Source: Anas platyrhynchos (Eukaryota > Chordata > Aves > Anseriformes > Anatidae). From it: a stretch of 64,000 nt of DNA. The stretch is from positions 4,400,501 to 4,464,500 of the forward strand of contig NC_092606.1 in assembly GCF_047663525.1 (NCBI RefSeq), written 5' to 3'. The notes beneath the pieces are model-generated. The model was not told the DNA's origin, did not search any database, and saw nothing but the letters and a program-made list of their open reading frames with translations. A program made the position numbers and the translations under genes. This document shows, piece by piece, positions 1-64,000 of this stretch (its first letter is position 1; every line of letters starts with the position of its first letter).

Positions 1-11
1 CGGGTGCCCAC

Positions 12-125
12 CTTCTCGCTGGCCGAGAACGGAGACCCGGGGCTGGTGGGGGTTCCCGGCTCAGAGTCATCTTCATCCTCCAGGACTTTATCCAGGTACC
101 CTATGGCCTCCTCTTCCTCCTCCAT
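12..125 (-). CDS. ABR: ABR alternative first coding exon (short-isoform N-terminus)
   Basis: Read on the minus strand, an ATG at 125 opens 38 codons starting MEEEEEAIGYLDKVLEDEDD and ending in ASEK, followed by a donor GTGGGC at 11-6. The acidic start matches, from recall, the N-terminus of a shorter human ABR isoform whose first exon bypasses the MEPLSHRG exons. The exon ends in phase 0, the same phase in which the shared exon at 2654-2838 ends, so both can join the same downstream ABR exon, which lies left of the window. ABR is a cytosolic and synaptic regulator with a DH-PH RhoGEF unit, a C2 domain and a RacGAP domain. None of those domains is in this exon, so only the N-terminal tail differs. 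The transcription start and 5' UTR length are not visible. The avian exon is a few codons shorter than the human one as recalled. Confidence 0.82.
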
Positions 126-210
126 GGCCTGCCGGGCACCGTTGGGGTCGCACGGGGGGACCCCACAAGGCTATGGCTGGGAAAGCTTACGCGGCTGAGC
201 CAGCCCGGCC

Positions 211-219
211 TGACTCAGC
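211..219. promoter_or_regulatory. AP-1 / MARE-like site TGACTCAGC upstream of the ABR short-isoform exon
   Basis: The sequence TGACTCAGC lies 86 bp upstream, in gene orientation, of the ABR start codon at 125. It is a perfect AP-1 core with one MAF-type extension. Binding is inferred from the motif only. Confidence 0.35.
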
Positions 220-2128
220 CCTGGACGCCGGCCACAGCTTCGGGATGAAAGGAGCCATTATGGGATCCCCGGTGCTCCCTCCTGCCCCGTCGGCCCCTTT
301 GCGAGGCGCTCCTTGGGCAGCGGCACGGCCGCCCGAGCACGACGACGAGGACGGTGGGACCACCAGAGCTGGGGGCTGAGGGGGTGCCGAGCTCTGCCCA
401 CCAGGCCAACGCTTGTTTTTTTTTTTGGGGTGGGGGGGCTGCCGGCGGTGTAGGGCCGCTGCCCGCCGTGCCGCGCTGCTCGCAGCCAGCCCCGCCGCTC
501 CGCCCTGCGCTCTCGCTACAGGAAATGCACGTCGCGGCGCTGGAGGTGGGGCTGCTCCGCGCTCTGGTCAAGGCTGGGGCGCAGCAGCCCTCCGCCCGCT
601 TGTTTTTTGTTTTTTGGTGGTTTTTTTTGGAGTTATGTAGTGCTGGGCAGCGGGGGAAGGCATTGAGTTGGGGGCACCCCCATAGAGAGGGGGTCTCCCC
701 ACCGTGCTGCTGCCTCCATCCGGACCCCCCCGTGGCCTCCCCACGTTTGCCAGGCGGCGTCATGAGTGATGGGAGAGATCCCATCCCATCTGGGGTCCCC
801 ATGGTCCCCCCCAAGCAAGGAAAGAGCCGGACCATGGGGTCTTCCATCACCCCTAAGGGCAGCAGCAGGGATCGGGTCCCATAAGGGCACCTGGACCCCC
901 AACCTCAGCCCCTCCTCCCCCCAGAAAAAGGGTCCTCAACCCCTCCCTGCTCAGCAGGGAAATGCTGCTGCTGCATGGCGCTTCCCAGAGCGCCCACGTT
1001 GCGCCCAGTGGGGACCAGCACCCGGCTGCTGCCCCGGCCCCAACGGCTCTGCGGGGCCTCATGGGTGCTGCCAGATGGGGCAAGGAGATGTGGACATCTG
1101 CACGAGCTAACGCAAGAGCCGTTTCAGCTGTTTTCCCCCTCTCCTCAGCAGCAAAAGGGGAACCAGCAGCTGCTCAGTCCCTACAAGCCGCTCACCTCCC
1201 CGCTCTTCTCAAAACCTGTAACAAACCCCACGGTGCAGCTCAGAATTTGCACGTTTTTAGTAGGACACGGACACCGGATGACCAGAGCAGCCACCCTCAG
1301 CACCAAACCCAGCAACACCCAAGCCAAGGCTGGGCCGCCACCCTGCGCTGTGACCACAGCCCCTGCCAGGATGCTCAGGGCTGTGGGTGGGACGGGCTGG
1401 TCCCCACGCAGGGCTGGGGGGCTCCAGGTTCAGCCTCAGAAGCACCTGAGAGGAGACACCCTGCCCCAATCCTGCCAGCAAAATTTCAGGTGCCAGCACC
1501 CAAAGGGCACTCCCCTGAGCCCTAACCCAAGCAGCTGCAGATAAAGAGATCAGAGGCAGAGCCGGCGCTGAGCTCTAAAGCTCCCAATCCTGTTAGCGCT
1601 GGGCCAGTGCTGAGCCGAGACGGCCACTTGAGACCGCCTGCATCCCCCAGGGCCACCCACCACCCCGCTGCCCCCCCCAGGACCATCCTGCCAGGGTCAA
1701 GACCCCCTTGTGAGCAGGGTGCCGGGGCGGTGGGTTGCCTCAATTCCCTGCTGCGGGACCAGGGGACCGTGCCCGGGGTCACGGCAGCTTGGAGTGGGGT
1801 GGTGGGACCCCCAGGAGAGCCCCGCGGGACCCCCATAGGGCTGGGCGCCGAGGATGCTGCGCAGCACCCTTGGGGGAGGAAGCCACACCTCTGCGCTCCT
1901 CCGCCTCAACATCCGGGTTAAGGCCTTAACTCCTTCCACGGCAAAAACCTCCACATTTTCCACACTGCCTCCTCCCGTGCCCCTGCCGTGCCACAGACCC
2001 CCCCTGACAGCCTGGGTGCTCCCCCCGAGCAGCCCCTGTGCCGGGGAGCAGAAGCACCCAGTGACAGCAGCCCCCGTGTCTCCGGGACAGCACGGCACCC
2101 CCTGGGCTTTAGGGAAAATTTGATTCTG

Positions 2129-2168
2129 GAAAAAAATAAAATAAAAATAATAATAATAAAAAAAAATC
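2129..2168. repeat. A-rich (AAT)n simple repeat
   Basis: A run of A with interspersed T (AAAATAAAATAAAAATAATAATAATAAA type) sits inside very GC-rich DNA. It could be a decayed poly(A) tail of a retroelement or a plain microsatellite. No retroelement body was recognised beside it. Confidence 0.6.
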
Positions 2169-2653
2169 TCATTTTCCGCTTTTAATTTCCCACTCCGAAG
2201 CTCTCCAAGCTCCCCTCCTTGGGAAGAGGATGGATAAAACCCCGGTGGCTCGGCGAGGATGCTGGGGTAAGAGCCCAAGGAGTTAAATCTAAGTTTCCCT
2301 GCAAAGAGGAGGGGACGGACACGGTGTCCCTCTGCAGCTGGCAGGGTGTCCCCAAGTGCCGCTAGATGGAGCCGGCAGCGTGGCTGTGCCTTGTCCCAAG
2401 CCTCCCAAAAAAAGAGGGGCAGGGGACAGGGGGGTCCCAGCACCCTCAGGCTGGGCTCCAGCACCCAGAGCCACCGACACGTCCCATGGATGGACGCAGC
2501 CCCATCCCAAACAGCATCCAGACAAGGAACCGGCTTTGGGAAGCAGAGGGGACATCCACCGAGGTCACAGCACCACCAGACTGTCACCAACACCGCAAAT
2601 CCCTCCAGCCGGGCACCCCCAGCCCCGAATTTCGCAGCCCCCAGCCCACCTAC

Positions 2654-2838
2654 CCCGGTGCCGAGGCCGTCGGTGGGTGTGGGTGAGACGCCGTCGCCGC
2701 TGTCCTGGCCCCGGGCGCTGAGCTGGGGGGACATGGTGGGCGACTCGTCGATGTAGGGCATGGTTTCCGAGCCCTCCGGCAGTGCCTTGGGCTCCTCGTT
2801 GCCCTCGGCATCGTAGTCATCTGCACCATAGTTGAAAT
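2654..2838 (-). CDS. ABR: ABR shared second coding exon
   Basis: On the minus strand the acceptor TGGCAG ends at 2839 and the exon runs to a GTAGGT donor at 2653-2648. After two bases that finish a split codon it encodes 61 residues beginning [15 protein letters not shown] and containing [20 protein letters not shown], ending [11 protein letters not shown]. This closely follows human ABR just after its MEPLSHRG exon. In ABR this acidic, serine/proline-rich stretch precedes the DH domain, and the PYIDESP core has a counterpart (PYIDDSP) in BCR. The exon starts in phase 1, so it can take the single overhanging base from either upstream first exon (7129-7189 gives Asn, 14596-14953 gives Asp). 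It ends in phase 0. Length is 185 nt. Identification is secure. Confidence 0.95.
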
Positions 2839-5800
2839 CTGCCAGAGGAAGAGAAGATGGGGGGTGAGCATCCCGGAGATGCCGCCTACCAGCAGGCTCA
2901 AGGCCGGTGCCAGGGGGGGGACAAGGACACCAGGGGAAGCCTCTCACCATGCTGATAGTGGCCGTGCACCGAGCTGTAATTACCCAGGGACTAACGAGCC
3001 CGTTTCCAACACGTGGGGCCGTGCGGGGACACGCACACCCCCGCAGGGCAGGCAGGGCATGTTGCGGGCACCCTCCCCTGCCTCTGCATAATTCATGGTG
3101 CCGGGAAGCCGCAGGCCTCGTCTGTGTGGGGGCAGCTGCTCCTGCAGACACCCCTCATCAGCAGCAAAATGCCCTCCTCACCGGCCCTGGGGGGGGGGGG
3201 TGATGGAGCCGGGCTGGCAGCCGCCATCCTCCCCATCCCCTGCCCAGAGCAGTGCCAGGCCCATAGGGGCTGCAGGGGGGACATCACACCAGGCCCAGGG
3301 GGGGCAGTGAGGGCATGTGGCCACCCCACCAGGAAAAAGGGGATGGCGGCAGGTGTGGCAGCGATGCCGACGTGCCACAAACCCCGCTGAGGTGACGCAG
3401 GGGGGCTGCTGCAGGCCAAGGAGGCCTCGCGCTGCCCCACGGCCCTGGGTGCAGCCACATTGGGGGCCCGGAGCCCTCGGCAGGGTGTGGGGAAGGAAAT
3501 GGGGAGCCGGGAGCAGCCGAGGGGGAGTTAGGGGGGTGCAGGGCCTGCGGCGGGGCCGGGGGCGCAGCGGGGGCCGGGGGGGCCTCCTAACCCGTTCCCA
3601 TGGAAACGGCGGCGGCGAGAGGCGGCTGCAGCAGCCCCGAGATGCTGACAAAGGCGAGGGGGAAGGGAGCCCGGCTGCGGCACAGGCGGCCATGGGGTGC
3701 AGCTGGCACCCCACACACAGCCCCACAGCCCCCAGCCCGGCCCCAAGATGTCCCCTCGCACCCTGCCCGGGTGTCCCCTCAGCCCAGACCCCCACACGTA
3801 TGGGGCGTGTGGCCTGCACCCAGCCCCGAGCAAACCCTGTGCTGCCGCCGCTTCACCCCGCCGAGGAGTCCCCAGCTCCCAGCGGTGTTGCTCATCGCAT
3901 TAATATTGCACTCAGCTTAATGTTTAAAGTGGATAAATCTGTAAATCAAGGAGTGCTGTGAAGCTGGCAGCCCTACAGGTGCTGGCAGGATGATGGGAAC
4001 CTCTCCTGCACCTCAGGGCAGGATGGAGGAGAGCCCCAACACCGCCCAGGTGTGTCCCCTCTCTGCCAGGACAGCCCAACTGCTCTCAGGCCTCTCCTCG
4101 TTAGCAATTAGCACCTAATGAGCATCCCCCTGAGGCCTATCACCATCACCCTGCGGGGGCAGGTGGCCTTGCCATGGTGGGCAAAGCTGAAGGTTACCCC
4201 CCCCAAAAAAAAAAAATCAGAGCATGGATGGGGGAACCCCAAGCTCCTGTTGACCAGGGCCAAGCTCCTCATCTCCAGGCTGATGCGCAGCCCGGCACCC
4301 GAGCCTGTGCCATCCACCCCAGCATCCATCGACAGCGATGTGGGGACAACCGAGGCCACGCCGGCCCTGCCAAAGCCACCACCTCCACTCAGCCCCCATG
4401 CCAGGAAGGGGGCAGGCAGCCAGCAGCGGCCAGAGAAGCCCATGCTGAGCCCAGCACCAGCACCGGAGGGGACCTGGCCACCTCCCCGCCCCACTGCCAG
4501 GCTTGGGAGCAGCTCGGGTAACGAGGAACGGTTTTAATGAGGCGGCTGGGGACCTTGCCACCTGCCAGAGGTGACACTGGCAACGGTGCAAGGGGAGGAG
4601 GTGGTGGCGATGGCATGGAGGCACAGAAGGGGAAGGGCCCAGCAGGAACAACCCCAGCTCTCAAGCCCCCAGCCTGACCAGGTTCATACTGTGCAGCCCC
4701 GTGCCCACCCAGGGGCACACGTCCCCATGGCTGTGGTCCCAGGTGTGCCCCAAAATGTGCCACCTCCTGGCACAACCCCACTGGCTGAGCCATGGCCACA
4801 TGTCATTGACCGGGCTCTCCCACAGGGAGGACAGGCAGAGGTCTCTCACCTTGTCCTGCAAGCAGGGAACACCCTGACCTCCTCAAAGCCTCTGGAGAAA
4901 AGCCCCCGGTGCCCACGGAGCAGGAGTGGCTCCATCACTGCAATCCCTCCCAGGGCAGGCAGATGCAAGCCAGGATGTGCTGCAGGCAGAGACCTGCAGG
5001 GAAGTGCCATCGCTTGGCACACACACCTGTGCCCGATGCCACCAAGGGAGGGGGACCCTGCTCATGCCCAGGGGACACAGGGAGTCCATCCCCTGCACCT
5101 CCCTGCCTGCAGGGCTCAGCAAACCCAAATCTCGCTGCCTCTCTCCTCCCCCCGCAGCTGCATTGCCCCTGCAGCCTGTTCTTGTGCCCATGCCAAACCC
5201 AGAGCTATTTTTGCGCCAGGCACCCTGGTTTTCGCAGCAGTGGCAACCCTCCCGCTCCACCCAAGGCATGGGGACAGAGGAGCAGAGGGAGCCTGGCCCA
5301 GGGGAGCCACCTCGGAGCCCTGCACCCAAAGCAGCCCCTGGCCCAGGCTCCCCCCGCAGCGCTGCAGACCCCAGCCCCAAATACACCGAGGGACGGCGGC
5401 ACTAACGGGGGTCCCCCAGGCTGGCACACGGCCCCGGAGCGCAGCAGGACCAGGAACACCTCCCCAAAAAGAAAAATCACATTTCAGCTCTGCCACCCAA
5501 GCCAATGCCAGCGAGATGATGCTCGAGAGGGAGCGCAGCCAAGGGCGGCCACCAGCTCCTCCCCAGCGCAGGCAGGTGACAGCTCTGTCACAGCGGCACA
5601 GGGTGGCATTTTCTTCGCTTTCCCAGCTGGGCACAAGCTGCTTCCAGGGCTCTGCACACCTCAACGCTCGCCCGCCTCATTTCCACAGGAGAAGTTCAGC
5701 ATCCACACGGGGAGTGTGGGGGGGGGGGGAGCGGATTTTGCTATTCCCAGCCTGCAAGCTTTGGGAAAACGCCACATTTTTACCGGGGCTGGGTGAAAAT

Positions 5801-7128
5801 TCACCATGACAACAGGGATGCGTGAGCTGGCCTCAGACCTGCCTCCACGGGCCTCGACACAAACAGCATCTCCTCCGCACCCTGCGCTGCCTCCTCCCCA
5901 CCGCCGCAGCATCTCGGGGGGCTCAGGAGCCCGGCACGGCACGGGCACCGCTCCCAAGTGCCCCCATCCCCTGGGCACAAAGGTCTCCGGAGCTGGGTGC
6001 CCAGGAGGATGGCACGGCTGGGCACCATGGGCTCTGCAGGGAGGCTGCTGCTGGGAGAAAGGAGCGTGCGGAGGCTGGGTCTGGATGCAGCCTCCAGGCT
6101 CCAGCCTGGCTGTCCCCACAAGCTGGCAGGAGTGTCTGCTTTAGGGGCTTGAGGATGGAAAACTCTGAGGGGGGGCTCAGCCCCATGCATCACACACAAC
6201 CCCCCCACCTCCCCGACCAACCCCAGCTCCAGGTTTGTGGGCACAGCAGATTCCTAATTCTGGGTGCCGTGCCCTCTTCCTGCACATCCCCATCACCCCC
6301 GTTCCCCATGAAAACCTGCCCCACAAGCACCGGGCTCCAAGCCCAGCCACTTCCCAGCAAACACCCTAATGGGAATTCACACCCTGCAATCCACCCACGG
6401 GTGCACCCAGGCAGTTCAGTGCACCCCAAACAAGCAGCAAGGACCCTGTAATGAGCCCCCCCACCTCCTAGCCGTGTCCCAGGCTCCCTCGGATGCTGCC
6501 GAGCCAGCCAGCCTGCGCCAGGTGCCCCGGGACCAGCACCGTGGGGGGCTCGTTCCCCCTGCACCACGTCCCAGCTGCCCATCCAGGGGACCAGGAGGGA
6601 TTTCCACCCCCGGTGCTGCTGCATCCCCCCCAGCTGCCAGCCCTCGGGTCCCAGCACCATGGGACCGCTTTTCTGCAGCACCCTCAGCGCCGTGCCTGCT
6701 AAAAATCACTGCTGGGGGAGAGGAGACGTCCCGAAGCCACAGAGGGAGGGAGACAGAACCAGCACCCCCCATCCCCAACCCCTCCGTGGGGTCCCCAAGC
6801 ACCTCATGGGCAGAACGAGCTGTCACTCCGCTCCGGCACCCGTGCACCCCACCACACCAGTGCCACCGCCACCCAGCCCACCCGTGCAGCCCCTCGCAGC
6901 AGGCACAGGGTCCCCCGCACCCACCCCGGAGAGCACTGCCATGGCGTGCGGGATGCTCGGGGAGGGGGCAGCGCGGCCCCCGCCAGCATCACCTGCCCCC
7001 TGCCCGCCTTGGGCTCCGCATCGCCGGCGCAGCACTCGTCCCCAGCGCCACGCAGCGTCACCCAACAGGTAAAGGGGAGGGGGACCCGCCGCCCCGAGCC
7101 CTCCCGGCCCCCCTCCCGGGGCACGTAC
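2839..7128. other. ABR intron between standard first exon and second exon
   Basis: GC-rich intronic sequence. Long overlapping frames are present on both strands, but none shows a recognisable domain or conserved splice structure. The one feature that stands out is a short AT-rich, homeodomain-site-rich island at 3893-3960. Confidence 0.65.
3893..3960. promoter_or_regulatory. AT-rich island with homeodomain-like sites in an ABR intron
   Basis: A sharply AT-rich 70-bp patch inside GC-rich intron carries CATTAATAT, TTAATG and two TAAATC-type words, a pattern common in conserved enhancers. Enhancer status is inference, and conservation could not be measured. Confidence 0.25.
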
Positions 7129-7189
7129 TGCTGTAGAGGGTGTCGATCCAGGAGAGCCGCGGCAGGCCGCGGTGGCTCAGTGGCTCCAT
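7129..7189 (-). CDS. ABR: ABR standard first coding exon (MEPLSHRG N-terminus)
   Basis: On the minus strand the ATG at 7189 opens [20 protein letters not shown], apparently identical to the N-terminus of the long human ABR isoform, followed by one base and a GTACGT donor at 7128-7123. The overhanging A joins AT at 2838-2837 to give Asn, producing ...[13 protein letters not shown], the expected human-like junction. The 20 residues carry no known domain. The exon sits in a CpG-rich, GC-box-rich setting. The upstream stop or transcription start cannot be fixed, so the 5' UTR boundary is open. Exact peptide conservation plus splice-phase agreement make this call strong. Confidence 0.95.
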
Positions 7190-7290
7190 GCTCGGCGCTC
7201 AGCTCCGCCAGCAGCCGGCTCGCATCGCACAACAAAGGCGGCGAGGGCGGGAGGCGGGGGGCCGCGGGCCCAGGCGGGGGGCTGGCTGGG
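7190..7290 (-). promoter_or_regulatory. ABR: CpG-rich promoter / 5' UTR of the standard ABR transcript
   Basis: The 100 bp upstream of the ATG at 7189 are very GC- and CpG-rich, with GGGAGGCGGGGGGC-type GC boxes at about 7248-7262 and no TATA box, as expected for a housekeeping-type promoter. The transcription start is inferred. Confidence 0.5.
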
Positions 7291-8337
7291 AGAAGGGGGC
7301 ACACGGCCGCCTGCCCGGCAGCACCCTGCCTCTTCTGCCAGGGGCACCCAAGGAAGGAGGTGCTGGCTGGCAATGGCAGCGCGTCCCGCCTCCCGCCTCT
7401 GCCTCGGTTGGGGGGGAGCAGAGCCCAGCGTCCCCCGCACCACGCAGCCACGCCAGCCCCCCGCGGTGCCTGGGGACGGGGAGGTGGGGACGGTGGCAGC
7501 GTGGGCATTGGGGTGTGGGGGTCCCCAGACTGCCCCGGTAGCACTGGGGGGTAAAGGGGCTCCCGGTTGTGCCACTGCCACTGCTACCGCCCCCTCCCTG
7601 ACCTCATTCTCATCCCTTTCCTATGCCCTAGGGATGCCCAGGCAGTGCCCCTACCCAGAGAAACCTCACCAGGTGCTGGCGGTGGATGCAAAGCACGCAG
7701 ACCCCTCCCGGTGCCACTCCCCAGGAGGAGCCAGCACCCGGGGAGCCCCCTGTGCCCCCACAAAGGGCTCAGCTCTGGGGCAGGCAGGGGTTAAATTGCC
7801 CTCCCCATCTGCTTGTAGCCAAAGGAAATAATATAAAGTGCCAGAGTCATCAACGCTGATGTATCAGGAGCCAGCCAAGCATTCTGGCTGCCCCCCACCC
7901 CGAGCAGGGGGTGCGAGCAGCATCCTGAGCCACTGCCCTCGGCCACATCCTGCCCTGCTCAGGGATGGGCTTGGACCCGGTGCCAGGGCCAGATGGGAGC
8001 CGTGCGGGAGGGCTGATGTGCAGGAGGGACGATGCTCCACCGGCACGCGGGGAAGGCAGAGCACCAGGGCGTGAAGTGCCAGGACATGGGGGGTGGGGGC
8101 ACCGGCAGCTGCCATGCCTGGAAAACCCAGGAGGGGTTGGGGGGGACACTGCCCCCAGGGATGCTGCAGCCCTTGGAGGTGGTTGATGCATTTTGGGGGA
8201 GCGCAGCTTGGTGCTGCCACCAGCACCCGGTGCTGCTTGGGTGCACCCCTGCTCCCTCAGAGGGACACATCCAGCCTGAGGGCCCTATCCAGCCCTGGCA
8301 GGACCCCCCCCTCCACCTAAACCCCAGCCCCCAGCCG

Positions 8338-8360
8338 TGAGTCAGCGCACGCTGAGTCAG
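8338..8360. promoter_or_regulatory. Paired MARE / AP-1-like sites
   Basis: TGAGTCAGC (8338-8346) is followed after four bases by GCTGAGTCAG (8351-8360). Each is an AP-1 core with a MAF-type flank. Two such sites this close are typical of small-MAF/NF-E2 or AP-1 enhancers. Function is inferred from the motif. Confidence 0.4.
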
Positions 8361-8659
8361 GGCAGGAGGTGCTGCCACCCCCCACCCCTCACACCCCACT
8401 CCTGGGCACCTTGGGGAGCCCCAGCGCAGGATGCCACCGGGCTCTGGTGCTCCCTTTGTCCCCACGGTGCCAAGGGGTGGCCATGGGGTGACAGTCCCCA
8501 GGCAGCACGCCCCATGCAGGGCACAGCGGGTGCGTTTGCCACTCTGTCTCTGCCAGCCCCCATTTGCACCAGCCCAGGCTCTGGCTTGCCCCCAGCCCCC
8601 CAGCCCTGGCGGCACCCTCAGAGCCCACGCAGCAAGAGCCAGCACCGAGGCTGGGGATG

Positions 8660-8701
8660 AAGGAAGGAGGAGGAGGAGGAGGAAGAGGAGAAGAAGGAGG
8701 C
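8660..8701. repeat. (GGA)n purine microsatellite
   Basis: An imperfect GGA/GAA run within ABR intronic sequence. The complementary strand reads as serine-rich frames, which are spurious. Confidence 0.8.
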
Positions 8702-9569
8702 GGCAGCAGCTGCTGGGGCTGCAGCAGGGAGCACGCGTGCAGCCAAACCAGGGCCCGGCTGCACGGAGCGGCCAGGAAGGCGCCGGTGGTGGGGCTGAGT
8801 GCAGGCATCCCCTGCTCGTGGCAGGAAATCGAGCACAGGAGCAGCAGCGCCGGCCCGGGGCCCTCTGCAGCAGCTGCAGCACCAGCACAGCCCCTGCAGC
8901 TGCAGAGCAGAGAGGGGGCAGGCAGCTCCCAGCCCCCCCTGGCACAGCGGGGTGGCCGTGCTTGGTGAATCACCCCATCAGCAGGAGGGTGAGGGAAGCC
9001 CCTGCCTCCCCGAGCAGCTCTGGGAGGGCCAAGAGAATCTCCCCTGAAGTGGGAGCACCCCGGTGTCCCCTGCGATGAGCCAGCGGTGTCAGCAGCAAGC
9101 CCAGAGATGCTCAGGGAGGGAGGTGAGGGCACGGCACAGGTCTGCTGGCAGGGCAGGAGCTGTTTGGAGGCCACATGCAATCATCCCATGGACTTGGGGT
9201 GAAGGGAACCCCCTGCGTGCACCACGCACCCATCCCACAGCTGTCCCCATGCCAGCACCGACGGCTGCGCACAGCAAACCCAGGTCCTTTGCACGGCCTG
9301 GAGCAAAGAGCGGCACCAAAGCCCTCTGTTCGATTACTTTCTTTTCATCCTCTTTTCACCTCTTCAAGCAAGCAAACAACAACACAACCCTGATCGGCAG
9401 CTCCAGCCCACAGGGCACCAGCACCTGGACACCCAGCACCCAGGGCAGGCGGTGGCACAGCCACTCCAGCACCCTGAGCGCCCCTGCCCATGGCTCCAAC
9501 CACAACGCATCCCTCAGAACCGGGAGCATCCTCACAGCGAGAGCCAAGGCGAGGGGGTGGCTGGATCCC

Positions 9570-9588
9570 CACCACCACCACCACCACC
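9570..9588. repeat. (ACC)n microsatellite
   Basis: About six perfect ACC units in the ABR intron. In one frame it would read as a histidine run, but no gene supports this. Confidence 0.8.
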
Positions 9589-10557
9589 CTCCGACCTCGT
9601 GCAGCCTGCCGGGTGGCTTGCTGCTCGCCTGGCATCTGCTGCGCCACGGCCGGGCAGCCCACGCGCTGCTATTTCTGGGCTCTTGTGCAAGAGGCTCCTC
9701 CGGCTGCAGCTGCACAGCCCCGGGATGCTGGCTGGGAGACGGGCACCCCGGGCAGCATCGCACCCTGCTCCAGGTGGGAATCAACGGGGATGACCCCCAG
9801 CCCCTAACCGAGGAGCACGGTGCCAAGGGGAGCGCAGGGCAGCTGCCTGCGGCATCCGGGAGCCCGTGAGGTGCTCGCCCAGCCCATGCTGGAACAAGGT
9901 TTCCGCAGGGACAGCAGCACAGCACCAAGCCCCATAGGGAGCAGCGGCTGGGAGGCAGCAAAACAACACCAGTGAGTCCATGGGGACAGTTCTGGGAAGC
10001 CACTGACAGTAGAGGATGGCGCCTCCTGAGCAAATGACACTCCCAGGGCTCCTGCAGAGCCTGTTCCCTCAGCCCGACATGGGATTTTTTCCTGCTCCAG
10101 GCAGGCAGGAACAGGCAAACCCGAGGAGTGTCACCGCGGCGGTGCAGAGACCTGCTGGCACCACGCTCCCACAGCCACGTGTCCTCACGCCACCAGCTCA
10201 TGCCCTCCTCTGACACAATTTCCTGGCTGGGAGAGGGAAAACAGCACCGGGCACGGGGAACACCCAGCCAAAACCAGGGCAAGCGGGGCTGGAGGAGCCC
10301 CAGCACCATCCCTGGGGGGGGCTGCAAAGGAGAAGGAAGAGGAGGCGGTTAGCAGGATCCAGATTAAAACCGCCCAGGAAGAAAGCACCCATCCTGAGCA
10401 CAAAGGTCTCCCCGTGTGCCAGACCTCGCCGCGATCCCTGAACTTTGCAGCTGCGCCTTATCGCCAGGCAGATCTGCAGGCACCCTCCTTCTCCGCTCAG
10501 CCCCGGGCCAAGCTCGGCTCCTGAACCAAATCCAAGGGAGCCGTCCCTGCTGCTCAT

Positions 10558-10571
10558 CTGCATATGCAAAT
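10558..10571. promoter_or_regulatory. Octamer / MORE-like POU site
   Basis: The word CTGCATATGCAAAT contains a perfect ATGCAAAT octamer (10564-10571) overlapping the palindrome TGCATATGCA, close to the MORE dimer site used by OCT proteins. A GATA-type TGATAAAG lies about 20 bp downstream. It sits in an ABR intron. POU binding is inference. Confidence 0.35.
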
Positions 10572-12389
10572 CCCCCTGCTTAGCAAACACTGATAAAGAG
10601 AGGAGGGGTGGAAGAGCCAAGTCTATTTTGAGATGCCTCTTGGAGGGGAGGCAGGGAAGCGTGTGCGCTCCCTGACGGCAGCGCCTCGTGCCGCGGCTCC
10701 TGGGGATGCTCTCAGCAACCTCTGCGGGAGGAACCCGGTGGTGCTGTGAACCGGGTGGGAAAATGCTCCCTTGTGCCTGGATGGATGCACATTTTAGCCC
10801 TTTGCTATCCCAGGCTCCCTTTTCCAGCCCGAGGGAATATATCCCTGCCACCAGGGGAAGGGGGGTTCCTCCATTCCCTTCTCCGGCTGGGCAGGACGGA
10901 GGGGGAAGCTCACCAACAAAGAGCCCGCCGCACAGAAGTCTTTCCAGCCAAAAAAAAAAAAAGAAGAAAAATAACAAAACAAATTTCACGGCTGCGGGAG
11001 GACTTACAATGCAAATGTATTCAGGCCCCGCAGGGCACTTCTGGCTGCAGCCAGCACCTAACGAGGGTTTCATGGGGCAGGGGGACCTGGGGCTGATGGA
11101 GCCTGGCACGGGTCGAGCCCTGCAGCGGGCACCCGGGATGCTCGGGGCTGCAGGAGGGCACCTCCTGGAAAGCCCCCTGGGACCCCCAGCTCCAGGGCCA
11201 TGCCCATCCTGCAGGGCCCTTTTAGGTCCTGTACAAGCCCTCTGCTACGTGGCTGGCACGGGGAAGTCGCTCCCAAAACCAGCGCTCACCACCTGGTTTT
11301 TGAACAGGAACAGTTGTGCCCCAAGGCTTTTGGGGCACCGTGTTCACCACGTGAACTCGTGCGTTTATTTATGCTTTTCGGGGAGTGTGGCTCAGCTTCT
11401 TGGAGAAACACCACGTCCTGCACCTCCTGGAGCATCACAGGGCCCCAGAGCAGATGGGGACAGTTCAAAGGTCCCAGCCAGGGCTCGCACACACGCACAC
11501 ACACGGGTGTTTTGTTCCCTCCTAAGCAGTTAAAATTAAACACTGCAGCTCTGCATGTCCTTCCTGCACCAGAAGAGGAACTTGCAGTATGCTCAGAGCC
11601 AAACAAGTGCTTTTCCAGCAGTGGGAAAACACTATAAAGTTATTAAAAAAATAAATAATTAAAAAGCTAAGGACACGGATGTTGCAGCCGGGCTCTTGGG
11701 GACAGCAGCTGCCACCCACGCACCTTCGGCTTCAGCACTGGCCTCGAGGTCCCCTCCTTGCTCCAAGGGAGAGGAAACGGGTGCACGGAGAAGGCAGCGG
11801 TGTGACGACGAAACATTTCACTTTCCTTCACCTGTTGCACGCCACCGGCTGCCCCAGCCAGAAAGAGACGCGCCGAGACAAACCTTGGACTTGGCTCACT
11901 ATTTCCCGTTCCCCTTCTCATTGAGGCTTTTGGGGTTTTTAAATGAAAGAGCAGCCCGAGCGTGATCAGGACAGAACCTAGCCTACCCCTCAGCACCTCG
12001 GTGTCGCGCTTAGTGCTGTGGGCACCCCGCAGCTGTCCCCGCTTCACATCCCCAAGGCACCAGCAGACACCACCAGCATTTCGGCCCAGACCTGCACCTC
12101 CACAGGCAGTGCCCAAAACCAGAAGCTCCCCCACCTTGGCAGCCTCCCCATGCCCCCAACACATCCTTGGCTGTGAGGTCAGCTGCGTGCCCAGCCACAG
12201 GGACAGGTGACGGCAGAGACGAAGGGAAGTTCAGCCCTCTCTGTGCTCTGTGCTGGCCATCTGCTCACTGACACTCAGATTTTGTTGGTCCTGAGAGAGC
12301 TGGAGAGGCGTTATCTCAGACGCCAGGATCACGTATCTTGCTGTCACAGGCACTCCTCTCACGCAATAGCTGCAAACAGAGGCATCTCG

Positions 12390-12480
12390 CTGATATCCTC
12401 CCCTTAAATCAGATTAATCACAAGCTACTTAAAGGAAAACACTGTGTTTCCCTGGTAATTCCCATAAAGACAATACCCAG
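12390..12480. promoter_or_regulatory. AT-rich patch with paired TAATC-type homeodomain sites
   Basis: TTAAATCAGATTAATCACAA, including GATTAATC at 12412-12419, resembles closely spaced K50 homeodomain (OTX/PITX-type) half-sites in an otherwise GC-rich intron. Enhancer status is unproven. Confidence 0.22.
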
Positions 12481-14539
12481 CGCTCCTACCCCTGCTGTCG
12501 GGGTAGCGCCGCGTTGTTACGGGGAGCCCAGCTGGCAGGATGCCCACCGACCGACCACATGGAGCTACAGCACCGAAGGAGAGCACCGAGGAGCCCAAAA
12601 CTTCATGAAAACATTGAGGGAAGGCCCCCCAGGCAGCCCAGCGCTCGCTGAGTTACAAACCACAATCAGGAATTTGTAACGATAGCTGAAAAATACAGAG
12701 AAGTGAGAAAAAAACAGGAGCACTAAATGAGCCACACGTAACCAGAAAGGGGGATGCAGTCAACGACCACATGCATTTTATTGCATGCTCAAATTCTGCT
12801 TTTAAATGTCAGCGCCAGCAGGACACGCTGGATGTGCCAATGCCAAGGAAACGCTCAGGACAAGCCCAGGAAGAGCCCGTGCCCATCCCTGCCACCGTCA
12901 TCTGGTGGCCACGCAGCCCCCGGCTCGGGCAGCCCGCTGGTCCTGTGCGCTCAGCAGAGCCTCCCCTGGGGATGGTGGCAGTCAGACAAGTGCACACGGT
13001 GGGACCACGGCTGGGGTCCCCTTTTGGGGGATGAGGAGGAGAGGAAGCCAAACTTAACCACAGCCGACGCAGCCTTGGTTTTCAAGGTGCTGCCACAAAG
13101 CCCCCCTGCTGGCAGCGAAGGTTTTAACCCGGCGCCCTGGGGGCTGGAAGACCCCTCCGGGTCACGGTGCCCTGGAGAGCGGTTTCTTACCCCATGCTCC
13201 AGGGAGGCCCCTTTACCAACACATCTTCCAGTGGCCCAAGAGCAGCATTGCACAATCCTCAGCGTGGGGAACTGTTCAGGAGCACGCCCGAGACACAAAC
13301 ACAGCACAGGACGTGAGCATGAACCCAAAGGCACCGCCACACGGGGACTTGGCCACTCCGACTGCTCTTAACCCCTCAGCCACCACCAAGCAGCACTCCG
13401 AAAATGACAGAGCATCACTGCTGCTGGGGCTGGCTGGGAGCTGTGTGGGGTTGGGACCCGGCTCCCACCCCAGATGTCCCCACACGTCGGTGACCAGAGC
13501 CGGGTAGAGGCAGAAACGCAGGCGGGAGCGAGCCCAGGGCGGCACGAAGACACGACGCCATCCTTTGGATGTGTCACCTACAGACAGCTGGGGAAGGCGA
13601 AACAGGAGCTGAGCTGCTCTCCAGCCCTGTAGACTAACGCGATAAATATAAATTAAACTAAACACTAAGCACAGTTTGACGCTGGAGTGTTTGTTTGCGC
13701 TTAAACCACCGCTATGCAGCTTTCCTGCAAACCGACCCTGAACAATTGAGCAAGAACCAAACTAATTCAAGGCAGCTGCAGAATTAGCTCTGCGAGAAGT
13801 GCCATCCCCTAGCTGTCAGGACGGTGTTTGAGCCGGGATTAAAGCACACGGGATGATGCAACAACAACTTCCAGGCCGCTGGAAGTAGGACAGCGTGACA
13901 GGCAACAGCACTGGCTGTGCCGGCAGTGCCACGAAGCAGCCAGCAGCTCGCCAAAGGACATTGTCCTCAGCGTGCCCGGCCACCTCGGTGCCCCGGCGTG
14001 CTCCTGTTTTAGCAGCTCCAGGGCTTCCCCAGGGTGATTGCACGGTGTCACCCAGCAGAGGCGTCCCTGTGAACCAGGTCACACCTGGAGGAAGTGACTT
14101 TTGTGCGGTGTCCCAGCCCCAGAGGCAGCTCCCGAGCCGGTGGCACGTCCCCAAAGGCCGGCTGCACCCTCCCTCCTCACGTGCCCAAGGACGGAATCTT
14201 GGCACGGGGCACACCTGGAAGTGGGACAGGGACAGCACGGGGGCTTGGGGTGACATTAACTGATGGCACGATGGGGTGTGTGACAGCGTGGGGTGCCCTT
14301 GGGCTGTGTGATGGGGCTGTCGTGGGGAGACCACCGGACCTTTGGCCGTGCCACCACACGGAGCGTGCCAGCCACACGCAGGGGGCTCGGGACGGGGTCT
14401 GGGGGCGCGCTCCATCACAGCGCCCCTCGCACATGTCCCCGGAGGGCCGAGGACACCCCGTTTGGCGTGGCCGCTCCTACACCACGGGGCACCCCGACGG
14501 CACACCGGGGCCTCTCCACCCCAATTCCTCGGCTCGCCC

Positions 14540-15290
14540 CCAGCCCCCCGGGGCGCTGCCGGTGCCGGTACCCGCAGCCGTGCCACGGCACCCACCTGCC
14601 GAGGACGCGTCCTCCGCCCCGGAGCTGCCGTCGCTGCCTCCCTCCGGGGAGCTGCCGCGGGGGGCGGCGGCCGGGGGGCGGCGGCGCGGGGCGGGGGCGG
14701 CGGCGGCGGAGCCGGGGGGTCGCGGGGGGGCTCGGGCGAGCGCCGCCTCCAGGTACAGCACCTTGAAGCGCTCCTCGGCCAGCGCCCGCTGCAGGCGGCG
14801 CAGGTGCCGGCGGCACCGCTCCAGCTCCCGCTCCATCGCCCGCACCGAGCCCAGCTCCATGCGCGGCGCCGGTTCCCCCGGGAACTCCTCCTGCCAGTGC
14901 CGGGCGAAGTCTGCCCGAGCAGCAGCCGCCGCCTCCTCGTTGCCCACCGCCATCCCCGGCCGGCCCCGGGTTTCCCGGCTCCGCCGCCGTCAGCCTTCTT
15001 CACCTCCTCCTCCTCCTCCTCCGCCTTCCGCCCCCCGCCGCCGCCGCGGGGCCTGACGTCGGCTCCCGGCCGGCCCCTCCGGACCGCCCCCGGCCTCAGC
15101 ACGGCCCCGACGGGGCGGGGAGCAGCTCTGCCACCGCCCCCGGCACGGCCCGGCACGGCCCGGTGCGGCTACCGGCAGCCGGAGAGCCGGGACCGCTCCC
15201 GGTGCCTCCCCGGTGCCCCCCGGAGGAAGCCGCTTCCAGGCTGCGGGGCTGCGGCGGGGGCTCCCCCGGGGCTCCCCGGAGTGCAGGGAG
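14540..15290 (-). promoter_or_regulatory. ABR: CpG island spanning the BCR-like ABR first exon
   Basis: The DNA is extremely CpG-dense across the exon and about 300 bp upstream in gene orientation. It carries GC boxes, a (CTC)n tract at about 15003-15022 and a near-CRE TGACGTCG at 15054-15061. No TATA box was seen. This is the expected promoter for the upstream ABR transcript. Confidence 0.6.
14596..14953 (-). CDS. ABR: ABR far-upstream first exon encoding a BCR-like coiled-coil N-terminus
   Basis: On the minus strand an ATG at 14953 opens 119 codons plus one base, ending at a GTGGGT donor (14595-14590). Residues about 16-73 (FARHWQEEFPGEPAPRMEL, then ERELERCRRHLRRLQ and EERFKVLYLEAALA) match the BCR N-terminal oligomerisation coiled coil in spacing and key residues: FxxxW, PRMEL, ELERC, RRL, ERFxxxYL. 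Residues 75-119 are a low-complexity Ala/Pro/Arg then Ser/Gly/Glu tail. The exon ends in phase 1, and with the exon at 2838 the junction codon is GAT (Asp), giving ...[17 protein letters not shown] exon 1 also encodes a kinase-like region, and nothing here resembles it. The exon lies in a CpG island. Transcript proof is lacking, but homology, phase and donor agree. The predicted isoform would have 181 residues through the shared exon and could oligomerise, perhaps with BCR. Confidence 0.85.
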
Positions 15291-15680
15291 GATGCTGAGG
15301 AGGGCAAGAAGTGCCCGGTGCTGGCAGCGACCCCAGGTGCTGCAGAAGGCTGGTACCGAGCCTGCAAGAAACGAGCCTGGAGGATGGGGAACACCGGTGG
15401 CACGGGGCTGTCCTGCCCCAGGCAGCGTGTGCCCATCTCCTGGTCCTCATCGCCATCCGGACGGTGATGACCGGACAGTGGCACGTGGCCTGGTGATGCT
15501 TTGATGGTGACACTTGTCCTGAAGATGCTCTGAAGGTGACACCCGGCAAGAAAGGCTCTGTGCCACGCTGCACATTCCCACTGCATACAACCCACTGTGC
15601 CCCCACGGGACAGGTTTTGTTCCCCACGCCCCGGGCTGGGTTGGCATTTCCCCCGTGCCACGTGAGGGACACGGAGAGGG

Positions 15681-15702
15681 TGACTCACAGGTGGGTGACT
15701 CA
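15681..15702. promoter_or_regulatory. Duplicated AP-1 site TGACTCAC, 15-bp spacing
   Basis: Two copies of GGTGACTCAC have their TGACTCA cores at 15681-15687 and 15696-15702, in direct orientation and 15 bp apart. They lie about 730 bp upstream of the BCR-like ABR start codon. The paired arrangement suggests an AP-1/NF-E2 element. Function is inferred. Confidence 0.4.
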
Positions 15703-16057
15703 CGAGCCCGCGTCCCTTGTGGCCACCTGGCCATGGCACAGCAGGAACAAAGCACCCTCTATTTACGCACGGGCCCCAACCGTGTTGCAACAGCCACCAC
15801 CTCCATCCCTGCTGTGCCACCCAACCGGCCTCTATGGGCTCCCTCCAGCACTGTTTCTCTTGGAACCCCCCCCAAATCACACCTCTGGGCTGTGGGACCA
15901 GCCAGAGAGGTGATGCTGGTGCCCAGGTGAGGATGGGAAGGTGCCCGGTGCCAGCAGTGCCCTGTCCCGTGTGTCCCATCCTGGGGAGGTGGCGTGTCCC
16001 CGGGGGCTGAGCCCCTTGGTGGAAGCTGGCAGGAGGGGGGCATGCCATGAGCGGCCT

Positions 16058-16190
16058 GATTTATGTGTGGCCATGGATAATTACAGCCCTCTCATCAGCT
16101 GTCAGGCAGACGGGCCCAGCAGAGCCTTACAACGGATTGCAGGCTGCCTGTCTCAGCCCATAAATCTCCCCAGAGCAGGGTGATAAATCA
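16058..16190. promoter_or_regulatory. Candidate regulatory patch upstream of BHLHA9
   Basis: The patch contains TGATTTATG, GGATAATTACAG, CATAAATC and TGATAAATCAG words in GC-rich surroundings. The density of homeodomain, HOX and GATA-like sites resembles limb or ectodermal enhancers, but no conservation data are available. Confidence 0.25.
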
Positions 16191-16842
16191 GGGGGGGGGC
16201 GGCTGAGGGAGCAGCCCCGGGCGGGGGTCCCTCCCCGCCTGCCCACCCGGTAATGGGCACGTAGGTAGGAAACGGCCAGGACAAGGTGGGGACGGCCCGG
16301 CGGGATGCACTAATTACAGGCAGCAGGTGGCATCCAAAGAGCCGTGATTTATGGGGTGGCCTTGCCTTCTTCCGAGGGTTGGGGCTGGGTTCCCACAGGG
16401 CCGGGGCCAGTGGAGGTCCCCAGAGGCTCCCAGGGCTGGGGGCACTGCGGGGGCTGCAGGTGGGCACGGCCCCGTGTCTGCTCCATGCTGCATGGGTCAG
16501 CATCCAGCACCAGCAAAATATCCCCATGGCAGGGAGCCGACCTGCTCAGCTGCACCTCCCTTTGGCATTTCTCTAAGCATCCAGCATTAAACCACCCCAA
16601 AAAGCCTCTCGCTCCTGAGCTGGGCTCGCTGCTGAGCCAGGGGCTGGGGGAGCACACGCACCAGCACAGAGCACCCCTGGGCTGCCAGAGGGCCAGTGGG
16701 AAAAAGAAAAAAAAAGAGGGCCAGGGTGAGCACAGGTGGGTGTTCGGAAATATTTGCAAGCTTCACCTCCCTTTGAAGTCCCGCTGCGTTGTCCTCCCCG
16801 CTCCCCCAGGCCCCGGCTCCTGATTTATGGGGTTCATGGAGC

Positions 16843-16960
16843 AGAGGCACCTAAATCAGCTCCCACTTCAAAGGGCCAAGAGAGGAGAAGGGCAATAGAC
16901 AAATAGCCCCCGCTAATTGTGGCTATTGATCAAACCCGGTCCGGGAGGATCAGATAGGAG
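16843..16960. promoter_or_regulatory. Second candidate regulatory patch upstream of BHLHA9
   Basis: CTAATTGTGGCTATTGATCA and neighbouring CAATAGACAAATAG form an AT-rich, homeodomain/SOX/FOX-like cluster about 1.5 kb upstream of the BHLHA9 start. Regulatory function is inference. Confidence 0.25.
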
Positions 16961-18264
16961 GGGGTGGGTAAGGGGGGGGGGGAGTTCTCCCACTTTTGCA
17001 CCAGTAACCCCAGCAATTTGTCACGATTCCAGAGCCATTTTTCAAACTGGTGTTACCCCGTGCTCAGGGGGGCGTTTAGCAGCTGCTCTCTAATGAAACC
17101 GTGGGCGAGGGGCAGGGGGATGCGAAACTGCCTGGAAGGCTCTGGGGATGGGGGGGATAAACCCAAAGGGGGGGGGGCAGGCAGGCAGCGTGCCCACCCC
17201 AGGGCCAAAGGTGCCCCGTGTCCCCACCATGCACGCTCTGAGGATGGGACCCTGGCCCTCCTGACAGCCAGACTGGGACACACTGGGAGCAAGAAGATGC
17301 TTTCAGCCCCAGTAAACACCGGGCAGACCCAGCAGCACCTTCTCTGCCCCCAGGCCCCCGCTGGGGGGACAGGAAGGCAGGAGGCAGGTAGCATTTTAGC
17401 TCTTTTATCACCTGCCCGGTCCCCCCACGACATTCCTGCTTCCTGCTCCGCGGGGCAGAGGCGTGCCAAGGCCCTGCATTCCTTCACTCCCCAGCTGGGC
17501 CCCCACTGATGGGTTTTGGGGGGGGGGGAGCTGATGCTGCCCCCGGTCTGCTCAGTCTGCTTGTGCCCCCAGCTCACCAGGACACCGCGGTGTGAGCGGC
17601 TCCGACGTGCTGGCTCCAAGCTCCTTCCATGCTCCGGTCCCGTCCTGGAGCTGAGGGGTTCAGCTCCTCCGGGGAGGAGGTTTTTTGGGATGGGGAGAGG
17701 GTGGGAGGTGAGGCAGGGAGCTCCCCGGGTACTGCCAGCGCCGTCCTGCGCAGGAGACATTTGCCTGCTCCTGGCACAAGCCTGGCTGCCGTCCTCAGCA
17801 GCCTCCTTACTCCGTGCCTCAGTTTCCCTCCCTGGGACACAGAGGCCAGCGGAGAAGCCCCAGCAGCAGTGAACGTGGCTGAGCAGTGCCTGAGCCCCGT
17901 GCCAGGGCAGTGATACCCACGGGCTCTGCTCCAAGGCACTGAGTGAGTTTAGGATTGATCCAGCCCAGGCTGAGCTGCCCTGCAGAGAGAGAGCAGAGCA
18001 ATGGGGGGAGCTCCTGCAGAGCCCAAACCCTCCGCAGCAACCAAAGCAATCCCTGCTAGGTGTGCTTGAGAGCCTGGCTTTCCCTCTAGAGCCTGGGAGT
18101 AGCAAAATGCAGCCTTTAGCTGGTTGTCCCCCACTCCCACTGCAAACCCTGGTACCGGTACTGGTGTCCCCACTCCATCCTGGCTCCGCCGTGTCCCCGT
18201 GGGGCCCGCCGGTGTCCCCAGGGCAGCACACCTGGGGGCAGGTGCAGAGGGGCTGGGACGGAGC

Positions 18265-18282
18265 CACGTGATGTTTTAAAAA
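18265..18282 (+). promoter_or_regulatory. BHLHA9: Candidate BHLHA9 core promoter (E-box plus TATA-like)
   Basis: A CACGTG E-box (18265-18270) is followed by TTTTAAAAA (18274-18282), about 105 bp before the start codon. The spacing suits a TATA-type promoter with a short 5' UTR. The transcription start is not proven. Confidence 0.4.
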
Positions 18283-18388
18283 CGCTGGGGTTTTTAGGGG
18301 AGGCTGTGTGACCCTGGAGGAGTGTCTGCCAGCCTGACGGGAGGCAGGACCGCAGCAGCACCTCGCCCCGGCCCCACAAGCCACAGCC

Positions 18389-19081
18389 ATGTCCCAAGCA
18401 GCCGTGGGGAGCAGTGCGGCACGGCAGGGACCCCCCGATGGCTTGGAAGGGGAGCTGGAAAGGGGGGCTGCACCCCAGCTGTGCCACGGGCAGGACCTGT
18501 GGGACCCCAAGGGGAGGGAAGCAGCCACCCACCTGGGGGAGGCTGAAGAGATGAAGGTGAGGAAGAGGAGCAGGCCAGTGCGCTCCAAGGCCAGGAGGAT
18601 GGCTGCCAACGTCCGAGAGCGCAAGAGGATCCTGGACTACAACCAAGCCTTCAACGCCCTGCGGCTGGCCCTCAAGCACGACCTGAGCGGCAAGAGGCTC
18701 TCCAAAATCGCCACCCTCCGGCGAGCCATCAGCCGGATCACGGCTCTGTCCCTGTCCCTGCACGGTGCCGCGCGCTGCTGGCCCTGCGCCCACTCCGAGT
18801 GCCGCGGGCAGGGCGCGAGGGACGGCCGCCCCCGGCTCCTCGGTGCTGCAGGCTATGGGGGATATTCCCCCGAGAACCAGCTCCAGCACCACGAGAGCCC
18901 GAAGGAAGATCGCCTGGCAGCCAGCCCTGCGTTTTATCCCATCGGGAGCCACCAGCTTGGGCTCCGCAGCAGCTGCCAGCAGAAACACGCGGGCAGCCAG
19001 CGAGCCCCCCCGGTGGCACCGCTCTCCTGGCAGCTGGGAGGGCTCCAGAGCTCAGGCTACCAGCGCCTCCCCATCCACTGA
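18389..19081 (+). CDS. BHLHA9: Basic helix-loop-helix factor BHLHA9
   Basis: This is a complete, uninterrupted 230-codon gene, close to the 235 residues recalled for human. The basic region and helices span about residues 62-121: RPVRSKARRMAANVRERKR, then ILDYNQAFNALRLAL, KRLSKIATLRRAI and a leucine-rich second helix. DNA-contact residues Asn74, Arg76 and Arg78 are present; their human equivalents are the ones changed in mesoaxial synostotic syndactyly. BHLHA9 is a nuclear regulator of apical ectodermal ridge and limb development, and its duplication is linked to split-hand/foot with long-bone deficiency. The N- and C-terminal flanks are divergent, the latter Ser/Pro/Gln-rich. The ATG has a GCCATGT context; in-frame Met codons occur again at residues 55 and 71. 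It lies between ABR and TRARG1, as in human. No AATAAA was seen downstream, so the 3' end is open. Confidence 0.95.
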   Translation: MSQAAVGSSAARQGPPDGLEGELERGAAPQLCHGQDLWDPKGREAATHLGEAEEMKVRKRSRPVRSKARRMAANVRERKRILDYNQAFNALRLALKHDLSGKRLSKIATLRRAISRITALSLSLHGAARCWPCAHSECRGQGARDGRPRLLGAAGYGGYSPENQLQHHESPKEDRLAASPAFYPIGSHQLGLRSSCQQKHAGSQRAPPVAPLSWQLGGLQSSGYQRLPIH

Positions 19082-19708
19082 CCCACCGGGCTGGGAAGGC
19101 GAGACGGTGCCGGGAAGGTAACGCAGCCAAGTGACAAACGGGGCAGTGGGAAGGGACCTGGACAGGAGAGAGAGAGGTGGGACACGGGGCTCGGCACGGT
19201 GCCCGGCTGCGCTCGCTGCTCTGCAGGAGAGCTCGGAGCTGGGGGACGTGGAAAACTGTTTTCTGCTCGAGTAAGCTCTGTGTTTCTTTGTTGTGAGGTT
19301 TCCCTGCTGCAAGTTGTCACGGTTATTTATTCTCTCTTGCTTGCTTTGTGAGAAAACACGAGTTAAAAGCCCAGCATCGGGGCGCTGCCTGTTAATGCGC
19401 GAGGTGGACAGATGGGCCGTGCGGGGCGCGCTGAGGCTGCTGGCTGGATGTCAGCTCTGACTGCAGCTGATGGATGGGGGGAGCAGGAGCTGGGAGAGGT
19501 TTATTTGGTTGTACTTTTAATGCTAAGCCCATCAGGGCACATATTGGTGCCCGGGCAGATCTGCGGGAGCGGCCGAGGAGCTCATAAACCCCCCGGTGCC
19601 TCCTGAGAACTGCAAAGCAGCTCCCCAGGGATGGTCTGGGACTGCGCTCCTGATCTGCCCAGCCAGGAGGACGGGGGGCTCAGCCCTGTGCTCCCCGAGT
19701 GCCTGGCT

Positions 19709-19732
19709 TCCTCCTCCTCCTCCTCCTCCTCC
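19709..19732. repeat. (TCC)n microsatellite
   Basis: About eight perfect TCC units downstream of BHLHA9. Confidence 0.85.
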
Positions 19733-20737
19733 CTCAGTCCCAGCGCGGGGTGGGGGAGCTGGGAAATGAGCCCAGCAGAGGAAGGCTCCCAGCAGCCAGG
19801 AGAGAGAGCTCTCCGCTCAGCAAAGGAGCCTCTCGAAGTGCTGACGGTGTGAGACATCTTGGCTTTCATCTCCAGGAGGTTCCCCTTCCCAGGAGGGGCC
19901 TGCTGTCAGAATCCTGCTTCCCCCACCAGCTCCCTGCTGCTGGGCGGCTCCGCTATGGGGTGAGGTTCCCCCATGGGGTGAGGCTCCCCCTGCACCAGCT
20001 CCCCCTGCTCTGCCCGTGTCAGCATTCGTCACGCTGGATGCATGAGCCCAGGAACACCTAGGGGCAAGGAAGCAAAACCCAGGCATAACCCTACACGAAC
20101 CCCTCTCCACCCAAATCTGTTTCCAGTTTCCCTCCCTCACTTCGATATTAAAGCAGCCCAGGTGGAAATAGATGCCCAGAGAGGCAGGAGCAGGGGAAAA
20201 AAGGCCTCGAGAGCCCCGAGGCAGCATCCCTGCATTGCTCTTGGGTTCTCGCTTAGGGCAGGCCCCTCTGCAGGCTGTGGGGTGGGAGAGGCGCTGGGGT
20301 CCCCCTCCTGCCCGGCAGGAGCAGGCAGAGGGCGCTGGGTGCGCCCGCAGATGGCACTCACCGCCTGGGAAACGAATCCCTGGCGAGCCGGAGAGGAAAA
20401 ATTCAGAACCGAAGAGAGCCGCTGGAGCCCAGCCGGGTGCTTGCAGTCCTCCTCCCGGCCCCCCCCGCAGCACACTCCGGACCCCCGGGTGCTGCGCTCC
20501 GCTTTCCAGGACTCCCCCCCCTGCGCTGCGGGTCCCGGCTCCTGCCTTTGTCTCTGTGCCGGGAGCGCTGGGGCTGCAGGGGGGGCACCGCCGGGCACCC
20601 CCTCTGCCCGTCCCCAGCTCCACGTCCCGAAACCCCGGGGCGAGGCTGAGCGGGCTGGAATCACGGCAGAGGGGAGGGAGGACACGGGGGATTCCCCCCT
20701 AAATCCCCCCAGTCCCGCCCCATCCCAGCATCCCAGC

Positions 20738-20792
20738 ATCATCATCTAGGTTGGAAGAGACCTCCAGGATCACCCAGTCCAACCTCTAACCC
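20738..20792 (-). mobile_element. CR1 LINE 3'-end fragment
   Basis: The words CTAGGTTGGAAGAGACCTCC and ATCACCCAGTCCAACC are the familiar reverse-complement reading of the CR1 retrotransposon 3' region in birds. Only about 55 bp survive, with no open reading frame. It directly abuts the CCCAT array. The orientation is assigned from the known consensus, so moderate caution applies. Confidence 0.7.
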
Positions 20793-20945
20793 CATCACAT
20801 CCCATCTCTCCCCATATCCCATCCCATCCCATCCCATCCCATCCCATCCCATCCCATTCATCCTATCGCTCCCGATTCCCCCCCATCCCTCCCCCTCATC
20901 CCATCCCATCCCATCCCATCCCATCCCATCCCATCCCATCCCACC
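20793..20945. repeat. (CCCAT)n pentanucleotide array
   Basis: Near-perfect CCCAT units run at about 20816-20858 and again at 20896-20942, with a degenerate spacer. The array begins at the end of the CR1 fragment. Length polymorphism is likely. Confidence 0.9.
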
Positions 20946-21800
<855 letters not shown>

Positions 21801-21804
21801 TAGC

Positions 21805-22147
21805 GAGAGGTGGGATGGGGTGGGGGCAGCCCGGGTTGAGGGTGGGATGCAGGGTACGGGGTGAGGTGGGGTGTAGGATGAGGTGGGATGGAGGATATGG
21901 GGTGAGGTGGGATGCGGAGTGAGGCGGGATGGAGGATAGGGGATGAGGCGGGAGGTGGGATGAGGTGGGATGAGGTGGGATGATGTGGGATGATGTGGGA
22001 TGCAGGATACGGGATGCTGTGGGACACGGGGTGCTGTGGGACGCAGGATAATGTGAGATGAGGTAGGATGTAGGATAAGGGATGCTGTGGGATGCAGGAT
22101 GATGTGGGATGCAGGAAATAGGATGCTGTGGGATGCGGGATGAGGTC
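21805..22147. repeat. Degenerate GGGATG / GAGGT minisatellite
   Basis: About 340 bp of diverged 5-10 bp units such as GGGATGAGGT, GGGATGCAGGATA and GGGATGCTGT. The core is the reverse complement of the CATCCC word that makes up the array at 20793-20945 on the other side of TRARG1 exon 1. Confidence 0.85.
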
Positions 22148-23535
22148 ACAAGCAGAGCGGGGCACACCAAGCCCCTGTGGCCCCGTGCTCCTCTCCCAGT
22201 GGCACTGGGCAGCCCACAGCCCGGTTCCCAGCCGGGACAGAGCTGCTCTGCCCCTGCACCTCGCAGCCCAGCCCTGCAGCACTGGGGAGACCCGGGCTGG
22301 GGGCTCGCCGCTGCTCCCAGCCCCTCCAAAGGGCCGGGCTGTGCCTGCAGCTCCCGCGCTTGTTCTGAAGAAAAAAAATATCCCCATTAAATATCCCCCA
22401 CAGCTCAGCTCGCACACTGACATCGCAGCTGGGGAGAATGAAAGCAGGCAGCCTCCCACCCATCCCAGCAGAGCCTCGCAGGCACGGCCACCCCCTTACC
22501 CACTGCTTTACACCCCCCTGGCACCTTTTACACCCTTCACTTGCCACCGAGGCAAAGCTTCCCTTAGAAAATCAGCCCAGGGCGAGCGCTCGCCTGCTCA
22601 CCACACCAAAACACACGGTGAGGGGACACACAGCGCTTCCCAAAAACCAGCAACAACTCGAGGAGTTGGTGGCAGGTGCTGCAGAAAGCCCTCTGGAGAG
22701 ACCAGTTTCCATTTTGAGGCAGAATCACCGTTTTTACCAGCTGCCATCTGCACGGTGCAGCTGTGCGGTGGCGGCCGCCCAGGCGGCGCGCGGGGAAGCC
22801 GGGTGGCCTCGTCCGGCTGGGCGAGAGGGAGAACAACGGGCCAGCGGGAGCTCTCACGGGGATTTTCCAGCCCCGTTAGCCTTCAGGCAAAAGAAATCCT
22901 CCTCCACTCGAGGCTGGAGCCCGCAGCGGGGCAGGGCTGTGCCTCGTGGGCCGCATGAGCCCCTGGAGGGGACGAGCAAACAGAGAGATGAGAGCCCCAC
23001 AGCCCGGTGCTGGTGCAGGGCTGGGGGAGGATCGGCTGCTTCCAGCCCCCTGGGACCCTCCACAGCTCATGGCCCCCCCCGTATCCAGCAGCCGGGGACC
23101 CCCATGGGTTCCCCATCTCCCTGCTGGAAACATCTCCCCGGTGCTCCCGCAGCCTTTGCACACAAAAGCTTTTCTGGGCACTAAGCAGCAACCGGAGAGG
23201 GAAGCAACTGAGTGCTGTCGGATTTGGTGTCTCATAAATCATTTTTCAGGCCCTGCTCTTGGATACGATGGCCGGGGGTAGGAAAAAAAAATCTGCTCCT
23301 GCCCCCAGCCTCTGCCTGCTTACACTGGTCTCATGGAAAAGAGCAACCTGGAGGCTCCTCCACCTCCCCTTTGGGTGTGTTTTATTGACAAGGCGAGGGC
23401 CTGGAAGCTCCCGGGGGTATAAATGTGGTGGGTACGGAGCGAGGTGGGAGAAGCCAAGGCCCAGGTTACTCCTTCAGATGGTGCCCCCGTCCCCCTGCGT
23501 CCGATGGTGGCTGGGACCTCGCCACCATGGGTTTC

Positions 23536-24300
23536 AACACAATGTAGGTGATGAGGATTAATGATTTATTCTGAGTAACTGGTGATAAATCTGAACGATT
23601 TATTCTGGATACCGGGATAGCTATCCGGAATAGGTCAGCGGAACGCATCCCAAGCCAGTTCCTAAATTGTGAAGGGCTGAAGGAAGAAGCTGTGACGGGT
23701 CGGTTGCCTTTGTCACGGGACTAGAAAAAGTCCCAGAATTTACAGAAAAGTAACTGCCTTCATCTGCAATGAGCCCACTGAGGCTACCTATCAGGAGAAC
23801 ACCCTCTGAGCAGTAACGTGAGCAGGGGACGAGATGAAAGCAGGGACTTACACTCACGCCTACACTCACGACTCCATGCCCAAAAAAAACAGCTTGGCAC
23901 ACCCGTGGCACGCTGCCCCAGCCCCCAGGCCTTTCAGAGCTCTTCTGCCTCTTCCAGTCTTGATTAATAAAGAAAATGTTCGTGTTTTCACGTAGAAAGA
24001 AAATGTTAGCATCACCGATCCCAGGCAGCTATAATCAAACTGTTCCACGCCGATGAATAATATATGGACAGTAACAACTGCTGGCTAAACGCACCGTGCC
24101 AGTGCTGATGTATTTTTCGTAATTGTTCGGGATAAATGATCAGCAAACACTTCCAGAAGCTACGGTGATAAATATGTTGAATTCGTTAGCCCATATATTT
24201 TGCTTGGAAGACAGCTAAAATTGCAAATGTGTTCCACCGTGATCTAACCCACACCTTGCAAAAATATTATACTCGGTTGCAAATATCTGAGCCTATAAAA
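23536..24300. promoter_or_regulatory. AT-rich candidate enhancer in TRARG1 intron 1
   Basis: A 760-bp AT-rich island is flanked by GC-rich DNA. It contains GATTTATTCTG twice (23563-23573 and 23597-23607), the palindrome GGATAGCTATCC (23615-23626, two opposed GATA cores), TGATAAATATG, GTAATTGTT, GATAAATGATCAGC and CTATAAAAAT words. The dense homeodomain, FOX and GATA-like sites resemble a developmental enhancer that could serve BHLHA9 or TRARG1. This is inference without conservation data. Confidence 0.35.
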
Positions 24301-24588
24301 ATCCCAAATGCGAGGAGCTGTCAGGGAGCAGTGCAGGGACCCTGTCAATCCCCGTGCTTCCCTACTCACCCCCTTCTCTCCACCAAACCTTGAAGCTTCA
24401 TTTTGGCACCTCCTGTTCTCTAACACAAGGCCCTTGGCTGCCTACCACTGGTTTTTGACATTGCCAAAGGTGCTGTAGAGACCGAAAGAAATGAGGTCTA
24501 GAGCGAACCCAACGTCAGTGCTGGGGAAATTGCTCTGCCTGGGATGTGTTAGCACAACCAGACACCCGCGGGGCTGCAGCCACCTGAG

Positions 24589-24620
24589 TTAACCCCAACC
24601 CCAACCCTAACCCCAACCCC
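24589..24620. repeat. Short telomere-like CCCCAA/CCCTAA tract
   Basis: About five units of CCCCAA with one exact CCCTAA variant form a tiny interstitial telomere-like repeat. It is more likely simple-sequence drift than a chromosome fusion scar. Confidence 0.6.
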
Positions 24621-25201
24621 TAGAGATGCATTTTGAGAAAGGAGAGGGGGATCGTTTAATACCCCTCCATCTTTACCTCGAGCTAACATTATTTTCCACC
24701 TTGAGCTCCCCCAGTTTTAGCAGCCACATCCCAGAGCCAGGACTCCATTGTCGCTGGGGGGCTCCAGCCTTGCCCCCACACCGACAGCTTGTTCCCAAAG
24801 CACTTTGTCCCTTGGGGACCTCCCGTTATGATGCCGGTGCCTCCTGCACACGAGCTGCAGCAATGCAGCAGCACCCCAGCAGCATCCCCTATAAGTGAAT
24901 TCCTTTTGGGGGTTACAGAATTTTATTTTTTTTCCCCATTGATGAGCCAGAGAGGGCTGGGGCTGGGCAGTGCCTCCTGTCCCACCCTGGGGACACCTCT
25001 TAGTCCCTCTGACACCAGGCAGACCCCATCCCATGCAGCTCCTGCCCACAGAAGCATCCCCGTGGGGCCGCCCCAGGGCACCAAACTGTAGGATACAGGA
25101 GCCCAGACCCCTGCGGACGCAGCCGCTCTCATTTTGGGGTCTGCAGCCAGAGCATGGCCCCGGATCCCTTCTCAGCAGCCTCTCTCTGTGCTTCCCCCCA
25201 G

Positions 25202-25334
25202 TCGAGGAACAGCGGGCAGCAGGGGGACATGGACGGAGCGCGGCGCCTCGGCCGCATGGCCCGCCTGCTCAGCATCGTCTCCATCGTCCTGGGGACCATC
25301 ATCATCGTGCTCTACGTTTCACTCAGCGTCAGAG
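25202..25334 (+). CDS. TRARG1: TRARG1 coding exon 2
   Basis: The acceptor CCCCCCAG ends at 25201 and the exon opens with [25 protein letters not shown]-type sequence, closely matching the human SRSSMQQGNVDGARRLG block immediately after ...SIM. It encodes residues 136-179 plus one base, including the conserved cytosolic GARRLGR loop and the second membrane segment (about 158-176). The donor is GTAACA at 25335. This completes the CD225/dispanin fold. The exon is 133 nt and ends in phase 1. Confidence 0.93.
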
Positions 25335-25848
25335 GTAACATCTCCTTCCCTTTTCCCCTGCCCAGCTCAAGCAGGAACCCCACACGGTGCCCCGGGTGCT
25401 GTCCCGGGAGTTTATAGGGCAGCCCTGCCTGTAGGATGCCCCCGTTCCCACCCCAACCGCAGCGTAAGGGCACCGAGGTCCCCCGTGGGCCCACCCCCAA
25501 CAGCACCTGTGTGTGCAAAATACCTTGGGGAAGGGGTTGTGGGAGATCTCCCAGACAAGGGGCGTTTAGGCTAAAACCCAAAGCCTTGGCAAGGCTGTGC
25601 TGGGTTTGGAAATGTGTAGCGGGGTGAAAGCAAAGGGATCCAGCCTGCCCAGGGGTGCAGTCCCGCAGTGTTTGGGGACCTTCCCTGACCCAAAGCCACC
25701 TGCCAGGAGCAGCGGGGCCGCTGGCAGCGCTGCTCGGGCTAACGGGAACCTCGGCTCTCGGCCGCTCGAACCCAAAGCCCGAGCCAAGAGCATCGGGGAC
25801 ATCTCTGTGACTGCTGGAAGCTGCCCTAAGCCTCTCTTTATTTTACAG
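25335..25848 (+). other. TRARG1: TRARG1 intron 2
   Basis: A 514-bp GT-AG intron with a strong acceptor, CCTCTCTTTATTTTACAG. If retained, the frame reads on through [12 protein letters not shown] to a stop at 25415-25417, giving a tail of 26-27 different residues. Confidence 0.75.
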
Positions 25849-25856
25849 TTTCCTAG
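25849..25856 (+). CDS. TRARG1: TRARG1 coding exon 3 (two codons and stop)
   Basis: After a strong polypyrimidine acceptor ending at 25848, TT completes a Val codon with the overhanging G of exon 2. TCC (Ser) and TAG (25854-25856) follow, so the protein ends ...SLSVRVS. The human protein continues a few residues longer (a VQKK-type tail, from recall), so the tail is short but plausible. The rest of the exon is 3' UTR. No AATAAA was found in the next 2 kb, so the transcript end is unknown. Confidence 0.7.
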
Positions 25857-26309
25857 AAGACATTTTAGCATGCAAATACCTCGAAGAGGAGGAAGACAAC
25901 TCTCCTTTTGGGGTTTTTACTTTCAGCCTCGCAACAAAAACTTGTCACAGCGTAGGGGGGCCGCCCCGGAGGAACGCGCGCTTCTGCTCCGCCGCCCCCT
26001 GGGAACGAGCCCGGACGAGGGCTGGGACGAAAACATCGTGAGAAGGGATGGGGAAGAGCTTCGGGTGCCGAGTGGAGAGGAGAAGGGGGAAGCCCACTAC
26101 CTCATTCCCCTCCAGCAAAACTGACGGAGCGGGGAGACAACTCCTGGCGAAGGGCAAGGAGGGAGTTTCGGGAACGGAGCTTGTCTTAAAGAAAACCTAA
26201 GGACGGGCCAGGACACTTTGAGGAATCCCCTCTAAGGATTTTGGCACAAGCGACTGTGTTGTTGGGGGGTTGTTGGTTTTTAAATCATTACATTCTCTGT
26301 CTCGACGAC

Positions 26310-26335
26310 AAAAAAAAAAAAAAAAAAAAAAAAAA
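26310..26335. repeat. 26-base poly(A) tract
   Basis: An uninterrupted A run just downstream of TRARG1. No retroelement body or target-site duplication was identified, so it may be a microsatellite within the 3' UTR. Confidence 0.9.
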
Positions 26336-27076
26336 GCTCAAACTGCCATCGGGAGCGGAGAGCTGCTGGGGGCAGGAGGAGAGCCGAGCTGCAGGAGGAG
26401 CCCGGCTTGGGGCCACAGGAGCTGGAGGGTGTGGGGGTTGCTTTTGTATTTTTGATGAAAAAACAAAACAAACAATAACAAAAAGAGACGATGACCATTT
26501 GCATGCCTTTGGGAATGCTCTCCACGTCTGTTCCTACAAGCTCTTTTGTCACTCGCAGCAGATGTCGGGGCCGGCGGAGCAGGATGCTGCCGCAGCAGAA
26601 CGCCAGGCTCCTCCTCAGCCGGCCCCACGGTGGGGATTTTAATGGAAGGAAACAACGCTTTCTCCGTGCAACCACACATTTCTCTCCCTGGGCACCCGAA
26701 GCGAGGTTAATGCTCGTGGCGCGGAGGAAAGAGCCTGGTTAATCTGCAGCAGCGGCACCGAGGCACGGAGAGCCCATGCTACCCGCTCGAGCGTTTTTTG
26801 TCCTGTCCTGTCCATCAGCCAAAAGCTGCAGCGTGACCCAGACCCCATCGCCGCCCATACTCATCTCCCCTCACCCCGCTGGGCTTCAGCTGAGGACCTC
26901 CCAGGAGATTTTCAGAGGTGCAGAGGGGTTTAGGATGCCTGCTCCTCTCCTTACCCCTCACACGCCCTTCTGCGTCTCTGAACATCTCCAGCACCCCTGG
27001 AGCTGGCTGGGGCCGGCTCCACAGACAGTATTATTTTTTAACATTTTGTATTTAACGACATGTAAAGAACACTGAC

Positions 27077-27089
27077 TTTTTTTTTTTTT
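27077..27089. repeat. Poly(T) run
   Basis: Thirteen T in the intergenic region, with no associated element recognised. Confidence 0.8.
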
Positions 27090-28300
27090 GCTCCTCCTGA
27101 TCTGCCTGGGCCCCCCCCATGCCCTGCCAAGTCTTCCACGATGCGCGGCCCCCCTCTGCCGTCCCCACCTCCCACCCGTCCCTGCCACGGGCTGGCACAG
27201 GCTCTGGTACTGTATTTGCCACCCAGACTATGCAAGGTGTCACCGCCTGTCGTTGTACCCAGGCTCTGTAGATGGCTCCTGGCCATATCCACTGGCTCCG
27301 TGTTAGCCGAACCTCCTTTAGCAAATCTTTGCTGGCACAAGTACACGACCGGGAGCTGCACCCCCCGCCTGTCCTGGGGCACGAAATGTGTTCCCCTGCT
27401 CCCTGAGTTAATCTGGAAAAACCTCAGAGCAAACCCAACACGGCCAAGGGCTTTGTCTACGTGGGGAATTGCTGCCCAGCACAGCAAGGTGTGCCGGGAG
27501 AAACCTCCCAGCAACCTGGCACCCGCGTCCCTTCCAAGCTGGTGAGCACAAGGGGCACGCAGGGAGGCAGCACAGAGAGCTGCCGGCTGTAAATCCTCAT
27601 TCTGCAGTGCCCCAGGGGCATAGCTGGGAACATTCTCCTCTTTGACTGCTCCTCCTTACTGAGTTTCCTCTGGCTGGATGTTATTTGGACCTAGGGGAGA
27701 GGGGAGCCACATCCCCAGGACACGCTGCTGATGTTTTCCTCTAAGTTCAAAGTGGTTCCAGGGGCTCAGAGCAATAGCATGTTACTACAGCACTTTCTTG
27801 GGCTGCCTCCCCATCTGCCCCTTTGCCTGTGCTTTCTTATAAACTACAAGCTTCTAAAAATGGACCAAATTCACTACCTTCCCTTTAGCAATTCTGTTTT
27901 CTGCCCTTGGTGCTAGGGGAAGCTTTGTGCTCAGCCTGGTGCCGCGTCCATCAGGGTGTTCCGCGGTTTCTGCTCTTGTCCCCACTCTCACCAGAAGCCT
28001 TCCCTTTGAGACTAAACCCCCTCATCTTATGGGTGGGCTGCTCTGTTCCATCAAATCCCCAAAAAGTTTCCTTTTTAAGCCCTGAACCCGAATGCTGCTG
28101 GCTGGCCAAGGGGCGGCTTTGTCCTGAGCCACTGACAGCCAGCGAAAAACTTGAAAGCCAGGAAAGATCCTCCGAGGACAGGACACGCCAGCATCCAGGG
28201 AAAACCACAGCACCTGAGAGCACCAAATGAAGGATTTAAATGCCATTTTTATCATTACATGAAGCCTTTCCTCTAAAGAGCCCAAACTTCTTCACTATGG

Positions 28301-31300
28301 CTAGCGACGAGGCCCTGCAGCCCCGCACGCGGCGGCTCGGCGTTGTGCTCTGCTAAAGGCACAGATGGCAAAGTTGTTCTGAGTCACGTGCACGAGCAGC
28401 TCAGAAAAGACATTTTTTCTTTCTCCTCCTCAATATAAATAGGAGTGAATGCATAATTCCTTTGAATCTGATGTTTCCAAAGGGATCTGTGCAAACACAC
28501 ACCTGCACGCTGCATTTCAGACCGGGCTGGGAGCCCTGCTGCAGGCACGGGATGGTGAGGGGCCGCATGGAGCTGGGCAGGAGAAGTCTCTGGATGAAGA
28601 AGGAGCAGCAGAGGCACTAAAATTCACTAAAAATCAACGCCCACGGTGAGGATTTATTGCACGCACCCACATGGGGTTAGTGTCTTCTGCCCAGCCCGGA
28701 GCACTGGGCTGCCGAGGCGACCGCTTCACAGCCCAGTGTTACAGATAACAAAACTGAAGACGCTCCAACTCCTTTCCTTTTTTAATCTTCTTTCTGGTTA
28801 GAGCCAATTGCACTGCTTTGCGCTCTTGAATACACCTTTCTGGGCCTTGTCCTGCACTGAGATCCAGCTGAAAGCTCTCCGGGCACTCCTGACATCAAAT
28901 ATTTCCTTTCCTTGCAATGCTGCCCTCGAGTTGCACCAGAGAAAAACTCCTCAGGAGTTTCCCTGTGGCATGCATGGTCTCACCCCGCCGTGCCAAGGAA
29001 GAGGCCGATGAGCCCCAGCCCTTGGCACCTCACACAGGATTGTGTTACGAGGAGCAAAGCCCTGGCAGAACCCACCCTGAGACCACCGGGACCCAACTGT
29101 CCTCCTTTGGGCTTTGAACAAGGAAACAAAAACACCCCTTGTGATTTTTTGCCAATTCAGTGCAAGCACCTTGCTGGGCACATCCAGGCACCACTGCTGC
29201 TCTCCTGAAGTTTGTTTTTAGGGCATGGATGGGCGATCATGAGCAGTATGTCACGGAAAGGCTTCTCCTCCCCGTCTCCAGCTCGTTGCCAGCTGCTGCA
29301 GCCTCCCCTAGGCTCCCACCTCAGCATCAGGCTTTCTGCTTCCAACTAAAACACGAAATCCTCAGGATTTGGCCAGCTTCACCCCCCAGCAAAGCAGGGA
29401 AGGAAGAGGCAAGCTGCACGCGGCGCGGTGGCCACCCAGCCTTACCTGGCAGCGCAGTGCGGCTGGTAGGAGGACAGCACGCTGAGGAGATGGAGAAGGT
29501 GGGAAACGCAGCTATAAGCGAGTCCGAGTAGGAGTTGGGATCGACAAGTGTGAGATCCTGGTGGGACAGAACCATGCGGATCGGGAAGGAGCCAGCGCAC
29601 GGAGCCGTGAGACCACACCAGCACCCAGCCTCCAGGGCTCATCACCCTGGGGAGGTTCAGCAGGGCCCAAATGGGTGAGGGGATGCTGGAAGGACGCACT
29701 GGGAGTGATTCAGGAGTGATTTGCAGACGGGCTTATCGTCCTACCAGCAGCTGGGAGGATGTGGGGAGCAGCACGGTTCAGCCGGCTTCTGGCAACGCAG
29801 CGTCTGGCTGGGGAACGCCCGCAGAGGAGACCAGAGGGATTTTAGCACAAAGGGAGGAAAACGGCAAAAAATCTGCTCTCAGTTTGCTGCACCGGCCATG
29901 CCCTAGGGGCTGGTCCCACGGCTTTCTCTTTGAATCCCCCAGCCTTACACCTTGTTACTGAGCACAGCCCAGAGCCGCAGAGCAGGACCCACCTCGAGTA
30001 ACTGCAGATTTAAAGTTCATTTTCTTCCCGCGTACATCCTTTAGTTTTGGTGAAAATTTGGACTGAAAATCCCCCTGCTTGGGCACAAGCCAAAGGGTGC
30101 GGTTCGCATTTGCAAACGCCAGTAGGTAGCAAAACTCCAACCCAGAAATACCCACGTGGGATACGGAGCACCGGGAAGGGAAGGTGTGCGGTACCCCAGG
30201 GCAGCCCCTCACCACTCCTGAGCAGGGCCACACGCTCCCAGACCCTGCACAATGGTGCCAGGGCAGGATCCGTGCGTGGCAGCACCTGGGGCATTCCCCC
30301 TGTTGCTGTAACCACGGACGTGCACAGCCTCAGCCCCTCGGAAGTCCGGCTGGAAGAGTTGGATCCACAAAGAGCACGAACACAGCAGGAATTTCGGCCG
30401 GGCACTTGGGTTTGCTGATAGGTGTTTCTTTCCCTGCAGGACGATGTGGTATACCTGACATACTTCCTTTGTATTTCTTGGCATGAGAAAAAAAAAATTA
30501 AAATGTAACATGCATGGTCACAGCTGAACTTATTTCTTCTGTCTATATAAGAAAAAAAAAATAATTAAATTTGAACTAGCCATTGAATCATCGCTTCTCA
30601 CTCCAAGAGCGAGCAGCTCAGCGGGTATTTGGGTGCAGTGGGTTGCAGATACACACACAAGCAACTGGCAGCAGGCAGCAGCACGTCAGAGAGCAGAAGG
30701 GACAGAGCCCAGCCCGGTGCTGCAGAGAGGAGCGGTGCTGAGCTTCTTGGTGAGCACGGCCACCGTGGAGGTGTCTCAGTTCTTCCCCTCCCACAGCCAG
30801 GGTTAGGGAATCATCGTGCCCATGCTGCAGCATGGTGAACAGACTGATGGGCTGTACCCAAACCTCTCAGCCTCTGGTGGGGTCCAGGAAAGCTTTGGGC
30901 TGCCTGCCATTTTCGTAGGCAGCATTATGATAAATACCTTTTCCTTCCCTATCAAGCTGTAGTGTTGGCTGGGGAGGAGGAACACCCCCCCTGCTGGTAC
31001 TCAAAGCAAGAGAAAGGTGCAAACACAACATCTGTAAACTGCTGGGCACACAGCTCCGTTACCCTCACGTGCATCTCAGGAAGCAAAGGAACCATAATCA
31101 GCCCTGGATCCACCACAGCCCAGGGCTCTGAGCCCATGCTCAGCTCGGGGTGCCCAGTAAGAGGCCGCTCAGCCCCGCACCCAGGCTCAGCCCCTGCTTT
31201 GTGTCCCATCCCTTCTTCCACAGCACGCTCTCTACCTCCTACTGGGCCCTGTAGCTTGCTCGCCCAGAAGCTCTGCAAGCTTGAGCCTGGTGTCAGGGAG

Positions 31301-34300
31301 GTCCAAAGAGCCACTTTCGTCTGCCTTGATCGAGAAGCAACTCAGACAGTTATAAAATTCCGTGTCATTCACTTATTCTTCACCAAAACCAAGGGCCCCA
31401 TGCACAAGACTGGACAGTGTCCCCAGTGGGGAGAGCTCTCGAGGAACAGAACCAGTTGGCATCTCAGCACACCGATGTCTGAGGCTGCTTTAACCCCATC
31501 TTTGGCCTTGTCACTTACTGCTTAAGAATTCCAGCATGCAAGAAGGCTGAGCAGGAAAGGAGGATATTTTTGTCCTGGAGGAGGAGAATCTTGCTAGCAT
31601 AAAAAAAAAAAACAACACGCAGAGAGTGGAGAGATCTCCCTTCAATGGGAGCATCCCCCGAGCATCCTGACCGTGTCACTGAAGCAGCTGGGCAGATGCA
31701 AGCTGCAGGCTTCAAAGACCGAGGCTGACAGCCTCTGCTCTGATGTTTCACTAAAGAGCTGGGAGTGCCAAGTGCTTTAGCCTCCTGTTTTATTAATACG
31801 CTGCTCTGATGGCTCATGTATAATAGATACACCAAGGAACATCAAGAGGTTTACATCCCATTTCCATGTTGCATATGGTTTCTACTAAACACTATAGGCT
31901 CTCCATTCACCTCTTTAAGTTTGTCTTGGCTAATGAAATTGCATGAGTTTTGGGGGACAAAAAAGGGACAAAAAGTTGGTCACCAATTCTTCATCTGGTT
32001 TCCATGACTTTGCTGCACATGGGAGCTACAAATTAAGTACAGGGAAAATGAATTTGCTCTCTCATAACACTGGATGCTGTTGTAGAAAGTGCAGTGAAGG
32101 GCTTGGCACATTGCTTGTGGGGTGACCGAGCCAGAGCTCAGGGTGCTGCAGCCACCCCAAAACCAGGCAGGAGCAGTGTGCAACCATGCTGGGTGTCTGA
32201 GCAGCGCACAAACACGTCTGGCTCTGTTAAATCACTCTCATCTGCACAGACACGAGGGGCTTGGAGCTCAAATATGGCCAAAACAGACAGATTGTACCCC
32301 AATCTCCTCCCTTACAGAAAGGTAATTAGCTGGAGATGTTAAGACCGAATTAAGATTGCCACCGAGGCAGGCAGAGCCGCACAGCAACGGCTCGCTCATC
32401 TGCACAAGGCTCTCCACCAGGAGCCTAGCTGACCCCACAGGCACAAGGCAGACATTTCCATCACGTCCCAAGCTCATATTTTTTTAAAATCTGACATGAC
32501 ATATTCTACAAACTTGGTAGAAAGAGCGGTGGTTAGAACGCATATGACTGAGAACAGAAAAAGGCAGCTTGCGCAGCTAAGTACGAACTGCCTCAGCAGA
32601 TCAGGGCACTGCTCTAAATCGGGACCTTCCCCTTCTGGTGGTTACTGCTGGATGCCTCAGAAGATGAAATCTCCCACCCTGCAGGCTCTAGATTACCTAA
32701 AATAGAGTCATGGGGATTTCTCCGTGAGCCAAGCCACCTAGTTTATGTGCTAAAATGTGAAGACTGATGGTCCTCATTGTTTCCAGCTTAGCTGTAAGGT
32801 TAGATGCTATTCTTGGTCAAGAGCTGCCAAACGTTGCTGAAGCTTGTTAGGTTGTTTGCTTTAATAGCACACAGCGTGAAACAAAGACGGGAAGTCTTCA
32901 CAGCAAAATGCCTCCTTCTGCTGAGCTCGCTGCATCTCGCTGCGCCTTGGAGAGGTTTAATTATAGGCTGCTGGTTCTAAAGCATTTTCTTCCAATTGTT
33001 TGGTCTCAGGTCCAATCCCCTAAAACCCGTATGTTACACTCCTTCCCAGCGAGGATCGATGCAAACCGATCACGTCATCAATTTCATCTGGGCAGCAGAA
33101 GGAAAGAGGGCAACTCAGCCCCTGCACCCTGACAGGTTCAAAGCAGCTGGGCTAGGGCAGCAGCAAACCATTAAGAGGATGTTGGGAAGACATTTAATCT
33201 TTAAAGGATGCTCTATTTAGACCTCGATTTTGTTTTCCACATTGCAACATGTACAGAGGGTATAAGTTGGAGCTCTAGGAGCTGAACCAGCAGCAGGGGG
33301 ACACACAGGCTCCCCCCTTCCACTCCCAGCACTGCCATCAGCACTGTGCCTGCAGAGGGGCCAGGGCTCAGCCCCCGAGCCCAGGAGCATCCTCACCTCG
33401 GGCAGGGTGAGGAGCTCACCCCTGGGTGCAGCTGAGCCGTGGTGGGAGCTGCACAGCAGCCCAGTGCTCGGGGATGTTCAGCTAGCAAACACACAGCTGC
33501 CACAGGAGGTGGGGATTTTCACAGGCCAAATACATGGACCTGAGTGAAAGGAAAAGACCAAAAACCAGAATCCCCATGGCAGCACCTTTCACATTGTTCC
33601 TTTCCTCTCTCACAAGAGCATAGCCCCAGCTGAATATTCCTGGACAAGAGCAGATGAACTTATTCATCCCCCCCCCAGTTCCATTTATTTAACTGAGACA
33701 GAACAGAGGTTGAAAAGTATTTACGTTCCCTGAAATGCCTGGAAACTCAGGGAGAGGTGGCTGCAGACCTTGGCCCTGCTCTCAGGTACAGACCAACCCC
33801 GAGGAGCCATCCCTGCCTGCAGAGCCCCGTTTATTTCGGGAGGGCAGACACACCAGTGCCGATGGCCCTCTGCCTCCTCACAAGCTGCGTTTCTTTACGT
33901 AAGCGAGGCGTGCTTTTAGAGGCCTGACTCACAAGCCGCCCCATCTCGGTAATATTTTAGAGTAAATTTAGCACTACTGAGACATGCCTGACCTAGAGGG
34001 AACTCCCCTCACGGCCTAAGTGGGGAAATATCCAGGCCTGCCCCGTTCTGTGCCCGACCCGCCAGGCGCCATTCGGCCTCAGGAGGCCGGGCCCAGCCCA
34101 GCAGCTCCAGGCCTCTGCCACGGCCTGGCTCCATCACTGGGTCATCACCAGCCTCCAGCAGCCAAGAAAGCCCTTTCACAGTCCTGTTCCTCACTAACGT
34201 AGTGAATGTTTGTGTGGCAGCAGCCGGACCCACCCAGGGACACCCCACCGCTGTGTTCACGATGCCTTTTTCCACCTGCAGTGTTCCTGGGCACCCTGCA

Positions 34301-36733
34301 GAGCTCCAAGAAAAGGCTCCCTCAAAAATGTGATGTTTCAGCAGCGTTTCACCCTGAGAGAAGCCAGCTCAGCACAGGTCTGCAGCCTGACAGGGCTGTA
34401 ACAGACTGACGCAGGCACACATGCCAGTAACACCATCACTTTCCACAATACAGCTGGCAGCTAAATGGGATTTGGGTTTGCAGCCAGCAGCAAGGAGCTC
34501 CCAGGTTTTCCCATACATCTTTAGAAAGACAAAAGATGAAGAATATTCTCCCACAAACCTTGCACCAGACAGAGGGGTATAGGCAAGGAAGATAAGAGAA
34601 ACAAAGCATCTGAAGGCACCGGTCTACCTGTTTGCAGCACTGAGGTGGGTATCATCCATGAGGCTTCAGACAGAGCTCCAGGTGTGGTTTGGATTGATAA
34701 GCTTCAAGTATCTCTGGGACAGCCTCTCTGGACTTCAAAGTAAGGATAAATTTTTAGGAGATGAAAATCACGAGAGCAAAAATTAATTCATGTGTTTGAA
34801 ATGTCTGCTTGAAGCCAGACACCCAGCAAGGGAGGAGGATCTGAAGGGCAGCAGAGTGGAAAAAGCATCACAAGATGCAAAGACCTGAAAGGACTCAATC
34901 AGAAAAGACTTCTTAAAATCACACCACTGGCAGAGGATTCACAGGGCGTGAAAGGGGAAAGACAACGGGAAAATAATACACAATGAGGGAACTGCAGACG
35001 CTGCTTCAAAGGCAGAGGGACCGATCGCAGCCAGGGCTTTCCGCCTGCTGTGCTCGTGCTGCCAGAAGTGGGTTAGCAAAGCCTCGGGGTCCCATTAGGA
35101 ACAAAGACCAAGGAGGGCGGCAGTGACAGGAAGACACGAAGGAGGAGATGAGCGCCAGCACACAGGCGTGGAAGCCTCAAACAGCTTTCAGAGGGGTGAG
35201 ATGAAGGCTTTTGCGTTCAACGAGCACATCCCTGACAGTGCAAGCAGTCTCTGTACCTGCAGCCCTCTGTTCTGTATAAAGGAACATTTGGTAAATGTTG
35301 AATTTTGAGCCTTTCAACAGAAAATCTCCAGTCCACCAGCAGCACATATCCTGCGTTCAGCCACACAGATAAAACAAAGCCACTCCCGTCTCTCCTTATG
35401 AATTTCTCATGGCATGCTCGGTTCCCTCTCAGCAGGAAATCTGCTCGGGGAATCACTCCAGGACCAAAGGGGCAGAGCAGAGCTGATCCATAATGCACAA
35501 AGAGCCCGAGGTTGTCAGGAAGGACAACAGTTTGCAACACAAACAACGGTACTCTGGGAGGTGGATGGTTAAAAATATAAATCTTACGCTTGTGCCACTA
35601 TGAATTATTGACTGTACGGGGAGTTGGAAAAAAGGATTCAGCTCCATTAATAATTTACCTTCTAATCCAAGCGAAGATGGAATTTTATGCACCACTTATT
35701 ACCAGCGCCGCTGCTGGAGGAATGAACTGCGCTGACCGCTGTCGGGAGGCAGAGCCGCCTCTCCGTTTGCAAAGCAGTTTCTGAAGTTAGCTCTCCGGCT
35801 TGAAACATCCAGCCTAAACCTTCCCTTGGGAAAGGATATGGTCATTCCTGAATATTTAGGAGGCACATTAAGGGCACAGAAATTTCTCTTTAAAGCAGCA
35901 TCACAGGCACAGCACAACAGTGCTGACAGAAAGCTAAGGACCTCTCCTCGCTCCGGCTCTTACGCAGATGGGCAGGTATCACACCACCACCCAGACTTTC
36001 TTGTTTGAGAAAATAAATCTGAATGACATTGCAAAACGCAGCAACCAGTTACAGAAACACCAGATACTGATGAGCAGAGGAACCCCTTCCAGTTCTTTGG
36101 GCACGCCACCGCCTGGTTTGAACACACAGGGATGGAGGCTGTCCGGAGCGCAGCAGTGCTGGATAATTGCACACTGCGACACAACTTTGTTGTGAGTTCT
36201 TACAACTGCTTGGTCTGTGTTCAAAGTACTGGCTTACTTTGGGATTTGTGTTGTGATTAGAGAAGGGGGAAATGGTATCAAGGCCCAGAGAAGTGTATTA
36301 AAAAAGGAGATGGCGAACACACCAACACCATTACAACAATGTCAGTTTTGGTGTGCATTTGGGAATTGATGTCACATACTATGGATATACAGAAAACTTC
36401 TAAAAGCTTATTTTTAAAGAAAACCATCCTTGTTTCTTTCTGCCAAAGCACTATAAAACATCATCTTACTACATTCAAACCCTTCCGAAGTGGATGCCTG
36501 AAACAGAAGGTGAGAAGGGGGCTCCAAGAACACACGGATAGGAGGAATGGGTTCCACCAAACTGAGTACCTGGGTCAGGGAATGCTCCTACACGTCTGAT
36601 ATTTAGCACAAAATTAGAGAACAAACTCGTGTACATTCAGTGACAATCCCAAACTGGACAGATGAGTTATCAAATCTTCTCCGCATCTTCACAGAAGGTC
36701 GAGTAGGTAAAGATCATCATGGGGAAAGAACCA
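28301..36733. other. Intergenic region between TRARG1 and GOSR1
   Basis: About 8.4 kb with no supported exon. Base composition shifts here from GC-rich to AT-rich. Visible items are A-rich runs near 30487 and 30552, and a bZIP-type cluster at 33895-33931. The small open frames are short, unconserved in appearance and lack splice support. Confidence 0.55.
33895..33931. promoter_or_regulatory. D-box palindrome TTACGTAA with nearby AP-1 site
   Basis: TTACGTAA (33895-33902) is the perfect palindrome bound by PAR-bZIP factors and NFIL3. TGACTCA lies at 33925-33931. The pair sits in the TRARG1-GOSR1 intergenic region. Binding is inferred. Confidence 0.3.
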
Positions 36734-36755
36734 AGCACCTTGCTTAGAATTCTAA

Positions 36756-36761
36756 TTTATT
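36756..36761 (-). terminator. GOSR1: Likely GOSR1 poly(A) signal AATAAA
   Basis: TTTATT on the plus strand reads AATAAA on the minus strand, about 4.05 kb past the GOSR1 stop codon. A GT/T-rich stretch follows within 30 bases. Other AATAAA words occur nearer the stop (for example about 38767, 38885 and 40164), so shorter 3' UTRs are possible. The choice of the distal site rests on recall of a long human 3' UTR and on the composition change here. Confidence 0.4.
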
Positions 36762-38445
36762 ATTAAATTACATATCAAAGCTTTTTAAATATATACAGAG
36801 AATGCACAATAGGTGAAAAAAATAATTACAGATACAATAAAACAAGTTTCAAGTAGCTACATGAAAAGAAGAAAAAAAATCAGAAAATGTAATCAAACTA
36901 ATTTACAAAAGTCTGCATTGGGATGTTTTGTGAGAAAGTCGTGTGTGGGTTTTGTTATCTTGAGTGTTGATTTCAACTTCTTTCCTCACTCTATAGCAGA
37001 CAGACCAACAACCACTTATATATTCAGGGCTGAAAGCATCACACTGGTTTCAAATATCCAGTCAGCACATCAGATATGGGCACCAAGAGGATTTCACCTG
37101 GAATATAGCTCAGTTTTGTCTCACTGTGTTTTTCATTGTAGACTCTTTTTACATTGCTAAATAGGACCACTACTCTGAAGGACTGCAAAATCTAGTACCG
37201 TTATTAGGGGTTTAAGAACTATTTCTTCCTTCAAGAGTGATATAGCTGTTATTTGAAAAAAGGAGAGGTAAAAGTTTTGGGAAAACAAAACAAAAAAACC
37301 ACGTAAGAAAAGATCATGCATTAAGTGATCTTGGGAAACAAGCTGCTAGGTTTAGGGAACTAAAACAATCCTGATTGAGTCTCACAACCAGAAGTGGTGG
37401 ACCAGCCTCCACTCCCTGCGTAGCAGTTTGGGGGGAGCTTCAGGAACACAGTTCCTCTGAGAGCACAGCCCTTGAGGACAAGCAGTTGACAGACTTATCT
37501 GAAACTTTCACATCACCTAAAAAACCTCCTACTTTCGCTCATTCATTTTTGACACCCAGTGAGAAACAACTCTTTCTTCTCACAGTGATCTTAAGGCTTT
37601 CCAAAAGAAATTACTTGTAAAGCTACAAACAAAAAAGTCTAGTTGATTAAATTCCTCCGGGATTCATCACACTACAGCACACCGTGATATCCAAAAGCTG
37701 AACTCAGAATTGATTTAGAAAAACGTGCCTCCCCAAGGAAGGGCAAACTCACCCTAGGAGAAGCACCGTGTTGCTTGGTCCCAGGTCCCTTCTGGGCTGG
37801 CAAAGCCCTGCCTCCAACCTTGCTTGCACACCCTCCAGCGAGAGGCAAGGATAAGCTTCAGCTGTGCTCTGGGTTGTGGCCACCCAAATGCTCACCACTT
37901 GAATGTGCAACACCTGGTGCTGTCCCCATGCCCCCTTGTGCTCAAGCAACTGGAGCACAAAGATCAGAAAAACATATAAAAAAAAAAAAAGCCTAAAAAT
38001 ATTTGTGTCCATTTGGGGGATCAAAAGGATCTCTTGTGTTCTAACGCTTACCCAAGGGGTTGGTGGACAGGTTTAAAGTTGGTGTTTGTGTGCTGGCAAG
38101 AATAAAGAAGAACTTTAAAAAGGAGAAGAGAAGGAAACGACGTGCCCTGCAGAAACGTAGATTTACTCACTTCATTTCTATGGCTTACTAACAATTTTCT
38201 CAGCACAATTCTGCTTGGATGAGTTTCAAAATTGCAGCTTTGCCAGGAATTGCAGAAATGAGAATTCTTTAAGGACTTTTTTTTTCCTTAGAGCAAGAGG
38301 AACTATACTGAAGAAAAAACTTAGAGAACATATCTAGCAATAGGAGACGCACAAACCTGTATTTTGAAATTTGAGATTAAATGTACAACCCCGTTTTCCT
38401 TTTAACAGTCCCTTGTCCCACCTACAGGTTCATGTTATCAGAGAC

Positions 38446-38471
38446 ATTCAGGAGAATTATTCAGGAGAATT
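38446..38471. repeat. 13-bp tandem duplication
   Basis: ATTCAGGAGAATT occurs twice head-to-tail without mismatch, in the presumed GOSR1 3' UTR. Confidence 0.9.
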
Positions 38472-40806
38472 AGCGAGTCTTTCCCCTTTGGCTATGTGCA
38501 TGCACATCACTTCAGAGAGCAATGCAAAATGCCCACTCACATAGCTAGAGGAGAAGATAATGAAAGGGAGATTACAAGATTAATTAAACGTATTTTCCAA
38601 TGCAAAACCAACATAAATAAAAATCATAGAGGGGTTGTAAATACTGAAACCACTTCCAGTAAAGCTTTATCAGAGATAATTCAGCATATTTCTATTATTT
38701 TGTACTAAAATATATCAGTTCCTCCATAACATCTTCATGACATGAAAAATCAATCATGTTTACATATTTATTATAATCTACACATTTTCCATAGCAGCTT
38801 TATCACACAATAAGATTAAATATATGCACCAAATAATCAATTAAGTCCAGTAAAAAAGACTGATTTTAAGATTAAGTAAATGAATTTATTTACGATACTG
38901 CAGATCTTATACTGCCAACTATATAGCGATCAAATCCTACAAATCCTAAACAGAAGGACAACTGCTGATCAGGGTCCTGTGGGGGTGGAATCAAAGAAAA
39001 AGCATCAGGGGATATGAGGTTTGATCTCCCAACACACAGATTCATTAATAAACTTCCTTTACCCATCAAGGTTTTCCATAAACCCTTTTAATGAACATTT
39101 TATTTCAAACCAGGAACATTCCCAGATCATCCAGATAAATCACCCTTTATTTAAAATACGAGCCCCACCATTTTACATGTATCCATTCCAAACGCTTTCG
39201 AATCCCAAATGACAAGATGGCTGATTAGAAGTCCTCGTAGACTTTTTAGCACAAAGTTACTATTCTGCAAATAAGCCTTCAAATCCATACAAACATTTTA
39301 GGCGCAACAGTGTGGTTTTGCACACTAGACAGGCACAAGTCTCTATTCCCTCCGACAGGTACTTCACAGACACTATAAAAAGCAGTAAAAATATCGCGAC
39401 TGTCCCACTAGACTCCATTCCAGAAGAGAACCCGGAGACTACCTGGCATTTGTGGGTAATGGCATATATGAAACCAGTTAGAAGCACTGCAAATTCACTG
39501 CGAAAAGAGTTAATCAAGTTCTTAGAAAGAGATTCCAGTGCCTCAGTTTCAATTTAGTGGGTTATGATACGACAGATGGAAAAAGAGACGTTGAGAGAGC
39601 AGAAGAAATCCGTAACTTGTGAATCTGCAATATCAAAGCCATTCCTGACATCGGTTTTGTTTATTGACACAAACACAACAGGGTTCATGTTCCATGTCTG
39701 GACAAGAAACAAAAACTTCCCCCCAGATAATGGTAAATGAAACTTGCTTCACCATTCATACATTCAGCTCTTTACTATGAGGAGGCAAGTCCCAAACTTT
39801 TGCACTTAGATACATTTGCCTCAGCTATAACCATCATAATTTTAATTTCCAATTGACAGTTTAGATTATATCTTACTTACAGTGTAAAAATATTAATGCT
39901 ATTAGAATAACTTTATGTAAATTACAATATAGGCTTTTCAATCATGTCTTTATAAAGACCTTTATGATGTCATCCAGAATCCAAGTATTTGCACCCAAAA
40001 GACTGCTTTCAGGTGAACTCATGTTTGGTCACGTTTCAGATGACTGAACACTATGGTAAACAGCTGCTAGGACACTGTGCTCCCTTTTTACAAAAGGGGA
40101 CTTTTTAGTCCCTTTAAAGCCACACACAAAAAAAAAAAAACTATAAGTGTTCCTCAGAGGGTGGTTTATTCATATTCTGTGCAAAAAGTGAACTGAACAA
40201 TCCTTTTTTTCTTTGAGGAATTTGCGTGAAGCACAGTTTTCACAGCACAAATAACGCAGAAATAACTAGTATCTCAGCCATGAGTTAAAAAGAATTACAG
40301 AACATGTATTTAGTAGTAGAGCAACCTGATGGCTTAAAGCTGCAATATTCTTCTCATAGGGCAAAAGTGTTCAGTACTGTGCTTGGCCTAGCGGGGCAGC
40401 AGGCTTCCTGCAGCTTCCACCCCAGGAAAGCCTAACACTTTCTCCACCTACCAGCCAACAACAGACCTCCAGCACCACTGAGCACAGCAGCTGTTCTACT
40501 GGTTTTGTTAAGAGTCCTGTGTTTACTTACCTTGCAGTGAAAAAGGCAATTAAAGAGAAAAAAAAAATAATTAAGACCATCTAATTTAACCAAAGGAAGA
40601 TGCATGGCAGGGAAGGAGAAACACTGCAGCTTCAACCCAAAACCAGTGTCACAGTTTATCATCCTAAACTTTAGACATCATGCTGATACTCCCAGCCACA
40701 AAGAGCAGGCTGTTCCAAGTCTGTCTCTTCCCCCACTCACTTTTATTTGACTGGGGGGGGAGGGATGGTGGTGATGAGTTTAGCAGAGTCCACGAGGGCA
40801 CATCCA

Positions 40807-40931
40807 TCAATGAAAAGCATAGAGCAGCAGTAGGATGGTGCAGATACCAATGACGCCACCCAAGATGAAAGAATCTCGTCGTTTCCGAAGGTTGATCCTT
40901 TGAATCAGGCTGTTCACTGCTGGAAACCGAT
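40807..40931 (-). CDS. GOSR1: GOSR1 terminal coding exon (SNARE C-terminus and membrane anchor)
   Basis: The acceptor CCCTACAG ends at 40932 and the exon runs to the TGA at 40809-40807. It encodes RFPAVNSLIQRINLRKRRDS, then the hydrophobic tail anchor FILGGVIGICTILLLLYAFH, nearly identical to the C-terminus of human GOSR1 (GOS28), with Phe for Leu after RRDS as recalled. The first codon (AAT, Asn) is split with the previous exon (A|AT). GOSR1 is a tail-anchored Qb-SNARE of the cis-Golgi working with syntaxin-5, YKT6 and BET1-type partners in ER-to-Golgi and intra-Golgi fusion. The basic RKRR motif abuts the membrane segment. The gene is on the minus strand and convergent with TRARG1. Identification is secure. 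Confidence 0.96.
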
Positions 40932-42247
40932 CTGTAGGGAGGCTGAGTCAAGGTCATATCAAAAGCCAGTGTTTTTATTAACAAGCCCCAAATTCTGCAT
41001 GTGGAAGTCGGCAACATTGCAAGAAATGCAGAACTACTCCCAAGCTGGAGAAAGCAAATGCAATTAAAAACAAAAACTTACAGACAGTTAACAGGATTTA
41101 AACTGTACTACTACTAATCAGACAATCAGAGAAGAGAGGTGACAGAGCAGCTCAGAGTTCACATTTACATAGAATTTAGTATTTGATCACCTAAATTACC
41201 AGTGCTTGATATAATCTTGAATGTGAGGCTTAGCTACTTTTAATAACACTTGAATGAGAATGAAAAAAATAGAATGAAAAAAATAGAACAACTATATATA
41301 ACATCTGTGATATTTAATGAAAGTTAAAAAAAAATGAAACTTAACAGTTACTGGTGAAGGGAACAACCAAAGGCATTTGACAGAGAAAAGCATGCACGTT
41401 GCATGAATATGCACTATTCCCTGTATAGAACAAACAACTCCTCCTACTGTAAAATCATAATAATGCAAATCTATCTTTTAATGTACAAAAATACAACAGC
41501 CAGCAAGATAATCAGTTTCAGAGTTTCATGTCTTTGGAACCAAGAATCCTTTAAGGCCAAAGCTTATTGAATTTTTTTTGTTGTTGTTCTTGCCAGTTGC
41601 TAAAAACTGTAATGAAATTTATGGCTCACCAAGATACATCTCTTCAGGATGTAATCTGTCTAATCAGATGACACTAATGCTGCTTGGGCCCTTATGACAG
41701 AGAAGAAGGAGTAAGGGGGAGAACGACAACCGTGCATGACTTGACAACCCGGCACATACTTTTAGCCACAAGCACCAAGTATGCAGAGAAACCGAGGAAC
41801 CACAATCTTACTGTCTGCAAGACTGTCAGGTCATGAGTACTCGCCTGTAAACCATAACAAGCAGCAATCTATGCCAAGCTTTAGCTCTGGATGATCTTGA
41901 AAGCAAAAAAAAGCAAGGTATTACACTTTGAAGAAGATGTATAGCAGAGAAGGCCATTAAATGCTGTTGCAGATCTCTATGTGAAAATTAAAGATACTGA
42001 TCTATATACAGTGCTCAAAGTTAAGCAAAACCAACTTGTTCACCACATTCATCATTAAGATACTTCACTTAGATTAAGAAAATGACACTGGGGAAAAAAG
42101 CCTATTTGTCACTAATGCCAAGACCACTGTGGGCTATACAGCCTTTAGCATTGCAAAGCATTTTGATCCCTAAATGATGTGCTGAAAAAAAATGTTACTA
42201 TACCTCTTCTTGTGCTCCGGCAGTACATTTTTTTTAAGAAAGGATAC
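40932..42247 (-). other. GOSR1: GOSR1 last intron
   Basis: An AT-rich intron with donor GTATCC and acceptor CTACAG. It carries a 14-bp tandem duplication at 41258-41285. No other exon was seen. Confidence 0.85.
41258..41285. repeat. 14-bp tandem duplication
   Basis: GAATGAAAAAAATA occurs twice in perfect head-to-tail order inside the last GOSR1 intron. Confidence 0.9.
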
Positions 42248-42330
42248 TAGCCAAGGTATTCATCTTGCTTTGTATTGACTTCAACATCCCTCTCTGCGAA
42301 GTCATATTTTCTTTAGTTGCCATGGCGATG
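42248..42330 (-). CDS. GOSR1: GOSR1 penultimate coding exon (SNARE motif)
   Basis: The acceptor CTTTCTCCAG ends at 42331. The exon opens with C, finishing a Ser codon, then IAMATKENMTSQRGMLKSIQ, SKMNTLA and one A before a GTATCC donor (42247). This is the central SNARE motif of GOSR1, with the zero-layer glutamine region in TSQRGML. It joins the terminal exon in phase (A|AT = Asn, giving LANRFPAV). Length is 83 nt. The GTATCC donor is weak at +5, but both neighbours agree in phase and homology. Confidence 0.95.
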
Positions 42331-44742
42331 CTGGAGAAAGAAAAGAGTGGATCAAGTCGCTGGTGCTAAGAATAATCTCCAGCTACAACAACAGGAAAGC
42401 GAGCAGGGAGCACTCCTTTAGAGAACAATGAATGAGGTGAAGCAATATGAATGAAACAACATTTTTTTCCATTAATCTCTATCTTTTACACTTAAATGAT
42501 TTCTCTTTTTTTTCATATAAGCCATTAACAACTGAAAACACCGATTTCTTGAAAGAGGCAGGCTTTTGGGACATCTCCTCCCCAGCCCCCAACAAAAGGG
42601 ATGTTCCATTACAAGCACACCTAACGGTAATCTTCCAGCCTAAGATTTAAGTTCAGAATTTTGTTTTATCAGAAAAGCACCAGGCTTATTTTCACTCCAG
42701 AGGGCATATTAAAATTCTTTTCTACCATCAAGATAAAATTACTATAGAAGTATTACACAAATAAGAGCTGCTTCACTATTAAAAATCAATTTACAAAGGG
42801 AATGTGCTGCTTGAGAGGAGATGGAAGGGCAGTTTGAGAACACAGCTCAGGGAGCTTTACACAAAAGGCTTCTGAACACAGTCACTGGGTCTTTGAAGAC
42901 CTTTGAACACAATGAAGTGTTGGGGTTTACTTTGTTTGACTCAGGATTAATCCTGTCCTCTCTCCAGGTAAGAGGGCAAAGCCTGGATTCTCCTGTATTC
43001 ATGTCCCAGCAAGCCCAACTTCACTGTTTTTCACAAGCTGGAGTTAACAAAGCTGGTGTGAAATGAAATCATATCAAATGATACTTCTTTCATAGCACAG
43101 ATAAAACACATTTTTGAACTTTGGTCCTAATTAAGAATGTCATACATGGGAATACCATTTTTCACACTCTGCTTCTTTAATAATACACAGTCCAGTTGTA
43201 CGTACTTTATCCAAATAAAAGAACACAACACAGGTGAATATAAAATAAAATTTCCCATTTCGAACTATGCTCTATTTCATTTAAATAACATATTTACATG
43301 AGCATTTTAAACAAATAGTCAGCTGGCTTTTTTTTTTTTTAAACATTTCTCTTCAGCCCATAAAACCAACAGCTATGCAATGAAAATCGGAAGGGTATGC
43401 TATTACTATATAGCCCCAGGTAGTATTTCACATAGCTGCTCTGAATGCAGTAGCTTTGCCTTGACAAACACCCTCATTCACATAAAGAGAAACAATATAT
43501 AAAAGGTTAGGTTCTGGAGATGCAGTGCTTAAGAAGGAACAGCAGGAGAAATACTGCTCTCCTCAGCTGGCAGCAGTTCAGAGAGAAACAAAGTAGGGCA
43601 TAAATACAACATTGCCGGATAAAAACTCAAAAAATGACACCTATATTGCTATTGACTATACTTACATGAGTAACAATGATTAAAAGAAGTGCTTGGAGAA
43701 GTTTCTAAGCCTTAAATATGGAGAGAAAGGGTTCTGGGAGAACAAAGTTAAGTGGAACAACATCACCACAGAGAGAACTGTGAGAAAAGGGAACTAAAGC
43801 TGCCATCTCCCAGGAAAATAAATGGATAGGAGAACGCATCGTTTACCAAATACACATACCCAACCTTCAAGAGCATTTTATGCTTGCTCACACTTGGTTT
43901 CTGTACCCAAGCATGGTACAAAAATCAGCTAAAATGATGAAACACCATTTGTTCAGATGCTAGTACTAATATACTTCAGCTGACGTGGCATTTTGGTACC
44001 TGGAGGTAGCAAAGCACCCTCGCCCATCTTGGTGCACCTTCCCAGGTAAATCTGGTAGGAAGAAGCATGCACACAGACTATTTCTGCACTTACTCAACAT
44101 AGTATTGGCATTCCTCCCATTTTTGTAATGAAGACCACTTGATGTATTTCATTGCATGTTTCTCTCTGAACAGATTTCTGAAATGAGCAGCTTTGGACCA
44201 CCTGACATAGCACTGGCTTTTCTACTAGGATGCTACAGCCAACAACGTAAAAATAGCTGGCAAAACCCAGCAGAGCCAAGCCTAACAATTGTCCCTTCAA
44301 ACCTGTAGCAAGAAGTCAGCATCACAATTCACAGACATCTTAAGGAAAGAGCCCAGATCAATGAGCCCTGAAGGATTTCTGGAGCTGCAAGTTCATTTGG
44401 GCTCCTTTCCATTCAATCCACCCGCTCCAGCACAAGCTGCCCCTGACATACTACTGTCAGCCTTCATATCGTGTGCCAGGCAAACGTAGAAAGATTCTCC
44501 CCAAAAGTCTGTACTGCAAGGCCTTGTGAACAGAGTAAGATGCACTGACAAGGCAGATTGATCAATTATTTTAAGGTTACATTAGCATCCAGGTGAACTT
44601 GAACCTACAGAAGGATCTGGGAGCTTATCATGCATAAAGAGAATAAGCAGTTTGAAAACATGCAGGCAAAAAGTTAACATTTCGAATCAGCATCTCTAGG
44701 AGATTTAACATGTTAATAGTGTTTTGAGGTTTTAGATTCACT

Positions 44743-44780
44743 AAAAAAAAAAAACAAAACAAAAAAAAAAAAACAACAAA
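44743..44780. repeat. A-rich (A)nC tract
   Basis: Long A runs interrupted by single C in a GOSR1 intron. No retroelement body was recognised. Confidence 0.85.
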
Positions 44781-47700
44781 ATGGAAGCTTCTGTGCACAA
44801 CTAATAGAAACCTGCAGCATTTTGTATTTTTGCATTTTTTGCTTCATACTTTTGAAGTGCCGAATCAGCAGAAAGTGAAAATGGAGCTCAGGGCTAACTG
44901 GAAGCAACAGGGCTTGCAGCTGCCTCGTTGGTGTTCAGATGGAGCTTGCCACAATCAGCTAACCACGGCCCTTCATTTGCGCAAAAAGAAACGAAAAAAG
45001 CCTGCAAAGCTTCTCCTCTTAAACCATGTAAGTAGTGACACACAGCAAGTTGCACGTGCTTGGTGTTGGGGATACCCCAACTCACCTGACCCATGAATGC
45101 AACCGATTTGATTACACAGGAGACCTTTTTAGGACAAAGTTTGTCCTTTTTAGGACAGAATTACAAGAAGAGAAAGTGAAAATTAGGTAACAGGAGGAAC
45201 AAAAACCAGCATTGCTCACTGCCTCTACCAACAGTGCATGAGAGTTTAACGAACAGCAAGTCAGAGAAGGTGCCAACAGAGATTCTCAACAAAGAATAAC
45301 AGCTGTAGATCAATACAGAAAAGCAGTCACGATCTAGGGCTGAAAAAAGGGGCTACAAAATTAGAACAGCAAATATACCAAACCGCATCCTATGTGAGAA
45401 GATACAGCATTTGACAGATTACATATTTACAACTCAGCATACGGGTCGTTTAGCTTCCTAAAGTATAAAACAAACTCACAAAAACATTGGGTTTGTTATT
45501 GAGAAAAGCACTCAGTGAATTTGGAATTATTAGGCACTGAGCTGGAATAAAAGACTTCATCGCTGTACACAGGAAAGCTTGCTCAGTAACCTGCAGCTTC
45601 TTATCTTATGCCTCCACGCCGGCTTGATACTTGTCCAAATGAAATTTTAATACATCATCTCTCAATGCACTCCTGAATTAAGCCACGTGTTTTCGTAAGA
45701 TGCATCCAAAGACTCATTAAGGCATCCATTAATTTACAGAAGTGAAAATACGAGGTGACTGCCAGGATATAAAGTGTTCCTGAGACACCTCCAGCATGCC
45801 TTTGGAAATGGTTCTAGCAGATTATGATGGAATACAGGGTTCAAGCTTTAGTGTCTGATGAGAAAAACTGTCCATTTCTCATAAAAAGGCACGATAGAAC
45901 TGTTTAAGTTTATGGATGACAAGGTTGGAACCTTTTTTTTTTCCCCCTCTCAGGATTCTGAATATGTTAGCACAACGGGGTAGTTTTACTGATGTGCCTT
46001 GAAGAGAAAAAAAAAGTAACGATTGCCATTTTTAAGTTTTAATGTCGTATGGTCATTGTGATGTCCACAAACAAGAGGCTGACTGGATGCTAGCTGCCAT
46101 TCAGAAATCAAAACTCAAGTAGAAAGCACCGTTCTGCATGTATAATTTGATTCCTCAGAACATTAACTGGTTTACCTACTAAGCCTTTGTATTTGCGAAC
46201 CTGAGGCTATTAAGTTTAAGCACTACCAAGAGGAAAACACATGACTCTTCAGAGCTAGTCCCCCAGCCGGTCTTTGTACAGTCTCAAGTATTTAGGCTTC
46301 CTCATATCCTTCAATAAACAGTTTCACTTCCCTTCCCATCCCTAACACATGCTCATTAACTCACTGTTACCATTTGTTTACTGACAAATGCTTTTTTTAA
46401 ATAAAAAAATAATCATTTTCCCTTCCCAGTATCTGTCCCTTTTAGTTGCTTGACACAGTAACAAGTTATTCCTAGAACTATAATTATTTTTTTTTGAAAC
46501 TTCTATTTAACATTTACGACAACAGATTATATCCTTCTTACTGGAATCTATTATCTCTTTCCTACCTGTGGAAGATCCAACTATACTAAATTATTCAGCA
46601 GTACACTGAAATAAGGTTTAAAGGCACACTTTTTTTTCAACGTAATGATGATCCCTTGTTGAGACATTCCTGGAAAGTGATAATGGATTCTGATCCTCCA
46701 ATTTTCCCAAGCTCCTTTGTTTGGTTCCTTATTTCTTCTTAACTGGTGATTACCAGTCACAATACATTTCTGCTAGTCCATGTCACAAGAGTGGAAACAT
46801 TGCAGAAAATTAAAAACTCCAATTGTAACCCAACTACTTAAACCATAACCCCGTGCCCTGTATTCATGAAAGCACGCCCAACGTTAATCTACATTTACAA
46901 ATGTAATAGGGAAGATAAAGAAAATGATTTTTTATTGTACATCTCGAGCTTTCTGTTTCAGTTTATTCAGCCGATTTAATTTATATCTAAGTGTGGAAAC
47001 AGGCAACTTTTTTCCACTAGTTCACTGTTGTGAACAGTGTGACGAGGCAGACCTGCAGCTTATCTACATGCACAAGAGTGTTTATAATGCATGGACAGGT
47101 CTCAAACAAGAAAGAAATGCCAAATTTCTCTTCTTCACATATTTCGGTTTCTCTCCTCTGATCCAAAAACAGTCTGTGTATAAATTCAGACCATCTGCAT
47201 CAGTGTCAGGTGATTCCAAGATGACCCTGACTTAACAATTCACTTGGAAATAGCACGAACTATTCTCAGCGCAGCACTGGATTGAACTACCAGAGATGGG
47301 TGTAAACCAAGTTCCTAAAACCAGATGGTATTCTGCCCTCTAAATTTAATACTAAAGTGCTGCTCAAATACAGCATTAATGACTGCTGCCGTGCTGGAGG
47401 AATCTCTTCTGGGTAAGCCTGGGGTCACAACCACAAAGAGCCATCCATCTCTTCCATGAATGAGCAAGAGGTATCTCAAATTCCTGCACTAGTAGCAGTC
47501 TTTCCCCAAAATTTCACTTACATTTCTAGTTTGGCCTCGAATGTTCAGTAGTGCTGTAGGTATGTGAGCAAGCAAATTTGTCTTTAAAAAGTCTGCAGTT
47601 TTCACTAGTGTGAAAAAGTACACAGTAATAAACATTTCCAGCCATTATCGAATTCAAACTAGTCTTACACGCAAGCTACGCTTTTAACGCTGCTTGACTT

Positions 47701-48083
47701 GGGAGCCAAATGTTTTTACCTAGACAAATGTTCAAGCTGTTGGGTATTTTTACCCCACATAGCAGCCCTATATACACAGCATGTTATCAAGCAAAATGTA
47801 CCAAAAGTCAACTCCTTGTTTCATCCGTTGAGGCAGCTCAGTCAAATATATATTGGTTCAGAACTAAAACAAAACTCCAAAGGAACAAGACGTGTTTTTA
47901 AAAATCAAATAATTTATGTGTTACGGGAACTTCTGCTTCATTTTGTACTCCATGAATCATACTTGCTCATTTAAATTCATGACAACATCTGTGACTAAGG
48001 GAATGGACTCTGTGACTATGCATAGAAATGCAAGCTCTACTTTTAAATTGATAACAATTCTGACTAGATTGCTTATTCTCTGT

Positions 48084-48119
48084 GTATACGTATATATATT
48101 CATATATATACACACACGC
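48084..48119. repeat. (TA)n(CA)n compound microsatellite
   Basis: TATATA runs pass into CACACACG in a GOSR1 intron. Confidence 0.85.
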
Positions 48120-50890
48120 ATCATCTTTCAAATTACTTTAAAGCTTATTTCATCTTTTGATGAAGGCTAAAATGAAAACAAAAGGAACTTTTCTCCAGAA
48201 AAGCATGTGATTTTGCCCAGACTCTGGAAGGCTCTTCTGAAAATAGCTGAGTCTCAAAAACTAATTCATACCTTCCCATTCTGTAAAGGCAGGATTTAAT
48301 GCAATTGAATTTTTCCCTTTTATTAAATCTTAATTATTACCCAAAGGAATACCCTAGTATACAAGAAGATTTTTTTTCTTTATTTAATCTATGGGTTTGG
48401 TCCAGCTTCTAAGTGGAAGCGTAGTAGTCCAATCTGTTAATATATAAATCTGACAGATCAGCCTCAGTCAGGCTGATTATTATAAAACCAAAAGAACCGA
48501 CCACACTACACGGGCAAAACTATAACAAATTTTCAAAGCGAACCAACCTAAAAATACAAGTTGTTGGAAAACAAGAAATAAATCATTTGCTATTCTGAGA
48601 AAGTGATAATGTTTGAAAATGAAAACCTGAGAACACCAAACAAATTAAGCAAAATCTATGCTTATATTTAAATATGCCCAAGACAAGTGAACACTGTTCC
48701 AAAAGAACTGCAGTACAAACTATCACATCCCACTCCTTTCTGGAAAGAAATATGCTGCAGTAAGAACCTGTGTCACACAATTCATTTAAAAATTGATTTT
48801 AATTTTAGCACTAACAAAACATCTGAATGACAGCCCTAGTTGTCACTTAATAATTTCAGCTGAGGTACCCCTAAATTCTCTTGCAAGTATGTTTGGTCCC
48901 GTGGAGGAGCCATACACAGGAAAGTCAGGATCTGCACTTCTTCAGTTCTGTTCTGTGCAGAAAGGCAGAGCAGGAGTTTCACAGTTAGGGTTTTCTGTGG
49001 GGTCACTGCCAATGGGGTCACCAGCATGCAGCTTACCAGCAAAAGCCACTGCACTGAAAAATGCTTTCCAGTGTTTAGAGTGCTGCTTAACAACAACTCC
49101 TAAAAAAATGCAAAGTGATCTCATAACTTCCTGAATTACACCCAAATAATATGAGTAATGAACTATAGCAGATGTAGCTCTTGAAGACAAGACAGCATTA
49201 AGCGCCAGAATGAGCTAATGATGTCTCACTTTACTCAAGGAATTCAAACAGCTTCCCCTCCACAGTCCCATCGTTTCGTTGGTTTACAACAGATAAAGCA
49301 ATTGATAATCAGACATCGAATAAATTTCTATCCGGTGAATTCACTTAAAATGCATCAGGGTTTACCATCAATTAACATCACAGCTGAGTACTTGCAATTA
49401 CTGGGGATGGAGAGTAAAATTTTAAAAAATCACCCTGGCTTCAACAGAGACGGAATTTAACTAAAATAATATAACATGAAATTACATCTCCTGGGCGATG
49501 TAGTTACCAAACAAACTCTTCTTCTACAAAAATAAGTGTAGAACATTTTGGGCAACAGCCACAAGAAGTTCACTTACAACAGATAACACGCGATGCAAGA
49601 AGGAGTGCTGAAATCCAGCCTCCTAAAACCAAAGTTCATCTGCTAACGGGAGGAACGCTTTAATGGCAGCAAGGAGCTCCCAGCCGAGCTTCTCAGGGGA
49701 CAGGTCATCATGAGGCTAGGCAAAGAGCTCAAATGCTACATGTTCGAGTCATTTTGCAGGACAGAAAGCTCAGAAAGTCATCACAGGCCTTTTAATGCCT
49801 TCGTTACTGGAGTGGCAGCAAGGAAGAGATTCAATAAATAGTGAGTGTTTTTACAAGATGGAAAGGTAGGGCTACAAGCATGGCAATAAAGGAGAGGACG
49901 TTTAATCATGAAAAGACCGGAACCCAAATAAAACAAAGACTCACAATAACTGGGCTAAGTTTGGCAAATATGAGGCTGTGGAGACATCGTATCCACATTT
50001 TCAGACATTATTGTGCTGACCACTTCTGGTTCATCATAGCACATTAATGTAGTGGTTTAACACATTCTTCCACCATGTTAATTATACTGAGCCCACTGGA
50101 TGTACTTAAGCTAGCCAGACCTTAATGGACACAGAGCCTTGCTGCACCTCTAATTACTCATCTTCATCACTTCTGCCAGTACATGCATTATCTGAAACCG
50201 TATCTTGCTTTCTTTCTTCCTCTTTTTTTTTAAAGCAATAATCTAAAACTTAAAACCATTAAGTCGGCACTCTGAATTATTGGTTTTCAAAATCCCAGAG
50301 TTCAATGGAAGACCAGGAAGGGCACAGATGATAGAAGCAATTTATAATGCTATGGTTCTAAAATTTCTAAATCAGTTAGAGAAGGCAGCACTCCAGTATT
50401 CAAACAATGCAAAAAAAAAACAAAAGATAAGTAACTATACAACAGTAATAATCATTCAAGTCCGTAAGGTAAAAGCTCTTACCAATATCAGCTGCATATT
50501 AGGAAGCTGAACATGTCAAAGGATTACAGGAAGTCATGCTGCAGAAGACTGTCACTATGAGAAGAAACAGCTCCACTACTGGAATAGACCTTGATATTGA
50601 TAGCTCAACCCAAGATTTCTTTTGCTCAGTCACTCCCATTGTTTTTAAAGAAGCTATTCACTTTCGAACATAAACCTACATTTTCTAAATTAGGATGAAT
50701 AAAATATTTAGGCAATATGATTATGTCAATACTGAATAGCAGAAATAAAACCCCATTTCATTGTAATACTGCGTACGAGTTACAAACAATACAGTTATTG
50801 TATAAATAAAGTGACTGATATCTTTGGACACAGTTCAGTGTAAACACTGATTGTATAGAAAATAATGAAAATTAGTGAATTCATTCCTAC

Positions 50891-50920
50891 CTTATTGTTT
50901 CTTCTATCAGCCGATCTGAG
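50891..50920 (-). CDS. GOSR1: GOSR1 30-nt microexon
   Basis: On the minus strand the acceptor TTTTTGGCTTTCAG ends at 50921. Thirty bases follow, reading C + SDRLIEETI + AG, then a GTAGGA donor at 50890. The peptide matches the human block HLRN-SDRLIEETIS-IAMATK exactly at this place, at the N-terminal edge of the SNARE motif. The closing AG joins C at 42330 to give Ser. The opening C should complete an Asn codon from an exon not in view. Because the length is divisible by three, skipping would keep the frame. Splice sites, phase and homology all agree despite the small size. Confidence 0.92.
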
Positions 50921-53900
50921 CTGAAAGCCAAAAAGAAAAAAAAAAGTTAAAAAAAGGAATGAGCACAAAAGTATTTTTGACCATTACATCAATGATCTCC
51001 ATGACACAATCCTTAACAAATTTGCCCTTAGAGTATTTCAAGACTCTGTCACTTTTCCCTACAACACAGATGTGGTGGATATATGCAGTCAGAGTCTCTG
51101 GAGAAGATGCACAGTGTCCCCTACCGCAGCACCGACTGTATGCAAGAGCAGATGCTCAGGAGAACACAAACTACCCTGCAGACAGAAAGGTGGAATGAGT
51201 TCCTTAATTCATGGTTGATTAATGTTAACTGAGCCCAACACGTTCAAGATACCCAGGACAGTTTGGAAAGGAGTATTAGAGAAGGAAGTACCTCCTATTT
51301 TTGGTCTCTAATCCCAGTTGTTCCTTCCCACCCCCTCAAAAGAAGTAATTACAAATAAAAGCTGAAGCTTGGTTCCAGGTAATAACATCTCAAAGCACGG
51401 CCTCAGAGCTGGTTTACCAAGTATCGTTTCAGGGTGGTTAGCAAGACATGCTTTTCCTATAGTAATACCAGCTGGATGAGAACTAAGTGATGCTTACAGG
51501 AAACAGAATCCACATCGTGTGTAAGAGAAAGACCTCGCTTACACGTGCCCCTTCCCACTGCTGCCACACACTGATGGTCTGTGCAGCACCACTGGGAAAA
51601 AGAGCTGAAATACAGCACTGCAGAGACCCCACCATTAAAAACAGGCGTGCAAGATTAAGATGATGAACAGGATCCTCAGAAGACGAGCAATTTTTCTGTA
51701 CTTGCTACTCTTCGCAGCTTAAGGGGCAATCAACCTGAGGGAAGCAAGTTTGATATAGTACTGCATATTGCTTCCAGTAATAAAATGGGAATTATTGCTG
51801 CCAAAACAAGGTTAAGGGGGCACGACAAAGGGCACAACCATCCTCCTCCTCCATCCTCTGTGTCCCAAGAGCTTTGCCAGCTTGTGCAGAGGAGGTCTCA
51901 GGAGCAGCAGCACAACCTGCAAGCTTCCATCATGCTCAGCAGCCTGGAGACCCGCGGCGGAGCAGCAAGCTGTGCAGGGGGTGTGTGGAACCTGCTCGGG
52001 GGAGAGATGCTGATGGAACATCCCTGTTTGTCTGCGGAAGGAGTGACAGCTCCCAAGTTGCTATTTCTGAATAGTCCACGGCTTGAAATTTGGAGACAGC
52101 ACACAGCGCTAAAAATATTTTGCCCAAGTTTGAGTTGAGAGGGACTCAACTGGGGCAGCGAACACCAAAAACACAAACTGGAGCACATCGTTCTGCTCCC
52201 AAAACGAAGTCAGGCTCCGAAGAGTCAAATCAGCTGCAAGTTAATCAGTTTAATGAAGTAAAACCGTTTTCACTCACTGTGTGGTGTGTATTGCTACGAG
52301 TACAGAGAAGTGAAACGCCAGAGGCACGCGTACAGAACGAACACAACCAGCTGCAAGTCTCATGGGATCTGATGCTGCCCCCAGGTCAAGCAGAACAGAA
52401 AAGCAACGCCTTAAAGGTTTCTGTAATTGCTCAATCTCAGATGCACAATTAAACTGAGAATGTTATTTCTGTACACACATACCATCTCTTAACAAACTGG
52501 TGTATTATGTGGCCAGTGCACAATAAGCTACAAAGCCACCCAAACACAGGCTGAAAAGCAAGAATGTTGCACAAGAACGCACCATTTTTTATTTTTTTTT
52601 AAAAAAACATGTTAATAACAAAAGGAGTTATCATGCGTGTAGCCAAAAATAAAGTGCACATTCAAATTCTGTGGAACAAAACTTTGCAGCAGCAAGTTTG
52701 TCCATTGAATTGATGAAATTACCACACTTTCATGTTGATGAACTGAAGGCGACAGGGAAGCTGAACACAATCACAGACCTTACGTGAACCTGGATGTTCT
52801 CCAAGGGTTTCAGAGCACAAAAATTAGGCCGTTCAGTTTTCAGGAGAGACACTGCTCTTTATCTTAAATAAAGCAGCAGTTAGGCAGTCTTATTACTTAA
52901 TCAAAGAAGTAAATCCAAAAAGTATTTAAAAGCTTCAGATTCAATCATAATACATTATTTTGCTTATACCTATGATACACATGCATAAAAATAAAATAAA
53001 GACTTAAATGTGGCCATCTGTAAGATGACGACAGGTAGCAGTTAATAAGATGTACAAACATCTTATACCAACAAACATCTCAATACCAACAAACAGATTA
53101 GATGTGAATGCCAACACAAGACATTTAACTGGTACTTGAGTCACAATATTGATGACTCTCCACTTACGTGGCAGTCACACCAACCACTTAGAAGGATGAG
53201 CACAGCATGTGAATTTTCTTCAGAATGACTGCTACACAGGTAAGAGCAGATTGAACTCACTTACATATTCCACTTAAATAAATAGCTGCTAAGGACAGAG
53301 ATTTACTAAGCACATCTTTCATTATGTTCTTCCTACATCATCTTTTGAAGGTCCTGAGAGTACGCCCCAAAAAAGGCTCTGCTTGCAAGCCTCCAGCAGG
53401 GATACAAACTCCTGCAAAAAATGACAAGGCCACGATCTATGCATTTTCCTGCTCCTCAGCTGCCGAGAGATTAAGAGGTTATTTTGCTCATTGAAATTTT
53501 GGTAAAGACAGCATGAGCAGGAACAACATTTTTGCGTAAAAATCTGTGCATCACCATCCTTTAGACTTTTGTTAAACTTAGTGCTTCTGCTTAAACTCAG
53601 CTTTTTCAGGAAGTCAGATGTTCTTCTACAGGCAGTAACGTGCACTCACACAGCATCGCAGTCTTACAAATCTCTTGGCAAGTGCTCACTTACGGCGATA
53701 TCCAGAGAGCAGCAGGCACTTGATTCAACACTTACAGAAAACAACAGCAGGTTTCAGGAAGACCAGGAGCCATGGAGACCATACGGCACCAAAGCAGCAC
53801 CCAGGTGAGATGAGTACAGAGGAAGTTTGTGGCTCTCTACATACTAATGTCCCATTGCACACAAACAGTTGTTATAAATAACGTTCCTGTGGACATTACC

Positions 53901-56900
53901 TTATGAACCTCCAAGCCAGCAAGCAGTTGTTCTGGGCAATATTAATGTGAGCTGCCACATGTTTCAATAAGCTATGTGTTTTCACCAGTTGAGGCAGATG
54001 GCACTTGGACAAAGTCATTTAAAGATACTGTATGAAGGGAATGCTCGAGGATGCTGAGGTAATCACCTGCTACAACCAATGGCACAGATCCAACAGCAGC
54101 CACCACACATATGGAATAACCAGGCCTCGGTGCAACGGTTATCTTCAGAGAAGATCATGCAGTTCATCATTTAAGTATGCAGACAGTTAAATTAATCCAG
54201 AGGAAAAATTAAGTAAAACATGCTTGTAGGATAGACAAATGTGTCCATTACACTGAGCTTTTGAAAATAAAGAAAGCATTTCATTTCCTTTTTTTTCTTA
54301 CCCCCACTGCAGTAGTTACATTTGAATAATTCAGATGATTACTTCGCTGAGGACCGGGCTTCTCCCACACCCACAGATCTTACAGCTGACTTCCTAGTGG
54401 ACACCTAGTACGCGAACTTGTCAGGGAAATAAAATACAGCTCTACGGCTCCTCGCACACCACTCATTGCACAATGCACTTCAATCCTTTCAGATAAAATT
54501 AAGGGCAATGAATTTCAGGACCAACATTATAGAAAAAAGAATCTCACTGCAAGATTAATCAATAGCCTTAGCTCGCTCAAACTGCTTGCACTAAATCTTT
54601 TTTATTTTCACAGTCCTGGATCAGCAGGCAGCGTGGAGCTTTAAGGAATGCAAATATCACAGAACGTACTTGATACTCTAACACAAATACACAGCCTATG
54701 ATGAAGCAGATCGGACTTGTACAGTCGGTTATTTCCACCATTACCATTCCTATCTCACAAGTGAAGCACTGGGCACACACACACAAAGAACAGCTCCAAC
54801 TCATGTTTTTGCTTGCCATTAAGATTCTGCATCACTGAACACATTCAAAAGATCATTAAGCTCTTTACAATTTTAGAATATATTTTTTCCTGTGATAATG
54901 AACAAGATATTCCAGATTTGATAAGCTTTATATCAAGCTTGCTTCACTTTTGTGTCCAAGACTGTAAATTCTGCTGGATCTGCTTAGCTCGTTCGGACAG
55001 CCTCCCACAGCTGCTAATGAAGACAAAAATTGTTGCAGAAGCCTACTCATTGTCTGGCATCCAACACAAGAGCATGATGAGACAAAAAACCTTAAGATAT
55101 GCAACACCCAAAGAGAGAACAATTTATAGTAGAGGACCATGTAAACACCACAAAATTCACTGCCATGTTTTTAGTAAAGAGCAGAGGAAGCACCTGTCAG
55201 GAGCACAAAGAGTACAACAGCAGAGAGGAAGAACACGTCTGCCTACAAAGCAGGCATCTTACATTTCTAGAACGAGAAGAGCAGACTGGCCAAGAAATGA
55301 AGACCTGATGTAAACTGGGTATTGTTTGGGATGAACAGCTGGTGTACAAAAACCCTTCTGAAAGCAGCGAGAGAAAAGTTCAAGTACCTACACAAGCTGC
55401 CATCTCCTGCGGGTTCCCTTTGTACGTTAATTAGGGCACAGATCTGGATGCTACAGAGATGTGATGTTTTCAAACTATCTGTTGCAGGAGCCAAATGAAA
55501 TATGAGTCTACAACAATCAAACAAAAACCAGCACAAGCCTGAGTCAATGTATAGATTTGCCCCAAAGGAACAAATTGTTAACAGCATCACACTTGCAAGC
55601 TTTAAGCACATAAGCAAGCTTATTTCTGCAGATCATTGTACTGGGCAGCATGATGCTCAGCAGTCACTTTCAAGAAGAAACAGGAGTAGCTGCAAGATTG
55701 GAAAAGAAAAAAAGCACAATAGCACATCACTACATTGCTTTTAATCAATACAAGCAATTTGTTAGATCTACAACAAAAGGCACTGCAACATAATCCATTG
55801 CTCTAGGCAGAAGTTAACCAACATAATTCGGTGTTGAATTTCCTTCCAGATGCCTCACATACACCTTGTACATGAGCAAACAACGTGCAAGAGGTTAGAA
55901 GCAGGCTTTTCACAGGACAAAGGATTTCCAGGAAAATAAACTAGGGGCTGATAAAAAAAAAAATCATTAAAGCTGGACTCCTAGCTACACCACCGAGTAA
56001 ATACCTCAACAGCTCATCAATTACAGCAAGAAGAGCCTTTTGAATTGGAACTTAAGTCAACACACACCTTCTCTGCAGCTAACACCTGCAATCATGTCTA
56101 CGCATGGACCGCAGCTAATAAGAAGATTATTTCCACCCTTCTGGGGTGGAGTTGCTTGAACCCAGGGATCCAGCTTCACTCACACACAGGTTGTTTCTCC
56201 TGGATATCCAAATGGTCTGCATCTCCACTGAGCTCCGTGGACTTGTCTGTGAACTATCAACAGAGCAAATAAATGTTTCTGCAAAAAGAGGAGTTAGCCA
56301 AGAAAGCTCTTTGGCACACAAGAGAGACTCCTGGGGAGAGTGCCTGATGTCTGAGCTTCCCAGGAGGGTGAGTAACAGCAATACTTCTTCCTTTAAAGCA
56401 AATCTATAAGGAAGTAAGAGGCTTCTCGATAATCTGCAGTGTACAGTTCACCCAAAGCTAAAATCCCAAGATGACAACAGCTCCCAGCAGCTCAAGGAGG
56501 CGCAGCAGCTGGTTGCCTATCAGCAAGCACAAAGCCAATGCCAGCACGGCACCAGCAGCCACGGAACGAAGTTTCTAGAGGCTCTCTGTTCAGGGTTGTG
56601 AAAGTTCCTGGACAGACTGACCCTGCCGTGTAATTGTTCCATATTACCCACAGGAACAAAGTTAAATGAACAGAGAGGGGCAGGCCTTACTGTAAGTCAT
56701 TATCAGTAACCACAACTGGCAGAACGGTTCCAGTAACTTACTAATGGACTCTATCGGCATTTCCTCACATCCTACATGCTGCATGCAGAACTAGCATCCA
56801 GCAGCACTGCTGCTTGAGTTATTTCCTCTGGTTTAAAGGATATAATTTAGATTATACCTTCAAGCAAGGGGAAAAATCTCAAAACCCAGCAACACCTGTG

Positions 56901-59900
56901 AGCGCACATGAAGAGTTTTCCATGCACAACAGTGATCTGACAGAAGAAAAGATGATCTCCACTGAGATAACCTGTCAGTACTGGTTTGCTGTGCACACAC
57001 AGAAGAGGTAGATGCACAAATTACAAGAAACACAAGCTGCTTATAATCTGTACCGTAACAAAAAAAAGGTTCCACCACTTTTTTAGCTCAGTCTTTTTTG
57101 CCTCAAGCTAGACAAAGCCAGAAAAATACTCACACGTTCCTAAGTAAGGGAGAAAAGAGAACACAAAGGAGAACGCCTTCCAGAAGAGCCCCACCATACA
57201 AACCTTTGCATTTAGTATCTTAATGTCTTTCTAATTTCAAGTGAAGGCGGCACAGAAATGAAGAGAGTTATCCATGAGATGACAACCCAGTTTTATTTTA
57301 GTACGAAGCCCTAAAATACACGTTGGTTTTCTGCTTCCTAACTCTGCATTCCACCTGCTGTGGCTTTGACTTTTTTTTTTGGTAGGTGGAGAAAGCTGTA
57401 AGGCTTTCATCTAGGGCTCGGCCAAAGTACCTACTGTTAGAAGTACCTACCTGCTCGTTATAATTGGGAAAATGATTCTCAGAATTGTATAGTTAACAAC
57501 ATACTGAACATCTGTCATTTAGAATTTCAAGTGCATGCTACACTTAAACAATCTGAGGTCCAAATTTAAGATGCAATTCATTAATCTATCAACAGTTTTC
57601 TTCCAACCCAATTTCACTGCTTGCCTTTTATTTAAGACTGAACAAGATGCCTTCTTTCAGGAGTGAGGATACTCAGTACAAACAAGTCTCTCAAGCGACA
57701 CCAAAGCACGCTGCATCCTTCACTTGACAGCAAAACATGCACCTTGAAAGGTTCTAAGCAATACTGTCTTACTGGGGTAAAATAGGCAAACTTTGATGGT
57801 TTTTTATCTAATTCTGCTCACCAGTATCGATTTCAGAGAAAGTATCCTCAGAAGTTGGGAGCTGATGCTTCTTATCAAGCCGCTAGTAAATCAACACGCT
57901 GGGACCTCTGTGTGTCCTGCCAAACAGCAGCTGAGAATGAGGAGAACCTCATTCTGAGGCATTACTACAGAGGTTCAAATTCAATAAAATCAAGAGAGAC
58001 ATTTATACAGTAGTATTATAACTTCCAGGTTCCACTTCAATAATCCTAATGATCAAAGCACAGCCAGCTCTGTTAAGGATCGACCTCTAATAACTCACAC
58101 AAGAGGTGTACGCCTCAGGAATATTTCCACATATCCAAACCAACATTTCTTCTAGCCTAGAGTGAGCATTCCTAAGGAGGAGTGAAGACCGTAATCACAA
58201 TGGCAGAAAAAGATGTCCATGTGGGTGCCACCAGTTTTTCCTGAAGATGCTTGTTTCATAAAACATTTCTGCAAGGAATTTCTGCATTACGAATGCTTTC
58301 TGCAACAACAGAAGTATCTGGCACATACTTGTCTCAATTTTAAAATGTTTTTTCTACTCATAACTGGAGATTTTAACATGTTCTTTAGCTAGAAAATTAT
58401 TTATACTATACGCATTACTGTTGTGACTATATGTGAAAAAACATACAGCACTGACTGAGAATAACTAGAGCACTGTAATCATTGGTGGCAGCTCCTCTGA
58501 AATATGAACTGATTTAATCATCTTAAATAAGCTACACAAAAGGAACTCTCTCCAACTCCACAATTGTTGATTCTGTTCAAACAAGGCACCTACTTTTCAG
58601 AATCAACCCATGCAAGATGGATTTCAGTACTTGTCAAAGTCCTAATTTCAATACCGACCTTGGGGGGGAAAGCTGCCCTAGTTAAGGAGTGGTGTTTAAA
58701 GGAAAGCTAAAAGCAAATAAAACATGCATCACTGTGCTGTTTATTTCTGAAACAAGCAACTAGCTTCAGAAGCGCACACAGGGCTCTGAAGTTTGAAGTG
58801 TGGTTTTATATCCCTCCCTCTCCCAAATTGAGGGCACGATGTTGTTTCTGACATAAAGCCCAGAACCAAGAACCAGAGCAGAGCTGTAGTCTCCCACTAC
58901 CCTTTGTTCGTGATGCATGCAGGTAATGTTTCCTAAGTGTGTTGTGAGGGTTTGTCCTTTAGTTTCTGCAGACAGCTGTGAAGACCTAGGATAGTTTTCA
59001 GGCTCTTTCCTGGGGTATGTGGAAATTCACGCATAAGCTTTCACATTTTATACAGGTGAAAAACAAAAAATGGGTTTTGAGGCTCTCAGTGCTAACGTCT
59101 GTTTGCATCCTTTGTCACCTGCATAATTCAATTTAACAGCTCACTTAACTCGGTAGTGGAACCGTAAAGGAAGTCCCCAAATTGGGTTTTGTGCATGTGG
59201 TGTTTTCTCCTTATAACAATATCACAACAGCCACAAGTGTCAGGGAATTTATTGATGACAGAATTTATAAAGCAATCTAACTATAAGGAAAGCTTGCAAA
59301 TAAACCTCATGAGACTAATATCATCTTTGTTTTAATGCTTTTTGTTTGTTTGTTTTCTGAAGTCCTAAATATAGCATGGGAAGATGAAAAACACTACATG
59401 CTTTTAGTCTAATGAAGCTCAAACTATTTTTTAAAGGGAAAACCTCTTTTAAATCCCGACGTGCTAGGCTGATTTTCATATTCTTTTATAAAATTATTTA
59501 TAAACAGTAATGACACCCAGGAGAGCATCTTCCTTCATTGCCTGCAGCCTTTGAGCCTCCCCAAATTCTCATTAAACCACTTCAATGACTTGCTCATGCA
59601 GTCATATTACGCTCACACAATAAGCAATAAAGCGTCTTTGTTGCAGGAGACATGTGAACTGCCTCCCTCATTGAGAAATATTTACTATTAAAATGAGAAA
59701 ATAGATAATTTGCGCTCAGTTTGGCTTTGTGGATAAGCATCATGTGAGAGGCATGAGTCCTGCATTCAGTCTGGGGCTGTTACTCAGGAAGGCGATCCAG
59801 CTGCTCATGAAGTGGCCCTGTGTCATCCTACCATAAATTTTCAAGAGACAGAGGTCCTGCCAGCAGGCTGGGAAATAAAACTCATTCAGCCCCATGCAGA

Positions 59901-61991
59901 AACCAGGCTAAGGGAAGGAATCACTGATGCGTAACTACGATTGGGAAAATTGCAGCACTAAGAGACAGCAGAAAGGGAAAACAGGCTGGGATTTTGAAAG
60001 AGGAACACAATAGCAGTTGCTGTGCGCCTTTAAGCTAGCTCTTGTGATACCACGGAAGGTCCTTTGCTCAAATCCCTTCCTTGAAGAGCATTTTATTTGT
60101 GCTGCCTCTCAGATAGCACGTACACCCCTACCCAAGAAGGCAGCATCAATGGATCCACAGCTCCATTTGGGTGAGCCAGGTGGCAGCAGGGTGATTTCCG
60201 CAGTTGCCCCGACTGCCTTGCAGAGGCACCAGCACGTACTTCTACAGCAATTTATTTCCCAGCTTTCCTTATTCCAGAAACAAAGAAAAGGCAGCAGTGC
60301 TACTTAATTGCATTCGGGAAAAGGGTGACACAGCTCTGCTAGAGCTCTGGCAGTTAACCACCAGCAGAGAAACATTTTAACCTAGATTCCTCCCTCTCCT
60401 CTCCCATTGTACCTTCCAGTTGGGTGGACAGAGAGCTGCAGCTTTCATCTACTACCGCACAGCAAGCATGCAGCCAAATCGCACCTTTTTCAGGGCTTCC
60501 TGGCAAACAGTCCAAGCCGAGCTCATAGTATGGATTGTCCTTTGGTAGCAGATCTATTTTGTTCCTTTCATAGCTGCTACGAAGCGAGGAGAGTTATTAA
60601 TTATAAAGCGCTGCTTCAGGTAAAATCTGTATTAAGAGGACGGAGCAACAAGAACACCACATTCTGCTTTGACATGAAGAAAAGATAAGTTTTTCCCGAA
60701 GATGCAAGTCGAGCAATTAAGAAAATCCTTACTGGGCCTGAGCGAAGCGGAGCTCAGCAGTTCTGGGGCTGCAGAGCCGGCAGGCACCCAGCACAGAGGC
60801 TCATGGCGCTCCTCCCTCCCCGCTGCTTCCCCAACCACCTTGGGAAGGAAAAGGGAATTGGCAAAAAAAGGTGTTTTACCCCACAGGCTTTGTCTCCAAG
60901 AGAAGATGAAGGAGATGCAGTGGAAGAACTGTCAGCTGGAGCAGCTGCTGCCCAGGCACCTGTGTGTCCCCCCTGCCACCAGAGGCGAGGCTCCGATGTC
61001 ACAGAAGGGGTGACAACAGCAGCTTCTAACCCAGTGCTGAAGGGCCCCTGAAGCAACCTGAGCAGCAGAAGTACAGTGAATGGAAATCGTGTGCTGGCGT
61101 GAGGAGCAGAGCAGAGTCAAAAAAGAAAAGGAAATTAAGTCAAGGTAGAAAACTGGCAGCTTTTTCCACAGTGTGCTTATAACCAAAACCTTTGTGAGTT
61201 GCCCCAGCAGCTCAGGAAGCTGGCTGCTTTGTGCCAATCAGCACTGAAGTGACTATTTGTGAGTAACATCAGTATTAAGAGAGAAAAATGGTCACAAAGT
61301 CACTCCCTCTATTAAGATCTGGACTGTATTAGGAATAAAGTTTGAAAGCAGTTTCCCGGTGATTATTCTCAACTGAATGCAGCCATCTCTGCACAAACAA
61401 CAACAGGAAATTTGTTATAGTTCTGTGGAAAAATGAAATGCAATGGTAGTAACAGCAATATTCAGTACTTCTGAGTGCTTCACAAACATTAATCTACCCT
61501 AAACATCTCCCTGAGCCAGGTATGTATTATTTAGAGCACCATTACACAACTGCTGCACATTCCCCTATTTCTTCTGCTCACTTCTCTCTTACCTTTTTTC
61601 TTTCCCATGCAGAACTCCCTCTTCGATCTGTTTGCTCTGCTCCCACTCTGCCTCAAAGTTTCTCACCCTTCTACCTGGACACCCCTACCCTCTGTGCTCG
61701 CAGTGCTGCAGGTCCCAGGACTCACACGGCTGCTTTATGTCCTCGGCTGGTCTGAAGGCTGTGCAGGTGGGTGCCCCTCGCCTCATCACACCACTTACAG
61801 GCTCCACACTAAGCTGAAAAATTCCTTACTGGAGAGACTGATGGCCTGCAGAGCAGCACTCACCAGGAACACACGGTCATCTGGCAACTAAAATCAGCTC
61901 ACGGCATCTGCGCCAGCACAGGCACCACCAGCACTTCTCCTGGGAAAGGACAAATGCCTGGATATTGAGAACTGGAGCTGAGCAGCAAAGC

Positions 61992-62031
61992 TACAATGAC
62001 AGAACAAATCCTGCAATGACAGAACAAATCC
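61992..62031. repeat. 20-bp tandem duplication
   Basis: Two head-to-tail copies of TACAATGACAGAACAAATCC-type sequence differ at one base (TA versus TG at the second position). Confidence 0.9.
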
Positions 62032-62226
62032 ACTACAGCAAAAGCTGCTGACCACTAAGTGCTTCGTCCAGTTTTAAAAAGAATTCATCATGGACAATAA
62101 AATCTGCAATTTCTACCAAAATCTCGGAAGCCTCCATCACTTTTTACACCAATTCACCGGCGCCATCACCTGAAATGACACCAATCACAAACAGCACAAG
62201 TACTGACGCGGGGGAAGACATTTCAC

Positions 62227-62250
62227 TCACACACAGACACACACACACAC
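62227..62250. repeat. (CA)n microsatellite
   Basis: CA repeat with one interrupting CAGA unit. Confidence 0.9.
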
Positions 62251-64000
62251 AATATTGCAAATTTAATCAAAAGCATTAGTTCTTTGCTTGCTGACTTCAG
62301 ATATAGCTCATCAATTTCTGCAGAACTTCTCAGAGCTGACAGGACTCCTTCCTCTGAGGCAGCACTTTTCAGAGCAGTTCACAAACTGCAAAGCCAGATC
62401 TATTAATCAAAATTCCTGATTCCGTTAGATGGAAAAGGGTATTACAAGAAAAAGAATTACTTGTTTACTTCCCCAGCTAAAAGCACACGAAGACATTCAC
62501 TGAACTGTGCAGTGCTGAGGGAACAAATATTCAGAAATCAACTGCAGCCATTACTCTATTTCATTAGTTCTTTAAGTACCTGATGTGCCAAAAAAAACAG
62601 AGCTGTAAAGACAAAAATATTAACAGGGCAACGATATGCAACAAGAGCTGTCGTTTTGCCTCTTTTTAATTAACAGGTATTACATTTTTTATTAAAAAAC
62701 AAAAGTAGGCATTAGTGGTTCTCTCTCCAGAGGGGGCAGAACTACCCCTGAACTGCCTGCACAGAAATAAAAGCTGCAAAGTAAGAGACTCGGAGACTTC
62801 ACAGCTCTCACCCGCAGCCAATAAAACTCCCGACACATCTGCCTTCCTAACGAAGGCTCCTGCTGCCCTCGAGCACAGCCCGCTCGTGCCAACGGCGCTG
62901 ACACAGCAGCCTCACCCAGGGGATGCGAATCCAGCTGGATGCTCGAATGAATGGAAATGAGCATCCAGATGGATGCTCCTGTGGGTGGCAGAGGCATAGC
63001 GAGGGCTCGCACAGCGCTGCAGGAATTCCCTCGGTGCTTAATATGCGCCCAACCCTTTTACTCATCGGATTTTGGTACTCGGATTTTATTTATTAAACAC
63101 AATTATCTACGTACATAAAAACAAGGCGGCTTCTCCTTCATTCTCTGTATTTCCAGAAGAGAGGATGTTCAAAACGGGGCGGAAATATAAGAAGGCAGAT
63201 GTGGGTAAAAGCAGAGACCCAGCTTCTCCCCCAAGACCCTCCCAGAGAAGAGTTTTCTGGCTCCCCTCCCTGTTTTCCCTTCACTCCCGGGTGAGACACC
63301 ACCACAAACAGCACTGCCACGACTGCCAGCGTGCTTTTTAAAGAGCACCCGCAGAAAACGACGCCAAGAAAAACCCAGGTTTCCCCTCACCCTGTCTCAT
63401 GTGGTGGCACGCAAGGAAAAAGGCTGACAGATGAGGCTGCTACTCCGAGCTGGGATAACAGCTCCACCACTCCCCATTAGCAGATCAGGGAATAAATACG
63501 AACAGGCCATAGCACTTCATATCATGAATCAAGCAGGGTCACAGCCAGGGAACGCTCCGGTGCTCGATATGAATCCGTCTCTCCCGTGGCATTATTTCAT
63601 TACTCTGCAGCACATAATGACACACGCGCACAGGGTGTGTTCCCACCTCCAAGCTCTTGTCAAAGGTTTCACAACTTCACTGAAAATACGTGTTAGTTCT
63701 TACCATTGTGCCTTTGTTACCATTTACATACGTTGCCTTGCTCTGTCAATTAGTCCAGCTCTGTGATTTACTGCACTGCAAACGCCTGACATTTCAAAAC
63801 TCATACAAGGCTTACCCTAGGAGCACGCCTGGTATAATTTGCCAGCTCCTGGTTATTTCTTGGGACTTTAGCTAGCTTTTACAGCTTTTTGGCATTCATA
63901 GCTCACTAACTCTTTCTCTGAAAAAAAATATGTTGAATCCCTTTAGTAACTTCCTCTGCCTGTATCTGTTTCTGAGCTTATGCACATTCTCAACTGAAAA

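Follow-up and report, generated by a model that had tools for sequence, protein, structure and literature searches.

The window, by which we mean the whole 64,000-nucleotide stretch of Anas platyrhynchos DNA that was analyzed, carries on its minus strand exon 2 of ABR together with candidate starts of that gene, one of which encodes a match to the oligomerization coiled coil of BCR (Table 1). Downstream exons of ABR lie in order on C20, from 4,398,785 down to 4,383,597, as located by tblastn with an 859-residue human ABR sequence whose residues 1-859 are jointly covered by the matches, residues 252-285 solely through one match of 43% identity. From their position, we take the single helix-loop-helix open reading frame beside ABR to be probably BHLHA9, and the open reading frame with the CD225 domain is presumably the first exon of TRARG1 (TUSC5). 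Nothing in the window matched a YWHAE protein query convincingly (best E 0.19), and no Rfam family was found there at gathering scores. The GC content of the window falls stepwise, from approximately 57-71% (1-23 kb) through approximately 50-59% (23-35 kb) to approximately 36-49% beyond 36 kb.

Table 1. Features of the window, in window coordinates; in splice sites a slash marks the exon boundary
Feature	Position	Strand	Details and evidence
Third candidate ABR start, MEEEEEAIGYLDKVLEDED... (MEEEEEAIG...)	12..125	-	114 nt, phase 0, beyond exon 2
ABR exon 2	2654..2838	-	Common acceptor GGCAG/AT; phase 1 in, phase 0 out
Human-type ABR exon 1	7129..7189	-	20 residues + A; donor A/GTACGT; alternative to the coiled-coil exon
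Candidate ABR alternative first coding exon	14596..14953	-	119 codons + 1 base; donor CAG/GTGGGT; PF09036 and 1k1f matches
Pro/Ala/Arg-rich linker, 44 residues (76-119)	14597..14728	-	Translation; low pLDDT
BCR-type oligomerization domain, residues 14-75	14729..14914	-	Pfam, PDB match, predicted helices, Foldseek/VIA
CpG-rich stretch over exon and upstream region, putative promoter	14501..15500	.	CpG observed/expected
Single ORF, helix-loop-helix domain	18389-19081	+	PF00010, 45.3 bits
ORF with CD225 domain start	21276-21803	+	PF04505, 44.5 bits

The limits given for the coiled-coil exon in the original prediction proved correct to the single base, the A of its ATG being at 14953 on the minus strand and the final base ahead of GTGGGT at 14596. 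The exon translates as MAVGNEEAAAAARADFARHWQEEFPGEPAPRMELGSVRAMERELERCRRHLRRLQRALAEERFKVLYLEAALAR, followed by a Pro/Ala/Arg-rich tail that runs to ...GAEDASSA plus a G, and its length of 358 nucleotides leaves one base after the last complete codon and therefore a phase 1 donor. The ATG has G at both -3 and +4, and a TGA stands in frame 13 codons 5' of it. We rejected the open frame as proof of coding by itself and regard it as weak evidence because 33.6% of 20,000 shuffled versions of the exon, which is rich in GC, were open too; judged from the sequence, the weight of the case for the exon rests on homology and on the common splice phase.

The exon matches PF09036, the Bcr-Abl oligomerization domain, with 97 bits (E 6.3e-28; exon residues 14-74, model positions 3-63 of 73), well over the curated cut-off of 23.1 bits, and among PDB sequences only 1k1f, the BCR oligomerization domain, matched within a limit of E 1 (E 7.7e-13), which bears out the proposed resemblance to the BCR coiled coil. 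The domain comprises the end of a short helix, the PRMEL linker, and a long coiled-coil helix. Over 61 residues aligned without gaps, the exon is identical to human BCR (1k1f) at 27/61 and to the genome's own BCR at 24/61, while the two BCR sequences agree with each other at 53/61. The ungapped BLOSUM62 score against the genome's own BCR is 130, which is 11 standard deviations above the shuffles; the maximum among 100,000 of them was 31. A PF09036 search of the whole genome (1.26 Gb) gave two places among seven scored candidates, namely BCR exon 1 on C16 (132.9 bits) and the ABR exon on C20 (97.6 bits), and two genome searches returned these as the only places. None of 14 control genomes matched PF09036, a weak control as the kind of genomes is unstated. 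As expected for a vertebrate exon, tblastn with a limit of E 1e-3 found no relatives in prokaryote genome contigs (596 pattern stretches) or in viral contigs (356 pattern stretches). In motif letters, the genome's BCR (L008 1698-3213, on C16) has PKMEL and ELEMC versus PRMEL and ELERC in the ABR exon, and the letters PRMEL were not found in the BCR locus, where PKMEL stands.

The phase 1 donor fits the phase 1 acceptor of ABR exon 2 at 2838, CTCTGGCAG/ATTTCAACT, 11.8 kb away, whose exon side begins ATTTC, so that G/AT would restore GAT (Asp) across the junction as originally proposed; exon 2 then ends at 2654 in phase 0 with a GTAGGT donor. The view of this exon as the start of ABR needs to be amended in one respect. 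The exon does fit ABR, but two other starts had been overlooked. The human-type exon 1 (7189-7129), with 95% identity over 21 residues to the human ABR query by tblastn, lies between the coiled-coil exon and exon 2 and is in phase 1 with the same acceptor at 2838. The third start (125-12) matches an alternative human ABR N-terminus at 67% over 46 residues (tblastn, E 3.5e-12). With these two found besides the coiled-coil exon, the ABR gene here would have at least three possible starts and as many alternative N-termini, among them that of the coiled-coil form. Alternative starts of ABR are already known in so far as an earlier report (PMC3044668) mentions a non-neuronal isoform of Abr that has a separate N-terminus.

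The same junction is found in BCR. Exon 1 of the genome's BCR has 1516 coding nucleotides, that is 505 codons plus one base, and ends in phase 1 at GGGGATGCAG/GTGTGT (GCAG/GTGTGT), and BCR exon 2 starts at TTTTACAG/ATGCTTCG (ACAG/AT), again splitting an Asp codon. Intron phase 1 and the split Asp codon are thus common to BCR intron 1 and to the joining of the ABR exon with exon 2, which supports the ancestral origin suggested for the exon. Because the domain, the location at the front of the gene, the intron phase, and the split codon all agree, the ABR exon is most naturally interpreted as the equivalent of exon 1 in BCR. The remainder of that BCR exon, including the kinase-like region, had no match in the window, where tblastn with the 505-residue query at E up to 1 matched BCR residues 11-65 only; the claim that the exon brings no BCR kinase-like region therefore stands. 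The 44-residue ABR linker occupies the place of approximately 440 BCR exon 1 residues that include that region, and from residue 81 on its AlphaFold2 pLDDT is 54-67 per ten-residue block; the linker is probably disordered.

On the basis of the homology, the exon boundaries, the common intron phase, the alternative starts seen as sequence, and the helix prediction, we consider it probable that the exon is an ancestral ABR counterpart of BCR exon 1 that would give an oligomerizing form of ABR by means of its own promoter. The exon would have been retained from an ancestral gene that predates the split of BCR and ABR. CpG observed/expected is 0.90 in 14501-15000, the highest among the 46 half-kilobase bins of window positions 1-23000, and 0.71 in the next bin upstream (15001-15500); the upstream in-frame TGA of the exon falls inside the top bin. 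From this putative CpG-rich promoter, a transcript could begin that joins this exon by splicing to exon 2 of ABR, and its product would consist of a BCR-type two-helix oligomerization domain, a short and probably disordered linker replacing the BCR kinase-like region, and ABR with its DH-PH, C2, and RacGAP parts. A BCR-like action appears most likely, in which the long helices would pair antiparallel and the dimers would stack into a tetramer; such a tetramer would cluster the DH-PH, C2, and RacGAP parts, which might then bind membranes and Rac more avidly. The other two starts would yield ABR without the domain, and the choice of promoter could then switch between clustered and unclustered ABR.

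The predicted structure is in agreement with the coiled coil foreseen in the original prediction. AlphaFold2, run without templates or relatives and for the monomer only, predicted a short helix (residues 3-23) and a long helix (residues 37-74) with a mean pLDDT of 76.1 and a pTM of 0.40. In a Foldseek search with this model, the first five of seven matches were chains of 1k1f (E 7.0e-4 to 7.7e-3; TMt 0.70-0.80; rmsd 1.8-2.1) and the remaining two had E over 6, leaving 1k1f as the sole entry with E under 1; VIA also matched the model to 1k1f (eight chains compared in its second look). A 3.5-residue periodicity as in the ABR helix was reached by 172 of 20,000 shuffles. In a heptad register fitted by hydrophobicity, not from coordinates, the core is kept: among the 12 a/d positions, the genome's BCR has 10 hydrophobic residues, and ABR is hydrophobic at every one of these. 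With the same fitted register, only 3 of 10 e/g residues are kept, and the net charge of the helix is +5 in ABR and -1 in BCR. It is conceivable, though we think it rather unlikely, that the exon belongs to a real ABR isoform whose domain pairs mainly with BCR as a hetero-oligomer, or with another partner, and not with itself. A core that is kept beside flanking residues and charge that are not would suit such pairing, but the fitting of the register and the prediction of a monomer only count against drawing that from these data.

It is improbable that the exon, though homologous to BCR exon 1, has decayed or fallen silent and is a relic that is not transcribed any more. The frequency with which shuffles of the exon remain open, and the presence of two further ABR starts, would be compatible with such a loss. 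However, the exon still has its start, the upstream in-frame stop, the donor, the phase, and the hydrophobic residues of the core. BCR and ABR arose by an old duplication in vertebrates, and after so long a neutral exon should have decayed and lost these features. The codons also speak against a relic, as agreement with BCR is 31/61 at position 1, 38/61 at position 2, and 25/61 at position 3, although third-position GC also differs strongly, at 59/61 versus 36/61. That the exon forms a small gene by itself, or belongs to a gene other than ABR, and lies upstream of ABR by chance is highly improbable in spite of the long distance to exon 2 and the other ABR first exon in between, for the phase and the split Asp codon suit ABR exon 2 and mirror BCR, and the two adjacent open reading frames with known domains that were checked (HLH and CD225) are on the opposite strand.

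In one paper (PMC3044668), Abr is said to be without the N-terminal oligomerization domain, and another (PMC6505627) states that ABR is without the kinase activity putatively ascribed to the N-terminus of BCR. Among the literature matches listed, no description of an oligomerization domain in ABR was recognized in titles or the starts of abstracts. It is nevertheless doubtful that the exon is unannotated, as had been raised as a possibility, and this doubt comes from the Pfam model, which scores ABR-type residues about equal to those of BCR in five of six blocks. PF09036 gave the 61-residue segment of ABR 97.1 bits, compared with 106.7 for that of the genome's BCR and 109.8 for the human one. 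Swapping the six ABR blocks one by one into the genome's BCR segment changed the Pfam score by +1.7, -2.3, -1.6, +1.0, +0.7, and -9.2 bits, while permuted ABR blocks (one permutation each) cost 4.4, 13.3, 11.9, 5.7, 10.1, and 19.4 bits. With a narrow profile made from two BCR sequences alone, ABR scored 55.1 bits and the BCRs 155.3 and 151.9; here each of the six ABR blocks lowered the score by between 9.4 and 24.3 bits, and permuting them lowered it by only a further 1.6 to 4.2 bits. It seems that PF09036 already represents ABR-like residues, through annotated non-mammalian ABR or through invertebrate single-copy relatives. Since the Pfam model accommodates ABR-type residues, such ABR sequences are probably already in protein databases or predicted proteomes.

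Taken further, and only tentatively, these observations suggest that outside mammals ABR may normally oligomerize through an ancestral coiled coil, switched by promoter choice and mixing with BCR. Loss of the exon in mammals is what we infer from the published description of Abr. If this were true, the usual contrast between an oligomerizing BCR and a non-oligomerizing ABR would reflect a loss in mammals rather than a family trait. The BCR coiled coil drives BCR-ABL leukemia. ABR has served as a natural comparison without coiled coil for BCR, according to one study (PMC3044668). If the domain is original to ABR and has been kept in non-mammals, its role in the control of Rac could be compared between isoforms of one gene, and the mammalian division of labor between BCR and ABR would become a case of domain loss.

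Among known systems, the closest is BCR itself. The ABR exon shares with BCR exon 1, PF09036, and 1k1f a gap-free two-helix domain over 61 residues, with a predicted fold that matches 1k1f, and, like BCR exon 1, it is a first coding exon with a phase 1 donor and a split Asp codon. It differs in having 358 nucleotides and no kinase-like region, whereas BCR exon 1 has that region within its much longer coding sequence, and also in the opposite charge of its helix and in its limited identity to human BCR noted above. Two reports state that the BCR domain assembles into antiparallel homo-tetramers (PMC5727386), and that Bcr minus its first 62 residues was monomeric in a cross-linking test (PMC3044668). 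The long ABR isoform that starts with the human-type exon 1 has the same gene, exon 2 acceptor, and downstream exons, but its first exon encodes 20 residues in which there is no coiled coil. BCR-ABL fusions carry an N-terminal coiled coil of like kind that causes oligomerization, as stated in PMC5727386. In contrast to those cancer fusions, the domain here lies in a normal gene and would be joined to the domains of ABR itself.
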